Assembly: GCA_964019415.1 (NCBI GenBank)
Contig: OZ025882.1
Span: forward strand, 3,764,427-3,828,426
From: Ianthella basta
Taxonomy: Eukaryota > Porifera > Demospongiae > Verongiida > Ianthellidae
Length of the DNA stretch: 64,000 nt
Direction: 5' to 3'
Positions 1 to 64,000 of the stretch are shown piece by piece. The position numbers were made by a program, and so were the translations under genes. The notes under the pieces were generated by a model, which was not told the origin of the DNA, made no database searches, and saw nothing but the letters and a program-made list of their open reading frames with translations. Positions within the stretch are counted from its first letter, which is position 1. Each line of letters begins with the position of its first letter.

Positions 1-279
1 AATTATCTATGTATAAGTTTTCTGTTATCACTCAAGTCCAGTGCAGTTGAACTTGTGTAATCTAATCACTGTGGAACCTCCTAACCTGGCTGATTCAGAC
101 AGTTGGCTGCTGCATAGGTGGTATTTGAAGTGTTCATATTCTATTTGGGCTGGGGCAAGGCTGGCTGCTTTGGCAAATGACTGAGTCCTTATGCCACTAC
201 CCTTGCATATAGCTCTACAGCAACACAGTCTGATTACAAGTTATGTGCTTTCTTCCACTAATCTTTATTCTTCTTGCAG

Positions 280-472
280 ATCAAGCATCGAGTCTGTGCC
301 TGCCCAGTGCCAGTCTGTGGTAAATGATCCAGCAGTACACCTGTCATATCAGCTTCTTTCCCTTGCTTTTGCCAATGAAATTGGCATGGAGAAGTGGCCC
401 TATTGCAGTCTTATGCTACAGCAAAGGCATTCATTGTCAACATTCATCTACACTGCACTAACAGATGCTTTA
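280..472 (+). CDS. AP5Z1: AP5Z1 exon 1 of window
   Basis: A pyrimidine-rich acceptor ends at 279. The reading frame starts with one carried base and runs 64 codons (SIESVPAQCQSVVNDPA...) to a TTTA/gtaagg donor. It ends in phase 0. Similarity to the N-terminal quarter of the family is weak, so this exon is accepted mainly because its phase fits the next one. Confidence 0.5.
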
Positions 473-3400
473 GTAAGGAAATGATGGAATAGGAAGGCAT
501 TAAGATGTGATATTGGCCTTACATGTGGCTTTTTTCTACAGCAGATTCAGGACAAGCTCATTTGTTGGACACAGATTGGTGTGAGGTGTGTATTTGGACC
601 TGTAGGTATCTATCACATATCTGCAAAGCAATGGAACGTTACCTCCTTCAGAGTTTAAGCTACCTCTGGTCATATGGTGTGGACAGTACATAGCATTTGC
701 AGGCATTGCACACTGTGTCATGAAGCTCAGCAGCTCTGCTGCTTGATGTTGTATGGTTGCAGAACAAAAGCCATTCAAAGGCCTATATGAACTCATCAGT
801 GGATTGCTTTTGAGATGTGTTATGTCTTAATCATAGGGCAAATTTTGGTTCCAATTTTCAAATTTGTACATTCCACTGTAGGTTTGGTTTTCAACTAGTA
901 TAATGCAAATTTTCCTTCATAATTGGAGGGCTTTAGGAATGGCCAGCAGCAACTTGAAGGAACAAGTTCAGTAATCAACACTCTGATACACCTCATTTCT
1001 GTGGAGTCAAGGGTGTAGCAAGGGGGGGTTCGGGGGGTTTGAACGAACCCCCCTCCCTCCTGACTGTGGCCATGAATTAAGTGCATTTAGGTAGCTAGAA
1101 GTCTGGAACACACGCTAGCTAGCAGACAGTGTCTCGTTTAACGGTAAACGGTTACGTACCAGACCCCACCTGTTTGTTGGTGGCCATTTATTCATGACGT
1201 CATATGAGTCATACAGTATGCATCCTTGGTACTAGAAACCCCCCAGATTCTTGGCTACACCTTTTGGGAGTTCACTCTGCATTCCTAATTCCCTTGTACA
1301 TTGATCCAAATATAAGTATTATGATCAACTAGCTGGTTCTATGTACAAGGGAATTAGGAATGCAGAGTAAACTCCATATAAATAAGGTGTATCAAAGTAG
1401 TGAGTGAGTTACTACTACCTGTTGCTATGCTTTCTGCTGGCCATTCCTATATACCTTCTAATTTTGAACCTTTAGACCTTTTTGGTTATGCTAGTTTGTA
1501 TACCTTATTGCGCCAAAATGACTACTGTAGGAGGGATGATTTCATGGAAGAAAATTTAACTATTTCATTCACATTTGAATTTTTGCAGTTTAAATTCATT
1601 TTTTTGCGATTTAATGCATGTTGTGATCCTACCTTCAAATTTGCCTTATGGTATTAAGAGACACCCGAAAGTGTTTCTTTTACAGGTTCACAAAGACTGT
1701 TGCTACTCTGCTGTAGCAAGAAAGTATTTATGTGACTGAAAGCTGTGTAAGAGGCTACCATCTGACTAAAGATGTGTGAAAGGGACGACGGGTGTCTTTT
1801 CTTCAGAACGAAGTTCTTTAATGGGCTCTGTTAGCTTCTACTAGCACTCCTGACAGTGCTTTCCTTCAGTTCACCATATGACTTATTGTACTTTGCATCT
1901 GCCCTGTTAATCACCAATTCCACTGCATGACTAGCAACGTCAGCACGTTGACTGGGCGTAATCCCGTGAATTATAGTAAGATTATATATTTTATATATTA
2001 TTTAAAGAAAAATTAATTTTATTATATTATATTATATTATTTATTTAGATTAGTGTTGTGCATTGTTACTTGCACTGTATTGAGATTGATGCATACTGTA
2101 ATACAGTTTATTCACCTGTGCCTCTTGCTATACATTCATGAGATTGTATTAACTTATTGCTCTCCACACAAAAGTAGTGTAGTAGCAACTGCATTAACTG
2201 TATACAAGCCTCACTAAATTCCTGTTGATAGTATCTGTGAGCTGTGCAAGTAGTTGTGTTCTTAGTACACTGTGCATCCTACAGGCAGGACATCTAATAG
2301 CTGCTGTGCATTTGATTTCTTTAATTTTGCATGTTGAAAGCAAGTGTGTTTCCTTGAATGCAGTCTTATGGCAGAGGATGATGCAGACTTTGCCTTTGTA
2401 CAATGTGCTGCGCAATTGTCAACTCTTTACTCTGTAATGGCACGAGGATGTGACCCAAAGAGATGGACCAATAGTGAGTACAGTGAAACAGAATTTGTAC
2501 GTTAAAAGGATGCTAGGAAGATTGTTGTAGTAGATTGAAGTGGCAGCATGGTTCGACAGTACTACCATAATTATGCACATTCATTTTGAACCCTAGTTTC
2601 ACATGGTACACTGCATCAAACAATCCCAAGAGTGAACCATAGCGTAGGGACCTCCTGTTCCCCTTGGAGATCTGCTAAGGTGTCTTGCCATGTGCAAAAT
2701 GTCTAATACCAGGACAAATCCTAGAATTGCCCACCTGACTTGTTACTAAGTCAAATACTTTCTCCTGCTCCTTTCTGTGTTATGGTGGAGCAGAATTATT
2801 GCATCATAATTAGTTGCTGTTAAATCTGCAAAGCTGTGGCAACATCATGGCAGTGTCCATGTTTTATTGGCTAGTTCAGAAAATTCTCCTTACCCAAAGC
2901 ACAGGATGGCTGATGTGAGACTACCACTGGAATCAAATATTTAAATGAGAGGTCAAATCAATAAAGTGTCAAATCAAATATTTCTTTCAGTTCAATTAAA
3001 TATTTAGAGTCTTAACTTGGAATAGTTGTACCTTAATTTCCTGAGGAACACACTTGAGTGCCCATTATGTGAGCTTCAGCATGTTTGCTTGTACAGTCAA
3101 ATGGTAGGGTGGTACAGCAATCTTGGTCCTCTGACAGCATGAATCAATGATCAGAGAAGGGCAAATGAGATTTTGCAGTGGATTAGGAACATCATCTTGG
3201 AGAAGCAGATCTTTCTTCGCAGCTAGGATGTCAGGTAGTCTCTTGAAGAAATCCCGCTGATAAAAAGACTAAAGTAGTGAATGATGCCCTGTCAACCTCC
3301 TGGACTCTGTCCCCATTCTTCTCACTTTCATGTTGTGCTTAAGATTGCATTGAGCTCCTTCTGGCAGTAGGTGGAGCAATCAGGTAGTCATTATGTTGAA

Positions 3401-6400
3401 ATAGCCTTCCCTTCTTTTTGACTGAAAATTGTATGTCAACAGCATAGTTATATTTGAAATCTTGACAAGACACTAGCCGTACGGAAGCCGAAACATCTAA
3501 ATCAAGTTCTTTTCGGCTAGTGTCTCATCAAGATTTTCAAGCTTGAATCAGTTCCCTAGTCACTCAGGAATTTACAACAGCATAGTTATATTTCTTTGCC
3601 TACAACTAATTATGCTTGTGTACTTTGCCTAGCTTGTGTACTGTGGTGCCTATTGAAAACTGAAACTTACATAACATGCACACTACCTAATCCCATCTAG
3701 CATGAACAAATTGTTTATGCCTTGTGACAAAGTATGTAATCTAATTGGTGCAAGTGTTATGCAATTATCTTTCTGCCTATCCTCTAGACGTTCTGACCAA
3801 GTTCAAGTCTGTGGTCCCAGAGATTGCGCTGAAAGTCAGTGTGCTGTGCATCCCACCTTCCAGTGGATTGTTTTCTACAGGAAAGAAGCAGGTGCATCAA
3901 TTTGTGGATAGATGGATGCAGGCGCCATTACATTTATTTAAGACTTGTAGCAGTGATGTGCTGGTCTACTCCCATTGTGCCATACATTAGTCTCACGTGG
4001 CCAGACCCTTTCCTCTGCTTCTGCTATTGCATAATCCCCCCCGCCCACGGAGGAAAGGGTCTGGTAGCTTTCCTGTATCGTATTCGTGTTTTGTTTACAA
4101 TGGTACTAATTGGTAACACATTCAGAGGCATTGAATTGAAGTTGTTATAGATGTGTTACCAATACGAGCAGAGCATGCAGCCTGAGCAAAGGAAGAAAAG
4201 CACAACTCTTCAATCTGTTCCTTCTGCTCCAAATTCACATAAAGTTGTCATCTCCTCTCACGGGTATGGTATACCTCCCGCTCACAAGGTCATCTTTTGG
4301 TCAAAGGTCATTCAGTTTTACTGGTGCCTCTATGTGGAGATCACTCCCTGCGAACATCTGCGAGACAAAAGATTTCCGGGCTTTCTCTGCCAAGTGCGAA
4401 GTTTTCCTCCTGGACTGACCTTTATGTGCATGCACAGTGATGATCTATTTTCCATTTTAATTTTTTTTTTAACTGCTTGAATGAACCCAACAATGTAAAT
4501 CCTCCACGCTTGTCTTTAATTTTACATCATTTCGTCTCTCTGTTTTGTCTTGTACTGTGTTCCCTTTTCTTTTCCCCTTTTCTTTACTGGGCGCCTGGGA
4601 GAATAGCCTATGGCTAAAGGCTCCCCAGTCTAAATAATGATCTCTTGACCCTGACCCTGATGAAGGCTAACTTCACTCATGATGTGCACACACTTCAAAG
4701 AGGGTTGTGGTTTCACACCCTGTCTTGAAATCCCACGGACATTACACAAGAACACGTGAGAACCCTTTCCAGGAGTGTTGTGCTATAGCAGAAGAGGAGG
4801 AAAGGGTCTGGCCACGTGAAACTAGCCATACATGTGTATTGGGTTAAGGATTGCCTCTAACGAAACATCCATAGTGATGTCCTTGGTCCAGAATTACATG
4901 TAGTAGCTATAACCAACTTCCAATGTGAGGTGGAGATGAGGCTTAGGCCGAGTAATTGTATTTTTCTGGAAGTCTGAAAAAGTGGGCTAGAACTAACTTG
5001 TACCCCTTGCTATGGCGACAGGATGAACCGCATATTCCATTGGTGGGGAAGTTGATAGAAGAATGTGGAGGCTCAATGAAAGCATCCTGAACTCGCAATT
5101 GCAGACAAGATTTAACATCAGTGCCAGTGGCCGTGCATCTGAGGAAGTGCTCTGGATATGATTCAGCCAAAAAACATTTTTGGGAACAGAGCCCACGAAT
5201 CTGGCAGCAGCTATCTGAACAGTAACACAGCTGGGGAGTTATTCCCTTGGCTTGGTTAGCTATGTTTTGGTTGCACATGTGATCTTGTACATCTCGTACC
5301 CGGATGTGGCTAGCTACCATTCGCTGCACAATAGCTAGCATTAATTTCACAAGTTGCTTCTTCAGCTGAGAGGCAAAGTTGGCATCTGCAATCTGCATGC
5401 AAGGAAAATCAACTGTGCTTCAACATAATAATTGAAATAAAGCGGCAACTGCCTTGTTATTTCTATTAGCTGTTGTGTTGCATTTCAATGGTGAAATCAC
5501 AGTTTCCTTCTTGGGTAACAGCTGATATTACCCATCTTGCATGAGATATATTACCCACCAGAATGCTGTCCATTTCCATAGCAAAATGGTACAAATTACA
5601 GTATTCTTCATTCATATGCACTTATAGTGGATGCTTGATGGTAGTATTAATACTTGATGCCTAAACGCTTAACTACACTTTCTGGACTTTCTGCAATGCT
5701 AACAATTTTGTACCATTTAATTTTGTACCATTTAATTTAGCTATAATTCGTTCACACAAAGCTACACCTGCCCTTGTGTTTACCTAGAAATACAATGAGA
5801 TAACTTTGGGAGCATGAAATTTGAATCTCCATAGTTTATGATGTATCAGACTTCCTGTGTAACTGTCCAACTAAAGGTATAATGGGGCACAAGCAACGGC
5901 TCACCCTTCACCACTTGCAAAGCAGGGCAACGTCATTTACCATCTTCCTCCATTTCCATGCTGAGTTGTGCATCAGACTCTCCAAAGCTTCTCCTCCAGA
6001 TACCTATCCAAAGCTATAATCCCTTCCACTTGTTAATATTAGTATGTATGCAGTTTATACATGTAGTCACTAAGTGTACAGTTCAATTAGTCTTACTGTG
6101 TAGTTCAGCTTATCGCATTATTGCCATGCCAATTTAGGTGCCATAGTAAACTGTAAAGGAGTTTTATAAAATTAAATGAACCCCCTCTAGTATGCTTATC
6201 CACTTGATAGTCACCAGTAGAAATCACACTTTAGCACATTTTTTTGATTTACATTCTTCAATATTTAGGCGACCACAAGTAGCATTGGAACATTCAGCAA
6301 GTTTAAGTGCATCCGTACTTGGCCTGGGTGATAGTGCTATAATAATCAAGATAGTCAGAAGCTAACTATTTGTGATAGCGAATAGTATCATGATAGTACT

Positions 6401-9400
6401 GTGCTGTCAGAAGAGTTCAGTGTACAACAGGGGCTAAGGCAAGGGTGCCCATTGTCGCCATGGTTATTTAATATCTTCTGGACAGTAGTAAGGGAGGCAG
6501 TGACGTAGTTTCAGGGAGGAGTGGCACTAGATAACTGCCTCGTATAGATTTTGTTGTTTGCAGGTGACACCGTAGTGATGGCACAGACTGAAAGAGACCT
6601 GTCTGCAAACATCACAGGACTGCATGAAACATGCAATCAAGAGGCATGGTCTAATAATATATTGGAGCAAATCCAACACTACCGTATATTGCAAAATTTT
6701 CGCGACCTAAACATTTTGCAAATCGCTGCCAAAATGGATGTCAGAAATGTTCGCGAATGAAAATTTTGAGAAGGAGACTCTACAAGGTGGACATTAAAGC
6801 CTTTTTAGTGTAAATAGCAGGAGCAATCGCTTCTGAAATCAAGCAAACTAAAGAGCTACACACCGTTTGTTGATCCGCCATTTTATTATGACATCACGCA
6901 CATACACAAGTTATTATTATACCATAGGTATTATATGCATATAAAATTTTGCAATAGACATTTTCACAAATTGGCTTCATTTGTGAAATTCACGAAAATT
7001 ATTGGTTGCGAACAATTTGCGATATACAGTATGGTTTAGCGAAGAGCACACAGAATGCAAGGTGGAGGTGGAGGGAGTAACGATAGAGCAAGCAAGGGAG
7101 ACGGTATATCTAGGGGTGAGGCTGAGTGAGAATGGTGGGATGGAGAGTGAACTGGAGCAGAGGATTGGCATGACAGCTCAGCTACTACAGTGGGGGCACT
7201 AAGAGAACCGGTTTTTGAGAACAAAGAGCTTAGTAAAGTGGTCAATTTGCGAGTGTATAACACGGTTGTGGTGCCTACCTTAGTGTATGGTTGTGAGGCA
7301 TGGATTTTGAAGGAGAGAGATAAATCAAGAGTGCAGGAAATGGAAATGAAAGTTTTGAGGTGAGTGGCAGGAGTGACCAGACATTGTGTAAGAAATGAAG
7401 GGATAAGGAAAGATTGAAGCAAGAAGCAGTGGTGGCACAGGTGTAGAGGAGGAGAGAAGGATGGAAATACAGAATGTTGGAGAACTGGGGCAGTATAGTC
7501 GAAAAGCTGATGAGAGGGCAAGTAGAGGGAAGGAGACCCAGAGGAAGACCCAGAAAAAGATGGAGTAATGATTTTTAAAGTCTGATTATAGAACCATGCC
7601 ATAAAAAGTAGTTGCCATGAACTATTTGAGACCCTCATAGCAATATTAGCATTCTTATTGTAAGAACAACCCACAATTTCAGGGATATGTTCGCACAGAT
7701 TGATTGATTGATTGATTGATAGTACTGTGCGGTAAAGTGTGTACGGATATAAAATTGTAAACCAATATTTGCAGACTCATTGGTGGTATTAAATGGTACT
7801 ATTACTATGAATACTAGAAAGAATAAACATTTTCTACAAAAACTACGAAAGATGTAGGCCTGGCATAAGAAGTACAGAAACAAGGAAAGGCTACTACACA
7901 GTGGAGCATTCACCATTGTCCCTACACTCTTGCTTGAAAACTTCGAAAAGCCTTGATTTCGTAAGCTTTTGCACAAAACCCATGCCTAGGGCACCCTCTG
8001 GCTTGCACTTTGGCATTCAGATCATGTTTGCTGTGAATTCTCCACGCGGTTTCAGAGATTAGTGCAAACAAGAAATTGGACTAGCTCCTTAAAAATAACA
8101 TTCTCTGGCAGTAGGCAAGCTTGCTTGTCATTAATTATGTACTTATGCATGATTCAAAATAGCAATTAGAAGTAGTGGCCTGCCTTTCACTCCTGTCTGT
8201 TTGGTCTCGTTTTCCGTTGCTTTGCTGTTTAGCAGCATTAGAGATAGATAGATAGATAGATAGATAAATAAAGTGTTTTGGAACAGGAGTGCTGCATCCA
8301 CAAAAGTGGGTTTTCATGCAGGTCCTGGAATGCAGTACGGTACGTCATACAAACAAGTATTTTGAGTCAAAAAACTCGGGCGCCGAGGTGCCCCTGAACT
8401 CGAACTACTTACTAGCAATTTCCCCATGTATTCTCAACAAATCAGATAGTTGGGGGTACAGCATTGTTGTTGGCCTGAAAGATGCATCAAGATACACTAG
8501 ACTGTTGGGTTTGCAAGAGTTTCAAGTCTCTAGAGCCGCCAGTCATCCAGTGGAAGCACACCTAACAAACTGTCAAATGTTTGCTAACTGCTTTTTGATC
8601 TATATCACATTCTGAATGAGAATGTAATTGTTACTTTGTGCCCGGAGGAGGAGTGTGATGGCTGAAAAGCTACTCTATGATGACCCTATGAGCGAATCAT
8701 GGCTAGCTATAAATGTCATGATTCGCTGGTCTGCCATTATTGGCCAACAGATCATTAGACTTCTGTTGTATTTGGGGCTGTAGCTCGCAGGAGAACAGTT
8801 AGGTAAGCTTCCTACTACAATACTATTGCTTAAATGTGTTCTATAAACACTTTGCATTCTTTGGATACACGGCGAAATATCAAGAAAGATGATTTTGAGC
8901 CTAGCAATCGGAGAGCATCGAGCACGCAGCCATTTTACAATGTCCGTCAGTGATAATTGGAGCTGTATCTCGCAGAAGAGACGTTCCTTAGGCTTTTTAT
9001 TAGTATCACTCTATTCACACATGTTCATGACCACATTTTGTTCGATTCAAAGATGGTGAAATGCCATTAGAGACGATTTAAAGCTTTGTAAAGAACGACA
9101 TGAGCGCCGCCATTTGCAATGACAGAAATATACATACTTACATAGTACTTGTCCGCAGCATCCTCTGTAGCATCTGTGAATTATAATAATTATATTAGAT
9201 TACTGCAATATATTGTTACTTACACTGTATACATACATACAAACATAAAGCCATACGAATACCTAAAAGTGAAAACAATATAAGGGGCGCCAAAAAGTAT
9301 CCATTGTACGCCCATTCTACATCTATATCCATAGCACCCCTGTAGCCATATCAAAATATGCCTGTTTCCTTAGCCGTGCAATGCCTATACCCATAGCTGT

Positions 9401-12400
9401 TCTGTACCACACCCGTGGCCATAGCCATACTTGTACGTAACTGTTGTACAGTATTTGAGTTGTTCCAGCATATACTTCCAGTGTCTCAGATGATGGTTTA
9501 CTTGGATTATGTCAAGCAGAAAATTCTTTTTTACTACCAGTCCAAGAAGAACAGCTTGCTGAGCATTCATTGTTTGGCAGAAGAGGGACATCAAAGCCAG
9601 TGTCTTGACATTTCTTCACCACTATCAAGAGACAGGCAGTATCGCCCATGCTCCTGCAATCGGCCAAGCCTTGAAGTTGACCGACCAAATTCAGGCGATA
9701 ATTGATGACCAGATGAAGAAAAATGATGAAACCATGGGGATGGAGCTACAAATGCTACTGAAGAAGGCAATTGAGGGATTCGATGCTTCAGTGTCATCCG
9801 ATCTTCGGTGGAGAAATGACTTGGGGTGGACAGCGAAAGGAACTAAATACTGCCAGATGATTAGAGAAGTAAACAAGGAGAAGACACTGAAGTGGGCCAA
9901 AGACAATGAGGACACCAGCTTTAATAATGTTATCTTTACAGATGAGACAACTGTACAGATGGAAACTCAAAGGTGCACATCTTGCTACAAGACATGTTAT
10001 AAACCCAAGCCTACGCATCCTGTGAAGTTGCATGTCTGGGGAGGCATCAGTAATTGCGGAAGGTGTTGACTGTCAATCTTTGAAGGAATAATGAACGCCC
10101 CACTGTTCATTTCCATTTTGAGGAAGTCCTTGATTCCATTTATCGAAGAAATTTTACTAGATGGACACTGCATGGTGGAGGACAATGATCCAAACATTGT
10201 ACAAAGCTGGCTCGTAAGCTCTGCAAAGATGAAGGGATCAACTGGTGGCTGACATCTCCTGAATCACCTGACTTCAACCTGATTGAATGCATGTGGCATG
10301 AGATGAAAGAGTTCATCAGAAGGAAGGTAAAACCCACATCAAAGGATCACTGATAGCTAGGATCAAGAAATTCTGGACCACAGAGACAATTGAGAAGTGC
10401 CAGAGGTATATAGGCCATGTGAGGAAAGTCATCCCTGAAGTGATTAGGTGTGAGGAAGCATCATCTTTGCCCTGAAGAAGACCAGAGCATCTGGTCGAAA
10501 CGTCGGCAAGGTTTTCAACCCTGTTGTGAAGCTGGTATTAGAGAACCAACCCTTTCTGGTGTTATGCTGATTGATATTGTGCTGAATAGAAGAGTGGTCA
10601 ACTAGGTCATTCTGGCAATCTTAAGGATCGGTGTGTGCATATTACAGAATCAACCGTATGCCTTACCATTTATACCCGTACCCATTAGCCATTCGACGCC
10701 TGTACATGTACCATGTCTGTACCTGTAGTCGTTGCATGGGCATATATGGGTTTATTGTGACAAGTACCGTAACAGTGGTCACTATGTATTATAGCGAAAA
10801 CGAATCTCCAATAACAAAAACCTGTCAAAGATACGTAAGTGGAATTAAGAATTATGAATTCAAGGACATCTTGTCTTATCATCTGTCCTCAATTGTACTA
10901 CAAGAAGTGGCATGGCATTACCCTTTCGCACCATCATTGAACTAAATGCCCTTCCAGTCTAGTTTGCTATACCACGGGCAATTCCAGGAAGCTGACAGTA
11001 ATCCAACCTGATTCATGAATAGATACATTGCATGCACAAAGGAGGAGCACTTGTAGAGTCATATGCAAATCATTGCTGGTATCTGCTGATGGGCTTCATG
11101 CTAAGCTGTAAATGAAAATGGAACTATGTGTGGGACCGAGTGAGCAACAATTGGCTAGGGAAGAGCATGCACTTTTAGCATAAAAGGTACATTGCTATGT
11201 TCTGCCAGGTGGGGAAAGTGTATTGTTGTTGCAGTATGGTAAGCTGCTGCAAAAGTCAGCTCTTTACCTTCTGCTACTCAAGCAGCTGGGTCAAGGCCGC
11301 AACCACTGAAGCTAAATCAGAAAGTTCTCCCCTGACACATCAGAGCTTTAGGAAGTTTTGACAAGTTGGAAGAGCCTCCACATGCAAATCAGAAGCAGCA
11401 TGATTTGACACCAACGTATACCTTTTGTGGAGCGGTTTGGCACCTTCTGCAGAACCAACCATTTTTTTCTTTGAATATATGATTGACATGCCACAAAAGT
11501 CATCAACTTTGTTTGTCCTTGAGATGAAATGACATTGCCTTTGGGGGACAGCATATACGTAGTTATGCTGTTTACACCTTATTCAGTAACATAGAGGAAT
11601 GAAAGTCTTTAGCTTTTATGACTTTATTGTCTATGAAAATAGTCAGTTTAGCTGATGTATTCAATACAGATCTTTGCACCTCAATATCTGCCTAATTTTG
11701 AAATACTTGCGTTTGCTTTTCTGTGCAATAATTATCTGCTTACATTAGTGTATACTAGTGAATTGTTGCGTGATTGCTTCTATTTGTGTAGCCATCAACT
11801 GTGAAGGAACTGGATGGGACCATTGCTCAGGACAGTTTCACTCTTCTCAACTTAGGTGAGAGCACAGCACAACAATGTACATAGAGTATGTATATGATAT
11901 CTTATTTGCAACAGGACAGTTGTACAATTCTGAATCACCTTTAGGTTCGAAAGTAGTCTGCAGCACAATCTTTGATCTTATTTCAGACACATGCTGTACT
12001 CATCTGCTTTGCTTTCTGATGCTATCATGATTTTGTGGTGATGTACAAGTACTTTTCTCAAGCTGCAAACCTACGACTGAAACATTAACTTCATAGTGCC
12101 TATGGCAGTGAGAGCACCTTCTGTCAGTTACCTAACTAGTTTCCAGACACGTGACTCGAGTATCTGTGACACAGATTTTCCCTGCAAGGGCTTGCTGCCA
12201 TGTCCTGCTGGCACCTATAGTGGGGGGGGGGGGGGGGGGGGGGGCTGTGGAAGTGGGTGCCACTAATTGTGTGTGCTCCAGTGGCTCTGGCAACTGGGCC
12301 ATTGGGAAGCCTTAACAGGACCACGCCATGTCACTGGAAGTGCATCTATGCCATTAGTGATGATGTCCTGCACATTGCCGCCTGGATTGAATCAAACCAA

Positions 12401-15400
12401 CTAGAAATGCCATCAGCAAGACCCAGAAAAAGACACTAAGCAGGAGAGCAGCCACGTCATAGGCAGGGAAGAACAATGTAGAAGGTAGTGGCACAGCCAT
12501 CCTTAAGCCCCACCTATGTAGGAACTGTATGAAGAAGAATGCATGCTGCGATTGCAAGTATAAGAAGAGTCAGTGCCTACCTACCCCGACAGACAGTCAG
12601 ATGCACACTGACTCTGCATATGCTGAACACATTTCAGCATCTGACATACAAGTTCACTTAACTGTGATGCGACCTGCTATGGCTGCTTCATTTTTGTTCC
12701 GTAGTTTGTCTACTCTCTGTAACTTGATGTGGGAAATAACCAATCGGGGACCAATGGATAACTATGGTTGCCACATAGTAGGCTGAAATATATGGTTGGG
12801 GTCACTATGTAGCCATTTTGTAAGCTGGCACTGTTGTGTAACGCAGTGGTTGAAAAGTATCTCTCATGTAGTGTGATGGTAGCTATGGTGTTGAAGTGCT
12901 TGGGTGTAGAGGAAATGATTTCATTCTAATTGCCAATCAGCAACTGCTTCGCCATTCCCCTCAGCCTGTGATGTAAGTCAGACACCTCTTTCAAGACAAT
13001 TGTTCCTTGTGGTTAACACAGAACTTCGAATTATGTCCATTAGTGACTGTCAGATAAGGTTCATCTGAATGTAAGTGTTTAGTGCTTGGAACCTTCAATT
13101 TCACTGCTCTAACCTATCTGACACTGCCAATGCACGGGCAAATGTGGCTGTAACCTGGGAGAAACAATGAATCCCATTCCATGGTGACAAGTGAGCTGGG
13201 GAGCACCATAAAATATGCCTTCCTGGCAGTTCTCTACCAGTGTGGTGGTTATATGGGTCTCTTGTAGTGCAGTGAAGTCAAGGGAGTATTGAATGCTAAT
13301 AATGTCATTTGGCGGCCAATTGTAATCTGTGCAAGTTCAAACTTCATGCAAGGGCAGATACGTGGTTTGTACTCTGTAGACATCAAGGGTTCTCTCCTTT
13401 GCTCAGATCATATGGTACCTGATGCAGATAACTTACATAGATCCGTAGAGGTACGCGGAGTTCCCTTGCAGTGGGCAGCGGATTTGCTGTTCACATCTGT
13501 TGAAATCTAACTATGCAATTCAGTGTGAAAAAGGTTGCAGTGCTAAAGCATACAATTGTAGACACTACTGTTTCTCCGTAGCTACGTCCGTAATTTGAAA
13601 TGAGATGAAGGGTATAGCCGATCGATGCCTGCCTTGTACCACATAAGCTAATTGCGTATCGCCTATTTTCCTGAACTAGAGACACTACGCGTACGTAGCT
13701 AACTAACTGCTTCAAAAGATGCAGAAAGGAGCTTTGTGTACCTCTAAATAAGTCATAGAGATGCCTGCACTGATTTAGCATGGCTTAGAAATCGTTAGCA
13801 CCTTCCTACAGGGTTTAAAACGTTGTTCTGAATTCAGGGGGCCTCTTCCATTCAGTATTGCTCTGTTAAATATGTGTATACATGCCCAAATGTGTGTACC
13901 GCTAGCTTAATTCAGCAGTCTTCTGCAACCTATCTTTGGTCTGTGCCAGTAGCTGGTTATCCTCTCTATGATTTAAGGCATAATCGATCTAGTCTTAAAG
14001 TTATGGATCAAGATGTGAAGTGACCTTTTGTGCTTTGTTTGCATTAGCTTATGACAATACCACATCGTTTTACAGTGGGAAGGAGCGAGAAGAGAAGGAA
14101 GACAGTTGGGACCAATTTTATAATGTTGAAACGACGACGAGTAACAGACTGGCACCACAATGGATCAGGGGAGCAAGTCTAAGGCTACTATAGGGCTATT
14201 CCATAAACTTTGAACCGCTACAATTCTCTCTGCATGAAAGGAAGTAGAAATTTTCTCTACAGCCTTTGATAGTCTTGCCACAGATGGCAGTTTGTCCAGT
14301 TTCTTCAAAGACGCGAGACAGTTATCGATCTTCCATGATCTTCCCTGCATGTTTGGTACAGAAATCATCAAAAGTCGTTATATTCTCACTTGCCGATATA
14401 GCTTTCATTAAAGCTTCCATCTGCTCCACTTGCGTAGTAGATCTCTTGCTCAGGTTTGTCTTCTTGCAGGCTTCTAAAACACTTTCCACTGCACTAAATT
14501 ACTGACAATGATGCCGATGCCATTTAGGTTGTTAAAGTGTAGCTACATGTGGGAAATGCAAAAAAAAGAAAAAGATACTGTTAATCAGTCACTTTTGATT
14601 AGCTCATCCCAACATTGCAGCATATATTCTGCTTCACTCTCAGAGTCTTCTTCAATATCACGAGAAGTTGATGGGCCGGGGAGATCACTGCTGCGAGGTC
14701 TGTATTCTTTCCTCTCTCTCTGAGAAGGTTTCCTGGCCTTGGTTGACCACCATAGATCAATACTGGGGTCAGGATCGAAGCTTGTGATTGGGATTCTAGT
14801 GCTGTTCAATAGCTGTAGGTCATCCAAGAGTCGTTATTGAGGCGAGAGCACTTGTCAGTCTTAATTGTAGCAAGTGTAGAGAACACTTGCTCCAGCTTTC
14901 CATTGGATGCTGAAAGGGAGAAGAGCAGCTCAGCATGGATGAGAACATTCGACCATTCAGCAGAATTGGGGGCATGAAAGAGTCTCCACCACACTGAGTG
15001 GTAATCAAGGGTAGCAATGGCGATGTATTGCACTGCATACTCAATGATGTTGGCAAATTCCTCCTTGATCGTATTGGTGTCAGTTTTAGCACCTAGAAGT
15101 AGAGTGGCAAACCACTCAACTATCCTGTCAATGGCGGCCAGATCATCCTCTTCCTCGACAGCTTTCTCCTAGCCATGTGAACTAAGCACAAAAATAATGT
15201 CTCACATCAATTGGAGGTCAGACCAAGACAGCCTGGACTTGATGTGCATGCTCACAGCACTGCAGTACTCCTTGTAGTTGGACGAATAATAGCTCAGTGC
15301 TTCAGGATACCTCTGGAGCTTCTGGCACTGGTAGACAGTGTCTCCTCCTCCACAGGTGCACTTTGCAAGAGTTGCAGCGTACGTTGGCCACTGGTCCAGA

Positions 15401-18400
15401 GGCTTTGATGCAAGCCTATCAGTCTCCCTCATAGTTTTCAGAAGAGCATTGAGTGCTCCCAAGATGTCCACCTCATCACTCTGCGTGCACTTGGAAAAGG
15501 TTGTGCAGGGTGACAGCTGGTCGACAAACAAAGCACACCCAAAAAGGTACTTGGCATCTGTCCACTTGCTGTAGTACCCTTTCAGCTTCGCATGATCAGC
15601 AGGCCTTACAGACTTGTCCTCACTCAGTGCAGCTAGGTGGTTGGTATGGGCACCATGTACCAAGGTTGACTCCATGGTGAGATTCCAGCTCACAAATCTG
15701 AGAGTACTTGATGAATGGAAGCTTCTCAATTACTACAAAATGGGCAATGTTGAATTTGAATTGCAGTTTCCCCCTCTCATAATCTGACAACCTATTGAAC
15801 GCCTGAGCAAGTGGAGCACAGCTTGAGGGAGGAAGTCCTGCAGACTTAGTATGTTGCTTCTTCAGGAGCATCACTGCGTGAGCGTGCTGATCGCTTTGAA
15901 CATGGTCACGGACGTTGCTTGCTGACAGAATCGGCTCCAACGATCCACTTGTCACTGAACCTTCTTCCTGCTCTCATACTCGCTAGAGCAGTTCAGCCAC
16001 GACATTGTCTGGTACTCGCGATCAAGCTCACGTTGCCACTTCTGGAACGTAGCGTAACCAACTTGCCACTTCTTAGCATCGCTCCCTCCCTCCTGGGTGG
16101 CACCGCCTCTCTTCATAGTGGAAGATTGTTGGACGCTAGCAATCTGGAAAATTCCCCTCAATAAGAAAAACAAACGAACAACTTAACTCACGAACAAAGA
16201 ACACTGGAACAAAGGCTCGTTCTTCCAGTGTTCCTGTTGGTGAATAGAGCTATTGCACAACCATGCACATGTGATCGGTCACGCGTACTGACCACATTAA
16301 ATAATGCGCAGTCAATTTAAAAAAGAAAAACGTTCAGAATTTGACCAATGACCGGACGTTATTTTGACCACTGTGAATTTGGTCCTGTTTTTGCTACTAT
16401 AAGGCATTTCTCAGTGTCTTAAAAGGCAACAGCGTGCTGAAGCCCATGTGATATTATTGGTCTTGGATCAAATTTGAAGCATACCAATATTCATTTCTAG
16501 CTAAACTAGCTATTTTGTACCTGGCATATTTTTTTGTGCTTTCAGTTTCAAACCTGAGCCTGACATAACTGCACACACAGACTTACTATTTGTTTCCAAT
16601 TTGCTGCTTTATATATTAGGCTGTGAATGTTACCAATACCAATAAGTCAGTGTTGGTAAGCCCGACTGAACGATATGTAAGTGTGTATGTTGGTTCTCTC
16701 TTCCTGCAGCCCCACAATTTAGCGGAGATCAAATCTTGAATATCCATGCCTTCTCTGTCTATAAGTGGTGTATTCAAGGTGCAACAGAAGGCCAGAACCA
16801 TGTGCAGCAAGCAGAGGAAGTTCAGATGATGTTGCAAGCTGTAGGGAAATATTGCTTGAGATTACTTGAACAGTGTGAGAGGAGTAAGTGTACGGAAACA
16901 TTAAATACTGCATACAGACTTAACAATCCACAAACTGCAGCTACATATATTGATGCAGGTCTGATGGACTGTTCCTGATACTAGCTTTAATTTTTAGTCA
17001 AATTTTTAGCAGCCCCTATATTGTTTTCAATTTAGATATTCGTATGGCTTCATGTTTGTAATGGACTATATAAGTATCAGACAGGTAGTGCTGTCTATGT
17101 AGGGATGGCAGTGGTTGTTTGTATGCTGTAATACAAACGAAAAGTTGCACTACTCCTGAATAGGACCGAAAACTGACAAATGAAGCTTCCCATGAGGAAG
17201 TGGGAACTGAGCAGTGCATATAGCCAACCTTAATCTACATTCAGTCTACATTATTAGTAGATATATCTTCCTTAAATTACTCCCTACAACTTTGTCTAAA
17301 TTTGGCTAACATGTGGATGATCAGGAATGGCCTCAAACTGAACACATCAAAGACCAAATGCATGCTTCTGCACTCTGCCTGCCGAGTGGTTCACGGTTCC
17401 TTGACCTTGAATATGATGGACTTCCCATTAAACAGGTCAGATGTATCTATCACCGAACTTCACTAGCCAAAACTTTGAATTAATAAAGCCAAACGTTTCA
17501 GCAACTATGCAGTTGTCATCGTCAGTGGCGAATACAAAACAAAGGATAAGCTCGCTTTAAGTACACTAAAAAGGCGGAAAAAAGGTATGAAATCAAAACG
17601 AGAGTGACAGCTAATGACATACATGAATAAATTAACCGTTGAAATTAAGGGGGGGGGGCAGAGTTAGTGATCTAATTAGAAAACAATGAATTGTACAGCT
17701 GGGGCATTGAGCCTTTGTCCCTATTTAATGGTCTGACCTGTGATCTAATGTGTATGGATTCTAAGATTAGTCTCTGATGTAAATGTGCCCCCCTTAATTT
17801 CAACGGCTAATTTATTCATGTATGTCATTAGCTGTCACTCCTGTTTTGATTTCATACCTTTTTCCCCACCTTTTTAGTGTACTTAAAGCGAGCTTATCCT
17901 TTCTATTCTGCTGCTGCTTCTCGGAAGGAGCTTGGTCTTACTACTCTGTCTGTTAGGCACAAACTTCATACCTGTATTATGATGTTCAAGTGCCTTCATT
18001 CTTTGTCTCCACCTTACCTCAGTACCCTATTCCACTCTTCTTCATCCCGCCACTTCACTTGGTCTTCTTGCACTCGCCAAATTAATCTTCCTACGGCCAG
18101 GACTTTCTTTGGATGCAAATGTTTTAGCTTCGTGGACGCATCAACTTGGAGAGCTCTCCCAAAGGAAACAAGACTGACAAACGACCTCCATATATTCATC
18201 AGACAATGCATGGATTCTGCAAGATTGATGCTGTACCTTGCACAAGGAAGCAGCTGTCTGTATTCAGATCGATTGTGCAACTGCAAATGGTTCTTCAGGT
18301 TGGTCGTCCCACCGGAATGTGACACTTCAGCTCCACACAATCTACACATGTCTTCTTCCCTGAAAGTAGTTTTACACTGCTGTCATTCGGAAACACAAAA

Positions 18401-21399
18401 TGCTTCCAAATAGGTGCCTTGTTTGCTGAGGGTGTAAAAGACATCATCTCTCCCCATGAGTCATTCGCTACATGCAGTGCTAATAGTCTGCGGCAAAATC
18501 TCTTCTTGCTGCTTCAGTATGCAATTTCGCAGCCTTACACATGCTCATTTTCAGTATAATACAAGAACTATCGTACACTGAAATAGCAGCCATTTTACTG
18601 CAGCAGTTTGCATTATGGCTGTCGCGATTGTCGTTCGATGCAGAACTGCGTGCAGTTGCGTAGCACCACACTTTTCAGTGGTCCGGCCAGTCACCAATAT
18701 TTTAGTAACCTAATCAATATAACTAGCTAATATCATTGATTTCAAAATGGATATGTTTGCTTCCCTGAGGAAATGGCACAGTGTGCAGGGCTGTATAATA
18801 AAATCGTGAAGTGGAATAGGGAGGACGTGTTCGTGAGTGTAGCAAGCGACAACATTTTTACCCTTACCCTTTTATCAAGCTGATGACGGCCAATTTAAAC
18901 AGGACGAATGACGTCATATGATGTAATGCAACAATGACTGCCGCATCAATTAGCGCGCATGATAGCCTATTGAAGTGATGCATTGCTAAAGCATTTTCCT
19001 TTTAGTTGGAACCTATAATCAGGTACATTTACAAAGCTACTTCTTGGTTTATGGCTACATTTTACCTCCTAAATCTGGAAGTGTGTGAAAATTGGCCAGC
19101 TTTGATTTTCAAAAATCTGTTTCTTTAGCAAAAAGTGGTCTGGCTGTGGCCGGACCAGGTGCTACGCCTATGGCATGTCATCTTCTTATCAGTAACTGTT
19201 TAGCGTGCCAAGTAAGTTCCAAGGTGAGTCGTGAGTCGAATGACAATTGCAACAACCATTTTGCAAACCGCTGTCAATTAACCCAGTAGTTCTGCTCCAT
19301 TTTTAAATTGTGACGTTATAGTAAAATGGAGGGCAGAAGCATGACAGCACAAGAACTTGAGGCTAGTTTCAGCAGTGTAGTAGAAACGAGGGGCAGTAGC
19401 TCCTTACCATAGCAGTACTTCAAAGAGAATGAAGTCTTGAAACTTTACAGGGGTAAAGTCTCTATAGTTACGTATGTAAGCTTCTACAGCCAAGGTTGTA
19501 GCTATAACTATAGCTAGATAGATAGCTACAATAACGGGTTACTACACTAGTATGGCAATAATTGACCGGCTGTACACATAGCTGGTTATTAATCGATTAT
19601 TTCATATCAGTTCACAGCAGTACTATTCAATGTGTCCTAGGACGACAGTATTCGCTACTGAATATTGTCCTAGGGGGACAGTATTTGCTGTTGAAGAGTG
19701 TCCTAGGGGGGCAGTATTCACTTTGTATGAATGTCCTAGGGTGACAGTATTCACTATTGAATAGTGTCCTACAGGAACAATATTCACTGTTGAATAATGT
19801 CCTAGGAGGACAGAATTTGCTAGTGCCCTAGAGCACAATATTCTCTTTTGAATGGTGTCCTGATGGAACAGTATTCACTATTGAATAGTGTCCTAGGGGG
19901 ACAGTATCTACCCTTATATGAAAGTACTAGTCGGACAGTATTGGCTGGTGATAAGTGTCCTTGTGAGACAGTATTCAGTATTGAATATTGTCCTAGGAGG
20001 ACGGTATTTGCTAGTGAATGGTGTCCTACGAGAACAGTATTCACTATTGAATAGTGTCCTAGGAGGACAGGATTGATGCTGAATAGTGCCCTAGGAGAAA
20101 GTATTCGTTAGTGAATTGTGTTCAAGGGGTTAATTTTCACTATTGAATATTGTCCTAAGGGACCAGTATTCTCTGTTGAATAATGTCCTAGGAGGACAAT
20201 ATGTAATAGTTAAATGGCGACCAAGAGGTGTCTGCGCAATTTAGAGCACAAAGCTTGAGGGCGCGAAGCGCCCGAGTGCTGAGTGGTCTAAATCACGTAG
20301 AGACACCAATTGGTCGCCATTTAAGTGATATAGATCCAAATCCATTCGCTTACCCAATCATTTCGCCTTCCTCTCGCTTCTTGATGGCGTATGCATGAAT
20401 GATGACATATTACGATGATATTTGCCCCTGCGGAGTTCCTGCAGATGGTTATATGGGACTTATAACCCCCCGCGCTCTGCCCGCAACGTACTTTATGGGA
20501 TTTATAAACCCCCGTGCTCTGCACGCAACGTACGATTATGGGATTTAGAATCACGTGCGAAGCAATTGGAATGCTTCTCAGAGATTTAGAACCATCGTTT
20601 AGAGGCCTATTACCATGACAACAGGATCTATTTGCTGTTGAAGGTCCTAGGCAATATTCGCTATTGAATATTATCCTAGGGGACAGTACTTGCTAGTGAA
20701 TGGTGTCCCAAGGGGTCGGTATACATCTATTAATGTCCTAGTGCTTGGCTTTGAGTTCATGGAATGTGTAGGCTGTATGGTTTGATAGGTGGTGCACCTG
20801 TGTGGATATTTTATGTGCAACTAATCTTCTTACTATTTCCAGAACCTGTTTCAGCACAAGATGAAGCCCTAACTAACAGTGTAAGTTAGACATGCACACC
20901 TTTTTGCTGTGGTGTAGAACTTTATTCAGTTTGCATTTTGAGTATGCAGCAAACTGGTACGTATTTGATTTGATTTGATTTAATTACAATAATGGGACCA
21001 CTTAGCCAATTCAGGCTAATTTACAGGGTTGCCGTAAGAAAAAAGTTAGCAGTCAACATGTAGTAGCTACTCATATAAAAACAAGTATTTCGAGTTAAAA
21101 AAAACTTGTGGGGCTGCCGCCCTAACTCGAATACTTGCTCCTTCCAGTCGCTGCTGTGTTATCAATATGCAGTAGCTATTGCAACTAATTCTGTGTAATT
21201 CATCAACACACTTGTGAACACACTACATAGGCAAGAATAAACACAAATGATTGAAGCAGACATGAATAGAGTCAAAAATATTTTGACAAACATTTGCACA
21301 ACGGCCCAGTACATTAACTTGCTTATCTTATACACAGTTTGCACATTCTTAGAGTTGCTAACAACACAATCAAGTACATGCATGCATGCACGCACGCAT

Positions 21400-21450
<51 letters not shown>

Positions 21451-24400
21451 CACATGCGCACACACACACGCACACGCACATACGAGGGAGAGAGAGAGAG
21501 AGGTGCGAATAAAATGGTGGAAGGTCTCTAACCAGCAGTGAAGTTGGCTCTGTTCTAATGGAGTTCTAGGCTACGTTTCAGTATTTCTGTCTAGTGGAAC
21601 TTGTTCAGTCTCCCAGTACTCTTTTGGGAGATCATCAGTTACATCCCTCAACCAGCTCAGCAGTTTTGGAGGCAACTACTTTTAACACCTTTTTGCCATC
21701 TCAAGCATGGACCCACAAGCCCTACCAAATGGTTCTAGAGCCTGTCCTTTCTGTCTACAAGTCTTTGCCAGAGTAAAGAACCACCTGAAAGGATGCCCTC
21801 AAAGGCAATGAAGCTGGCATCTGTCCAAGACTCTCCTGGGACCTCTCAGTATCCGTATTCCCCCTCATGTGGCTCCAAACTAAGCTCCAGCCTCTGGCTA
21901 CACGGTATCTGAAGCGTTGGTGTGGTCTAGCCAGGTTAGCAGACACAAGCCGGCTGTTTCTACCCAAAGCCAATGGCGGCCTGGACCTATTGGAACTGAC
22001 ACTGAGGAGGCCGTGCAGAGGAGACCTGTTTATCGTCCGTTCCAAGAGGTGGTTGATGTGATGAAAGGGACCCAGGTGCCAAAAAGAAGATCACCAACCA
22101 CGTCAAGGCCAAAGTGCAGGTAGCAGACAATGCAGCCCGGCTCGCCCACAGTGCAGGTCTGACTGTTCAAGGCCATACAGTGCAGGACTTCCAGGGAAGA
22201 GCAGCTGACCTGTGGTCTACCACAGTGCTGTCCCTCCTAGAGCATCCTTTCAAGTTTGCCCTCAATGCCATCACAAACACACTGCCACACAACAGGAACC
22301 TCTTCCTGTGGAAGAAAAAGTCTTCCCCACAGTGCCAACTCTGCAGCCAAGAGCAAACCCTACACCACGTGCTCAACAACTGCACAGTGGCCCTGGAGAG
22401 GAGACGGTACAATGACAGGCACGACAGCGTTTTGGGCTGCATCCACTCCTTCCTCTCTGCACATCTACCACAGGACAGCAGGATTACTGTGGATCTTTCC
22501 AACATCCCATTCACTTTCCCCCAGAACATTATTGCCACTGATGAACGACTGGACATCGTCGTCTGGAGTGACTCCTCCATCCACATGGTGGAGTTGACCA
22601 TCCCATTTGAGACTGGTATCGAGGATGCAGCACAGCGGACGTATGCAGAGTTCGTGTAGAGATGCAAAAGTAATGGCTTTGCTGTTACTCTCACCACCAT
22701 TGAGGTTGGTTTGAGAGGTTTCATCCATGTCCCCAGCTTCAATCAACTTTATCAGATTGTGGATGCCAGCTCAAAGGCAAAGAGTGAACTGGAGAGGGAG
22801 GTGATTCGGCAAGTCATCAAGGGATTATTCTGCATATGGTGCAAGAAAAACTGGAGAGAAGACAACAGACTACCTTGACAACCTGCATGCTTAACTTTAC
22901 CCTTACTTTCTCACCTAATCCAACTGTAATTGCACACCTGAATAGTATTTTTATCTATTTTTCCTTTAACCCTAACCATTGACGCTATGTTATGTACGAA
23001 GCTTTTTAGAGTACTCGATTGGTAATACGTTCGTAACTGTGTAGCCGTAGCTAAGAGAGCTTATTGAAATAGCGTATTGTAAACAGCAAATCGTGCAGCT
23101 ACACCACGAGCGAAACGCAACCTATAGCTACTGTATTATTGTGACTGTTCACGTAGAAGTAGATGTTCTGGGTTCAGACGTTGTCCAGCTATCGAAAATG
23201 AGTCGTGTCCAATGGTTTCAGACTGCTGCGCTTTAAGCGTTGGCTGTTTGAACACTAAAACTCGTTATACAGAGACTCACCTATAAAACACCGCTCAATC
23301 TCTGCTAATTCCAGATGCTTTGAAAATGACCTCGTCAGTATGGGACTCTATTTTCTCTGATGCGAAGAATGACATGCGCATATTTGGCCATGTCGTTTCT
23401 CGCCAGAGCGATAGGCCAACATTGAGGAGCTGCTGCACAGTGAACCTTTTAGATGGCCATTTTCCTTTACAAGCGAAACCATATAAGCATACCGACATCT
23501 ATACCACCGGAAGTGGGACACGAAGCCATACAACAAAAGGTCCAAATGAAGACAATATAATAATTAAGTAAATGACAATTTAGACAGTCTGAATGATATG
23601 GCAGATTTGCCATAATTAGTGAGTTTGTTCATGTACAAACAGTTACTAGAAGATGCCCTTGTTGTGTAACTGTGACAGTTGGCAATAAGGTTTACCAGAG
23701 CACAGATGTAGGGTGTGGCACTGCTATTCTCTACAGAACGAAGTAGGCGTCGGAGGTAAACACTCCTAATGTCCTCGAGTGACAGCCAACCTAGTTGGGT
23801 TCATGCATCATATGCTGAAGTGAACTTTGGATGTTTCAAGATGACTCTAGATGCAAACTTCTGGGCTAGTTGGAGTCGGTTGGCATCTGCAGCTGTACAG
23901 TTGCTCCATACAAGGGAATGTGATGATTTCTTTTGAGATTATCATCAACGGTAACACCCAGCAGCTTTAATGTCCTAACTTGGTCAATGGAAGAGCCATC
24001 AAAGACAATGTTTAGAGTAGGGGGATGATCTCCTGCTGGAATGAATCAGCATGCATTTTGTCTTCAAGCGATTCACTTCTAGACAGTTCTGTCTCATCCG
24101 GAACTTCACTGCAGTCAAGGCTGAGTTCATCTAACTTTCAATTGATGCTACATTGTTACCTGGAATGAAGAATGTTGAGTCATCAACAAACAAGGTGGTA
24201 GTAATAGATAAATTAGCAACAGCTGGTCGTTGATAAACATAGAAAAGAGGATAGGTCCAAGATTCAAGATCCATTTGCAAGCACTACCTGATTTCACTGG
24301 TGAAGGTATGACTTCAGAAGCTGACACAAAGACAGTGACAAGTGAAGTTGTGTTCACAGTTTATGTAATAAGAGCTGACGGTTCACATTATCAAGTGCCT

Positions 24401-27400
24401 TTGATATGTTTAAGAATACAACACCAACATAGTCGCCATTGTCCAATGATTTGTACCAGGAGTCTGTGAGCCTGAGCAGAAGGGATTGTGTGGAATGACC
24501 TTGTCTAAAACCCGGTTGTAGTGTGATAGTAAGTTGTTGTGTTCCAGGTGAGCTTTGAGTAGATTAGCAACGTATATTTCCATAACTTTACTGGCAGCAA
24601 AGAGGATCAAGATAGGTCGATAGTTTGCACAGATATCAGTGGGACCAGCTTTGTGCAACAGATGAACAATAGCTGATTTCCACGATGATGGAAATTGTTC
24701 CTGTAAAATAGCACTGTTAATAATGGAGGACAAGGGCAGACATAGGTGCTCAGGAGCAGCTTTCAGGACGATAGGACTGACAGTGGCACAACCTGTAGAT
24801 CGCTTAAGTTCCAGATGCCGAATGAGAGACGCACACTGCTGTGACGACACAAAGGGGATGACTAGATCACTTGTAGATACAGATGGAGCTAACTGAGATG
24901 CAGTACATTGTGGAGGCATTGCAGTAGCCTCATACCCAGTTCCTATTTTCATTCCAACTTCTGCTCGGGAGGGAAATAGGGCCTGGCAACATTGGGGGGT
25001 CCAAGCCGTTGACTTCCGCCTCATGATTTCATGCAGCACCAATCAGATTGCAGAATCATGCATGTGACTTAAACACTGGCAGTACGTAGCTAGAATAATT
25101 GAATCCTAGAAGGGATCAGCTCACCTTGTTTGCTGAGAGTCGCTGAAAAGTTGTAGATGGCAATAACGGAAAGTGCTCTTCACAGTTGCTGGTCGCAGGT
25201 GCAAAATCGTCAAACGGTCGCATATCTGTCTGGCCTTGCTGCAAAGGATGACAATATCTCCGAGTTTGCTTGCAGGAAGGGCATCGGCATCTTCCGTGTA
25301 GTTTGATGGCTGTTATTGAGGTAGCCCAGCATGAACAGTTGACTCTTAGGTGTGCCAGTGAAGATATCTTTTCCACCGAAGAAAGTGCACACAACTTCTC
25401 CCTGTTGCCAAATCAAGGTGGGACCTCCGTGCTGATCTACAGCTGTACATGATCGGCTTCCAAAGCTTTGTCTTTGGCACAGTTTAGGAGTTGTGTCGCA
25501 GTATTACTTCTGAATTGGTCCAAAATCGCGTGAATTATCACGTCACGGATGTCGACAGCATTGACCCCCAATGTTGTCAGGCCCTATTTCCCTCCTGAGC
25601 GGAAATTGGAATGGAAATAGGGACTGGGTACGAGGCTAGCGTTGCAGAGGCTAGACTATTTTTACAAACCTGGATGAAATGATTGTTCAAGTCACCGGCT
25701 GATGGCATCATGGATGTATCGATACGATGGAGACTTCCATTTTTCATGAGGATACTGAGAGCTGACCAGATTCCAGAGGCTTTGCTTTACACCGTTTTCT
25801 TCTTGAACAGGAAGAATTTTTGTTTGTGGGGAGGTGATGAGCACAGATTTTCGAAGTTGTCTCAACCTCAGCGCATTGATGACCCTCCCAATTCCTGTAT
25901 GTTGAAAATGGCTCTAAAAATCGGAGTGGAAACTTTTCACAAAGGTATGTACCCAACAAGACTGTGCCCATTTATGCAAACCCACTGGATAAAGAGCGCT
26001 GCTATGTCGAGTTCTGGATTTTTGGGGCACCGAAGGCGTCCCTATTTTGTTTTCACTTTTAGGTATTCGTATGGCTTTATGTTCGTATATAGCACTGACT
26101 GCCATGTACAAATACATGTACAGCCAACATCATACGCTATACACCTATAATGTCACGTGCCCAAATATTATAATATTATATACAACCACCACATGCTACC
26201 ATCCCATGGCACCACTTCCATGGCACCACTACCACCACCATGCCCACCACACAGTGCAAGTTGTAATCTGCGCATGCAGTATATGTGCAAGTGCTATACT
26301 AAGAACAAGGCCACCAGTGCAAGTTGCCGAGGGTAACCACCCCAAGTGCAAGTAGAGTGTTTGTGCTAGTTGATGAAAGGAAAAACACTACCAGTGCAAG
26401 TTGCTGAAGGTGAGAGGGGACTGGGCACCAGCATCGATTGGCATGCAGTGGATGAATGGTGGAACGTGGAATGCAAGTACAGTGTTGGTGCTAGTCAAAC
26501 GGCACAAGTTGGAGCAGGATGCAGCAACAGGTATGCAACTTGCACTTGGGCAGAACATGGTTCACATAGTGCCCAGTTGCGCGCACTTGCGCGCTAGCTT
26601 GCCTTTGGCAGGATTGTGTACAAATAACCCTATCACCATTTGTCTCACCAATGTGAATGTGGAAGTCGGTGGTGATGGAGCACTTATAAGAAAGGTGGTG
26701 GATGTGCCAGGGGTTAGTGAAGAAATGCAAGGTGCACACACACTGGAACTGTGTGTGGTGTCAATAGCTATAACTATGCATGTGATATGCAACCATAGCT
26801 AAAGTCTATGGTGCAATGCACACTACAGAAAGCTGCAGTGTACTGGCACATACACAATGAGCTGGGAGTTTACACTCCTCCTCCAGGCACAAAGTAACAA
26901 TTACATTCTCATTCAGAATGTGATATAGATCAAAAAGCAGTTAGCAAACATTTGACAGTTTGGTAGGGGTGCTTTCACTGGATGACTGGCTGCTCTGGAG
27001 ACTTGAAACTCTTGCAAACCCAACAGTCAAGTGTATCTTGATTTATCTTTCAGGCCAACAACAATGCTGTACCCCCAACTATCTGATTTACTGAACATAC
27101 ATGGGGAAATTGTTAGCAAGTAGTTCGAGTTCAGGGGCGCCCTGGCGCCCCACGAGTTTTTTTAACTCGAAATACGTGTTACATTTCCAAGCTACCAAAG
27201 GATGCCTTTACTAAGGACATCTTCTATGTCAGACCTGCAAGAAATCCTGCAGATAAGCATTTTCCTTGGTTCACAACTACACCAACTCGGAAGAATGAGC
27301 TCATTAGAATGGTTCCAAAGATGTGCAAGGAGGGAGGCATTACAGGAAATAAACCAACCACAGCCTTAGAGTTACTGGTGCCACACAGATGCTTCAGGCC

Positions 27401-30400
27401 AATGTACAAGAGAAGATGATACAGGAGTGCACAGGCCGTAGAAGCACAGACACTCTACGGCTTTATGAGAGGACAACAAGAAGAACAGCACAAGGCTGTC
27501 ACAAAAGTCCTTGGTTCAAATATGGAAGTATCCTACACGTCTGACCTCCAGCAGCACAAGGCAGTGCAAGAAGAGGTGTCGCTGATGCCTCAACCCATGC
27601 CGCAACCAACTGCACCCATGCTGAATATGACTGGGTGCACAGTGAACATAAGCTTTAATCCAGCTCCACTTCCACCACCACTTCCACCAGAGATATCACC
27701 TGAAGAACTGGATCAGCTCTTGAAAGACATCTTTAACTTTTGACTCCTGTAGTGTGTTATTTACCTGTATCTCTGCTGCTGCTCTGATACCTTGCTGATT
27801 GCATTTTCACTGGTGACATGTAGATAACCTTTGACCTGGTTGATACTGTGGATATCAACTGGTTTCAACTGGTTGATATCCACAATATCAACTCACTAGC
27901 CCTGGGCTCTTAACCTGATATGATAAGAGAAAACTCAGTGTGCGGTGGCCATAGCAATGGGAGATATGAGTCAAACAGTCAATCCTGTGTAGAGTTAGGA
28001 GCTGCTCTGCTACACTCATGCGAGCGCCTTGCAGCACATGAAACAATGCAACAAATCCATGTTGCTGCTGCCATAACACTTGAACATCAGTCAGTGAACA
28101 GTGCTTCCATGCTCACAAAGAGCAACCTTGTCATTGGCGTGATGCTTCGTCACAAGTGGCACAACCAGAGACTACCCAAGCAAGCATCACTTGGGTCATG
28201 AATGAGCTCACGCATGTGTTCTACTTGCAAATGACTGAAGGATACATCGGGGACATCAATGCATGTCAGAGTGACAACTAAAGGTCAAGAGGTGATAGTT
28301 ATATCAATAGGTGACAACTATCACCTACGTTTTCGACCAGTGATTTTTACTTATCATTAGGTGACACTAGTTTTCACTGGGTGATAACTAACAGCCCATT
28401 TACACTAGTGGAACAGTTTCGTAACTGGTTATGAGAATGGTTCTATGAATTGGTTCAGCCCCCGTTTACACTAGTTACAGCAAAACAGGTTCGAGTAGTG
28501 CAAATGAAATGCGGAAAACAAACATAGTAGTCTCCAACAGACGATTTCCATTGCATAGGCGTCGAATTTCTGAACGAGCAAAGTTATCGGTATTTGCCGC
28601 CTGAGCAGCCTTCTCCCATACGCATTTTGATCGAAAGAAGCACTTCTGCATCACTCCAGACACCAGCCATTGCTTTTACCTGCTTAGAGCACGATGCAGG
28701 TCGCCACTGAAGATTTGGAACTACTTAAGCTTCTCTGTGCTCACCAACTACCCAGTTACATGCGAGACAAGTGGCATGAACAGTCACTTACGAGCGGTAT
28801 CATTTTCACTAGTGAATGGAACAGTTCTGGACCGGTTTGGACCACCTATCCAAGGTGGTACCATTCCGCCTGGAACGGTTTGCTTTAGAACTGTTCCGCG
28901 CTTGTTTACATTACAGTAAGAACTGTTCTGGAACCATTCCTGAACTGTTCCACCACGTAGTGTAAATGGGCTGTAATTTATTGCCAGGTATTAACTACTT
29001 TAGCATACATTAGATTCCTTTGATGTTACCCTCAACTAAGATATAGTAGCAAGTATTGATTGGTTAGATTTTAGGTGCAGCTGTATATGTATGTACTTGT
29101 GTTGTGGTGTGTAAGGAGTGCCTAATTTGTGCAGTCATCCTTTTCATTGCTTTATGCTTCCTCGCCCTTTGCAGACTATATCTGAATGCATGTCAGTTCT
29201 GCACATCATGTGTAGTGTGAATGAGGCAATGCTGCACTCAGTTATTCAAGTTATCAAACAGCTACTCCATCGCACTCTAAAAGACAGCAGCAAGAGAAGA
29301 GCTTATTTGAGTGTCCTAGAATTTCTATTAATCCATGGTAAGAGCTGGCACTGTCTATTTCGTTAACCCATCCTTCTCCTATCCACCCAGGACAGAAGAA
29401 GAAGGATGCCTGTAGGCCAGTAGACTAGCTATTGGTAGTAGCTATCGCCAAATGAATAGGTCAACAAGTAGCACTACCAGTAAGTAGCTACTCTGCAACC
29501 TAGGTGAATAGGCTCTCTGTTGCTGTTGAAACACGAATGACGACAACGAGTTCATGGGGAACGAACAAGGGAACAACAACTTCAATAAAGCCACTTAGCA
29601 AACACTCAACTCACTACAACATGTGCGCGCGCACACACTGAACATGTGTACAACATGAGGTAAGTAAACAACAAGTATTTTGAGTTAGACTCGTGGGGCA
29701 CCGGGGTGCCCTTGAACGCGAACTAATTGCTAGCAACTTCCCCGTGTATGTTCAATAGTTCAGATAGTTGGGGATGCTGCATTGCTGATGACCTGAAAGA
29801 TGCATCACAATGTCATAGACTGTTGGGGTTGCAACAGTTTCAAGTTCCCAGACCAGCAAGTCATCCAGTGAGAAAGCACCCCTACCAAACTGTCAAAATG
29901 CTTCGGCATTGCTGATGCATTTTGATCTGAATAACATTCTGAATGAGGATGTACATGTTGCTTTGTGCCTGGAGGAGGAGTGTGTTGGCTAAAAAGGCTA
30001 CCCTAAGTGGTAATGCCATGATTCAAATGTCTCTCATAGGCCAACTAAGATATAGCAGCAAGTATTGATTGGTTAGATTTTAGGTGCAGCTGTATATGTA
30101 CGTACTTGTGTTGTGGTGTGTAAGGAGTGCCTAATTGTTGTTCAACCTCAGTTGTATTTGGGGTTGTACCTCGCAGTAGAATAGTTAGGCAAGCTTTCTA
30201 CTACAATACTATTACTTAAACATGTTCTAGAAATACCTTTCGTTCTTTGGATACATTGCAAAATGCGAAAAAGATGATTTTGAGCCTTTCAAACAGAGTG
30301 TCAAGCGCGGCCATTTTACAATGTCCGTCCGTGATAATTGGAGCTGTATCTCGCAGAAGAGTCTTTCGTTAGGCTTTTTACGAATATCACTGTATCGACA

Positions 30401-33400
30401 CATGTTCATGAACACATTTCGTTCAATTGATAGACGACAAAACGCCATTAGAGATGATTTTAAGCTTAGTAATAAAGAACGGCATGAGCGCCGCCATTTG
30501 GAATGACAGATATATACAGAGACACACACACATTTAATTAATAAAGCAGCCATGCAACAAAGTCAGTAATAGTCAATTATGTCATCAATAATAGGTTATG
30601 TCAGTTAGCCCATCACCTGGGCATCGACATACATCAGATGAAAATCAGTGAGGAAGCAGGCTGTGGGCCTTGTTCTAGTGCCCCTGATCACTCCAATTGA
30701 TGATTGTAGCAAAGAAAATGAGATCTTGCACCGGATCAGGAACAGCATCTTCTGGAATGCGATTTTCTTCTTTTCGGCCAAGATGTCTGTAAGACACTTG
30801 AAAAAGATAGTACACTCCTTGGCCATTCCTCCTGTTGAGGCAAAAGACCAACTGTGTAAAAGAGGCCATCTCCACATCATGCATCTTTTGCCCGTAGCAT
30901 CTCTTCTTGTCATTCTCATGAAGCTTGTAGATTGTGGCTAGCTCTTTCTGTTGGTAGGACGGGGCGATTGGGTAAAATACCCTTATATCAAAGAAGGCCT
31001 TCTGTCCCTTCGACCAGAAATTGCTGGCTTGGATGTCAAATCTGGCGTCATCGTCACAGTTCGCTGAGCGGTGGCTGAATTGTTTATGATCAAGGGCTTG
31101 AAGAGATGGTTCAACAGACACACCTGTGCAGGCTTCAGATAGAAGGGCAGCAGTTAAGTCCCGGACCTCGTTGTGCCTAAGGGTAGGCAACCCTCCTTTA
31201 TGACACATCATAGCATGGTCCACTGATTGCGCCTTTCCACAAGCACACTTCGTGCTCAAAGAGGGCAGTTGCCAGCCATACCGTAGGCTTAAGCATCTCT
31301 TAATGAGCCTTTGTTACAGCAGAAACCATGTTCCTCCACAGGCAATGCAGACAGCCAGGCCAAGGCTCCCTGCTTGCATGCACAATCAATCAGTCTGCGT
31401 GTAGGTGGATCGAGGGACTCATGGACCTCCTCAAACTCACTCTCCTGTCTAGCCTTCCTGCGTCCTTTAATGTCCTTGATGGCTGGATTGGGTAGAGTGG
31501 GATCTGATTGGAACACTGTGTGTCAATAGATAATATTCTGTACGAGCTCAGATGTTATTAGCCTCGATGCTTCGTACTCTTAATCGGCAGCAGCGGTAGG
31601 GTCAACAAGACTAAGGCCACCCAACTTGGAGGGAAGAGCAAGCATCTTCCGTTCCATCTGAAAACACGGTGGTCTTCCAGTGATGGCAGGGATGGAGCCC
31701 TCGTGTACCATGTCTTCAATAGGTTGTAGCAGGAAACCGCAATGAGGAACTGTACGGCGCAGATAGCTCCATTTGCCCTTTGTCCCGTGAACAAAGGCAG
31801 CATAGGTGGCATGAGTCTGAGTACCAGCCACGGATGCAAGCTTGCTGGTTTCCTCTTTCCACTCCTCAACCTTGTGACTTACAAAGTCATCAATGAAGGA
31901 GGGTGAGCCAATGGCAGCTCCCAGGTATCTCTTCCTTTCTGAAGTGACAGTGATGCCGGAGTCTCCAAACACAGCTTGGGCAGCATCTTCATCCTCAGGA
32001 TGTACTACTAGGCATGTTTAAATGCCTTCGGAAAGTATCCAAAGAGGGCTCCCAGTTTGATAAGGGCATCCCACCATTGTTTAAGTGCCTGGATCGATCC
32101 AGCACCTGAAGCATCATCTGCAAACCATACCTGGAAGATGTGTTGGCATATGTTGCTTAGTTCCAGCATCAATGGAACAACTGAGAGGGCAAACATGGCC
32201 ATCCCTAGACAGAAATATACATACACTAGCAGGGCGCCCGCCTTCGGTGGGCTTCTGCTTCAACGAGTGCAGTTCTTGAAGTCTGTCAGTCAGCAGAATG
32301 ACAGTCAGGGCATACATGACCATCTCCAATGGGTCTCCCTGGGTGAAGCCTTCACTTGACAACCCTTCTCCTGCCCCTGACACAAACATCCAATTTGGGG
32401 ACTGGTAGGTGTTGTTTAGGACTGTTTCTAGTGCAGAACCAATGAACTTCCTGTTGTGAAGGACTGCTTTTCTGTTTAGGTTATTGAAAGCATTTGCCGC
32501 ATTGACAAGTAGAATCCCTTCAGTGACTTCATTGTAGAAACTTTCACGCATATGCATGGACAGCTGCTTCACACACTGCCTCCAGGCTGGCACAAACTTG
32601 CAAGAATCCAGCAGCCTTCATGACATCCAGTCTGACAATCCTCATTACAGCCTTGCCAGTTATACGTCTGAGCACTTCTCCAACACTAATGGGTCTCACC
32701 CTTGGGCATTTGTTGAGAGGAATGAGGTGACAGGCAACCAGGGTGGAGATGGCCTGCAGGTCCACAGCCTTGGTGCAGATGCATCAGACAATGGCAGCAA
32801 TGGCTGAACACAAATCGTGATGCCTGCTTGAATGCAGTGCACATGCACCAAGCATGGGCTTCTAATCCCGTTAAGCCAGCCGATCCATTACATACACATG
32901 GAACTTGTTGTGTCAATGAACTATCCAGAGCTTCAAACAGAATGGGATCAGTGGGAAGAGAGTTTTGACAGCTGCTGCTCATCGGAGATTCAGGATATGG
33001 ATCCTTACCAACTGGATGCAGCTCCTGGAGGACCACGAACTGTGCGAGGGCTCTCTTCTATTGGGTTCAGTGGAGGAGGGAATTGGGTCATCCATTTTCA
33101 AGACTCCTTCATCAGCCTTCCTGAACAGATACTGCAAGGCAGACTTGGTTTTGCCTAGCATCATCATCTTCCTGAAGGTACGGGAAATCTGCTCACTATC
33201 AATTGGTAGGCAAGACCCATCAATTCTTGCCTGCAAACACTTGCACTCCTTGTACAACTCCTCAATCTCCCCATTCCTCCATATTTCAAGTCATCTTTGC
33301 AAACAAGCAACATGATCCTTTGCTTTGCTTCTTGGGCTGGGCTTCTGTAGCAAGATCACCTGCATGACCATACAAGCTTTTAAGGTTATGCATTGCAAGG

Positions 33401-36400
33401 TAGATTCATCTGCGTAGGCTTGCAGAAGGCAAGCTAATTCTGAAACAAAATCCCTCCCAACTGTCCCACTTGGGATGAGGAAGATGTTTCTCTTCCAGTG
33501 AACGACCATTTCATCATTAATATGGGAAATCAACTTGGAGAAGGTGTTGCCATCTAGTGACTCCCATGTGAACTTAAGTGCTGATCAAGAGGAGAGCAGT
33601 TCTGGCTAGTAAACGTGTCAATGTTCACAAACAGCGGATCACAAATATTAGGATTAGGATCTGGTTCAGATAAGTCTGCGGTGTCAGATGAAAAAGGTGA
33701 AGGAGCATTGTGACACTTGTCAAGGTGACCAGGTAGACAGCTGATGCTGCCGATTCCATTTCAGGTACAGACGCAGTTAGTACAGGTGCTGGATCTGTTA
33801 CATTGACAGCAACTCATTTTTTTAATCTATGCTACGGGTACAGAAAACTAGATAGAAGAGGATGCCTCTGAGGATATACAGATCCATGCAACACTGCCAA
33901 TCGCAATTGTCATTTAATCCACCATTTGTTCCACCCATTTTGGGCTCAGGGTTTGTTGCAATTTACAGTGACATCCTCTTTTTCCTAAACAACTAAACTG
34001 CATCAATGAGTTTGTTCTTCTTGAAAGGTTTCACATGTCTAGCAATGAAGTGCTACTACTCTCCATACATGTTCAATCAGATTGAATCTGCACTATGACA
34101 CTACTGGTGTTGGCAGCCATTTGATACCTTTGTCATGATAGAAATCTTCAGCAACTCAATTAGTATGCTTGGGATCATTGTTTGCATAAAAGAATTTCCG
34201 TGCCACAATACTGTTTCTCAAGATGTTATCCAATTTTGGGTATAAACACGGCATTCATTATGTGTTTGAAAATACATACATTAGTGGTCCTTCTCTTGGA
34301 GATTTTATCCCACACATGTGCCTTGACAGTGTGTTTCATGGCAGGCTTCAGCACTCATTCTTTCCCTATGTGCTGTGGCATCTCAGTTGCAGTGAATTCA
34401 TGTCTGTCCAGATGATGTTATCAAGTGTGTCTTTTGTGTCCAGGCACATCTATGCTGCTTTTGGCATAGTTTATAGCTGGATCATTACACAAAATCTTGT
34501 AGGCACAACTACCCACTTCAGGTGCATTCATGTGTATCTCCGCATGGTGGGCGCACTAATGCTGACAGGAACTTCCTGGATATTAAACTTTGAAGTTCTA
34601 CAGAGGTTACTTTCTTCATTATCTTGCCATATGGCATAGTATGATGTTGATTGTTTCTCCAGTGAAACAGCCGTCTCTGGATGGTGGCATGCAAAGTTCC
34701 TCTCACTTTGGACGCTTAAGTTGACAGAATTTTGGAAACTTCTTACGTTCTTCCCACAAAACGCCAATTTGTTTCCTCAGTTAGGTAGATTGTTGGATAA
34801 TTCAGCATAGATTTTTTTGTTTGATGTATAACAAGATTTCACACTTGGTTTATAGTGTTAACATTTGAAGTGGTGTACATGCAGGCTAAATGTGCTTACC
34901 ATGGTTTGGTAGCTGTAGTACAGTAGTACAATATTATACAGTTTATAGTTTATGTGATTCCTGTAAACTATACTGTTGTTTCTAGTGAAATGCTAGTGTG
35001 TGTAATTAGGTATTGATGTGATAGTGTAGTTTGTTGGGTTACAGTTCTGTTCATGCTGCTAATATCTGTTACCTCACTACAGGAGAAAAAGCATCATTTG
35101 CAGTGGAGCCATTGTTTGTGGAGTTTTTCAAAATCTCTGCTGATGAAGGTTATTTTCGGTAGGTTGTCTGTGCTCTGTGCTCACCTACATATGTAGGATT
35201 AGCAATCAGTGTAATTTGATAGAAATGATTCTTGTGTGTTAATTTTATTTCTGTGCAGCCCATCTTTTGCATTTGATGTATTGGACTGTATGCTTAGACA
35301 CAGGAAAAACATGTCTGAGCCCGTAAACTATTTTGAGAGGTTCTTTCCAAGCCTGTTTAAGGTTGTACTTGCAATATGGAATTAGGTGTCCTATCAGTGT
35401 TTTGAAGTGTCCCTTTACTACCTTCATAATAAATCAGATTTTGGCATGGCATCCATGTTCATTCCTGTGTGAGTTTGCAGATCTTCTTTGCCTCATGGTA
35501 ACAACCAAGTCGGCTTGTGAGGTGAGACTAGAACTTATCAAATAGCATGTTACAATTGTACAATATCTGTTCATTTTTGAAGTTACTTTCATGTCATTTG
35601 ATCGCAGGTATTTCATGCTATTGTTGATCTCCCCTGCACTGCTGCTGTGCTGCAATTGCATGATCTGTCTAAAACAGGTTTGACTGACACCAAGCTTGCC
35701 TTGTGCTGCAATCCACTAAACATTATCTCTGTCTGTGCAACTCATCTGCATTAGGTTCAACGGATAGTGTTGTGTATGGTCCTTGTCTCAATGCCTTGGA
35801 TGAAGTCAGATATGGGATTATCTTTGACTATTTCATGCGAGTTGAAAGTGGCAAGGGAGATACAGTGGACTTGTTAGTCTGCATGTCTCCTGTTGGATAT
35901 GTTTTGTATGCTGTGTCGTCAGATCTTATATCGTGGTGCTATGGGGTATAACGAATACTAGGATGTACATTTATTATTATTACATAATGGCCTCATACAT
36001 CAGAGCCCCCTTAACACCTCTGTCAATGGAATAGTTGTCAATCAAAGTGCTGGTAACGTCTTACGCAGCCTTCAATTGTAATTGAAGTTCTTGGGCTTGC
36101 AGCCATAGCGAAACACCTCACTCACTTGCTCCCTGTGTAAGAGAACCTAAAAATGCACAATGTCAAAACACGATTTGTGAAATTTAAACCACTAAATGCC
36201 TGTTTTTAAGCAAAATTGTGAAATTGTCTCCCGTGAAAATTTTCCTCTATACAGTAAACAAAGCAGAGAACTTATGAGAACATTAACTCATTATCCTCAA
36301 TTGGTCAGCATCACCGTTGTACAGGACTCAGAAGTACTATGGGGCTGAAATGAAGAGACTTAGCCCTGTCCTAGGCTGGGCTTACCACCAGGTCCATATG

Positions 36401-39400
36401 GATGCCCAGCAAGGTGCACTAAAGTCAAAAATTGGAGGCTTTGATTATGCAATAAGGAGTAAACACACTGGACTCTCCCTCAAATGTGGGGCTAAAACTG
36501 CAGCTGTGTTGCCTCCATTCTTGTCACATGGCCTAAATTGGGTCAACCATGCAATTTCCACGTGATAATGCAGTCAGGCACTGTCTACCTTCAGGAAATG
36601 ATCAATCTGCGAGTCCTGTTGGTTACAAGATGACAATGCCCCGCAGCATAGTCTGAGACCCATTCATATTCCTCCATGTCACTCCTCACAGGTTAGTGGA
36701 ACAGATTACTGAAGTTTGCCCCAAATTAGGACAGTCAACCTTATACCAAGTTTGGATCTTCTTAGCCATTCAGGGCACATTAGATAAAGTTTTGCTGGAA
36801 GGACTTTGACTTCTTCTGAAGAAACATTTTGACTTTCAGTCAAGTAATAAAGAAAATACTGACCAATTACGTAGCTGCCAAGGTGAAGAAATTCCCAGGA
36901 GTGAGATTTGATATAGTGTGCAAGTGTGACAAATATGTTCACAAGCAAAGCGAGCAAAAACCTTTCAAGCTGCCAAACAAATGCAGCAACTTCAAAATGT
37001 TTTTGTTACTTCCCTTTGGGCAGATTGGGGAGTTACATGACCAAATTGGATCTTCTTAGCCATTCAGGGCACAATAGATGAAGTTTTGCTGGAAGGACTT
37101 TGACTTCTTCTGAAGAAACATTTTGACTTTCAGTCAAGTAATAAAGAACAGCACTTTTCACACAGCTCACAGCTCTAACAAAGCACTTTTGTGCTATGCA
37201 GAGGTCTATAGCAAGCAATCCGAATGGACATTTGAAATATGTAACCAACTAGCCCTCTTCTGCTGTGTAGTTGACCATGACTACTTTCAAATTTGATGTA
37301 CAGTATGTGACACGGATAACTTATCTCTTTCTGAGGTCACTCTGCGTAGGTATTCTGCTGAAATCCGCTAATATCCTCGTGGCAATGGGCGTCATTAGTG
37401 CAGCAATGGAAGGGTATCAGCACAGCAATGGGCAGATCATTCATCTCAATGAAGTCATTGACAGAGACCCAGCCCGTATTCATGAAAGGAGTGCATCGGA
37501 TGCTGAATTCTATTGTTCACCATCGAATACGACATTCAGCTGCTGAAGAATTTTCTGGTCGTAATCTATGTATAGAAACTCGGCGCTCCACTGCTGAAGC
37601 AGTTTCTGCACAGAACATACTCACGTGACTGCTACCAATTGTCCATGCTAAGCCTCATTATAATAAGGGAATTAGATCTGGCTACTGGCCAACCACAATG
37701 TTTGTTCATGATTGCACACCGTTTGCAAAGGAATGCTAAGGTCATACAAATTTTAGAAAGTAATCAGTGAATTTATATGAAGTATGAGCAGTTTCCACAC
37801 AAAATTAGCAGTTCAATCATGGTTCAATGCACCGCCAGCTTTGATGACATCGGGCATCAATTTCTGCAGGTGATTGATGTATTTGTAGCACATTCTTGAT
37901 TCTCTACTTCAGCTCTTGCATGTTGCTTGGCTTGTGCTTGTCGTGCAAGTAGTTCTTCAGGGATCCCCACACCTTCTCTATTTGGTTCAGATCGAGGCTC
38001 TCCGCTAGGCTCTTCCACCAGTTGACCCATTTGCCACAAAAAAGCTTGGATGTAACGACTGGTATGTTTGGGGTCATTATCTTGATACAGCCTGTGTCCA
38101 TCAGGGTAGTGCTTTCTGAGGAAAGGGAAAGGGAGGCAGACAGAATATTGCCATATCTGGTGGCATTCATGTCCATTCTGTGGTAGGTGGCTCTTATGGT
38201 GAGAATACTTAAAGAGGGTACCTTTAGGATCCAGACTAGGGTGAAACCATGTCTTTTAACACGTGCTCCTCCTTGGCATTAGTGTGGTATAATACATAGT
38301 ATCAACATAGCAATTTTCAGAAGTCTAGCGAAGTGGAGTGCGTTGTCTGGTGACCTTAATGTTGGCAAGTAGTGCCATATGATGTCCATTCTGTGGTAGG
38401 TGGCTCTTATGGTGAGAATACTTAAAGAGGGTACCTTTAGGATCCAGACTAGGGTGAAACCATGTCTTTTAACACGTGCTCCTCCTTGGCATTAGTGTGG
38501 TATAATACATAGTATCAACATAGCAATTTTCAAAAGTCTAGCAAAGTGGAGTGCGTTGTCTGGTGACCTTAATGTTGGCAAGTAGTGCCATATGATGTCC
38601 ATTCTGTGGTAGGTGGCTCCACCCTCTTCCTCTACCACTTTTTGTGCATCCTGAGGAGTAGTTCTTTGCAATCTCACTGTCCGGAAAGATATCATGGAGC
38701 AGAAGTGTAATTTCATCAGCCAGAGCAATAGGGAGGGATATTGTGCTTCACCAGTATGGATGCAACTTTAACCTCAGCACGTACCACATAATGTATGGTA
38801 ATAATATTATGTTATAGTACATTTTTAAATATGTCACTGGAATGTACTTATCCTCAGACTGCATGCACAGCAACTGTATGCATCATTACCTTGTCTGTCA
38901 GTGGATTTGAAACTGGTAGAAATGCAAGACTGGTTTGTGTCTAAGCAACTTTGACATTCCTCTTGTGCATTTCCTTGGCAATGTACCTCTCAACATCATG
39001 CTGACCCTGGTGTTCACACCCAACCTGTCAGTTGCATAGGGTGCACTTGAAAGGTGAGGTTTTCCTTGAACTTCATGTATAAATGACCATTTCCTGGTCC
39101 AATCTTCACTGAATTTTGTGGTATACAGTGAAACCTCAACAATCCGCCACAATTGGGATTCTCAGTTTTATGGCGGATTAGCAGGGTTGGCGGATTAATG
39201 AGGTTTGAGCCTAATACATGCAGGTACATGCAGAGAACATCTCAGAATGCATCATAATAATGATATTACCATGATAATAATAACATCGTGTGAATATTAT
39301 TGAAATAATATACTCACAGCCAGAATACAGACATGTCATTGTACAAATGGTGTATACAGTATAAAGGAAGTTCATTTATGTAGTAAGATTCTAAAGGAGT

Positions 39401-42400
39401 CTGCACAGTTTCTCTTGTGGACAGTTTATTTAGTGTCTTTCCTGTGTCTAACATATGTAAGTTTGCATCCCACACCATGACCCCTGGCTTCAAAGAAAAC
39501 CTGGAGCAGACTGACTGCTTCTCTAGCTTGGGCTAAACTGGGAACACATTGAGGCTCTGGCTCATCCTCTTCATCATCATCATCACAGTCTTCTGAAGCA
39601 GTGACTAATGCAATGACGTCATCATCTGCCAAAGTCTCTCCAGTTTCCAGCTGATCGTCGACGCTGACATAGTCCTGTGCAGACATAGGCTGTGCCCTGC
39701 TGATTGAGGGTGCTGCTAACAGAGCTGTCAGGTGATCAGTGGGGTCTGCTCTCCTCTGCTCAGCCACACCTGATGCTACAATGCCAGTGTGCTTCCAGCA
39801 ATTGGCGACAGTCTCTGGAGTGACTGCATTCCAGGCCCGTGTGAGGAAGCGAATGGCATCCTTGAGGTTGACGTCTGGTGGCATGTCATTCTCCAACTTG
39901 TGGATGAGATGTTCGACTTGAAACCTCTGATACCACGACTTGAATGTCTTGATGATGCCAGTATCCAAAGGCTGCAAATGACTTGTGGTGTTGGGAGGCA
40001 AGTAGTGCAGGCGAACACTGTGGAGCTCTACATCTGGGAAATGGCTAGACACATTGTCTAACAGGAGCAATATCTTCTGACCTTTATTTGTCATGCGATT
40101 ATCAAAAGCATACAACCATTCTCTGAACAAATAACTCCAGGCTTTTTTGTTGTTGGCATACCTCACATAGTTGCTTGGCGAGAAGTTGCTGAAGCATCGA
40201 GGGTTAGCACTCTTGCCAATGACAAAAGGCATCAATTTGTCTGTCCCGTCCGCATTGCAGCAAAGTGCAATCGTCACACAATCCTTGTACTGCTTTGTAC
40301 CGTGCTGTGGGCCTGTGGTGAGGGATCTGCTTGGGGGCATCATGTAGAACAGACCTGTCTTGTCAAGGTTGTACACATCACACAGACTATACTCTGCCAA
40401 CAGTGTCTTGAGGTCATCTCTGCCAGCATGAACAGCCATGGAGTCGACTGATGATGCCTCTCCATGCAACTTCCCGGATGCGTCGTTGTTTGAAGTGGCT
40501 TAGCCATCTGTTGAACCCTTGAAATCATCTTTAGGGTAGTCCAATCGACTTGCGAACTCCTTCGCTTTAGCAACTAGGATGGCATCGGTGACGATGGCCT
40601 TCTTAACTTCCAAACTGCAATCCCTAAACTGTTCTACTTCCTCAAATTTGGGTTTCTTTGCCTGCTTTGTCTTCAGTTGACGTGTATTGGTGGCCTCCCA
40701 GTCCAGTTTCCTCTTCAACATATCTCCCACAGTTCTTCGTGTGATCAATGTTTTCCATTTTCGCTGGAAAACAGTTGCAATATCTCCTTGTGTGGCACCT
40801 GGGTTATCTTCTCTGTACTTGCAGATCTCTCGTTTTTGTGCAATACTGATTTCTGTTCTTCCTCGACTGGCCATCTTGAAAATGCTAACACCTCTAGATC
40901 TATATATAGGTCCAGCACATGGCAGACTTTCAGGTGAAATACAATAATAAATAGTCTATTTCATCATCAAAAATTGTGGCAGATGGTGGTATTGGCAGGT
41001 GGCGGATTACATGTATAGTAAATGTGTACTATTTAATTCGTTTATTGAAAACTAGGGCGGATTAGCAGGTGTGGCGGATTATAGGGGGGTGGGGATTAGA
41101 GAGGTTTCACTGTATGTAAGTTGCAGCACCTTTCCGTTTTGTCATCTTCAGTTTCTTTACAGAGGGTCCAGGTATTCATCACTCGAGTCACCATCTACCA
41201 TTTCAGGAGGGAACTAGGTGATGTTGCCATTAGGAAAGTGTGCTGACAGCTGCTTCTGATGGCTGGAAAATGTCTAGCTGTTATGTAAACAAAGAAATAT
41301 AATATGAGCAGGCTAGCCCATAGAATGCATCATAATTATATTCATGATGCAAACGTTACAGTAACATGACCTGCACATAGGGTGGAGGTGATTTATTCCA
41401 TTCAAGTGCAAGGAACAGTATGAAGTAATAATATTCGTTGAGTCACACTTCAAATATAACATTAATGGAACTTGAAGTAGTAATGGGAGTCAGATTCTTA
41501 AGATAGTACAAGTAAAGTTGTTGGAACTGTCTTCAGACTTGACTGTTCAATGTGGAGCACTGAAATGTTTCCCTGAGGCTTGTGAATAGATCTTATGCAC
41601 GTTTCCCATTTCAGGAAATGACGATTGTGCAATTTTACCCATTTGGGTGTTGGTGTATATTTGGAAGATGGAGTACAAACTAGTGATTTTTAGCCAGGCC
41701 GTTGTTAAAAGGAAGACAAACAAATGACCTTACTGTGCCTGAACTGAAAAGGTGGCTGTCCTGTCATGGTGGGTTTCTTTGTGGCCTGAAGGGTGATCTT
41801 GTGAAGCGGTAAGTTCGGTAGCACACTGAGCTAAAGTAGCACATGAGCGGGACTCCAAGTGGAGTAGGGCTTCCACACAGTGTGCGCAGCCTGCATTCGT
41901 TAGAATAACTTCTGACTTTGTCTCCAGCTAGCGCAAGAGTCCAACTGACAAGGGACAAAGTGAGAGGCTGTTCCTTTGCATATGGGTGGAAGGTGATAGC
42001 TAGCTCTTTGCGCACGGTTCATGTTGTTGCATGTAACATGCTCTACTACGTAGTGCAGTGGTACTTGGTTACTTGTACTTTGTTTTCAGGATGGAGAAGA
42101 TCAACACACACTGTGTTGTTGTGCACTGTCCCACCCATGCACTAGTTTTAGCTCAGTGTGCTACCGAACTTACTGCTTCACAAGATCACCCTTCAGGCCA
42201 TGAAGAGACCCACCACGACAGGACAACCACCTTTCAGTTCTTTTGTCTTCCTTTCAACAACGCGCTGGCTAAATGCTCTCCACTAGTTTGTACTCCATCT
42301 TCCAAATACACACCAACACCCAACAGGGTAAAATTGCACAATCGTCATTTCCGGAAATGCGAAACGTGCATAGGCCTATTGCCATTTCAGGCATGAGAGC

Positions 42401-44585
42401 TTGAGGAATCATCTGGAGACGTGAGACTCGAGCCCAGGGCATGAGACTTGGTAGCTCTGCAATTATTGACTTACACTGAATGCTGGGCATTTCCTCCATA
42501 ACCACATGAATAATTAAAAGACAGTTGGTTATATTACAGAATTTTGCAAAATGGTTGTTGCAAACGTCGTTTGATTCATGCACGCTACTCACCTCTGAAC
42601 TTTGAGCCCACATTTATAAGGTATAAGTATAAGGTCAAAGTTCAAAGGTGAGTCATGAGTTGAAAGACATTCACAACAACCATTTTGCAAAGCCCTGTAT
42701 GGTTTAAAGTGACATTGGCAAAAGCACGCAGTGTACTGTAAATGTTGCTTTTTTAAATGTACTACTTTAAGTACCTGTCTGTGGTTCAATATGATGACAA
42801 AAAGCAGGTGCAGGGTGGATGCTGGCACATCAATAGCTCCTGCATCCCTTCATGCTATCAAGGGACACAACGATTGCACAAGTGCCCCAGATTTTATTTA
42901 GTTCCCTTGCTTTCAGCTCAACAATTGTTGGTGTGCATTCTATTTCTTAACGTTTTGCCTCTGTTCTCTCATGCAGCCTGGGTAGTTTTCATGCTGCACT
43001 GGCTCCCCTGTGTCACCAACCCAGAGTGGTGGCTGCAGGACAGACTGTGCCTACTTTACTCAGGTACTAGAGGTAGATTGTGCTAGTGAAGTTACACAGA
43101 GTGTTTAAGAGTGATTATCTTTTCTGTGACTTCATTGCTCACTTCAGGAAATTTTTTCAAACACTGCCATGCTTTGGTTCAACTGAAGTAGCGTCATCCT
43201 TACTGTCGGGCATTTTGGAGCGTGCAGTCCTACTTTATGGCCCTTCTGACTACACCAGCAGCATTAGAAGGTGATAGTACCATAGCCTGTTCACCACAAA
43301 CAATCTGTCATTTGCATCAACTGTAAACTGTATGCTTGTAAAGTACACTTTTGTATGGTGTGGGCGTGGGATTAGTTTATCTTTATTTTTTTAGAGCTTT
43401 AGCAGAGAGCCTCTTGTGTCTGTGTGGGAGCTACCCAGACTCACTTGTGCAGAACCAACAGGAAATTATTGAGTATTTGGAAATATTCCAGAATCGTGAC
43501 AGTGGAGGAGATGATTTATACACCAATTTGGTGGGTGTAGTAGCAGCATATTTGCAACTGTAAGTCCAGCAATCCATACGATTTCACTGGAATTGAGGCT
43601 GATGCAGATGATATGTCAGTGTTTTCTTACTACATATATGTGAGCGGATTTGAGAAAATGACCCACTTCACGCAATATGTAAACAATAGCTATGGGACAA
43701 AACAGTCATGTGGGTGATATTTCACCGAAAACGGATTATGGCATCATTCATATCTATGGATCTAAGTTTGAATCCTATAGTCCTTCTCTGAAGCTTGAAC
43801 AAAGCCTGCAAATTTACACGGTGGCCGTCAGGCACGACGTGTACAAACATGTCACATAAGCGTAAAAAGCTACCAACGTTCTTCAAGGCAACCAGGCCTT
43901 GCTCGAAGTCGACATACGTACACTACTACAGCATTCTCGATGAGTGTGAAGACCGTCCCTTGCCAAGGATGAGGCAGATACGCTTCCCACGATGACCAAC
44001 CCCAGTTGTCCGCCATTTGTGCCGTGACTGGAAGTCCATGTTTAAACACCTTTTTTGGCCAAGCACCTAGCATAATTTTGTATTTTCGGCAAGTATATCT
44101 CAGGAACTGAAGCAGCTATTGAAGCGCAACAAAGGGCAATAGAGAGCTCAACCGCTCTGCTTTAACATGGTGTCACTAACGCAATATTGATAAACTGTGC
44201 GAAGTGGGTCATTTTCCGCTCACATATACAGGGCTACCTTTATATCTGGAGAAAGAATGCATCGTAGCTTGTAATGCAAACTGCACTACAATAGAAATAC
44301 AAGCTTAAAACCCTTGATAGGAATGGTGCACTTACTTTTAACACTTCATTGTGTTGTGATGATTTATCTTATCTCGCCTAGCAGATCTGGGTTGTTGGTG
44401 AGTACAGTGGTTGTACAAACATTACTCCACACAGTGACATCATTCTGAAATATCATGAAGTAAGTGGAGCAATCCGTTGTGATGTTGACTTTCATTACAA
44501 TTAGACTCAATGCACAGTAATGGCGGTGTGGTGGTGGTGATGTGTGTATGTTGGTTGATGATATATGCATGTGTGTACGTGTGTG

Positions 44586-44674
<89 letters not shown>

Positions 44675-47600
44675 AGGAATCAGCACAAATGCTGCTTCTC
44701 TTGCTACAGTGCCTTGAATCTGTTGCATATGAAGTTGCTCTAATGGCTGTCAGCACAGAAGTGAAGAAGGGATGCGAATGGGTTTGTAATCATTTGTGCT
44801 AATCCACTAGTTATCAATTTGTTGCTAAGATTGGCTATGCAGTGTCCTTTCAGCTACAGCCTTTTCTTGTATTACTACTGTAGGACAAGAAGTACCTGAA
44901 GCTGCTAATGGTTCTCATTGGGGCTCTGGCTAAGGTATGTAAGTAGTTGTACCATAATGCATGGGCAATTCCTCTGATATGGTTAGGTGAATATGACTAA
45001 GACAACCTCATTCAGTATTGATGCAGCTGCAAAATCATTGTTTGCAGGTGTTTAACTAGTGACCCCAGGTGTTTTACTAGTGACCCCTGTGTCCTCACTC
45101 ACTTCAAAATCAAGGTATGCAGGCAGCGACAGAAGAGAAAGAATTTAAAAGGCAGCAGAAATGGTAGCAGCAACGTCACATACTATGGGGTGCCATTCAG
45201 GTCAAACATGCTATTGAATTTTTGGTCAACTTATGTAGCTATGAAAGTGTCGTACATATAAGTGGGACTGTCTTACTTATTAAACGGAAGTGTCCTACTT
45301 AGCAAGTGGAACTGTCCTACTTATAGTTGGCCTATCAACTCATTTCGGTAAAGCTTGGTGCATGCACAGACAGAACGTGTGACCTTTTCACTTCAGCTCC
45401 AGCTCAACAGGTGGACAAGGTGGGCACTTCTGTACTATGTCATAGTAGGCGAACAGAAGGGCGCACTTGTGCACTATGGAGATTTGTCTCTTGAACAGAC
45501 AACGTATACGACAGTGTGAATTGGTGCAGAAGATGTAGTGATTGGTTACTCAGTACAGTTTGTTAACGGTTGTCCTTTGCACTGGCCCAAGCATCTTTGT
45601 CTGTCACAGACTGTTCACTTCCATGAGTCAAATCATACTGAGTATCCAACCACTACATCTTCTGCACCAGTTCACACTGTCATGTAGGTCGTCTGTTCAC
45701 AAGGCAAATCTAATGCACAAGTGCACCCTTCTGGTCGCCTACCATTTTACAATGGTGTATGACGGTAAGCGTAGTCGACTAACACCAATCACATAGAACT
45801 GTATTATTACCAACAGCGTACACATACGTATACACAGCGTATACACGTGCATAGAGAAAAGAACAACAGAACAAAAGCTATTGTTACAGTCACGTGATGT
45901 GTGTGTGAGCATGCTAAGCGGAAGTGAGGTAAAGTACAGGAAACGATAATAATAAGGTAATATGATGTGATACAAGAAATAATAAAGAAGCCAAACAGTG
46001 TGCATGTGTAAGAGGTACATGTGCATCACACTACAGGTGCCCCCCTTGTCACTGTTGAGCTGGAGCAGAAGTGAAAAGGTCACACTTCCTATCTGGGCAT
46101 GCACCAAACATGATGGTAATGAGTTTGCTAGGTCAACTATAAGTAGAACAGTTCCACTTGCTAAGTAGAACAGTTCCACTTGCTAAGTAGAACAGTTCCA
46201 CTTGCTAAGTAGGGCAGTCCCACTTATAAGTAGGACAACTTCATGCAAGTTATAAAAGCCGGAAACCCGGAATGGGAAACGAAACGAAACAAAACAGAGG
46301 ACCAAATAAAATGGCGACTGGCATACAATTTTAATACGGGTTGGTTACCAGAGTCAGTGTCACGCAGCCGCTATGCCCGCGCACGGCCTTAAGGAATGGA
46401 GAGTTTCCTCCTCCCAACCGCTAAGTGGCAACCCCTAACTGGTTATATGTGCATACAGTATAGCTATAGCTATATCTGTATTCACCCTCAGTTGCACTGG
46501 TGAGGGCAACAAGCTAGCTACATAGCTATAGGCCAAGTTCATACGAATGTTAGCTTAATGACGTGGATGACCAAACATGTCTCTGATATTCTCTTCCCTG
46601 ACTTTCTCTGGCAAAAGAAGTTCACTCAGTTTCCGGCGAATGTTGTCCTTCATATGGATGAAGCACCAAAGATGAATCATTTTCTCACCAACTACTGCTT
46701 CTAAAGCTTTTTCAATAGCTTGCTCACCATCTGTACCCACTGTAGTGATATTGATCCGCTTTGGCTCCAGTTTCAATAACGTCGAAAAAAAGTAGTATGA
46801 TTCATTAGTATAAACAAACATGGGACCAAAAAAGGTTGGCGAGATTCTGGTGCTCTTATTGAGAACATGTAAGTGAAGGTAGTCACTGTCACATAGAATT
46901 TCCTCAGATTGAATGTTGGATCTATTCCTTAGACGCACGAGGCTCCCAAATTGGTGCAAAATCTGACGAAGTTCTGTAACTGGCTGTCAGTGGCCATGAC
47001 ACAGCATTCGTCAGAAGGCGCAGACACGCAAGAGCACTTTGAAAGAGACATTACTAGCTACTGCCACAGCCACACATGTCTCATTTACCAACTGTGCATG
47101 CGTCGATCCATAGGCTGATTACCAATTGTGCATGCGTCTCTCCTGTTTATAAAATTAAAGCGCACTGCTTTAATTAAATGAATCTGCAAGTGCACGAAGA
47201 TTCTTATGCGCAGCTACATGCAATGAATTAGCCGGAACTCACACTCCATACGCGAGGGCATACGTGGCAGTAGTTAATTTAGACAGTTCAACGAAGAGGT
47301 CCCAATGACTAACACTGCTGAGCTGCACGAGTCTGGTAACCAACCGGTGCCGCCATTTTTTCGGTCCTCCATTTCATTTTGTTTCATTTTGTTTCCCATT
47401 CCGGCTTTCCGGCTTTTATAACTTGCCCAATTTCATAGCTATGTTTACCAAAAATTCATTAACATAGTTTGACCTGAATGGCACCCAATAACATGTGGTA
47501 TATGACTGGATGGTAGCATAAGTGAAGGAATCTGAAACTTGCAGAAATGAGGGCGCTCAAAAAAACTGTACTAATGGAGACCATGCAAAGACGGAGCAGC

Positions 47601-48786
47601 AGTGGAATATATTGCTGAACTGATGAAGGTCGAAGAAACAATGATAGCAATGACTGAGGCAAAGGAAAGTGCTCGTCAGTAACCACAACTCATTCAGGGG
47701 CTCTTACAACATGTGAGACTACTCTGCTGGGCTCATCCATTCTCTCGAAAAAGTACACAGTGCACTTCTTGGGCTAGTCAATGCTGCTGTCAGCTCCACT
47801 GTAGTTTCCTCTGTTTTTCTTACTCATCACTAAGGAAATGAAGTTGTTGTGAAGGACAGCAGCTCTGATTGGCCATTTGACATTCGACTTAATTTTGTAC
47901 GGCTGCCATTTAGACGAATGAATCTCATCGGTAGCATTCTGGTACAAGTCGGTTATATACACTTCAGATTCAGGTTTATTGAATACTAATGCATGTCCTT
48001 GGGCTTCGCCCTCGTGTGTACTGTATATCAACCCTTGCCCTCATTGTATAACCTATACAAAACAATTGAATTGGCTTAAGCACCAGCAAATCATTCTCTG
48101 TGTTATGCAATCACAACTGACATCTTATTCCATGGCATGCTGCATAGAAAACATTATTGTAACCAAAAACTGGTATATGTAGTGGTTGTTGTGATACAAT
48201 GGTTTAACAGAACCTCCAGATTTAAAGCTGATCCAACTCTGCCATTGACCACTACCAGTACCATTGCTTAATTTGATAACATCAGGCATAACCTTTTGCA
48301 AGTGGAGAAACGTTATGTTAAAAAACTACATGGTATGTCTAGACATGTGTGGATTTTGATGAGTGGAATATTGTGATATAGCCGTACTTTATTGCGGACA
48401 ATTTAAGCATACATGTCAGTGGGAGGAGTGGTTTATTGCTCTCATGTTGTTACAGTTAGCAGGAAGGTGTCAAGAGATCATTCCCCGAGTGCTGCTGTGC
48501 CTGAACAAAGTTGTCCAAAAGTTCTCCGTAAGTACTGTGTTGTATTTGCCTTTCACACTTGCAATAATTATGCCTGCATTGATGTCACATTACTCAGCAA
48601 TCCAGTTGTGACAGAGAAGATGTCAAGACTCTACTCTGGAGAGCAAGTGAAGTCATTAGCGTATTGAAGATGCCAAATGTAGCTGTTGCAGTGTTATTTG
48701 CAGAGAAGGGAAATTACTTGGATAGCACTTCAAACCTTGCTGCAGCTTCCTTTATCATAGAAAGAGCATCTGAACTAGCAAAATAA
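280..48786 (+). CDS. AP5Z1: AP-5 complex subunit zeta-1, 21 exons, 5' end missing
   Basis: Zeta is a large subunit of the AP-5 adaptor complex, which works with SPG11/SPG15 in retrieval from late endosomes and lysosomes; this role is family knowledge. From the sequence I could chain 21 GT..AG exons whose phases all close, giving about 725 residues and a stop at 48784-48786; human AP5Z1 is about 807 residues, so roughly 80-100 N-terminal residues lie left of the window. The protein is an alpha-solenoid without catalytic residues, so recognition rests on collinear similarity: KELDGTIAQDSFTLL, LNIHAFSVYKW, ILAWHPCSFLCEFADLL, VFHAIVDLPCTAAVLQ, WVVGEYSG, EIIPRVLLCLNKV and the C-terminal SVLKMPNVAVAVLF. 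Most large introns (7.9, 4.9, 4.0, 8.3, 5.7, 7.1 and 3.5 kb) are filled with transposons, while exons 9-13 and 14-19 are tightly clustered. The first three exons are the least certain. Confidence 0.88.
542..585 (+). CDS. AP5Z1: AP5Z1 exon 2 (44 nt)
   Basis: A short exon after the acceptor tttttctacag. It reads QIQDKLICWTQIGV plus two bases, with donor gtgtgt. An alternative acceptor three bases downstream (545) would drop the Gln. Its phase matches both neighbours. Confidence 0.5.
1011..1261. mobile_element. Small MITE with GGGTGTAGC termini
   Basis: The left end GGGTGTAGCAAGG..GGGGGGTT is mirrored by AACCCCCC..TTGGCTACACC on the right, giving imperfect inverted termini of about 25 bp around a 251-bp body. 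A G-run/C-run hairpin lies at 1020-1055. There is no coding capacity and I could not settle a target-site duplication. Confidence 0.6.
1274..1368. repeat. 28-bp inverted repeat, hairpin
   Basis: The arms 1274-1301 and 1341-1368 are almost perfect complements (ACTCTGCATTCCTAATTCCC...) around a 39-nt loop containing AACTAGCTGGTT. The sequence following it (to about 1510) recurs at 62896-63075, next to another hairpin. Confidence 0.8.
2364..2473 (+). CDS. AP5Z1: AP5Z1 exon 3
   Basis: The acceptor ttgaatgcag is followed by one carried base and 36 codons (LMAEDDADFAFVQCAAQLST...), then donor gtgagt. The STLYSVMARG segment fits the family's helix before the 'VMAKVV' region of the human protein. 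Confidence 0.65.
3456..3537. repeat. 24-bp hairpin with internal GAAAC motif
   Basis: The arms 3456-3479 and 3514-3537 (ACACTAGCCG / CGGCTAGTGT core) flank a loop containing CCGAAACATC. It lies in AP5Z1 intron 3; the rest of that intron (2474-3787) shows no other recognisable feature. Confidence 0.75.
3788..3891 (+). CDS. AP5Z1: AP5Z1 exon 4
   Basis: Two carried bases, then VLTKFKSVVPEIAL and CIPPSSGLFSTGKKQ. The SGLFST stretch corresponds to SGGFFST of human AP5Z1. Acceptor cctctag, donor CAG/gtgcat. Phase 0 leads into exon 5. Confidence 0.8.
3988..4824. mobile_element. Mutator-like nonautonomous element, 9-bp TSD
   Basis: Termini TAGTCTCACGTGGCC (left) and the complement of TAGTTTCACGTGGCC (right) extend as about 43-bp inverted repeats through AGACCCTTTCCTC. 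The element is flanked by identical 9-mers GCCATACAT at 3979-3987 and 4825-4833. TIRs with a 9-bp duplication point to the Mutator superfamily. A third partial terminal copy (GAGGAAAGGGTCTGG) lies internally near 4050. It carries no transposase I can recognise. Confidence 0.82.
4943..5398 (-). other. Unrecognised Cys-rich 151-codon ORF
   Basis: An open frame in AP5Z1 intron 4 with about 12 cysteines (CYCSDSCCQIRGLC segment), preceded on its strand by a plausible acceptor (ccttgcatgcag). I do not recognise it. It could be an exon of a minus-strand gene nested in the intron, or a chance frame. Confidence 0.25.
6410..7620 (+). pseudogene. RTE/CR1-like LINE reverse transcriptase relic
   Basis: Frame-broken reverse transcriptase. 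GLRQGCPLSPWLFNIF is RT motif 4, LLFAGDTVVMAQTERDL is motif 5 with the catalytic FADD changed to FAGD, and YLGVRLSENGGMESEL and the terminal GRRPRGRPRKRWSND follow. The C-terminal 'RGRPRKRW' segment is typical of RTE/CR1-type ORF2. Several stops and frame changes show it is dead. It is split by a MITE at 6682-7029. Confidence 0.85.
6682..7029. mobile_element. Mariner-type MITE nested in LINE
   Basis: The termini CCGTATATTGCAAAATTTTC and, in complement, CTGTATATCGCAAATTGTTC are inverted repeats of about 24 bp, flanked on both sides by TA (6680-6681, 7030-7031), the Tc1/mariner target. The interior holds several 'AAAATTTTCGCGAA'-like subterminal motifs. The LINE frame resumes on the other side, which dates the MITE as younger than the LINE. 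Confidence 0.8.
7698..7720. repeat. (TTGA)n microsatellite
   Basis: About five tandem TGAT/TTGA units follow the LINE relic, a plausible retrotransposon tail. Confidence 0.7.
8244..8268. repeat. (GATA)n microsatellite
   Basis: Five GATA units followed by a degenerate GATAAATAAA. Confidence 0.8.
8350..9135. repeat. Composite repeat A+B, copy 1
   Basis: Block A (about 8350-8650) starts ACAAGTATTTTGAGT, contains a G/C hairpin (GGCGCC) within CGAGTT/AACTCG arms, and ends near GGAGGAGGAGTGTGATG. Block B (about 8767-9135) starts TTGTATTTGGGGCTGTAG and contains CGCCGCCATTTG. The same A-then-B order recurs at 29668-30525. Block A alone occurs inverted at 26868-27181, and its head alone at 21070-21145. 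Noncoding. Confidence 0.8.
9500..10445 (+). pseudogene. Tc1/mariner transposase relic
   Basis: It reads WGGISNCGR, FEGIMNAPLFI, LRKSLIPFIEEIL, EDNDPN and, after frame changes, FNLIECMWHEMKEFI. In Tc1 transposases the DET of 'FTDETTVQME' gives the first catalytic Asp, the DNDP block the second, and the Glu of LIE/PIE the third. At least one stop after GGISNCGRC and several downstream frameshifts inactivate it. I could not define terminal repeats. Confidence 0.82.
10465..10511 (+). ncRNA. Ribozyme-like hairpin, CTGAAGA..CGAAACGTC
   Basis: CTTTGCC/GGCAAGG outer arms enclose CTGAAGAA, a perfect 6-bp GACCAG/CTGGTC stem and then GAAAC. The layout (CUGANGA, stem, GAAA) resembles a hammerhead core, with one surplus A before the stem and no third stem. 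Related hairpins occur at 17486-17530 and 49311-49348. A catalytic role is unproven. Confidence 0.35.
11792..11855 (+). CDS. AP5Z1: AP5Z1 exon 5
   Basis: Reads PSTVKELDGTIAQDSFTLLN, aligning with PVTEVDGAVATDFFTVL of the human protein. It starts in phase 0 after tttgtgtag and ends with one base before gtgaga. It is isolated between introns of 7.9 and 4.9 kb. Confidence 0.88.
11856..14580 (+). other. AP5Z1 intron 5, mostly featureless
   Basis: A run of 23 G at 12222-12244 is the only striking feature. Short frames around 12250-12790 and 14165-14505 match nothing I recognise. The hAT relic begins near 14585. Confidence 0.5.
12222..12244. repeat. Poly-G run of 23
   Basis: Uninterrupted G homopolymer on the plus strand. 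It could form a quadruplex and could also be a site of assembly length error. Confidence 0.95.
14585..16170 (-). pseudogene. hAT-family transposase relic
   Basis: Read right to left: MKRGGATQEGGSDAKKW and WQRELDREYQTMSW, then NRLSDYERGKLQFKFNIAHF, then a long middle domain (ending LSWSDLQLM), then the C-terminal dimerisation block ELLFSLSASNGKLEQVFSTL with IKTDKCSRLNND, and an acidic tail. The dimerisation block is the hallmark of hAT transposases and of domesticated ZNF862-like proteins. Stops and frame changes between blocks (about 15950, 15620, 15200 and 14830) show it is broken. It lies antisense in AP5Z1 intron 5. Confidence 0.78.
16710..16883 (+). CDS. AP5Z1: AP5Z1 exon 6
   Basis: The acceptor ctcttcctgcag is followed by two carried bases and QFSGDQILNIHAFSVYKW, and later GKYCLRLLEQCER. 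Both blocks are diagnostic of the family (human DQWLNVQAFSMLRAW and FEYCQRLIEQSNR). Donor A/gtaagt. Confidence 0.92.
17300..18240 (+). pseudogene. CR1/Jockey-like LINE fragment split by an inverted repeat
   Basis: MWMIRNGLKLNTSKTKCML near 17312-17365 is the RT segment after motif 5, and KELGLTTLSVRHKLH through FVDASTWRALPKE (17920-18165) is the usual C-terminus of such ORF2 proteins. Between them lies the long inverted repeat 17541-17903. Truncated and frame-broken. Confidence 0.75.
17541..17903. repeat. Long inverted repeat, about 118-bp arms
   Basis: 17541-17660 (GGATAAGCTCGC..TTAAGTACAC..) is the reverse complement of 17785-17903, including CATACATGAATAAATT/AATTTATTCATGTATG. The spacer is about 125 bp. 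One arm ends in a run of 9 G. Identity is high enough to extrude or fold as RNA. Confidence 0.85.
18014..18420 (-). pseudogene. BED zinc-finger fragment (hAT-type)
   Basis: CRLCGAEVSHSGG and TTNLKNHLQLHN give the C-x2-C...H-x4-H spacing of a BED finger. An upstream WKHFVF in another frame is the usual aromatic lead-in. It abuts the LINE fragment and is not contiguous with the hAT relic at 14.6-16.2 kb. Confidence 0.65.
19630..20205. repeat. 33-bp minisatellite with CCTAGG core
   Basis: About 17 tandem units of exactly 33 bp at the positions checked (starts at 19634, 19667, 19700, 19733), each like GTCCTAGGGGGACAGTATTC + ACTATTGAATA. Every unit carries the palindrome TCCTAGGA or a near variant, and a TATTC/GAATA pair. 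Three or so further units lie at 20645-20745, beyond an inserted block. Confidence 0.92.
20210..20324. mobile_element. Palindromic foldback MITE
   Basis: TTAAATGGCGACCA..AGGTGTCT pairs with AGACACC..TGGTCGCCATTTAA, and the centre GGGCGCGAAGCGCCC is a second perfect hairpin. It sits inside the minisatellite array and, with 20325-20640, separates its two parts. Confidence 0.8.
20444..20550. repeat. Short direct repeat, about 47-bp unit
   Basis: TATGGGACTTATAA..CCCCCGCGCTCTGC..CGCAACGTAC is repeated with minor changes, and a third partial TATGGGATTTA follows. It belongs to the block that interrupts the minisatellite. Confidence 0.6.
20645..20745. repeat. Distal units of the CCTAGG minisatellite
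   Basis: Three degenerate 33-bp units resume after the 20210-20640 insertion, 100 bp before AP5Z1 exon 7. Confidence 0.75.
20843..20880 (+). CDS. AP5Z1: AP5Z1 exon 7, microexon (38 nt)
   Basis: Only 38 nt: two carried bases plus PVSAQDEALTNS, with an excellent donor (AGT/gtaagt) and acceptor (ctatttccag). It is required to restore phase between exons 6 and 8, and it fills the short loop where human AP5Z1 has RKGDSDLQ. It sits between a minisatellite and a CA repeat. Confidence 0.85.
21401..21480. repeat. (CA)n microsatellite
   Basis: An uninterrupted CA tract at 21401-21442, then interrupted CA/CG units to about 21480 and a GAGA run. Confidence 0.95.
21590..22880 (+). pseudogene. R2-type LINE, 3' part: zinc knuckle and restriction-like endonuclease
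   Basis: Left part frame-broken (LQPLATRYLKRWCGLARLAD, FLPKANGGLDLLEL). Then a 181-codon open frame (22114-22659) with CQLCSQEQTLHHVLNNC, a C-x2-C-x7-H-x4-C finger, followed by ERLDIVVWSDSSIHMVELTI, which has the D...E-x-T pattern of the PD-(D/E)XK endonuclease. After a single TAG at 22657-22659 the frame continues VTLTTIEVGLRGFIHVPS to about 22870. This layout is that of R2/NeSL/HERO-type retrotransposons. The 5' two thirds, including the RT palm, are missing. Confidence 0.8.
23690..26040 (-). pseudogene. L2/CR1-like LINE, interrupted
   Basis: From right to left: HDAISR...NHFIQVCKNSLAS, then after an insertion SDLVIPFVSSQQCASLIRHL, VLKAAPEHLCLPLSSIINSA, FPSSWKSAIVHLLHK, NYRPI, then LGPILFSMFIND, FVDDSTF (catalytic F-x-DD) and ANRLQLAQKFASRVIL. 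These are RT motifs in order for a Jockey/CR1/L2-type ORF2. Stops and frame changes abound. The element at 24925-25638 sits between the first two blocks. Confidence 0.8.
24925..25638. mobile_element. Mutator-like element with about 75-bp TIRs, nested in LINE
   Basis: Left end TAGCCTCATACCCAGTTCC and right end (complement) TAGCCTCGTACCCAGTCCC extend as inverted repeats of about 75 bp through AGGGAAATAGGGCCTG and ATTGGGGG. The flanks GCATTGCAG (24916-24924) and GCGTTGCAG (25639-25647) form a 9-bp duplication with one mismatch. The interior holds a minus-strand frame with CRCPSCKQTRRYC, which I do not recognise. Confidence 0.82.
26868..27181. repeat. Repeat A, inverted copy
   Basis: Reverse complement of 8350-8650, ending at 27130-27181 in the CGAGTT..GGGGCGCC..AACTCG hairpin head. 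It stands alone, without block B. Confidence 0.8.
27182..27745 (+). pseudogene. Crypton-type tyrosine recombinase C-terminus
   Basis: KDAFTKDIFYVRPARNPADK, then CKEGGITGNK and, after a frameshift, QANVQEKMIQECTGRRSTDT and LRLYERTT, then EEQHKAVTKVLG and a Pro-rich tail ending QLLKDIFNF. This is the C-terminal half of the recombinase domain shared by Crypton transposons and their domesticated relatives (ZMYM/QRICH1/KCTD1 type, DUF3504). The catalytic His of the GHRS box is replaced by Arg (GRRS), while the nucleophile Tyr in LRLYER remains. With the frameshift, it is not functional. Confidence 0.72.
27836..27893. repeat. 24-bp perfect-type hairpin
   Basis: GTTGATA..GTGGATATCAAC and GTTGATATCCAC..TATCAAC pair around a short TGGTTTCAACTG loop. 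Confidence 0.85.
28392..28973. mobile_element. PIF/Harbinger-like nonautonomous element
   Basis: Termini CAGCCCATTTACACTA are inverted on both sides, extending into GGAACAGTT-like subterminal repeats. The flanks are TAA on both sides (28389-28391, 28974-28976), the 3-bp target typical of PIF/Harbinger. No transposase was recognised in the 582-bp interior. Confidence 0.75.
29033..29127 (+). repeat. 95-bp duplicated intron segment, copy 1
   Basis: CAACTAAGATATAG..GTGCCTAATT lies just upstream of exon 8's polypyrimidine tract and is repeated, with about 3 differences, at 30042-30136 on the other side of the exon, between blocks A and B of the composite repeat. Confidence 0.85.
29175..29337 (+). 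CDS. AP5Z1: AP5Z1 exon 8
   Basis: A strong polypyrimidine tract and gcag acceptor, then TISECMSVLHIMCSVNEAM and a helical segment ending EFLLIH, with donor G/gtaaga. Phase 0 start, one base carried over. It matches the human segment LVEAVLVLDVLCRQDPSFLY. Confidence 0.88.
29668..30525. repeat. Composite repeat A+B, copy 2, with duplicated intron segment inside
   Basis: Block A (29668-29993) and block B (30152-30525) match 8350-8650 and 8767-9135. Between them lies the 95-bp copy of AP5Z1 intron 7 sequence at 30042-30136. Confidence 0.8.
30610..33600 (-). pseudogene. RT plus restriction-like endonuclease retrotransposon, decayed
   Basis: Read right to left: DFVSELACLLQAYADES, QISRTFRKMMMLGKTKSAL, CPRVRPISVGEVLRRITGKA (RT motif 2 region), ILLVNAANAFNNLNRKAVL (motif A, with the expected D-A replaced by N-A), FTQGDPLEMVMYAL (motif B), VWFADDASGAG (motif C, ADD intact), FVHGTKGKWSYLRR, LPSKLGGLSL, CACGKAQSVDHAMMCHKGG (CCHC finger) and FDIRVF (endonuclease core). 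The family is common in cnidarian and sponge genomes. Many stops and frameshifts. Around 32133-32345 the copy is chimeric (see findings). It lies antisense in AP5Z1 intron 8. Confidence 0.82.
34010..34770 (-). pseudogene. Tc1/mariner transposase relic
   Basis: VFIPKLDNILRNSIVARKFF, ANNDPKHTN, VAEDFYHDKGIKWLP and FNLIEHVWR are the usual DNDPKHTS..FNLIE blocks of Tc1 transposases (second Asp here in the NDP box). Stops are present within this last third. An N-terminal block (FHWRNNQHH and neighbours) is faint. Confidence 0.75.
35083..35158 (+). CDS. AP5Z1: AP5Z1 exon 9
   Basis: Reads EKASFAVEPLFVEFFKISAD, then a split Arg codon before gtaggt. It corresponds to the human segment GEAAAVDSEAVYQHLFTRIP. 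Acceptor ctactacag. Confidence 0.88.
35259..35361 (+). CDS. AP5Z1: AP5Z1 exon 10
   Basis: Reads PSFAFDVLDCMLRHRKN and ERFFPSLFK, matching SPMLAFEFIQFCRDN...SFPNLFK. Acceptor ctgtgcag, donor AAG/gttgta. The intron before it is only 100 bp. Confidence 0.92.
35438..35521 (+). CDS. AP5Z1: AP5Z1 exon 11
   Basis: Reads ILAWHPCSFLCEFADLL...KSACE, one of the most recognisable family blocks (human FLAWNSPPLTSEFVALLPAL). Phase 0 at both ends. Donor GAG/gtgaga. Confidence 0.95.
35608..35677 (+). CDS. AP5Z1: AP5Z1 exon 12
   Basis: Reads VFHAIVDLPCTAAVLQLHD, equivalent to MLHALLDLPCLTAVLDLQ in human. Acceptor atcgcag, donor ACAG/gtttga with one base carried. Confidence 0.95.
35755..35872 (+). CDS. AP5Z1: AP5Z1 exon 13
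   Basis: Reads LDEVRYGIIFDYFMRVESGK after a split Gly codon. The donor gttagt is not consensus but is the only one that keeps phase with exon 14, across a 7.1-kb intron that holds the Tigger element. Confidence 0.8.
36755..36855. repeat. 100-bp direct repeat, copy 1
   Basis: ATCTTCTTAGCCATTCAGGG..CAAGTAATAAAGAA recurs at 37047-37147 with two or three differences. Intron 13; the surrounding 35.9-37.8 kb otherwise shows nothing I recognise. Confidence 0.85.
37047..37147. repeat. 100-bp direct repeat, copy 2
   Basis: Second copy of 36755-36855, 292 bp downstream, same orientation. Confidence 0.85.
37820..38180 (-). pseudogene. Tc1 transposase C-terminal relic
   Basis: MNATRYGNIL, HRLYQDNDPKHTSRYIQAFL (in one frame) and EKVWGSLKNYLHDKHKPSNM (in another) are the second-Asp and Glu regions of a Tc1 transposase; the expected PIE box reads QIE. 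Frameshifted at least twice. Its 5' side ends at the 213-bp tandem repeat. Confidence 0.8.
38178..38618. repeat. 213-bp tandem duplication
   Basis: CTGTGGTAGGTGGCT starts at 38178, 38391 and 38604, exactly 213 bp apart; the two full units differ at only a few bases (AGAAGTCTAGCGAA versus AAAAGTCTAGCAAA). The first unit edge coincides with the end of the Tc1 relic. Confidence 0.92.
39126..41112 (-). mobile_element. Tigger (pogo-type) DNA transposon, full length
   Basis: The TIRs CAGTGAAACCTC (39126) and GAGGTTTCACTG (ending 41112) are flanked by TA on both sides (39124-39125, 41113-41114). Subterminal GGCGGATTAGCAGG / GGCGGATTA motifs occur twice near each end, probably transposase binding sites. 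The 1987-bp element encodes one transposase on the minus strand. It is the best-preserved transposon in the window and sits in AP5Z1 intron 13. Confidence 0.93.
39426..40874 (-). pseudogene. Tigger transposase, two frame lesions
   Basis: The N-terminus MASRGRTEISIAQKREICKY is a psq/CENP-B-type helix-turn-helix; KAKEFASRL and DDFKGSTDG are the second DNA-binding half. The DDE domain has YNLDKTGLFY (first Asp), LLLDNVSSH (second Asp) and QPLDTGIIKTFK (third Asp), all intact, and an acidic tail (DDDDEEDEPEP) follows. The frame is open from 40874 except for TAA at 40499-40501. There WLSHFKQRRIRE, the expected sequence, lies in another frame and the original frame returns by KLHGEASS. A pair of compensating indels therefore explains the break. 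About 483 codons in all. Confidence 0.88.
41592..42380. mobile_element. Long inverted repeat with SAP-like coding arms
   Basis: The left arm (about 41592-41850) and right arm (about 42133-42380) are reverse complements over some 240 bp with a spacer of about 280 bp. They share GCACGTTTC, GACGATTGTGCAATTTTACC and TTCGGTAGCACACTGAGC (or their complements). In the left arm the plus strand reads LTVPELKRWLSCHGG then LKGDLVKR, the pattern of a SAP DNA-binding motif found near the start of some transposon proteins. Confidence 0.7.
42137..42396 (+). other. Open frame across inverted-repeat right arm
   Basis: A 112-codon frame starting at 42058 continues through the right arm of the SAP-like inverted repeat. 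It is antisense to the SAP-like reading of the left arm, so it is probably a shadow and not a gene. Confidence 0.2.
42545..42698. mobile_element. Palindromic MITE, about 60-bp arms
   Basis: TTGCAAAATGGTTGTTGC..ACTCACCT..TGAACTTTGA pairs with TCAAAGTTCA..GGTGAGT..ACAACCATTTTGCAAA across a spacer of about 30 bp. A related single arm lies at 19205-19275 (AAGGTGAGTCGTGAGTCGAA..AACAACCATTTTGCAAA). Confidence 0.78.
42977..43063 (+). CDS. AP5Z1: AP5Z1 exon 14
   Basis: Reads LGSFHAALAPLCHQPRVVAA then GQTVPTLL, matching LHQLLQPMAGCARVAQCAQAVPTLL. Acceptor ctctcatgcag, donor AG/gtacta. Confidence 0.92.
43148..43270 (+). CDS. AP5Z1: AP5Z1 exon 15
   Basis: Reads KFFQTLPCFGSTEVASSLLS and then ILERAVLLYGPSDYTSSI. 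The LLYG..DY segment equals human LLLGRSDSLYP. The donor AG/gtgata leaves a split Arg codon. Confidence 0.92.
43395..43530 (+). CDS. AP5Z1: AP5Z1 exon 16
   Basis: Reads ALAESLLCLCGSYPDSLVQN and LEIFQNRDSGG, matching the human FLALCTLKPSLVVELARDLLEFL segment. Acceptor tttttttag, donor TTG/gtgggt in phase 0. Confidence 0.9.
44385..44459 (+). CDS. AP5Z1: AP5Z1 exon 17
   Basis: Reads IWVVGEYSGCTNITPHSD, with the diagnostic W-x2-GEY of the family (human VWAIGEYL). An alternative acceptor three bases upstream would add a Gln. Donor GAA/gtaagt. Confidence 0.93.
44591..44672 (+). repeat. (GT)41 directly before an AP5Z1 3' splice site
   Basis: An 82-nt uninterrupted GT tract ends 4 nt before the AG of the exon 18 acceptor (TTTAG at 44672-44676). 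It replaces the usual polypyrimidine tract. Confidence 0.95.
44677..44781 (+). CDS. AP5Z1: AP5Z1 exon 18
   Basis: Reads ESAQMLLLLLQCLESVAYEV, equal to the human KFFEALEALLFEVTQ helix. The acceptor tttag directly follows an 82-nt GT repeat. Donor TGG/gtttgt, phase 0. Confidence 0.88.
44884..44934 (+). CDS. AP5Z1: AP5Z1 exon 19
   Basis: A 51-nt exon reading DKKYLKLLMVLIGALAK (human VVTVLMTTLTKLASR). Acceptor actgtag, donor AAG/gtatgt, phase 0. Confidence 0.9.
46150..46215. repeat. 22-bp tandem repeat in the foldback arm
   Basis: Three units of AGTAGAACAGTTCCACTTGC; the opposite arm has one such unit and related variants, so the number differs between the arms. Confidence 0.85.
46245..47427 (-). 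mobile_element. Mutator-like element (MULE), 9-bp TSD
   Basis: TIRs of about 100 bp start GCAAGTTATAAAAGCCGG on both ends and run through GGAATGGGAAAC, GGAGGACC and GGTTGGTTACCAGA. The flanking 9-mers CAACTTCAT (46236-46244) and CAATTTCAT (47428-47436) are a target duplication with one mismatch. Inside is a minus-strand MULE-domain frame (46555-46959). At 1183 bp it is internally deleted. Confidence 0.88.
46555..46959 (-). pseudogene. MULE transposase fragment
   Basis: 134 codons: SPTFFGPMFVYTNESYYFFS, LLKLEPKRINITTVGTDGEQ and MIHLWCFIHMKDNIRRKLSE. This is the central MULE catalytic block (GTDGE Asp/Glu, then the C-x2-H of the CFxH motif). N- and C-terminal parts, including any SWIM or FLYWCH zinc finger, are absent. 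Read antisense to AP5Z1. Confidence 0.82.
48456..48527 (+). CDS. AP5Z1: AP5Z1 exon 20
   Basis: Reads LAGRCQEIIPRVLLCLNKVV, a near match to human LASRSQDLIPRASLLLSKM. Acceptor ttgttacag, donor TCC/gtaagt. Confidence 0.95.
48598..48786 (+). CDS. AP5Z1: AP5Z1 last exon with stop
   Basis: The acceptor attactcag keeps phase 0. It reads 62 codons including WRASEVISVLKMPNVAVAVL and ends ASELAK with TAA at 48784-48786. The human counterpart is TRATELLTLLKMPSVAQFVL. I see no AATAAA close by; an ATTAAA at 49142-49147 is one possible poly(A) signal. Confidence 0.92.
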   Translation, partial: QSSCDREDVKTLLWRASEVISVLKMPNVAVAVLFAEKGNYLDSTSNLAAASFIIERASELAK

Positions 48787-49310
48787 CATTTATCAGTAAT
48801 TATGTACTATGAAGCCTTATGTATGCATGCACCTTAAAAGGGTTGCAAACTAGTAGATTTGGAAGTTTTGTCATGCTATTGGAACCACACCATATACAGT
48901 AGGGCAGGGGCAATTAATTGCCTTTTAAGGGAGGAATGGAGTCGGGGTCACCACTGAGAATTCTAATAACATTCTTTGCACTATTGAACGAACCTTCTGC
49001 AAATATGTGCGCAGCTGCAGAAAATGCTTGCATAGCACTGAAACACTCCAGCAAACTTTGTTAATTGGAGTTTACAAATGCTTGCCCCCCATATATACAT
49101 AAGAGTGCACTTCTGTTCCAGAAAATGCATTATTGTGTGTTATTAAATAACTTATTACATGATGAAGCCATACATCAAAGGAAACAACTTTGTATTATTT
49201 TGACAAATGCACTGGATTGGTAAAGGCTCATTGCTGCATAAAGTGTACTGACTGAGTGTAGTTTATTGAGTGATAGTGCAGCCACTGGAGATCACAAACA
49301 AATCAATCTA

Positions 49311-49348
49311 TGTCCAGGATGTTTCAATCCGTAGATCTTCTTCAACTG
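49311..49348 (-). ncRNA. Ribozyme-like hairpin downstream of Penelope-like element
   Basis: On the minus strand: GTTGAAGAAGATC, TAC, GGATTGAAACATCC. This is the same TGAAGA-stem-GAAAC layout as 10465-10511, here about 165 bp past the GIY-YIG frame. Penelope-like elements are known to carry hammerhead motifs, but this core is degenerate. Confidence 0.4.
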
Positions 49349-49429
49349 TTATAAAACTGACATGATTTAAGAAAAAGTGTTTCTAAAGTAGGTGAGTGTG
49401 ACAGAGGAAGATGTATAAGAAACACATGC

Positions 49430-51190
49430 ATGACATTAGAATATAAATTAATGTGTGTAGTCATTGGTAAATGTATTGGGTTGGTGTTCAGAGGAGGGGT
49501 GCCATACAGGACTCAGCCATGGTCTAGATTGGAGGTTGACGGTTGTTGATGGATGTACAGGGCTTTGATTGTTGTTCTTGCGTAGTTGGTCTCCACTTGC
49601 TTGACTGAGGCTGCCTGCCAGTCTACCCTGTGCTGCTTGGTCCATGCGTGAACTGCGATACCATTCTTCTGATGTCTCTTCACTGCTCCTTTGTGCTCAC
49701 TTATTCTCTTCTCCAGTGTTCTCCCAGTTTCTCCAATGTGGACACTTTCACACTCAGCACATGGTACCTGGTATACAACCCCTTTCTTCTCCACTCTGGT
49801 TGGGGCTCCTTTGTTCGTACTAGGACTTCCCTGAGGTCGTTCTGATGCCCAGCTGCAGGTTCCTGCACTCCTGTTCTATTCTCTCACTGACACCTTTAAC
49901 ACAGTAAGGGGAAGAATTTAGCAGTCTGTTGCTGTTCATCTGTTTGGGTTAGGGTTAGGGTGCAGTTCACCATCTGTGTTGGGTACCCGTTTGTCAGGAA
50001 GACTTGTTTCAGGTGGTTGTGTTCCCTGATCAGTCTGGTGGCATGGCAAATGTTTCTGGATCTGGTCCCCAGGCACTTGATGATGCCTGACTTGATCCTA
50101 GCATGGTGATGGGAGTTGTAGCTTATGTACTTGTCTGTGTGTGTCTTCTTACTGAAAACTGAGGGGGTTGCTAGTGTTCCTCCTACTCTACCAGTACATC
50201 AAGGTAGGCTAGCTTTCTATCATTCTCCTCCATGGTGAACTAGATGACTGGATTCTGGGAGTTCAAGTGTCCCAGGACCTCGTCCAGCTGGTTGCCATGT
50301 TGCCAGATGGAGAGGACATCATCCACATACCTTACCCAGAAGGTGGGTCTCCAGGGGGAGCTAGGTTTCCAGTGTTTGCTTCTCAAATGCCTTCATGTAG
50401 AGATTGGCTACTATTGGAGACAAGGGAAAGCCCATTGCCGCTGCTTCCACCTGTTCGTAGAAAGAGTTGCTGAACCTGAACTAAGTGGACTTCAGATACA
50501 GCTCGATTAGGTGGCACAGGTCTGGGGCAGGGATGGCAGTCCAGTCTGTGAGTCTCATCCTGTAGGAGAAGCTCGCTTGATGACCTGCAGTGCTTTGTCC
50601 ACTGGTACTCTTGTGAAGAGACTCACCACATCGTAGCTGGCCATAGTGTCAGATTCTTGGAGGGATCAAGAGCTGACCGACACGTTCCACAAAGTCAGTT
50701 GAGTTCTTCACATAGGAGTCTGTTGTTCCTTGCAGCAGGTTCAGGATCTTGACCAGTTCCCTGGCCAGTTGTTGAGTGGGTGAACCAATGGCGGACACAA
50801 TTGGTCAAAGGGGGATTCCTTGCTTGTGGATTATTGGAAGACCATAAATCTGTGGGGCTGAGGAGAATGAAGGGGAGAATGCCGGGCATTGCTTGTTGGA
50901 GAGGTGGCCCTTCTGCTCCAGTTCCTTCAGGGCTGAGGAAATTCTCTTTTCCATTCTAATGGTTGGGTTGTGCAGCAGCTTCTTGTAGGCTGGGCCTTCC
51001 AGCAGGCTTTCCATTCGCTGTATAGTCTGAGCAGTTCATGACTACTGTCGCATTCCCTTTATCTGCTGGGAGGATAATGATGTCTTTGTCTCTCCTCAGG
51101 CTCCTGATTGCTTTGTGCAGTTTCCCACTCAAGTTGTCCCTTGGGGGTCTTGCTGAGTTAAGAACTGAACTCACTTTTAGTCTGCAGCTG
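49430..51190 (-). pseudogene. Penelope-like retroelement (RT + GIY-YIG), decayed
   Basis: Read right to left: IRSLRRDKDIIILPADKGNA (the 'LPADKG' block of Penelope RTs), YKKLLHNPTIRMEKRISSAL, IYGLPIIHKQGIPL, then GFPLSPIVANLYM and RYVDDVLSIWQ (catalytic VDD, about 50313-50335), LDEVLGHLNSQNPVI, and finally GIY-YIG endonuclease: GVVYQVPCAECESVHIGETG, RTLEKRISEHKGAVKRHQ, AVHAWTKQHRVDW (49513-49794). The GIY is GVVYQV and the YIG is HIG. The order RT then GIY-YIG is diagnostic of Penelope-like elements. At least four frame changes make it nonfunctional. Confidence 0.88.
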
Positions 51191-52502
51191 CTAGTCTGCT
51201 TCTACATCAAGGTGGGAGGTGGTGGCTATTGTTGCTGCTATAATAGTTTGTTTTATAATGCACTGCTTTGAAGGAGGCTCTTACTGGCCTTGGCCAATGA
51301 AGTACCAGCAGTTTAATAACAGTTTTGTCTACTTTGTTTCGCAAAATAATTTGATGTACATTAACTTGTAAACATTCTCACAAGAGTGACAATCATTCTG
51401 AAGAGAGCTGCAGCTGGGTGAATGTATGTTCTTGTGCAGTAGCAACAATCTCCAAATGGAAGAAGCGATCAAGACCAAGATGGTGTCCTATGGTTTAATC
51501 ATTATAATGAACTGTGTGGTGTGTTCATGGCATGTATTGGTATAAATATTATGCTGTCTTAGACTAGTAATTGTGTCAACTAGACAAATGCAAGGCATTG
51601 TGGGGCGAGCCTGAGCATGTAGCACATATGCGACAAGGCCTAACATAGTTAGGGCATGCACAGCTACGTAATGTGATGCAAGCCAACATAAGTACTCCAG
51701 TAGCAGTGGCTTGGAGCATCTATGATGCAAGTTTCATGACTGTTGTAGCCGCTACCATGTTGGGAAGCCCTATGCACCTGGGTAGAATGTGTTGCTGCCT
51801 TGCAAATCAGTTGTGATGGGTGTCTATGCTACACAAAGAGTGTAATTATGTGACAGCAGGTGTCTATGGTATAGGAGATTAGTGAAGAATGTGCAAAGTT
51901 TCTGCAGCTAGTCTGTTGCGCTGGTTAGCACTGAGCTGCTGGAGTCAAAAACCATCTCTTGTTTGTATGTTGTCTCCCTGCATGCATTTATGTGTATTAT
52001 AACCATTAATTGTTGTTTCAAATGTTCCACTGAGAAACAACATTACACCTCCTCTATTACAACTTGCACTGTGTTCTGCAGTATTCACACAATATGGATA
52101 ACATACAATTGGGGATTACAATCATGCAGACATAGTGTGAAAGGATGTTTCAAAAGCAAAATGGTTAATTATCACTACAATGCAACACAAAATCAACCTG
52201 TAGAAGGAAAAGATACGTATACCATGCATAATTCAAATGGCATGCAGAACAACACATAACAAAATGCAGTACTTAACTATACATATTTTTATTGTTGGGT
52301 GCCACGGCAACACCAGAAACATAAAAGGAAAACACTGGGATATATATTGTATATACCCTAGCTAGCCAGGTTATAAATGTACCAGGAGCTGTGAGCTCTT
52401 ATGTTCAGCCAATCCGCTTTATGTCCAAGTTTGCTTTATTTTAACACAATATTCCCGAATGACGCATGTATGTGTCATTTGTTAGAATGTGAATAATCTT
52501 AA

Positions 52503-52926
52503 ACTAGCAGGGCGCCCGCCTTCGGCGGGCTTCTGCTATGGCAAGTTGCACAACAGCGAGTTGGCCCCAGCCAGTTTTGACGTATGTGAGCTGGTAGCAA
52601 CGGAAGGTAGCTGCTATAACGACGGCTGAGTTTAAAGTCGATCGTTGAACAACAGCGAATCAAACCGTCTGACAACCGGAAATCAAGGGAGCGATAATTA
52701 ATAAAATGGCCGTCAGCCGCGAACGAAAAACCGGAAATAGAAGGATATCTCCTCAAGAACTGCAAGACGGGCAATTTCAACCCGTGGAGGACACTCGCGG
52801 AGCCCCACTTTATAATCCCTGAGAGTTTGGTGGGGTTCTGTGCAGTAGTTTTTGCCCGAATCGCGAACGAACAGACAAACAAACAAACAAACAATCAAAC
52901 AAACAAACTGAATTATATATATAGAT
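52503..52926 (+). mobile_element. Hairpin-headed retroposon, copy 1
   Basis: Starts ACTAGCAGGGCGCCCGCC with a GCCCGCC-TTC-GGCGGGC hairpin and ends in a (CAAA)n tail plus CTGAATTATATATATAGAT. About 93% identical by eye to 58783-59198. The head alone occurs at about 32228-32262. No box A/B promoter identified. Called a SINE-like retroposon from its tail and discrete head. Confidence 0.75.
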
Positions 52927-54094
52927 AACGCATATATGTGTCATTTCTAAAGAGCTTCAGAAAACATCTTATTTCTTTGGCTAAAAGCTTTATATGCAAA
53001 GATCTGCTTCACAGGACTTGAAGCAATGTCAGAGCCTTCTCTCATCCGCCCATCTTGTGTCCTGGTTGCGCAGGTAGAGTGCAGCAACTACTTTCGTTCG
53101 AGCCACATTTCACAACATCTTCTCGTCCATACTTAAAGCCCAAGCATGCATGTGCTGTCACGAATTGGCACAAGAAGGACTACACTACTTCCTGTGAATC
53201 AGCCTGAAACAAGGAGTCTTTGCCGTCACAGTTTCAGGCCAAGAAAAGGCTCAGAGAATACCAAATCATGAAGTACACCTCACTAGGAACGTGTGCCAGC
53301 ACAAAGAGTCCAGATTGGGTCGAAGATGATCGTCGACACTCCTGTACTACATCTTGGAACATGACCTTCCTACCCCGTTGTTCGTGCGGTGAAATGAGCT
53401 GAAAGCGCAAAGACAGGCTGCTACTAAGTTCTTCGTATGCACAGCCATTTTAATTCCATATTTCATGCATGGTGCAAAGTTTAAACTTTGGGTCTAATTG
53501 GTTAAAATTGTTGTTCATTTTTCACACCTTTTGTGTTGAGCAGCTGCTGTCCACATTGCACACATCACTTTCTCACAGCATATGCATGTGTCACCTTGTC
53601 AGGAAGTGGCCATTTCTCTACTGAATACAATATGTTTCCGCTGCTGCACAGTACTGCAAGAAGCTAAAGCATTCAGTGCATGCGGGGCATTGTTGACAAC
53701 ACTTAACAGTGGCTTCCTTGTCTCCATTTTGTAGCTACAGTGAATTCAGATGATGTTTTCCAGGCTGCAAGTAGTTAATCCAAACTTGGTAAAATCTGGC
53801 GTACTTAACTACTTACTGCGAACCTGTGTCCCGTTGTTGAATATTTTCAGATACCCAAGACGTTGGAATGATGGTTGCTATGCTGAAACGTCCTTCGCGT
53901 AGGCCTCATTGCAGTCGAAGTGACTGCGTATAGTTACTAAGTTCTTCTGGCCGCAGCCAGAACAAGAGCTGCGAGCCCTTCTACAAAAGAATCCTTCTGA
54001 GTTATTGCGCATCCTTCTGATCCGCCATGCCCTTGGCAACGAAACGTTCAAGTGTTCAGCGAATCTGCTATGTTCTTCTTAACTTTTGAAAACA

Positions 54095-54225
54095 ATAAGC
54101 CAATTATAGTACACTAAGCCACCCTATATGCTTTTCAATTCACAACGCACGAGGGCATGAAGCACCCAAGGGTGAGTGAAATAAGAAGCATATAGGCTGG
54201 CTTAGTACTATAATTATATCTTATG
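54095..54225. repeat. Terminal hairpin of the inverted element
   Basis: TATAGTACACTAAGCC..CCTATATGCTT..TCAC pairs with GTGA..AAGCATATAGG..GGCTTAGTACTATA, about 42-bp arms, with a GAGGGC..GCACCC centre. Confidence 0.8.
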
Positions 54226-54475
54226 CCCCCACAGATGATTTACTGGGAACACATTGCACAATGCACTGTATTACCAACGATCATTTTACTGGTCATAGAC
54301 AATAGGGTGAGCTTGACTGATCTAGAAGGGCAATGACATCCCTTCCTCATAGGCGTATTTTGCCGGTTTTACTCCTGTACAGCAGTAGCGTTACCTTTCC
54401 ATTGTATTACAGTACACAAACAACCACTACCATCCCTATATGTGCTATCTGATTACACAAACCATAGCTCACCTG

Positions 54476-54662
54476 CTACTTCTCCCCTTCAACAACACTA
54501 GGAGGCTGCTCCCCTCCTTCTTCAGGGATTGGAGTTGGTTGGTTTTTGGCTTGAGCTGCTTCAGCTCGTTTCCTTTCCTTAGTCTCCCAATCCTGCTTCT
54601 CCTGGTTGACATAATACCAGAAATCCTTTTCAGCCTTTTCTACCAAGTCTTCTTCCTCATCT
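54476..54662 (-). CDS. DNAI2: DNAI2 last exon
   Basis: One carried base, then [20 protein letters not shown] and a Glu/Pro-rich end ([20 protein letters not shown]), stop TAG. The human counterpart is [20 protein letters not shown]. Acceptor ttatctttcag. Confidence 0.93.
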
Positions 54663-57600
54663 CTGAAAGATAATAAAAAAACACCTTAGTCTATACTGCC
54701 ACTACCAGAGGTGATCTGCATTAAGTGCTCACCCTTCTCCACCCCCACCACCTCCTGCGGTGCCTCCAGCTGCTGCAGCTGCGGCTTGCTGTTGTTTCAT
54801 CTTGAGCTTGAGTTCCTTGTGACGTGACTCAAGGATCTTCTCCCTTCTCACTTCCCTTTCAAAGACCTGAACATTGGGTTTGTATATAGACCAACACACT
54901 CAAAATCACAATCAGCAACAGAGAGCAGAAAGTGCATACACTGCATAGACTCAGTGGAACAGGGCGATGTATGGAATTGCATGCATATGTTTGTAATCAG
55001 AGATTCTGAGTTGGCTCCCTCAATCCGCCGCGGAAGATGCCTTCCTCAACCGGCCACATAGGACTGCAGTGTTGCAGTTGTGGTTACCAATACTGTTAAA
55101 TCAATTGACAGTTTACATAACATTTGATTTTAACACGGGTGCTTGTGGTATACTGGCCTAACCGCAGGCCAGTATCCAAAATACTGGCGTGGCAGCTCCT
55201 TTGAAGCATGACATCATCAGGTGATTGGTGTTAGGTCATTACATAAAATAAGTGTAACGACTTTTTATTTGTTCAGGAATTACTCCGTCAATTTAGAACG
55301 GAACGTCACAAAACGTGGTATGAATATGGAGAGGCTTAGCAAGTAGTACATAGTTGAGCCAAAATTTGGGTTAAAGTCGTTCCTTCCAAGTTCTTGTGTC
55401 TTTTACAGTCACTGCCATATCTAAGAGATAGGGAAAAGATCATGCTTTATTGTTTGGAAACTCCTTCAATTTTCAACCAAATTTTCACCAAAATTAGAAG
55501 GGTATACCACAGCAATCCGGGGAGTGACTAAATGTGGTTAGTACCTTAAGAATGCTCCCAGTTAAATAGAGAGTTTCCATTGGTTAAACGCTCAAATTTC
55601 AAACGATAGCCTGAACTCACCCGAAGGGCGGGTATTCAGCTAGCATCACTAATGCTGTGTTGTGTACTTACAACTGGACCACAGAGTCAACATAACACCA
55701 CCACCAAATTGTGCTTGGAGGTAAATAAAAAAACATGACACCAAGGTAGACGACCCCTTTCTCAGCTTCACTAAGGGTTCAAGGCCTTATCAACTCACCG
55801 CATTGACCAGGTTCTTCTCACTTGGTTGAAGGTAGCTCAGTCCAGAAGAAAGTTCAAGGACTGTTATGTTTCCCTGCTGTGATCCAACTGCTACAAGTGA
55901 TCCTAAGTTGTGCGCACGCACTGCATGTAAAGCATCATCGCTGACCTGTAGATGTCCGACCATTGAAGCACAGTGACATCTTACAGGGACGCTACAATAG
56001 CAAACACCCAATCACACAGCATCTAAACAGGCCTACACATTCATTTGATAGTTTGCTCACTACATACTTCATCTTAAGCAGCTGATACTGGCAGTGAGCT
56101 CACACACCTGCAGAGTTAGTGCTGGGCTACTCTGCTTGAAAGTTAGATCCCACACATCTACAGCCCCATCCATTTTAGTCAAGTAGTATACTCCAGGTCG
56201 AGTTGGACTCCAGCAGCCATCAGTCAATTCAACATCATAGTAGCTGACAACAGGAAGACAAACCACACCAATACTATCACAAGGTCTACGCATTCTGCAT
56301 AATATGTAGCACATACATAAAACCACCAGCAGATATCGCCTTACATGCTCAGGAGGGACATGTGTGTCAAAATCAGAGGCACCCTGAGAATAGTGCCAAC
56401 TGGAGCATGCCCTAATCATACAGAGTTGTAGCCACAATGTACAGGTGGCACATGGGTGTCAAACCGTAGCCAGTAACTGCATCCATCGCTGCACAAGACG
56501 CTAGGCTCATTCTACAGCTCTAGTGTTTGTTTCACTCTGTATACATTTAGGTAAGAGCCCAATTGGCCCACCTAAACAACACTATAGTGGTGAATAGGCA
56601 CCAGTAGTCAACACATTAACCTGTGCTTGTGATGACCAAGCCACAAGCCCAGCAGGTTGACTTCACCTATGCCTACCTACTACTGAGTCAAGTAGGTAGC
56701 ACATACAGCAAAGAACAATAACCATCAAACTCACAAGGAACTCAAACAGCCTCCCACTCCAAACCCACAACACTAGTAGGTCACATCAGTGCTGGTGCAC
56801 AGCATGTGAGAAGGGGCCCAAGGGTCCCGGATGGTGAACATGTAGGCAATCCTACTAACCTACTGTACTACGTATGTATGTGTACAGTACATGCGTATGT
56901 AACCAACACTCACTGGGTCCACATGATGGCAGATTCTTTGGCATCTTCAGACCATACCTACATACACATATGTAGATGAGAAAGAGACTGTTGCAATCCA
57001 CAGCCAGAGAGTATAAAAACATTCCAAAACAGATGTAAAATAACACTAGAACATAGGTTCTAGATAACCAATTCCTGCCATAAAGACTTCGCCATTTGAT
57101 AAATCAGATAAAGTAGTTAACCTTCAATCTTTACATGACATTAGTAGGCCTTACCCGTGCCATCCAGTCACTGACAGAGAGAAACTGCTTAGGATAGATG
57201 GGGTTCCTCTACAAAGCAAGAGAAATTAGGATGGGAGATGGCTTCACTTCAAACATCTCATTCTCTATTACTATTTCAACTCTCTAATTGTGTACACACA
57301 ACATTTTAAGTACATAGCATTCAGTATACATTCAATAGCTGTTTACAGTACTTTACAGGAAAAGGTTAGCTTACTACGCCCCTATGTACGCATGTAAATG
57401 TTAATTGGTATGCCCGTAACAGTAAATCACTACGCTTGTACTTGCAAATTTGTACTCCTGTAGCCTTTCTACGCCCTTACCGAATTACGCCCAAACAAGT
57501 ATGGGTGTACATACAAGTGTAGGAAAGAAGTGCTAACTGTTGGCATTCCCAATCAAATGTGCCATCCGCCAAAGGTGTGACAGTCTAGTGTGATATCTAT

Positions 57601-60600
57601 GGGGTGCCATCTGTAAAAAAGTGGGAAATTTGCGGAATGCGGAAAATGCAGGACTTCCTTTTTACGATTTATACATAGTAATATCCACCAATATTTATAT
57701 ATATATACTGTTACCAAGGAAACCATGTTTTCTCAGGCTTATGTCACCTATTTGCACATGGTTTCCTTGGTATTGGTATATATATTACGTATAGTATGGT
57801 GATTGCACAACTTTAGGGTGTTAAGCATTGGCAGGTGGTCCTATATAAGTGATATAGACCTGAAAAGAGATCTGATATCATGATATCAGACCTCTGATTG
57901 TGCAACAGGTCTGATTTCAAGAAGACGGTGGAGTCTACTAAATAATGTCAGGCGAAGCAGTCTTACCATTTCACTGTGGCCGTGACAATCAGTGCTGAAG
58001 AGGATCTTGACGCTCCAAGAAAAAAAGCAGCGACCGCAAAAAAATCGCCGCACGAAGGAAAGTCAGTTGGACAAGATACCAAAATACATGTGTAAAGGGA
58101 CGTCTTCTGGGAACCGAGCACTGTGTCCGGCTTTGTTGCGCGAAACTATGGCGTGGAAGACGCAGAGACATGGTCTGTTGAGCGACTTCTTCAGATGACG
58201 AAAAACAAAGTCCAACTGGACATACTCCCACATGTGATTAAAATTGCCCTTCTAGTTCTGATCTGCATCGAAGACGGTCTTCCTCCACAAAAGAAGCGTT
58301 TTCAAGACCCTCCATGCAGCACCCTGTCACGGCCACAACCAAAACTGCTGACTGTGCACTATTTTGAATTCGGTTCCTTGTCATCTCATTGGTCAGTGTG
58401 CTGCCAAAAGGCGCGCAGTATTCTCATTGGTCAGCCCTGAAGCCTGTTGTGACGTCACAGAGGCGTCTACTAAATGCAATGGTGCCGTAGCCTGTTCTAA
58501 GAAGGAGCAGTGACATAGGGCAGGCGCTTATTGAATGCAAATGGCATCGTATTGGGAGAGGTCTGGCCTCAATATTGCTGCGAAGGTTCATTCCTGTTTC
58601 GACTCACCATACTATATATCACATACATATATACCGTTACCAAGGAGACCATGTTTTCTCAGGCTTATATCACTTATTTGCACATGGTTCCTTGGTATTG
58701 GTATATATATTATATATAGATCTCTTGAAGGGGCTGTATTGGTGATATATCCCTCGGCTTTCAGCCTCGGGAAATATCACCTAACTAGCAGGGCGCCCGC
58801 CTTTGGCGGGCTTCTGCTATGGCGAGTTGCACAACAGCGAGTCGGCCCCAGCCAGTTTTGACGTATGTGAGCTGGTAGCAACGGAAGGTAGCTGCTATAA
58901 CGACGGCCGAGTTTAAAGTCGATCGTTGAACGACAGCGAATCAAACCATCCGACAACCGGACGTCAAGGGAGCGATAATTAATAACATGGCCATCAGCTG
59001 TGAACGAAAAACCGGACATAGAAGGATATCTCTTCAAGAACTGCAAGATGGGCAATTTCAACCCGTGGAGGACACTTGCAGAGCCCCACTTTATAATCCC
59101 TGAGAGTTTGGTGGCGTTCTGTGCAGTAGTTTTCGCCCAAATCATGAATGAACAGACAAACAAACAAACAAACAAACTGAATTATATATATAGATACAGC
59201 CCCTTCAAGAGGTCTATATATATTACATAGTACAGTAGGTTGGTCCATAGCCTCTATATAGGACCTTGGCACTTCACGCCTCAGTAAATATGTAAGCACC
59301 TCGGTCCTATATATCAGCTATAGACCTCCCTACCGTATTATATGTTATAATTAGTGTGAAATAAAAAGCATATAGGTTGGTTTAGTGTACTATAATTGGC
59401 TTATTGTTTTTCAAAAGTTAAGAAGAACGTAGCTGATTCGCTGAACTCTCGAACGTTTCGTCGCCAAGCGTGTAGGGGATCAGAAGGAATGCGCAAGAAC
59501 TCAGAAGGATTCTTTTGTAGAAGCGCTGCTGTTGTTGTCACCGTGGCCAGAGGAACTAGTATAAACTATGTAGCCACTTCAACTGCAATGAGGTCTACGC
59601 GAAGGACGTTTCAGCGCAGCAACCGTCATTCCGACGTCTTGGGTCTCTGAAGATATTCCACAACGAGATACAGGTTCGCAGTAAGTAGTTACGTACGCCA
59701 AACTTCACCAAGTTTGGATTACTTGCGGAAAACATCATCTGAATTCGCTGTAGCTGCAGAATGGAGATGAGGCAGCCACTGTAAGTGTTGTAGAGAATGC
59801 CCCCCTTGCATGGAAATGGTTTAGCTTCTTGCTGTACTGTGGAGCAGTGGAAACATGTTTTCAGTAGAGAAATGGCCACTTCCCGGCATTTCTTGCTTAA
59901 TGATTTTACATCCATCATTCAATCCTTGCATGAACATAGCATGCACACAGCAAGTCATGCTCAATAATGGGATGTCATGAGCATACTCTGCCATGACGTG
60001 ACAAGGTGACACACGCACATGCTGCGAGAAAGTGATGCATGCAATGTGGACAGCAGCTGCTCAACACAAAATGTGTGAAAAGTGAGCAATTTTAAAATAA
60101 AGTAAACTTTGGACACGAAGCGGATTGGCTGAAAATAAGAGCCCAGAGCTCCTGGTAAGTTTATAACCCAGCTAGCTGGGGTATATGGCACTGCCATGGC
60201 AACCAACAATAAGTTATACATATCAACTGATATATAATAATATTAGGCCTGTGCAATATTTCAATAATGCCGTGTATCGCGATATATCCACTGTTATCAC
60301 GATACGATATTTGCAGCTTGCTATCACGATAACTGCTACAAAGACTGTAGTAGGGTATAAGTAAGGTATAAGGCTCAGGAACAGAGAAAAACTACCTATA
60401 GTGCCCTTGGACTTGCTCAAGTGCCTATTTAACCAGAGAAGCTGTAAAGAAGACAGCACTGACATTGCTAGAAAGAAAACGTCAGCAGTTTGTTAGTAAT
60501 GGCTGCCAAGAAAATGACATCACTAGACTGCAAAATTCAGTTGTTGCCTTCATAAGGTGCAAAGAAAAGTGTTTAGCGATAATTTCCTTCCAGTTTTGTA

Positions 60601-62425
60601 AGACCAGACAGTGGAAAAGACAAAGACTGCGCATGCAGTAGCTCTGCAAGACTAAGCGAACACAATCCTTTAATTTAAAGCCAGCTGCACTAGCTGATGA
60701 CTAGTAGATAGCTACAGTACATTGGACAGCAGTTCACCTAATAGAGCTACCAACAAATTATCCTACAGTTCTGTTGTTATTGTGGCTATTATCACGATAA
60801 TATTGAGTATTGGGATAATTTTGTAAGAATATCGCAGAATATTGTGATAACATTTTTTCCACTATCACACAGGCCTAATAAATATCGGGTGACATATACA
60901 AGTATCAGTGGATATTTAAATATAATGTAAAAGGGAAGGGTTCAAATTTTCTTCTATTTTTTATAAACGGCACCCCATAGATATTAGAGGTTGTGTCCAC
61001 TAAAGTCGCTGTGTGTCCTCTTGGGAACCTTCTTCTCCGCGCTATACGTACAGGATTAGTCTTCAGTTGGCAATGAAAGCAGCACAGGAGGAAGCAGGTG
61101 AGCCTACGTAGCGAAAGAAGCTACCCCGTGTAATTGTTTTGTAGCTTCATGTAAGGTCACACCAGAGCATGTGTGTATCTCCCTGCACATACAATGTAAT
61201 ACGCACATAAACCACAAATGCAGCTGCTTAGTTCAGTTTAGGCTTCAGCCTAGGTTTAAAGACATCCTTGTATTACTGTACTACACACTTGTTCCTGTAG
61301 AGTAAAGGAATGATGTGTAGTGTTCTCATAATCATCTTTTACAGTATTCATGAAAAGATTGCATGGCAGACACAAGAAAGATTGCCAGAGGAACAAAATG
61401 AACCTGTCCCCCTCCCCTAATGTGACTCTAAGATTAAATGGAAAGAAATGGAGAGGAATTCAGATGACATGAAGCGCACAATAGACAGACGGGACATGAA
61501 AATACACTGGAGAAAGATAGTGTGATAATGGCCAGTAAAAAAGAGTGATGGTTAATACAATGCAGAAGTGCACAAGCTAATTACCTAGAAGTGATGTGGA
61601 GCGCAAGTGATGATGATGAAAGTGAACAAAAGATTTACTGTAGCAGAATCAAAAGTAGTTGGAGCAATAAGGAACCAGGTGTTGGACAGGAGAGTTGGAA
61701 AAAGCAACAATGAGATTATATGATACTACTGTATATCCACAATGCTGTATGGCTATGTGAAACATGGACAACACAAAGATGGTATGACAGTGGGCTGTTA
61801 CGTATGCAGCTTTAGAAATGAAGTGAATAAGGCAAGTGGAGGAATAACAAGGTTAGACATGGCTAAAATGAATTATATAAGGAGAACATTGAGACAAGTA
61901 GCAGTTCTACATGTGAAGACAAAGCAAACACATGGAATGAGCAACTGGAGATCGACAAGAGGCTTGTGAAGAGGGGAAGAAAAACTTATAAAGGAATACT
62001 CAAGAGAGCATCTGGGAAAAGGGTGGAGAGACAATTTCAAGCGACAATTTAACGTTAGACAGGACAGTAGGAAAATTTGATGTCTCAAATGCTTTAGCCC
62101 GTGTGCAATGTCTATGGTCACCTCCTGCACAGGAAATACATCCAAGGAGTGTTCTTGAGGAGAGTCATTGCACACAGGACCACATCACACAGGTACGAAC
62201 TGTATCTTGCCTTCACCAATGAAACACAATTCACTGATACTGAATACAAACAACTAGCATGCCATATACATATGTATGCACATATATGAGTGCACTTACC
62301 TCAAGTGCATACACAGGGCCTAAGCATCCAGAAAAGGCAGATGAAATCTTCTCTTGAGGGGTTTTGGCTTTACGATTGCACAGCAAGATCAATCCTTGCT
62401 CAGTTCCTACCATGAATTTGGTAGG
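54476..62425 (-). CDS. DNAI2: Dynein axonemal intermediate chain 2, 3' seven exons
   Basis: DNAI2 is a WD-repeat intermediate chain (Chlamydomonas IC2/IC69) that ties the outer dynein arm to the doublet microtubule in motile cilia; this is family knowledge. Seven GT..AG exons chain in phase to about 276 residues: [119 protein letters not shown] and the acidic tail. Each matches human DNAI2 in order, covering roughly its residues 345 to the end, the last WD repeats and the charged coiled tail. Stop TAG is at 54476-54478. The N-terminal half lies beyond the window. A 5.1-kb intron full of repeats separates the first exon seen from the rest. Confidence 0.93.
54733..54866 (-). CDS. DNAI2: DNAI2 penultimate exon
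   Basis: [20 protein letters not shown], then KMKQQQ, six Ala and a Gly-rich run, and donor GG/gtgagc. The Ala/Gly tract replaces the GKAEGRDEEQ segment of the human protein. Confidence 0.92.
55799..55945 (-). CDS. DNAI2: DNAI2 exon, WD-repeat end
   Basis: [40 protein letters not shown] and PSEKNLVNA, matching ACGSQLGTTTLLEVSPGL of human. Acceptor catctacag, donor GCG/gtgagt, 49 codons, phase 0. Confidence 0.94.
56108..56243 (-). CDS. DNAI2: DNAI2 exon, WD repeat
   Basis: A split His codon, then [40 protein letters not shown] and ALTLQ, matching [27 protein letters not shown]. Acceptor cctgttgtcag, donor CAG/gtgtgt. Confidence 0.95.
56914..56957 (-). CDS. DNAI2: DNAI2 exon (44 nt)
   Basis: [14 protein letters not shown] plus two bases of a His codon, with acceptor tatgtag and donor CA/gtgagt. 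Human IWSEDSRESSIMWT. Confidence 0.93.
57155..57208 (-). CDS. DNAI2: DNAI2 exon (54 nt)
   Basis: [18 protein letters not shown], 18 codons, phase 0 both sides, with acceptor ttgctttgtag and donor CGG/gtaagg. Human RNPFYPKNFLTIGDWTAR. Confidence 0.94.
57697..57790. repeat. Hairpin, copy 1
   Basis: ATATATAC..TTACCAAGGAAACCATGT pairs with ACATGGTTTCCTTGGTA..GTATATATAT. The loop includes TTTCTCAGGCTTATGTCACC. It recurs at 58617-58712. Confidence 0.88.
58617..58712. repeat. Hairpin, copy 2
   Basis: A near-identical direct copy of 57697-57790 (CCAAGGAGACCATG / CATGGTTCCTTGG); the 830 bp between the two may be one element or an intervening insertion. Confidence 0.88.
58716..59215. mobile_element. 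Small palindromic element hosting a retroposon
   Basis: AGATCTCTTGAAGGGGCTGT (58716-) and ACAGCCCCTTCAAGAGGTCT (to 59215) are inverted arms. Next to the left arm lies GGTGATATATCCC..GGGAAATATCACC, a perfect-type hairpin. The retroposon copy 2 is inserted between the arms. Confidence 0.75.
58783..59198 (+). mobile_element. Hairpin-headed retroposon, copy 2
   Basis: Same head, body and (CAAA)n-CTGAATTATATATATAGAT tail as 52503-52926. Most differences are C-to-T or G-to-A at CpG, as expected of methylation decay. Confidence 0.75.
59228..59330. repeat. Palindromic MITE, about 30-bp arms
   Basis: GGTCCATAGC..TATATAGGACC pairs with GGTCCTATATA..GCTATAGACC around a GGCACTTCACGCC..GTAAGC centre. 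Confidence 0.75.
59335..60225. mobile_element. Inverted element pair, right copy
   Basis: Reverse-oriented counterpart of 52290-54225: AAGCATATAGGTTGG at one end, then AGAAGGATTCTTTTGTAGAA, CGCAGTAAGTAGTTACGTACG, AAATGGCCACTTCCCGG and GGTAAGTTTATAACCCAGCT, ending near GCCATGGCAACC. It is shorter than the left copy and lacks its retroposon. Confidence 0.8.
60244..60882. mobile_element. MITE with TTAGGCCTGTG termini
   Basis: TTAGGCCTGTGCAAT at the left and CACAGGCCTAA at the right. Internally there are many ATCACGATA/TATCGTGAT motifs at both ends. The 8-bp AT-rich flanks are similar but not identical, so a hAT assignment is only possible. Confidence 0.65.
61330..62080 (+). pseudogene. LINE 3' fragment, strongly decayed
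   Basis: Pieces resembling the ORF2 C-terminus: [15 protein letters not shown] in place of the usual LLYGCETW, then [15 protein letters not shown] and GKGWRDNF. The similarity is to the same RTE/CR1-type region as 7250-7560, in many frames. Confidence 0.45.
62300..62425 (-). CDS. DNAI2: DNAI2 most upstream exon in window
   Basis: [20 protein letters not shown] then [22 protein letters not shown]. Acceptor ttgctctag, donor GAG/gtaagt, 42 codons. Human [12 protein letters not shown]...NRKAKTPPEKI. No earlier exon could be found in 62426-64000. Confidence 0.94.
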
Positions 62426-62835
62426 CTAGAGCAAAACAAGAAATACAGTGGCAAGATGACAAGCTGCTGCACTTCTCTACATTGGGATTTGTATTCTTGT
62501 TCATACAACATAATTGTAGCATTGTAACCACTAGAATGTCCTGCATTTGGACAAACTCTACCACCACCAACTAAAAATGTACTAGCTTATTTGCTACCAG
62601 CCTTGTATCTTTACATCTTCCACTGCACAGGATTCATGCACAATATCCTTTAACCGTTGCATCAAAGATACAATGAGGTAGTGGAAGGCCCAAATATGCA
62701 GTGAAAGAATATACAGTATGTGACAATATAATGTTAACATTCCGTTTCCTTTTCATTTCATTTAAAGTGAACAATTTGACCGCTCTATGGTGCGTTGTAT
62801 GGTCCGAAAGACAGAAAAAAGAACACTTTAGTCCA

Positions 62836-63075
62836 TTTCCTTGTCGCTACATGGACCCAAATGTCTAGCTAGTTAGTCCCATGTAGCGACAAGGAAATTC
62901 GGAATGCAGAGCGAATGTCATGGAAATGTGGTTCATCATGGTGTTGAGTTACTGTTGCTTGTTTCTATGCTTTTTCTGCTGGCCATTCCTAAATCCCTTT
63001 CAATTCTGAAGGAATTTTTATACACTAGTTTGTACAGTTTTTGCATATCCAAAGGACTATGGCTACATCAGATAA
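62836..63075. repeat. Hairpin repeat, second copy of the 1.3-kb family
   Basis: The hairpin arms 62836-62854 and 62879-62897 (TTTCCTTGTCGCTACATGG) surround CTAGCTAGTTAGT. The following GGAATGCAGAG..CTGCTGGCCATTCCTA segment matches 1355-1510. The remainder of 62426-64000 shows nothing I can name. Confidence 0.75.
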
Positions 63076-64000
63076 TACCAGCGCTGACTAATACCCTTCC
63101 TTAAGTTAGATGAAGATTGTGCAGAGCATTGAGCACAGTTATGCCACTAGATGAAGCGGCTACTGTGTACGGTAATAACGGTATACGTAGCAGCGCAACA
63201 AAATGGCGACATTGGGGTATCTTTAGTACACGAGGATGACAAATTTCCTGCCCGCTCCAGCGCTGTACTTATCGGATTGGCACCGGCGCTCAGATCCTAG
63301 TCCTTGACTTAGGTACTTAAGTCCTCATGCACTGTTTAGGTGCATAGGTGACCTGCGTCGTGTGCTAGGAGCACACAAAAATTCGGTGGGAAGGAGAATA
63401 ATATGAAAAGAACAAATGGGGTATGAGCAGCCTAGGACGCTTTTCTCTTACGTGCACTCCAGGTTGCCTTTAGGTGCGCTGCCGTCTTTAATATATCCAA
63501 AGAAGCCTATCCATGGCATTTAATTGTTCGTTGCCACTGCCGTTTGGTCAGTTTCACTGAAGCGCACTAATACATTAAGATAGGAGACACCATTTTGAAC
63601 TGGGCACATTCCTAAATAGACGTCATGAACGTGACGTCTGATAACGCAGTCAAACTTGAGAATATCATGTGTATGAGTTGTGACACTCTACATCACTGTG
63701 CTCAGCATATGCACAGCACTTGCTACTCCTGCACCTCAACAGTTCTTTAGGCTCTGTCTTCAGTGCGTGCCTCTTTTGACTATGGGTGGTACAACACTGT
63801 GCCCTGATAGTCAGTAAGGTAGGCTGAACAGCCGCCTGTTGCTCCTGTGTTTGGTAAGTTCTGATCCAGCCCCTTAACGGCCCTCAGCTTTCCTCACCCA
63901 CACCACACACCTGCATACTCCAGGAGCCCATTTTACACCTCAACGTTGATGAGGGCACCTACAAAGCATAAATGTCCTCTGTCTTGCCAACGTCAGGCCA

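Follow-up and report, generated by a model that had tools for sequence, protein, structure and literature searches.

We have analysed a stretch of 64,000 nucleotides from the sponge Ianthella basta (the window, C15:3764427-3828426) in which a foldback element almost certainly came first, a Mutator-like element (MULE) later entered its right arm, and an LTR retrotransposon, of which probably a solo LTR remains, separately entered the same arm. A stretch with its own inverted repeats and bounding 9-mers splits the right arm, as does an LTR-like stretch with 4-bp flanks, and the corresponding sites are unoccupied in other copies of the foldback family. This nesting shows that the MULE and the probable solo LTR are both younger than the foldback that encloses them. 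The assembly searched for related copies comprised 209 Mb in 96 contigs.

The foldback occupies 2307 bases including its insertions, begins with TATGGGGTGCC and ends with GGCACCCAATA. It has the long inverted arms, tandem repeats and short loop of a foldback element, and its parts are as follows.

45184..47490, strand not assigned: whole foldback element at C15:3809610-3811916, delimited by its inverted arms and by similar termini in other genomic copies
45184..45555, plus strand: left arm, without either insertion, from the arm alignment and the arm rows of the family
45636..47490, minus strand: right arm with two insertions within it, from the arm alignment
46140..46237, plus strand: 22-bp tandem repeats in the foldback arm, 4.5 copies
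45178..45183, plus strand: left flank of the foldback, ACATAC, a putative target duplication with its 6-bp length taken from 15 copies
47491..47496, plus strand: right flank of the foldback, ACATGT, a putative target duplication with its 6-bp length taken from 15 copies

Subtracting both insertions, each with its extra duplicated bases, leaves 833 bases by arithmetic. A scripted arm-versus-arm alignment found the arms about 85% alike, with aligned blocks of at least 20 bases being 85-96% identical. Besides the gap caused by the MULE, the arms differ by one 22-bp repeat unit, small indels and the second insertion of about 280 bases.

The largest interruption of the right arm consists of 1183 bases lying between ATGAAATTG and ATGAAGTTG when read on the minus strand. 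The features at this site are listed below.

46245..47427, minus strand: insert read as a non-autonomous MULE, 1183 bases (1182 without the outer G), with terminal inverted repeats and 9-bp flanks
47428..47436, minus strand: ATGAAATTG, outer copy of the MULE's target duplication
46236..46244, minus strand: ATGAAGTTG, inner copy of the MULE's target duplication
45241..45249, plus strand: single ATGAAAGTG at the MULE site in the left arm
46245..46294, plus strand: terminal inverted repeat of the MULE, inner end, 50 nt, 94% complementary
47377..47426, minus strand: terminal inverted repeat of the MULE, outer end, 50 nt, 94% complementary

The two flanking 9-mers are one base apart (8/9 identical), and none of 20000 random 9-mer pairs taken in the window at the same spacing reached 8/9 or better. 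The terminal inverted repeats, found as 50 nt at 94% by the repeat search, reach to about base 72-77 by local alignment. The outer end of the insert carries an unpaired extra G, so the end of the MULE is uncertain by one base. When one 9-mer is kept, both flanks align to the left arm across the junction.

The first-pass annotation of this DNA, made from the letters alone, had read the left arm at 45238-45252 as GCTATGAAAGTGTCG, and both its coordinates and its motifs proved right. Its 9-bp duplication holds insofar as the 9-mers bound the insert, but the two copies carry a one-base mismatch and the left arm has diverged: ATGAAAGTG differs from the flanking 9-mers by one and two bases. The left arm is therefore a divergent copy and not the exact pre-insertion sequence; by itself it was rejected as an exact empty site, and for this reason family copies were used as empty sites instead. 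The annotation had also foreseen that the arms would align with a single gap of about 1.19 kb. That length of the right arm is indeed unmatched at the 9-mer site, but it is not the sole gap, and in a free alignment 10 bases within the insert matched by chance, which divided the gap into pieces of 917 and 271 bases.

At least 90 genomic matches to the foldback arm were listed (40 of 51 candidates scored), and the empty-site comparisons cover 30 loci among them. Across the MULE site, 34 distinct arm rows from these loci could be aligned, the left arm of the window included; only uninterrupted arms can appear in such a one-piece listing, and rows identical over the stretch shown were merged. The 9-mer region is single in 33 of the 34 rows. 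It reads ATGAAATTG in five, ATGAAGTTG in two, ACGAAGTTG in five and ACAAAGTTG in six, the remainder being other variants. In the second row of L023 a short tandem duplication has produced two 9-mer-like words, not identical in their letters, without an insert between them; duplicated words can therefore arise in the foldback family by other means.

To reveal interrupted arms as well, which the one-piece listing cannot show, the outer and inner halves of the arm were matched separately in a second count. It covered 44 outer-arm matches at the same 30 loci, short partial ones included, two of which overlap on C8. The inner part follows directly after the outer arm in 36 of them (again including the left arm of the window), is separated from it by 60 and 96 bases in two and was not found in five. 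A gap of more than 1 kb, 1198 bases long, occurs solely in the right arm of the window, and the insert is therefore later than the foldback. That the foldback arm instead contained the 1.18-kb stretch from the beginning, and that the left arm and the other copies lost it by deletion, would agree with the unequal arms of the window copy but is hardly credible: the loss would be needed at about the same place in all the uninterrupted matches, and the stretch is flanked by 9-mers and ends in inverted repeats of its own. This explanation was rejected by the count of outer and inner halves.

The split arm, the bounding 9-mers, the inverted repeats of the insert and the uninterrupted family copies thus bear out the earlier view of a MULE nested in an older foldback. 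The assertion that one sequence proves both the boundaries and the order of insertion is supported as an interpretation but worded slightly too strongly, given the 8/9 duplication, the one-base doubt at the boundary and the inexact left arm.

The insert is best read, from its sequence features, as a non-autonomous MULE because a 9-bp duplication and long inverted repeats are combined in it with a transposase fragment that is kin to Mutator-type proteins encoded in long open frames. Its terminal inverted repeats are long, as in MULEs, and its target duplication has the length of about 9 bp that is usual for them, with an 8/9 match seen at a single insertion. The fragment is located as follows.

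46558..46986, minus strand: open frame of 143 aa, a fragment related to Mutator-type transposases, from Pfam and a long-ORF relative

Against the Pfam family MULE the 143-aa frame scored E=0.0089 and 16.9 bits, under the curated cut-off of 27.6. It has 17 genomic matches including itself, several of them inside long open frames, and shares 38% identity over 109 aa with the long-ORF relative L062. Five long relatives were scanned with Pfam. L062 matched MULE (E=2.6e-5) and Transposase_mut (0.0016), L065 matched Transposase_mut (3.7e-4) and MULE (0.0011), L069 matched MULE (1.2e-4) and L071 matched Transposase_mut (0.0098), all below the curated cut-offs; L068 had no Pfam match at E 0.01. Clear inverted repeats were present in two long-ORF relatives. 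These low scores, for the fragment and its relatives alike, would leave room for a DNA transposon of another superfamily with 8-10 bp duplications (e.g. hAT), yet such an assignment is very improbable: at the thresholds used, neither the fragment nor the long relatives matched any Pfam family other than MULE, Mutator and Transposase_mut, and the insert combines long inverted repeats with a duplication of 9 bp.

Among the genomic matches no further copy of this MULE was recognised with both of its ends; five other places were all partial, of which four (L002-L007) were aligned and two read through, and the 9-bp duplication of the MULE is therefore known from one insertion. The inverted-repeat pattern occurred at seven sites, including the two ends in the window itself; the backwards control gave four, so the weaker pattern sites mean little. 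Elsewhere in the genome, L065, L066 and L067 carry open frames of 921 aa with equal match score on three contigs, and these are possibly recently active MULEs. At L084 (C7:85000-93000) an inverted stretch of 1154 nt, 100% identical and reaching the end of the locus, adjoins two MULE-protein matches, one on each strand, a layout suggestive of a pair of recent copies standing head to head.

A second insertion of 278 bases, absent from the first-pass annotation, lies in the same right arm.

45758..46035, minus strand: probable solo LTR, TGTAGTG...CGTCATA, 278 bases, recognised by dispersed copies and 4-bp flanks
46036..46039, minus strand: CACC, target duplication of the probable solo LTR, one side, with the unoccupied site in L020 and L017
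45754..45757, minus strand: CACC, target duplication of the probable solo LTR, other side, with the unoccupied site in L020 and L017

The stretch has 24 listed genomic matches, the window's own included. In L041, L042 and L043 it continues into TTTGGTGAC, which we take, by resemblance only, to be like a primer-binding site, and the copy in L040 has AGCA on both sides, a 4-bp duplication. Fourteen arm rows, all from uninterrupted arms, could be aligned through the LTR site, and in two of them CACC is followed by similar sequence. The unoccupied site has the expected form in L020 (GGGCACCACTGTAAAATGG) and L017 (GGGCACCAATGTAAAAC), and a less exact one in the left arm (GGGCACTTCTGTACTATG). With dispersed copies, a TG start, a short duplication and the resemblance to a primer site, but with an end in CATA and not CA, the stretch is probably a solo LTR. 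The same start and end might be those of some other kind of short element; this is unlikely, as the primer-site-like TTTGGTGAC follows CATA in three copies, and both this copy and the one in L040 have 4-bp duplications.

The history of the locus is then almost certainly as follows. The foldback DNA transposon came first, apparently with a 6-bp target duplication, which for the window copy itself is deduced from the family. Its right arm was later entered by a non-autonomous Mutator-like element, which duplicated 9 bp and was presumably moved by a transposase of Mutator type encoded at another place in the genome. In a separate event an LTR retrotransposon entered this arm too, duplicating 4 bp, and recombination between its LTRs presumably left the probable solo LTR. 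The left arm received neither.

The foldback family itself is probably not a MULE, because its target duplications, judged from the flanks of its copies, are of 6 bp and not of 9 bp. Other copies in which two ends were recognised are between about 220 and about 2070 bases long (the listed lengths being about 2 bases short). Agreement between the flanks of 15 copies is highest over the six bases adjoining TATG/CATA on the outside, at 0.59 identity; permuted pairs gave 0.28, and none of 2000 permutations came as high as the observed value. The flank test comprised 48 settings of offset and length with 2000 permutations. Three overlapping settings gave 0/2000, namely 6 bp and the 4-bp and 8-bp settings around the same bases; in the 8-bp setting, with 0.49 against 0.26, the two extra bases agree at about chance. 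Three further settings stood at 38, 43 and 92 of 2000, and the sole 9-bp setting listed gave 0.33 against 0.26 (38/2000). The foldback as a 9-bp-duplicating MULE was rejected by this 15-copy test. Perfect 6-bp flank pairs occur in 2/15 copies, L025 and L029, and the pair flanking the window copy matches at 4/6. The test excluded duplicates of copies already used (L009, L017, L018, L031, L032, L034) as well as loci in which two ends could not be recognised (L015, L021, L022, L024, L028, L036, L037, L038). Where several ends were possible, in L026, L030 and L035, the outermost one served, and L020, shifted by a base or two, counts mostly as a mismatch.

No open frame longer than 104 aa was found in three longer copies of the foldback. 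At one end of L026 (near 1617-1687) and of L035 (near 1452-1520) there are three tandem terminal units of about 26 bp, which suggests amplification of terminal units in this family.

Other repeats were noted in the window. A DDE_1 transposase (E=5e-41) is encoded at 39429-40499 on the minus strand, presumably that of a pogo-like element, next to an open frame at 40503-40955 without a Pfam match. At 22057-22656 on the plus strand a zf-RVT match (E=7.3e-6, 27.0 bits against a cut-off of 27.5) is likely a retrotransposon remnant. Long inverted repeats at 41594-42372, 17568-17874 and 53511-60089, among the 25 of 76 pairs listed, are perhaps other foldback-type elements, and a tandem array with a 33-bp unit in 17.9 copies lies at 19622-20202.

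The locus illustrates cleanly how nesting can put insertions in order, and it delimits both a MULE and a probable solo LTR. The nesting of mobile elements is already well known, and this is a neat but ordinary case that calls for no new mechanism. The foldback family with its 6-bp duplications may merit a proper description. The transposase groups usually linked to foldback elements are Mutator and P/Galileo. That the family defined by TATGGGGTGCC ends, 22-bp arm repeats and 6-bp duplications depends on a transposase outside these groups and has arms that serve as a landing place is conceivable, though rather doubtful. A literature search over titles and the openings of abstracts gave nothing pointing to this family.

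Among known systems, the insert resembles MULEs in its 9-bp duplication, its long terminal inverted repeats and its fragment related to MULE-type transposases; it differs from them in being short and non-autonomous, with the 143-aa fragment only, and no full copy of its family was present among the genomic matches. The enclosing element resembles Foldback (FB) elements generally, compared by architecture only, in its long imperfect inverted arms, tandem repeats and short loop. Tm1, presented in PMC3169594 as a Mutator/foldback family of root-knot nematodes, likewise has foldback-type ends made of tandem repeats, and other elements nested within its copies are reported there. According to the same paper, however, Tm1 has mostly 9-bp duplications and units of 13-15 bp, whereas the foldback family described here has 6-bp duplications and a 22-bp unit (PMC3169594).
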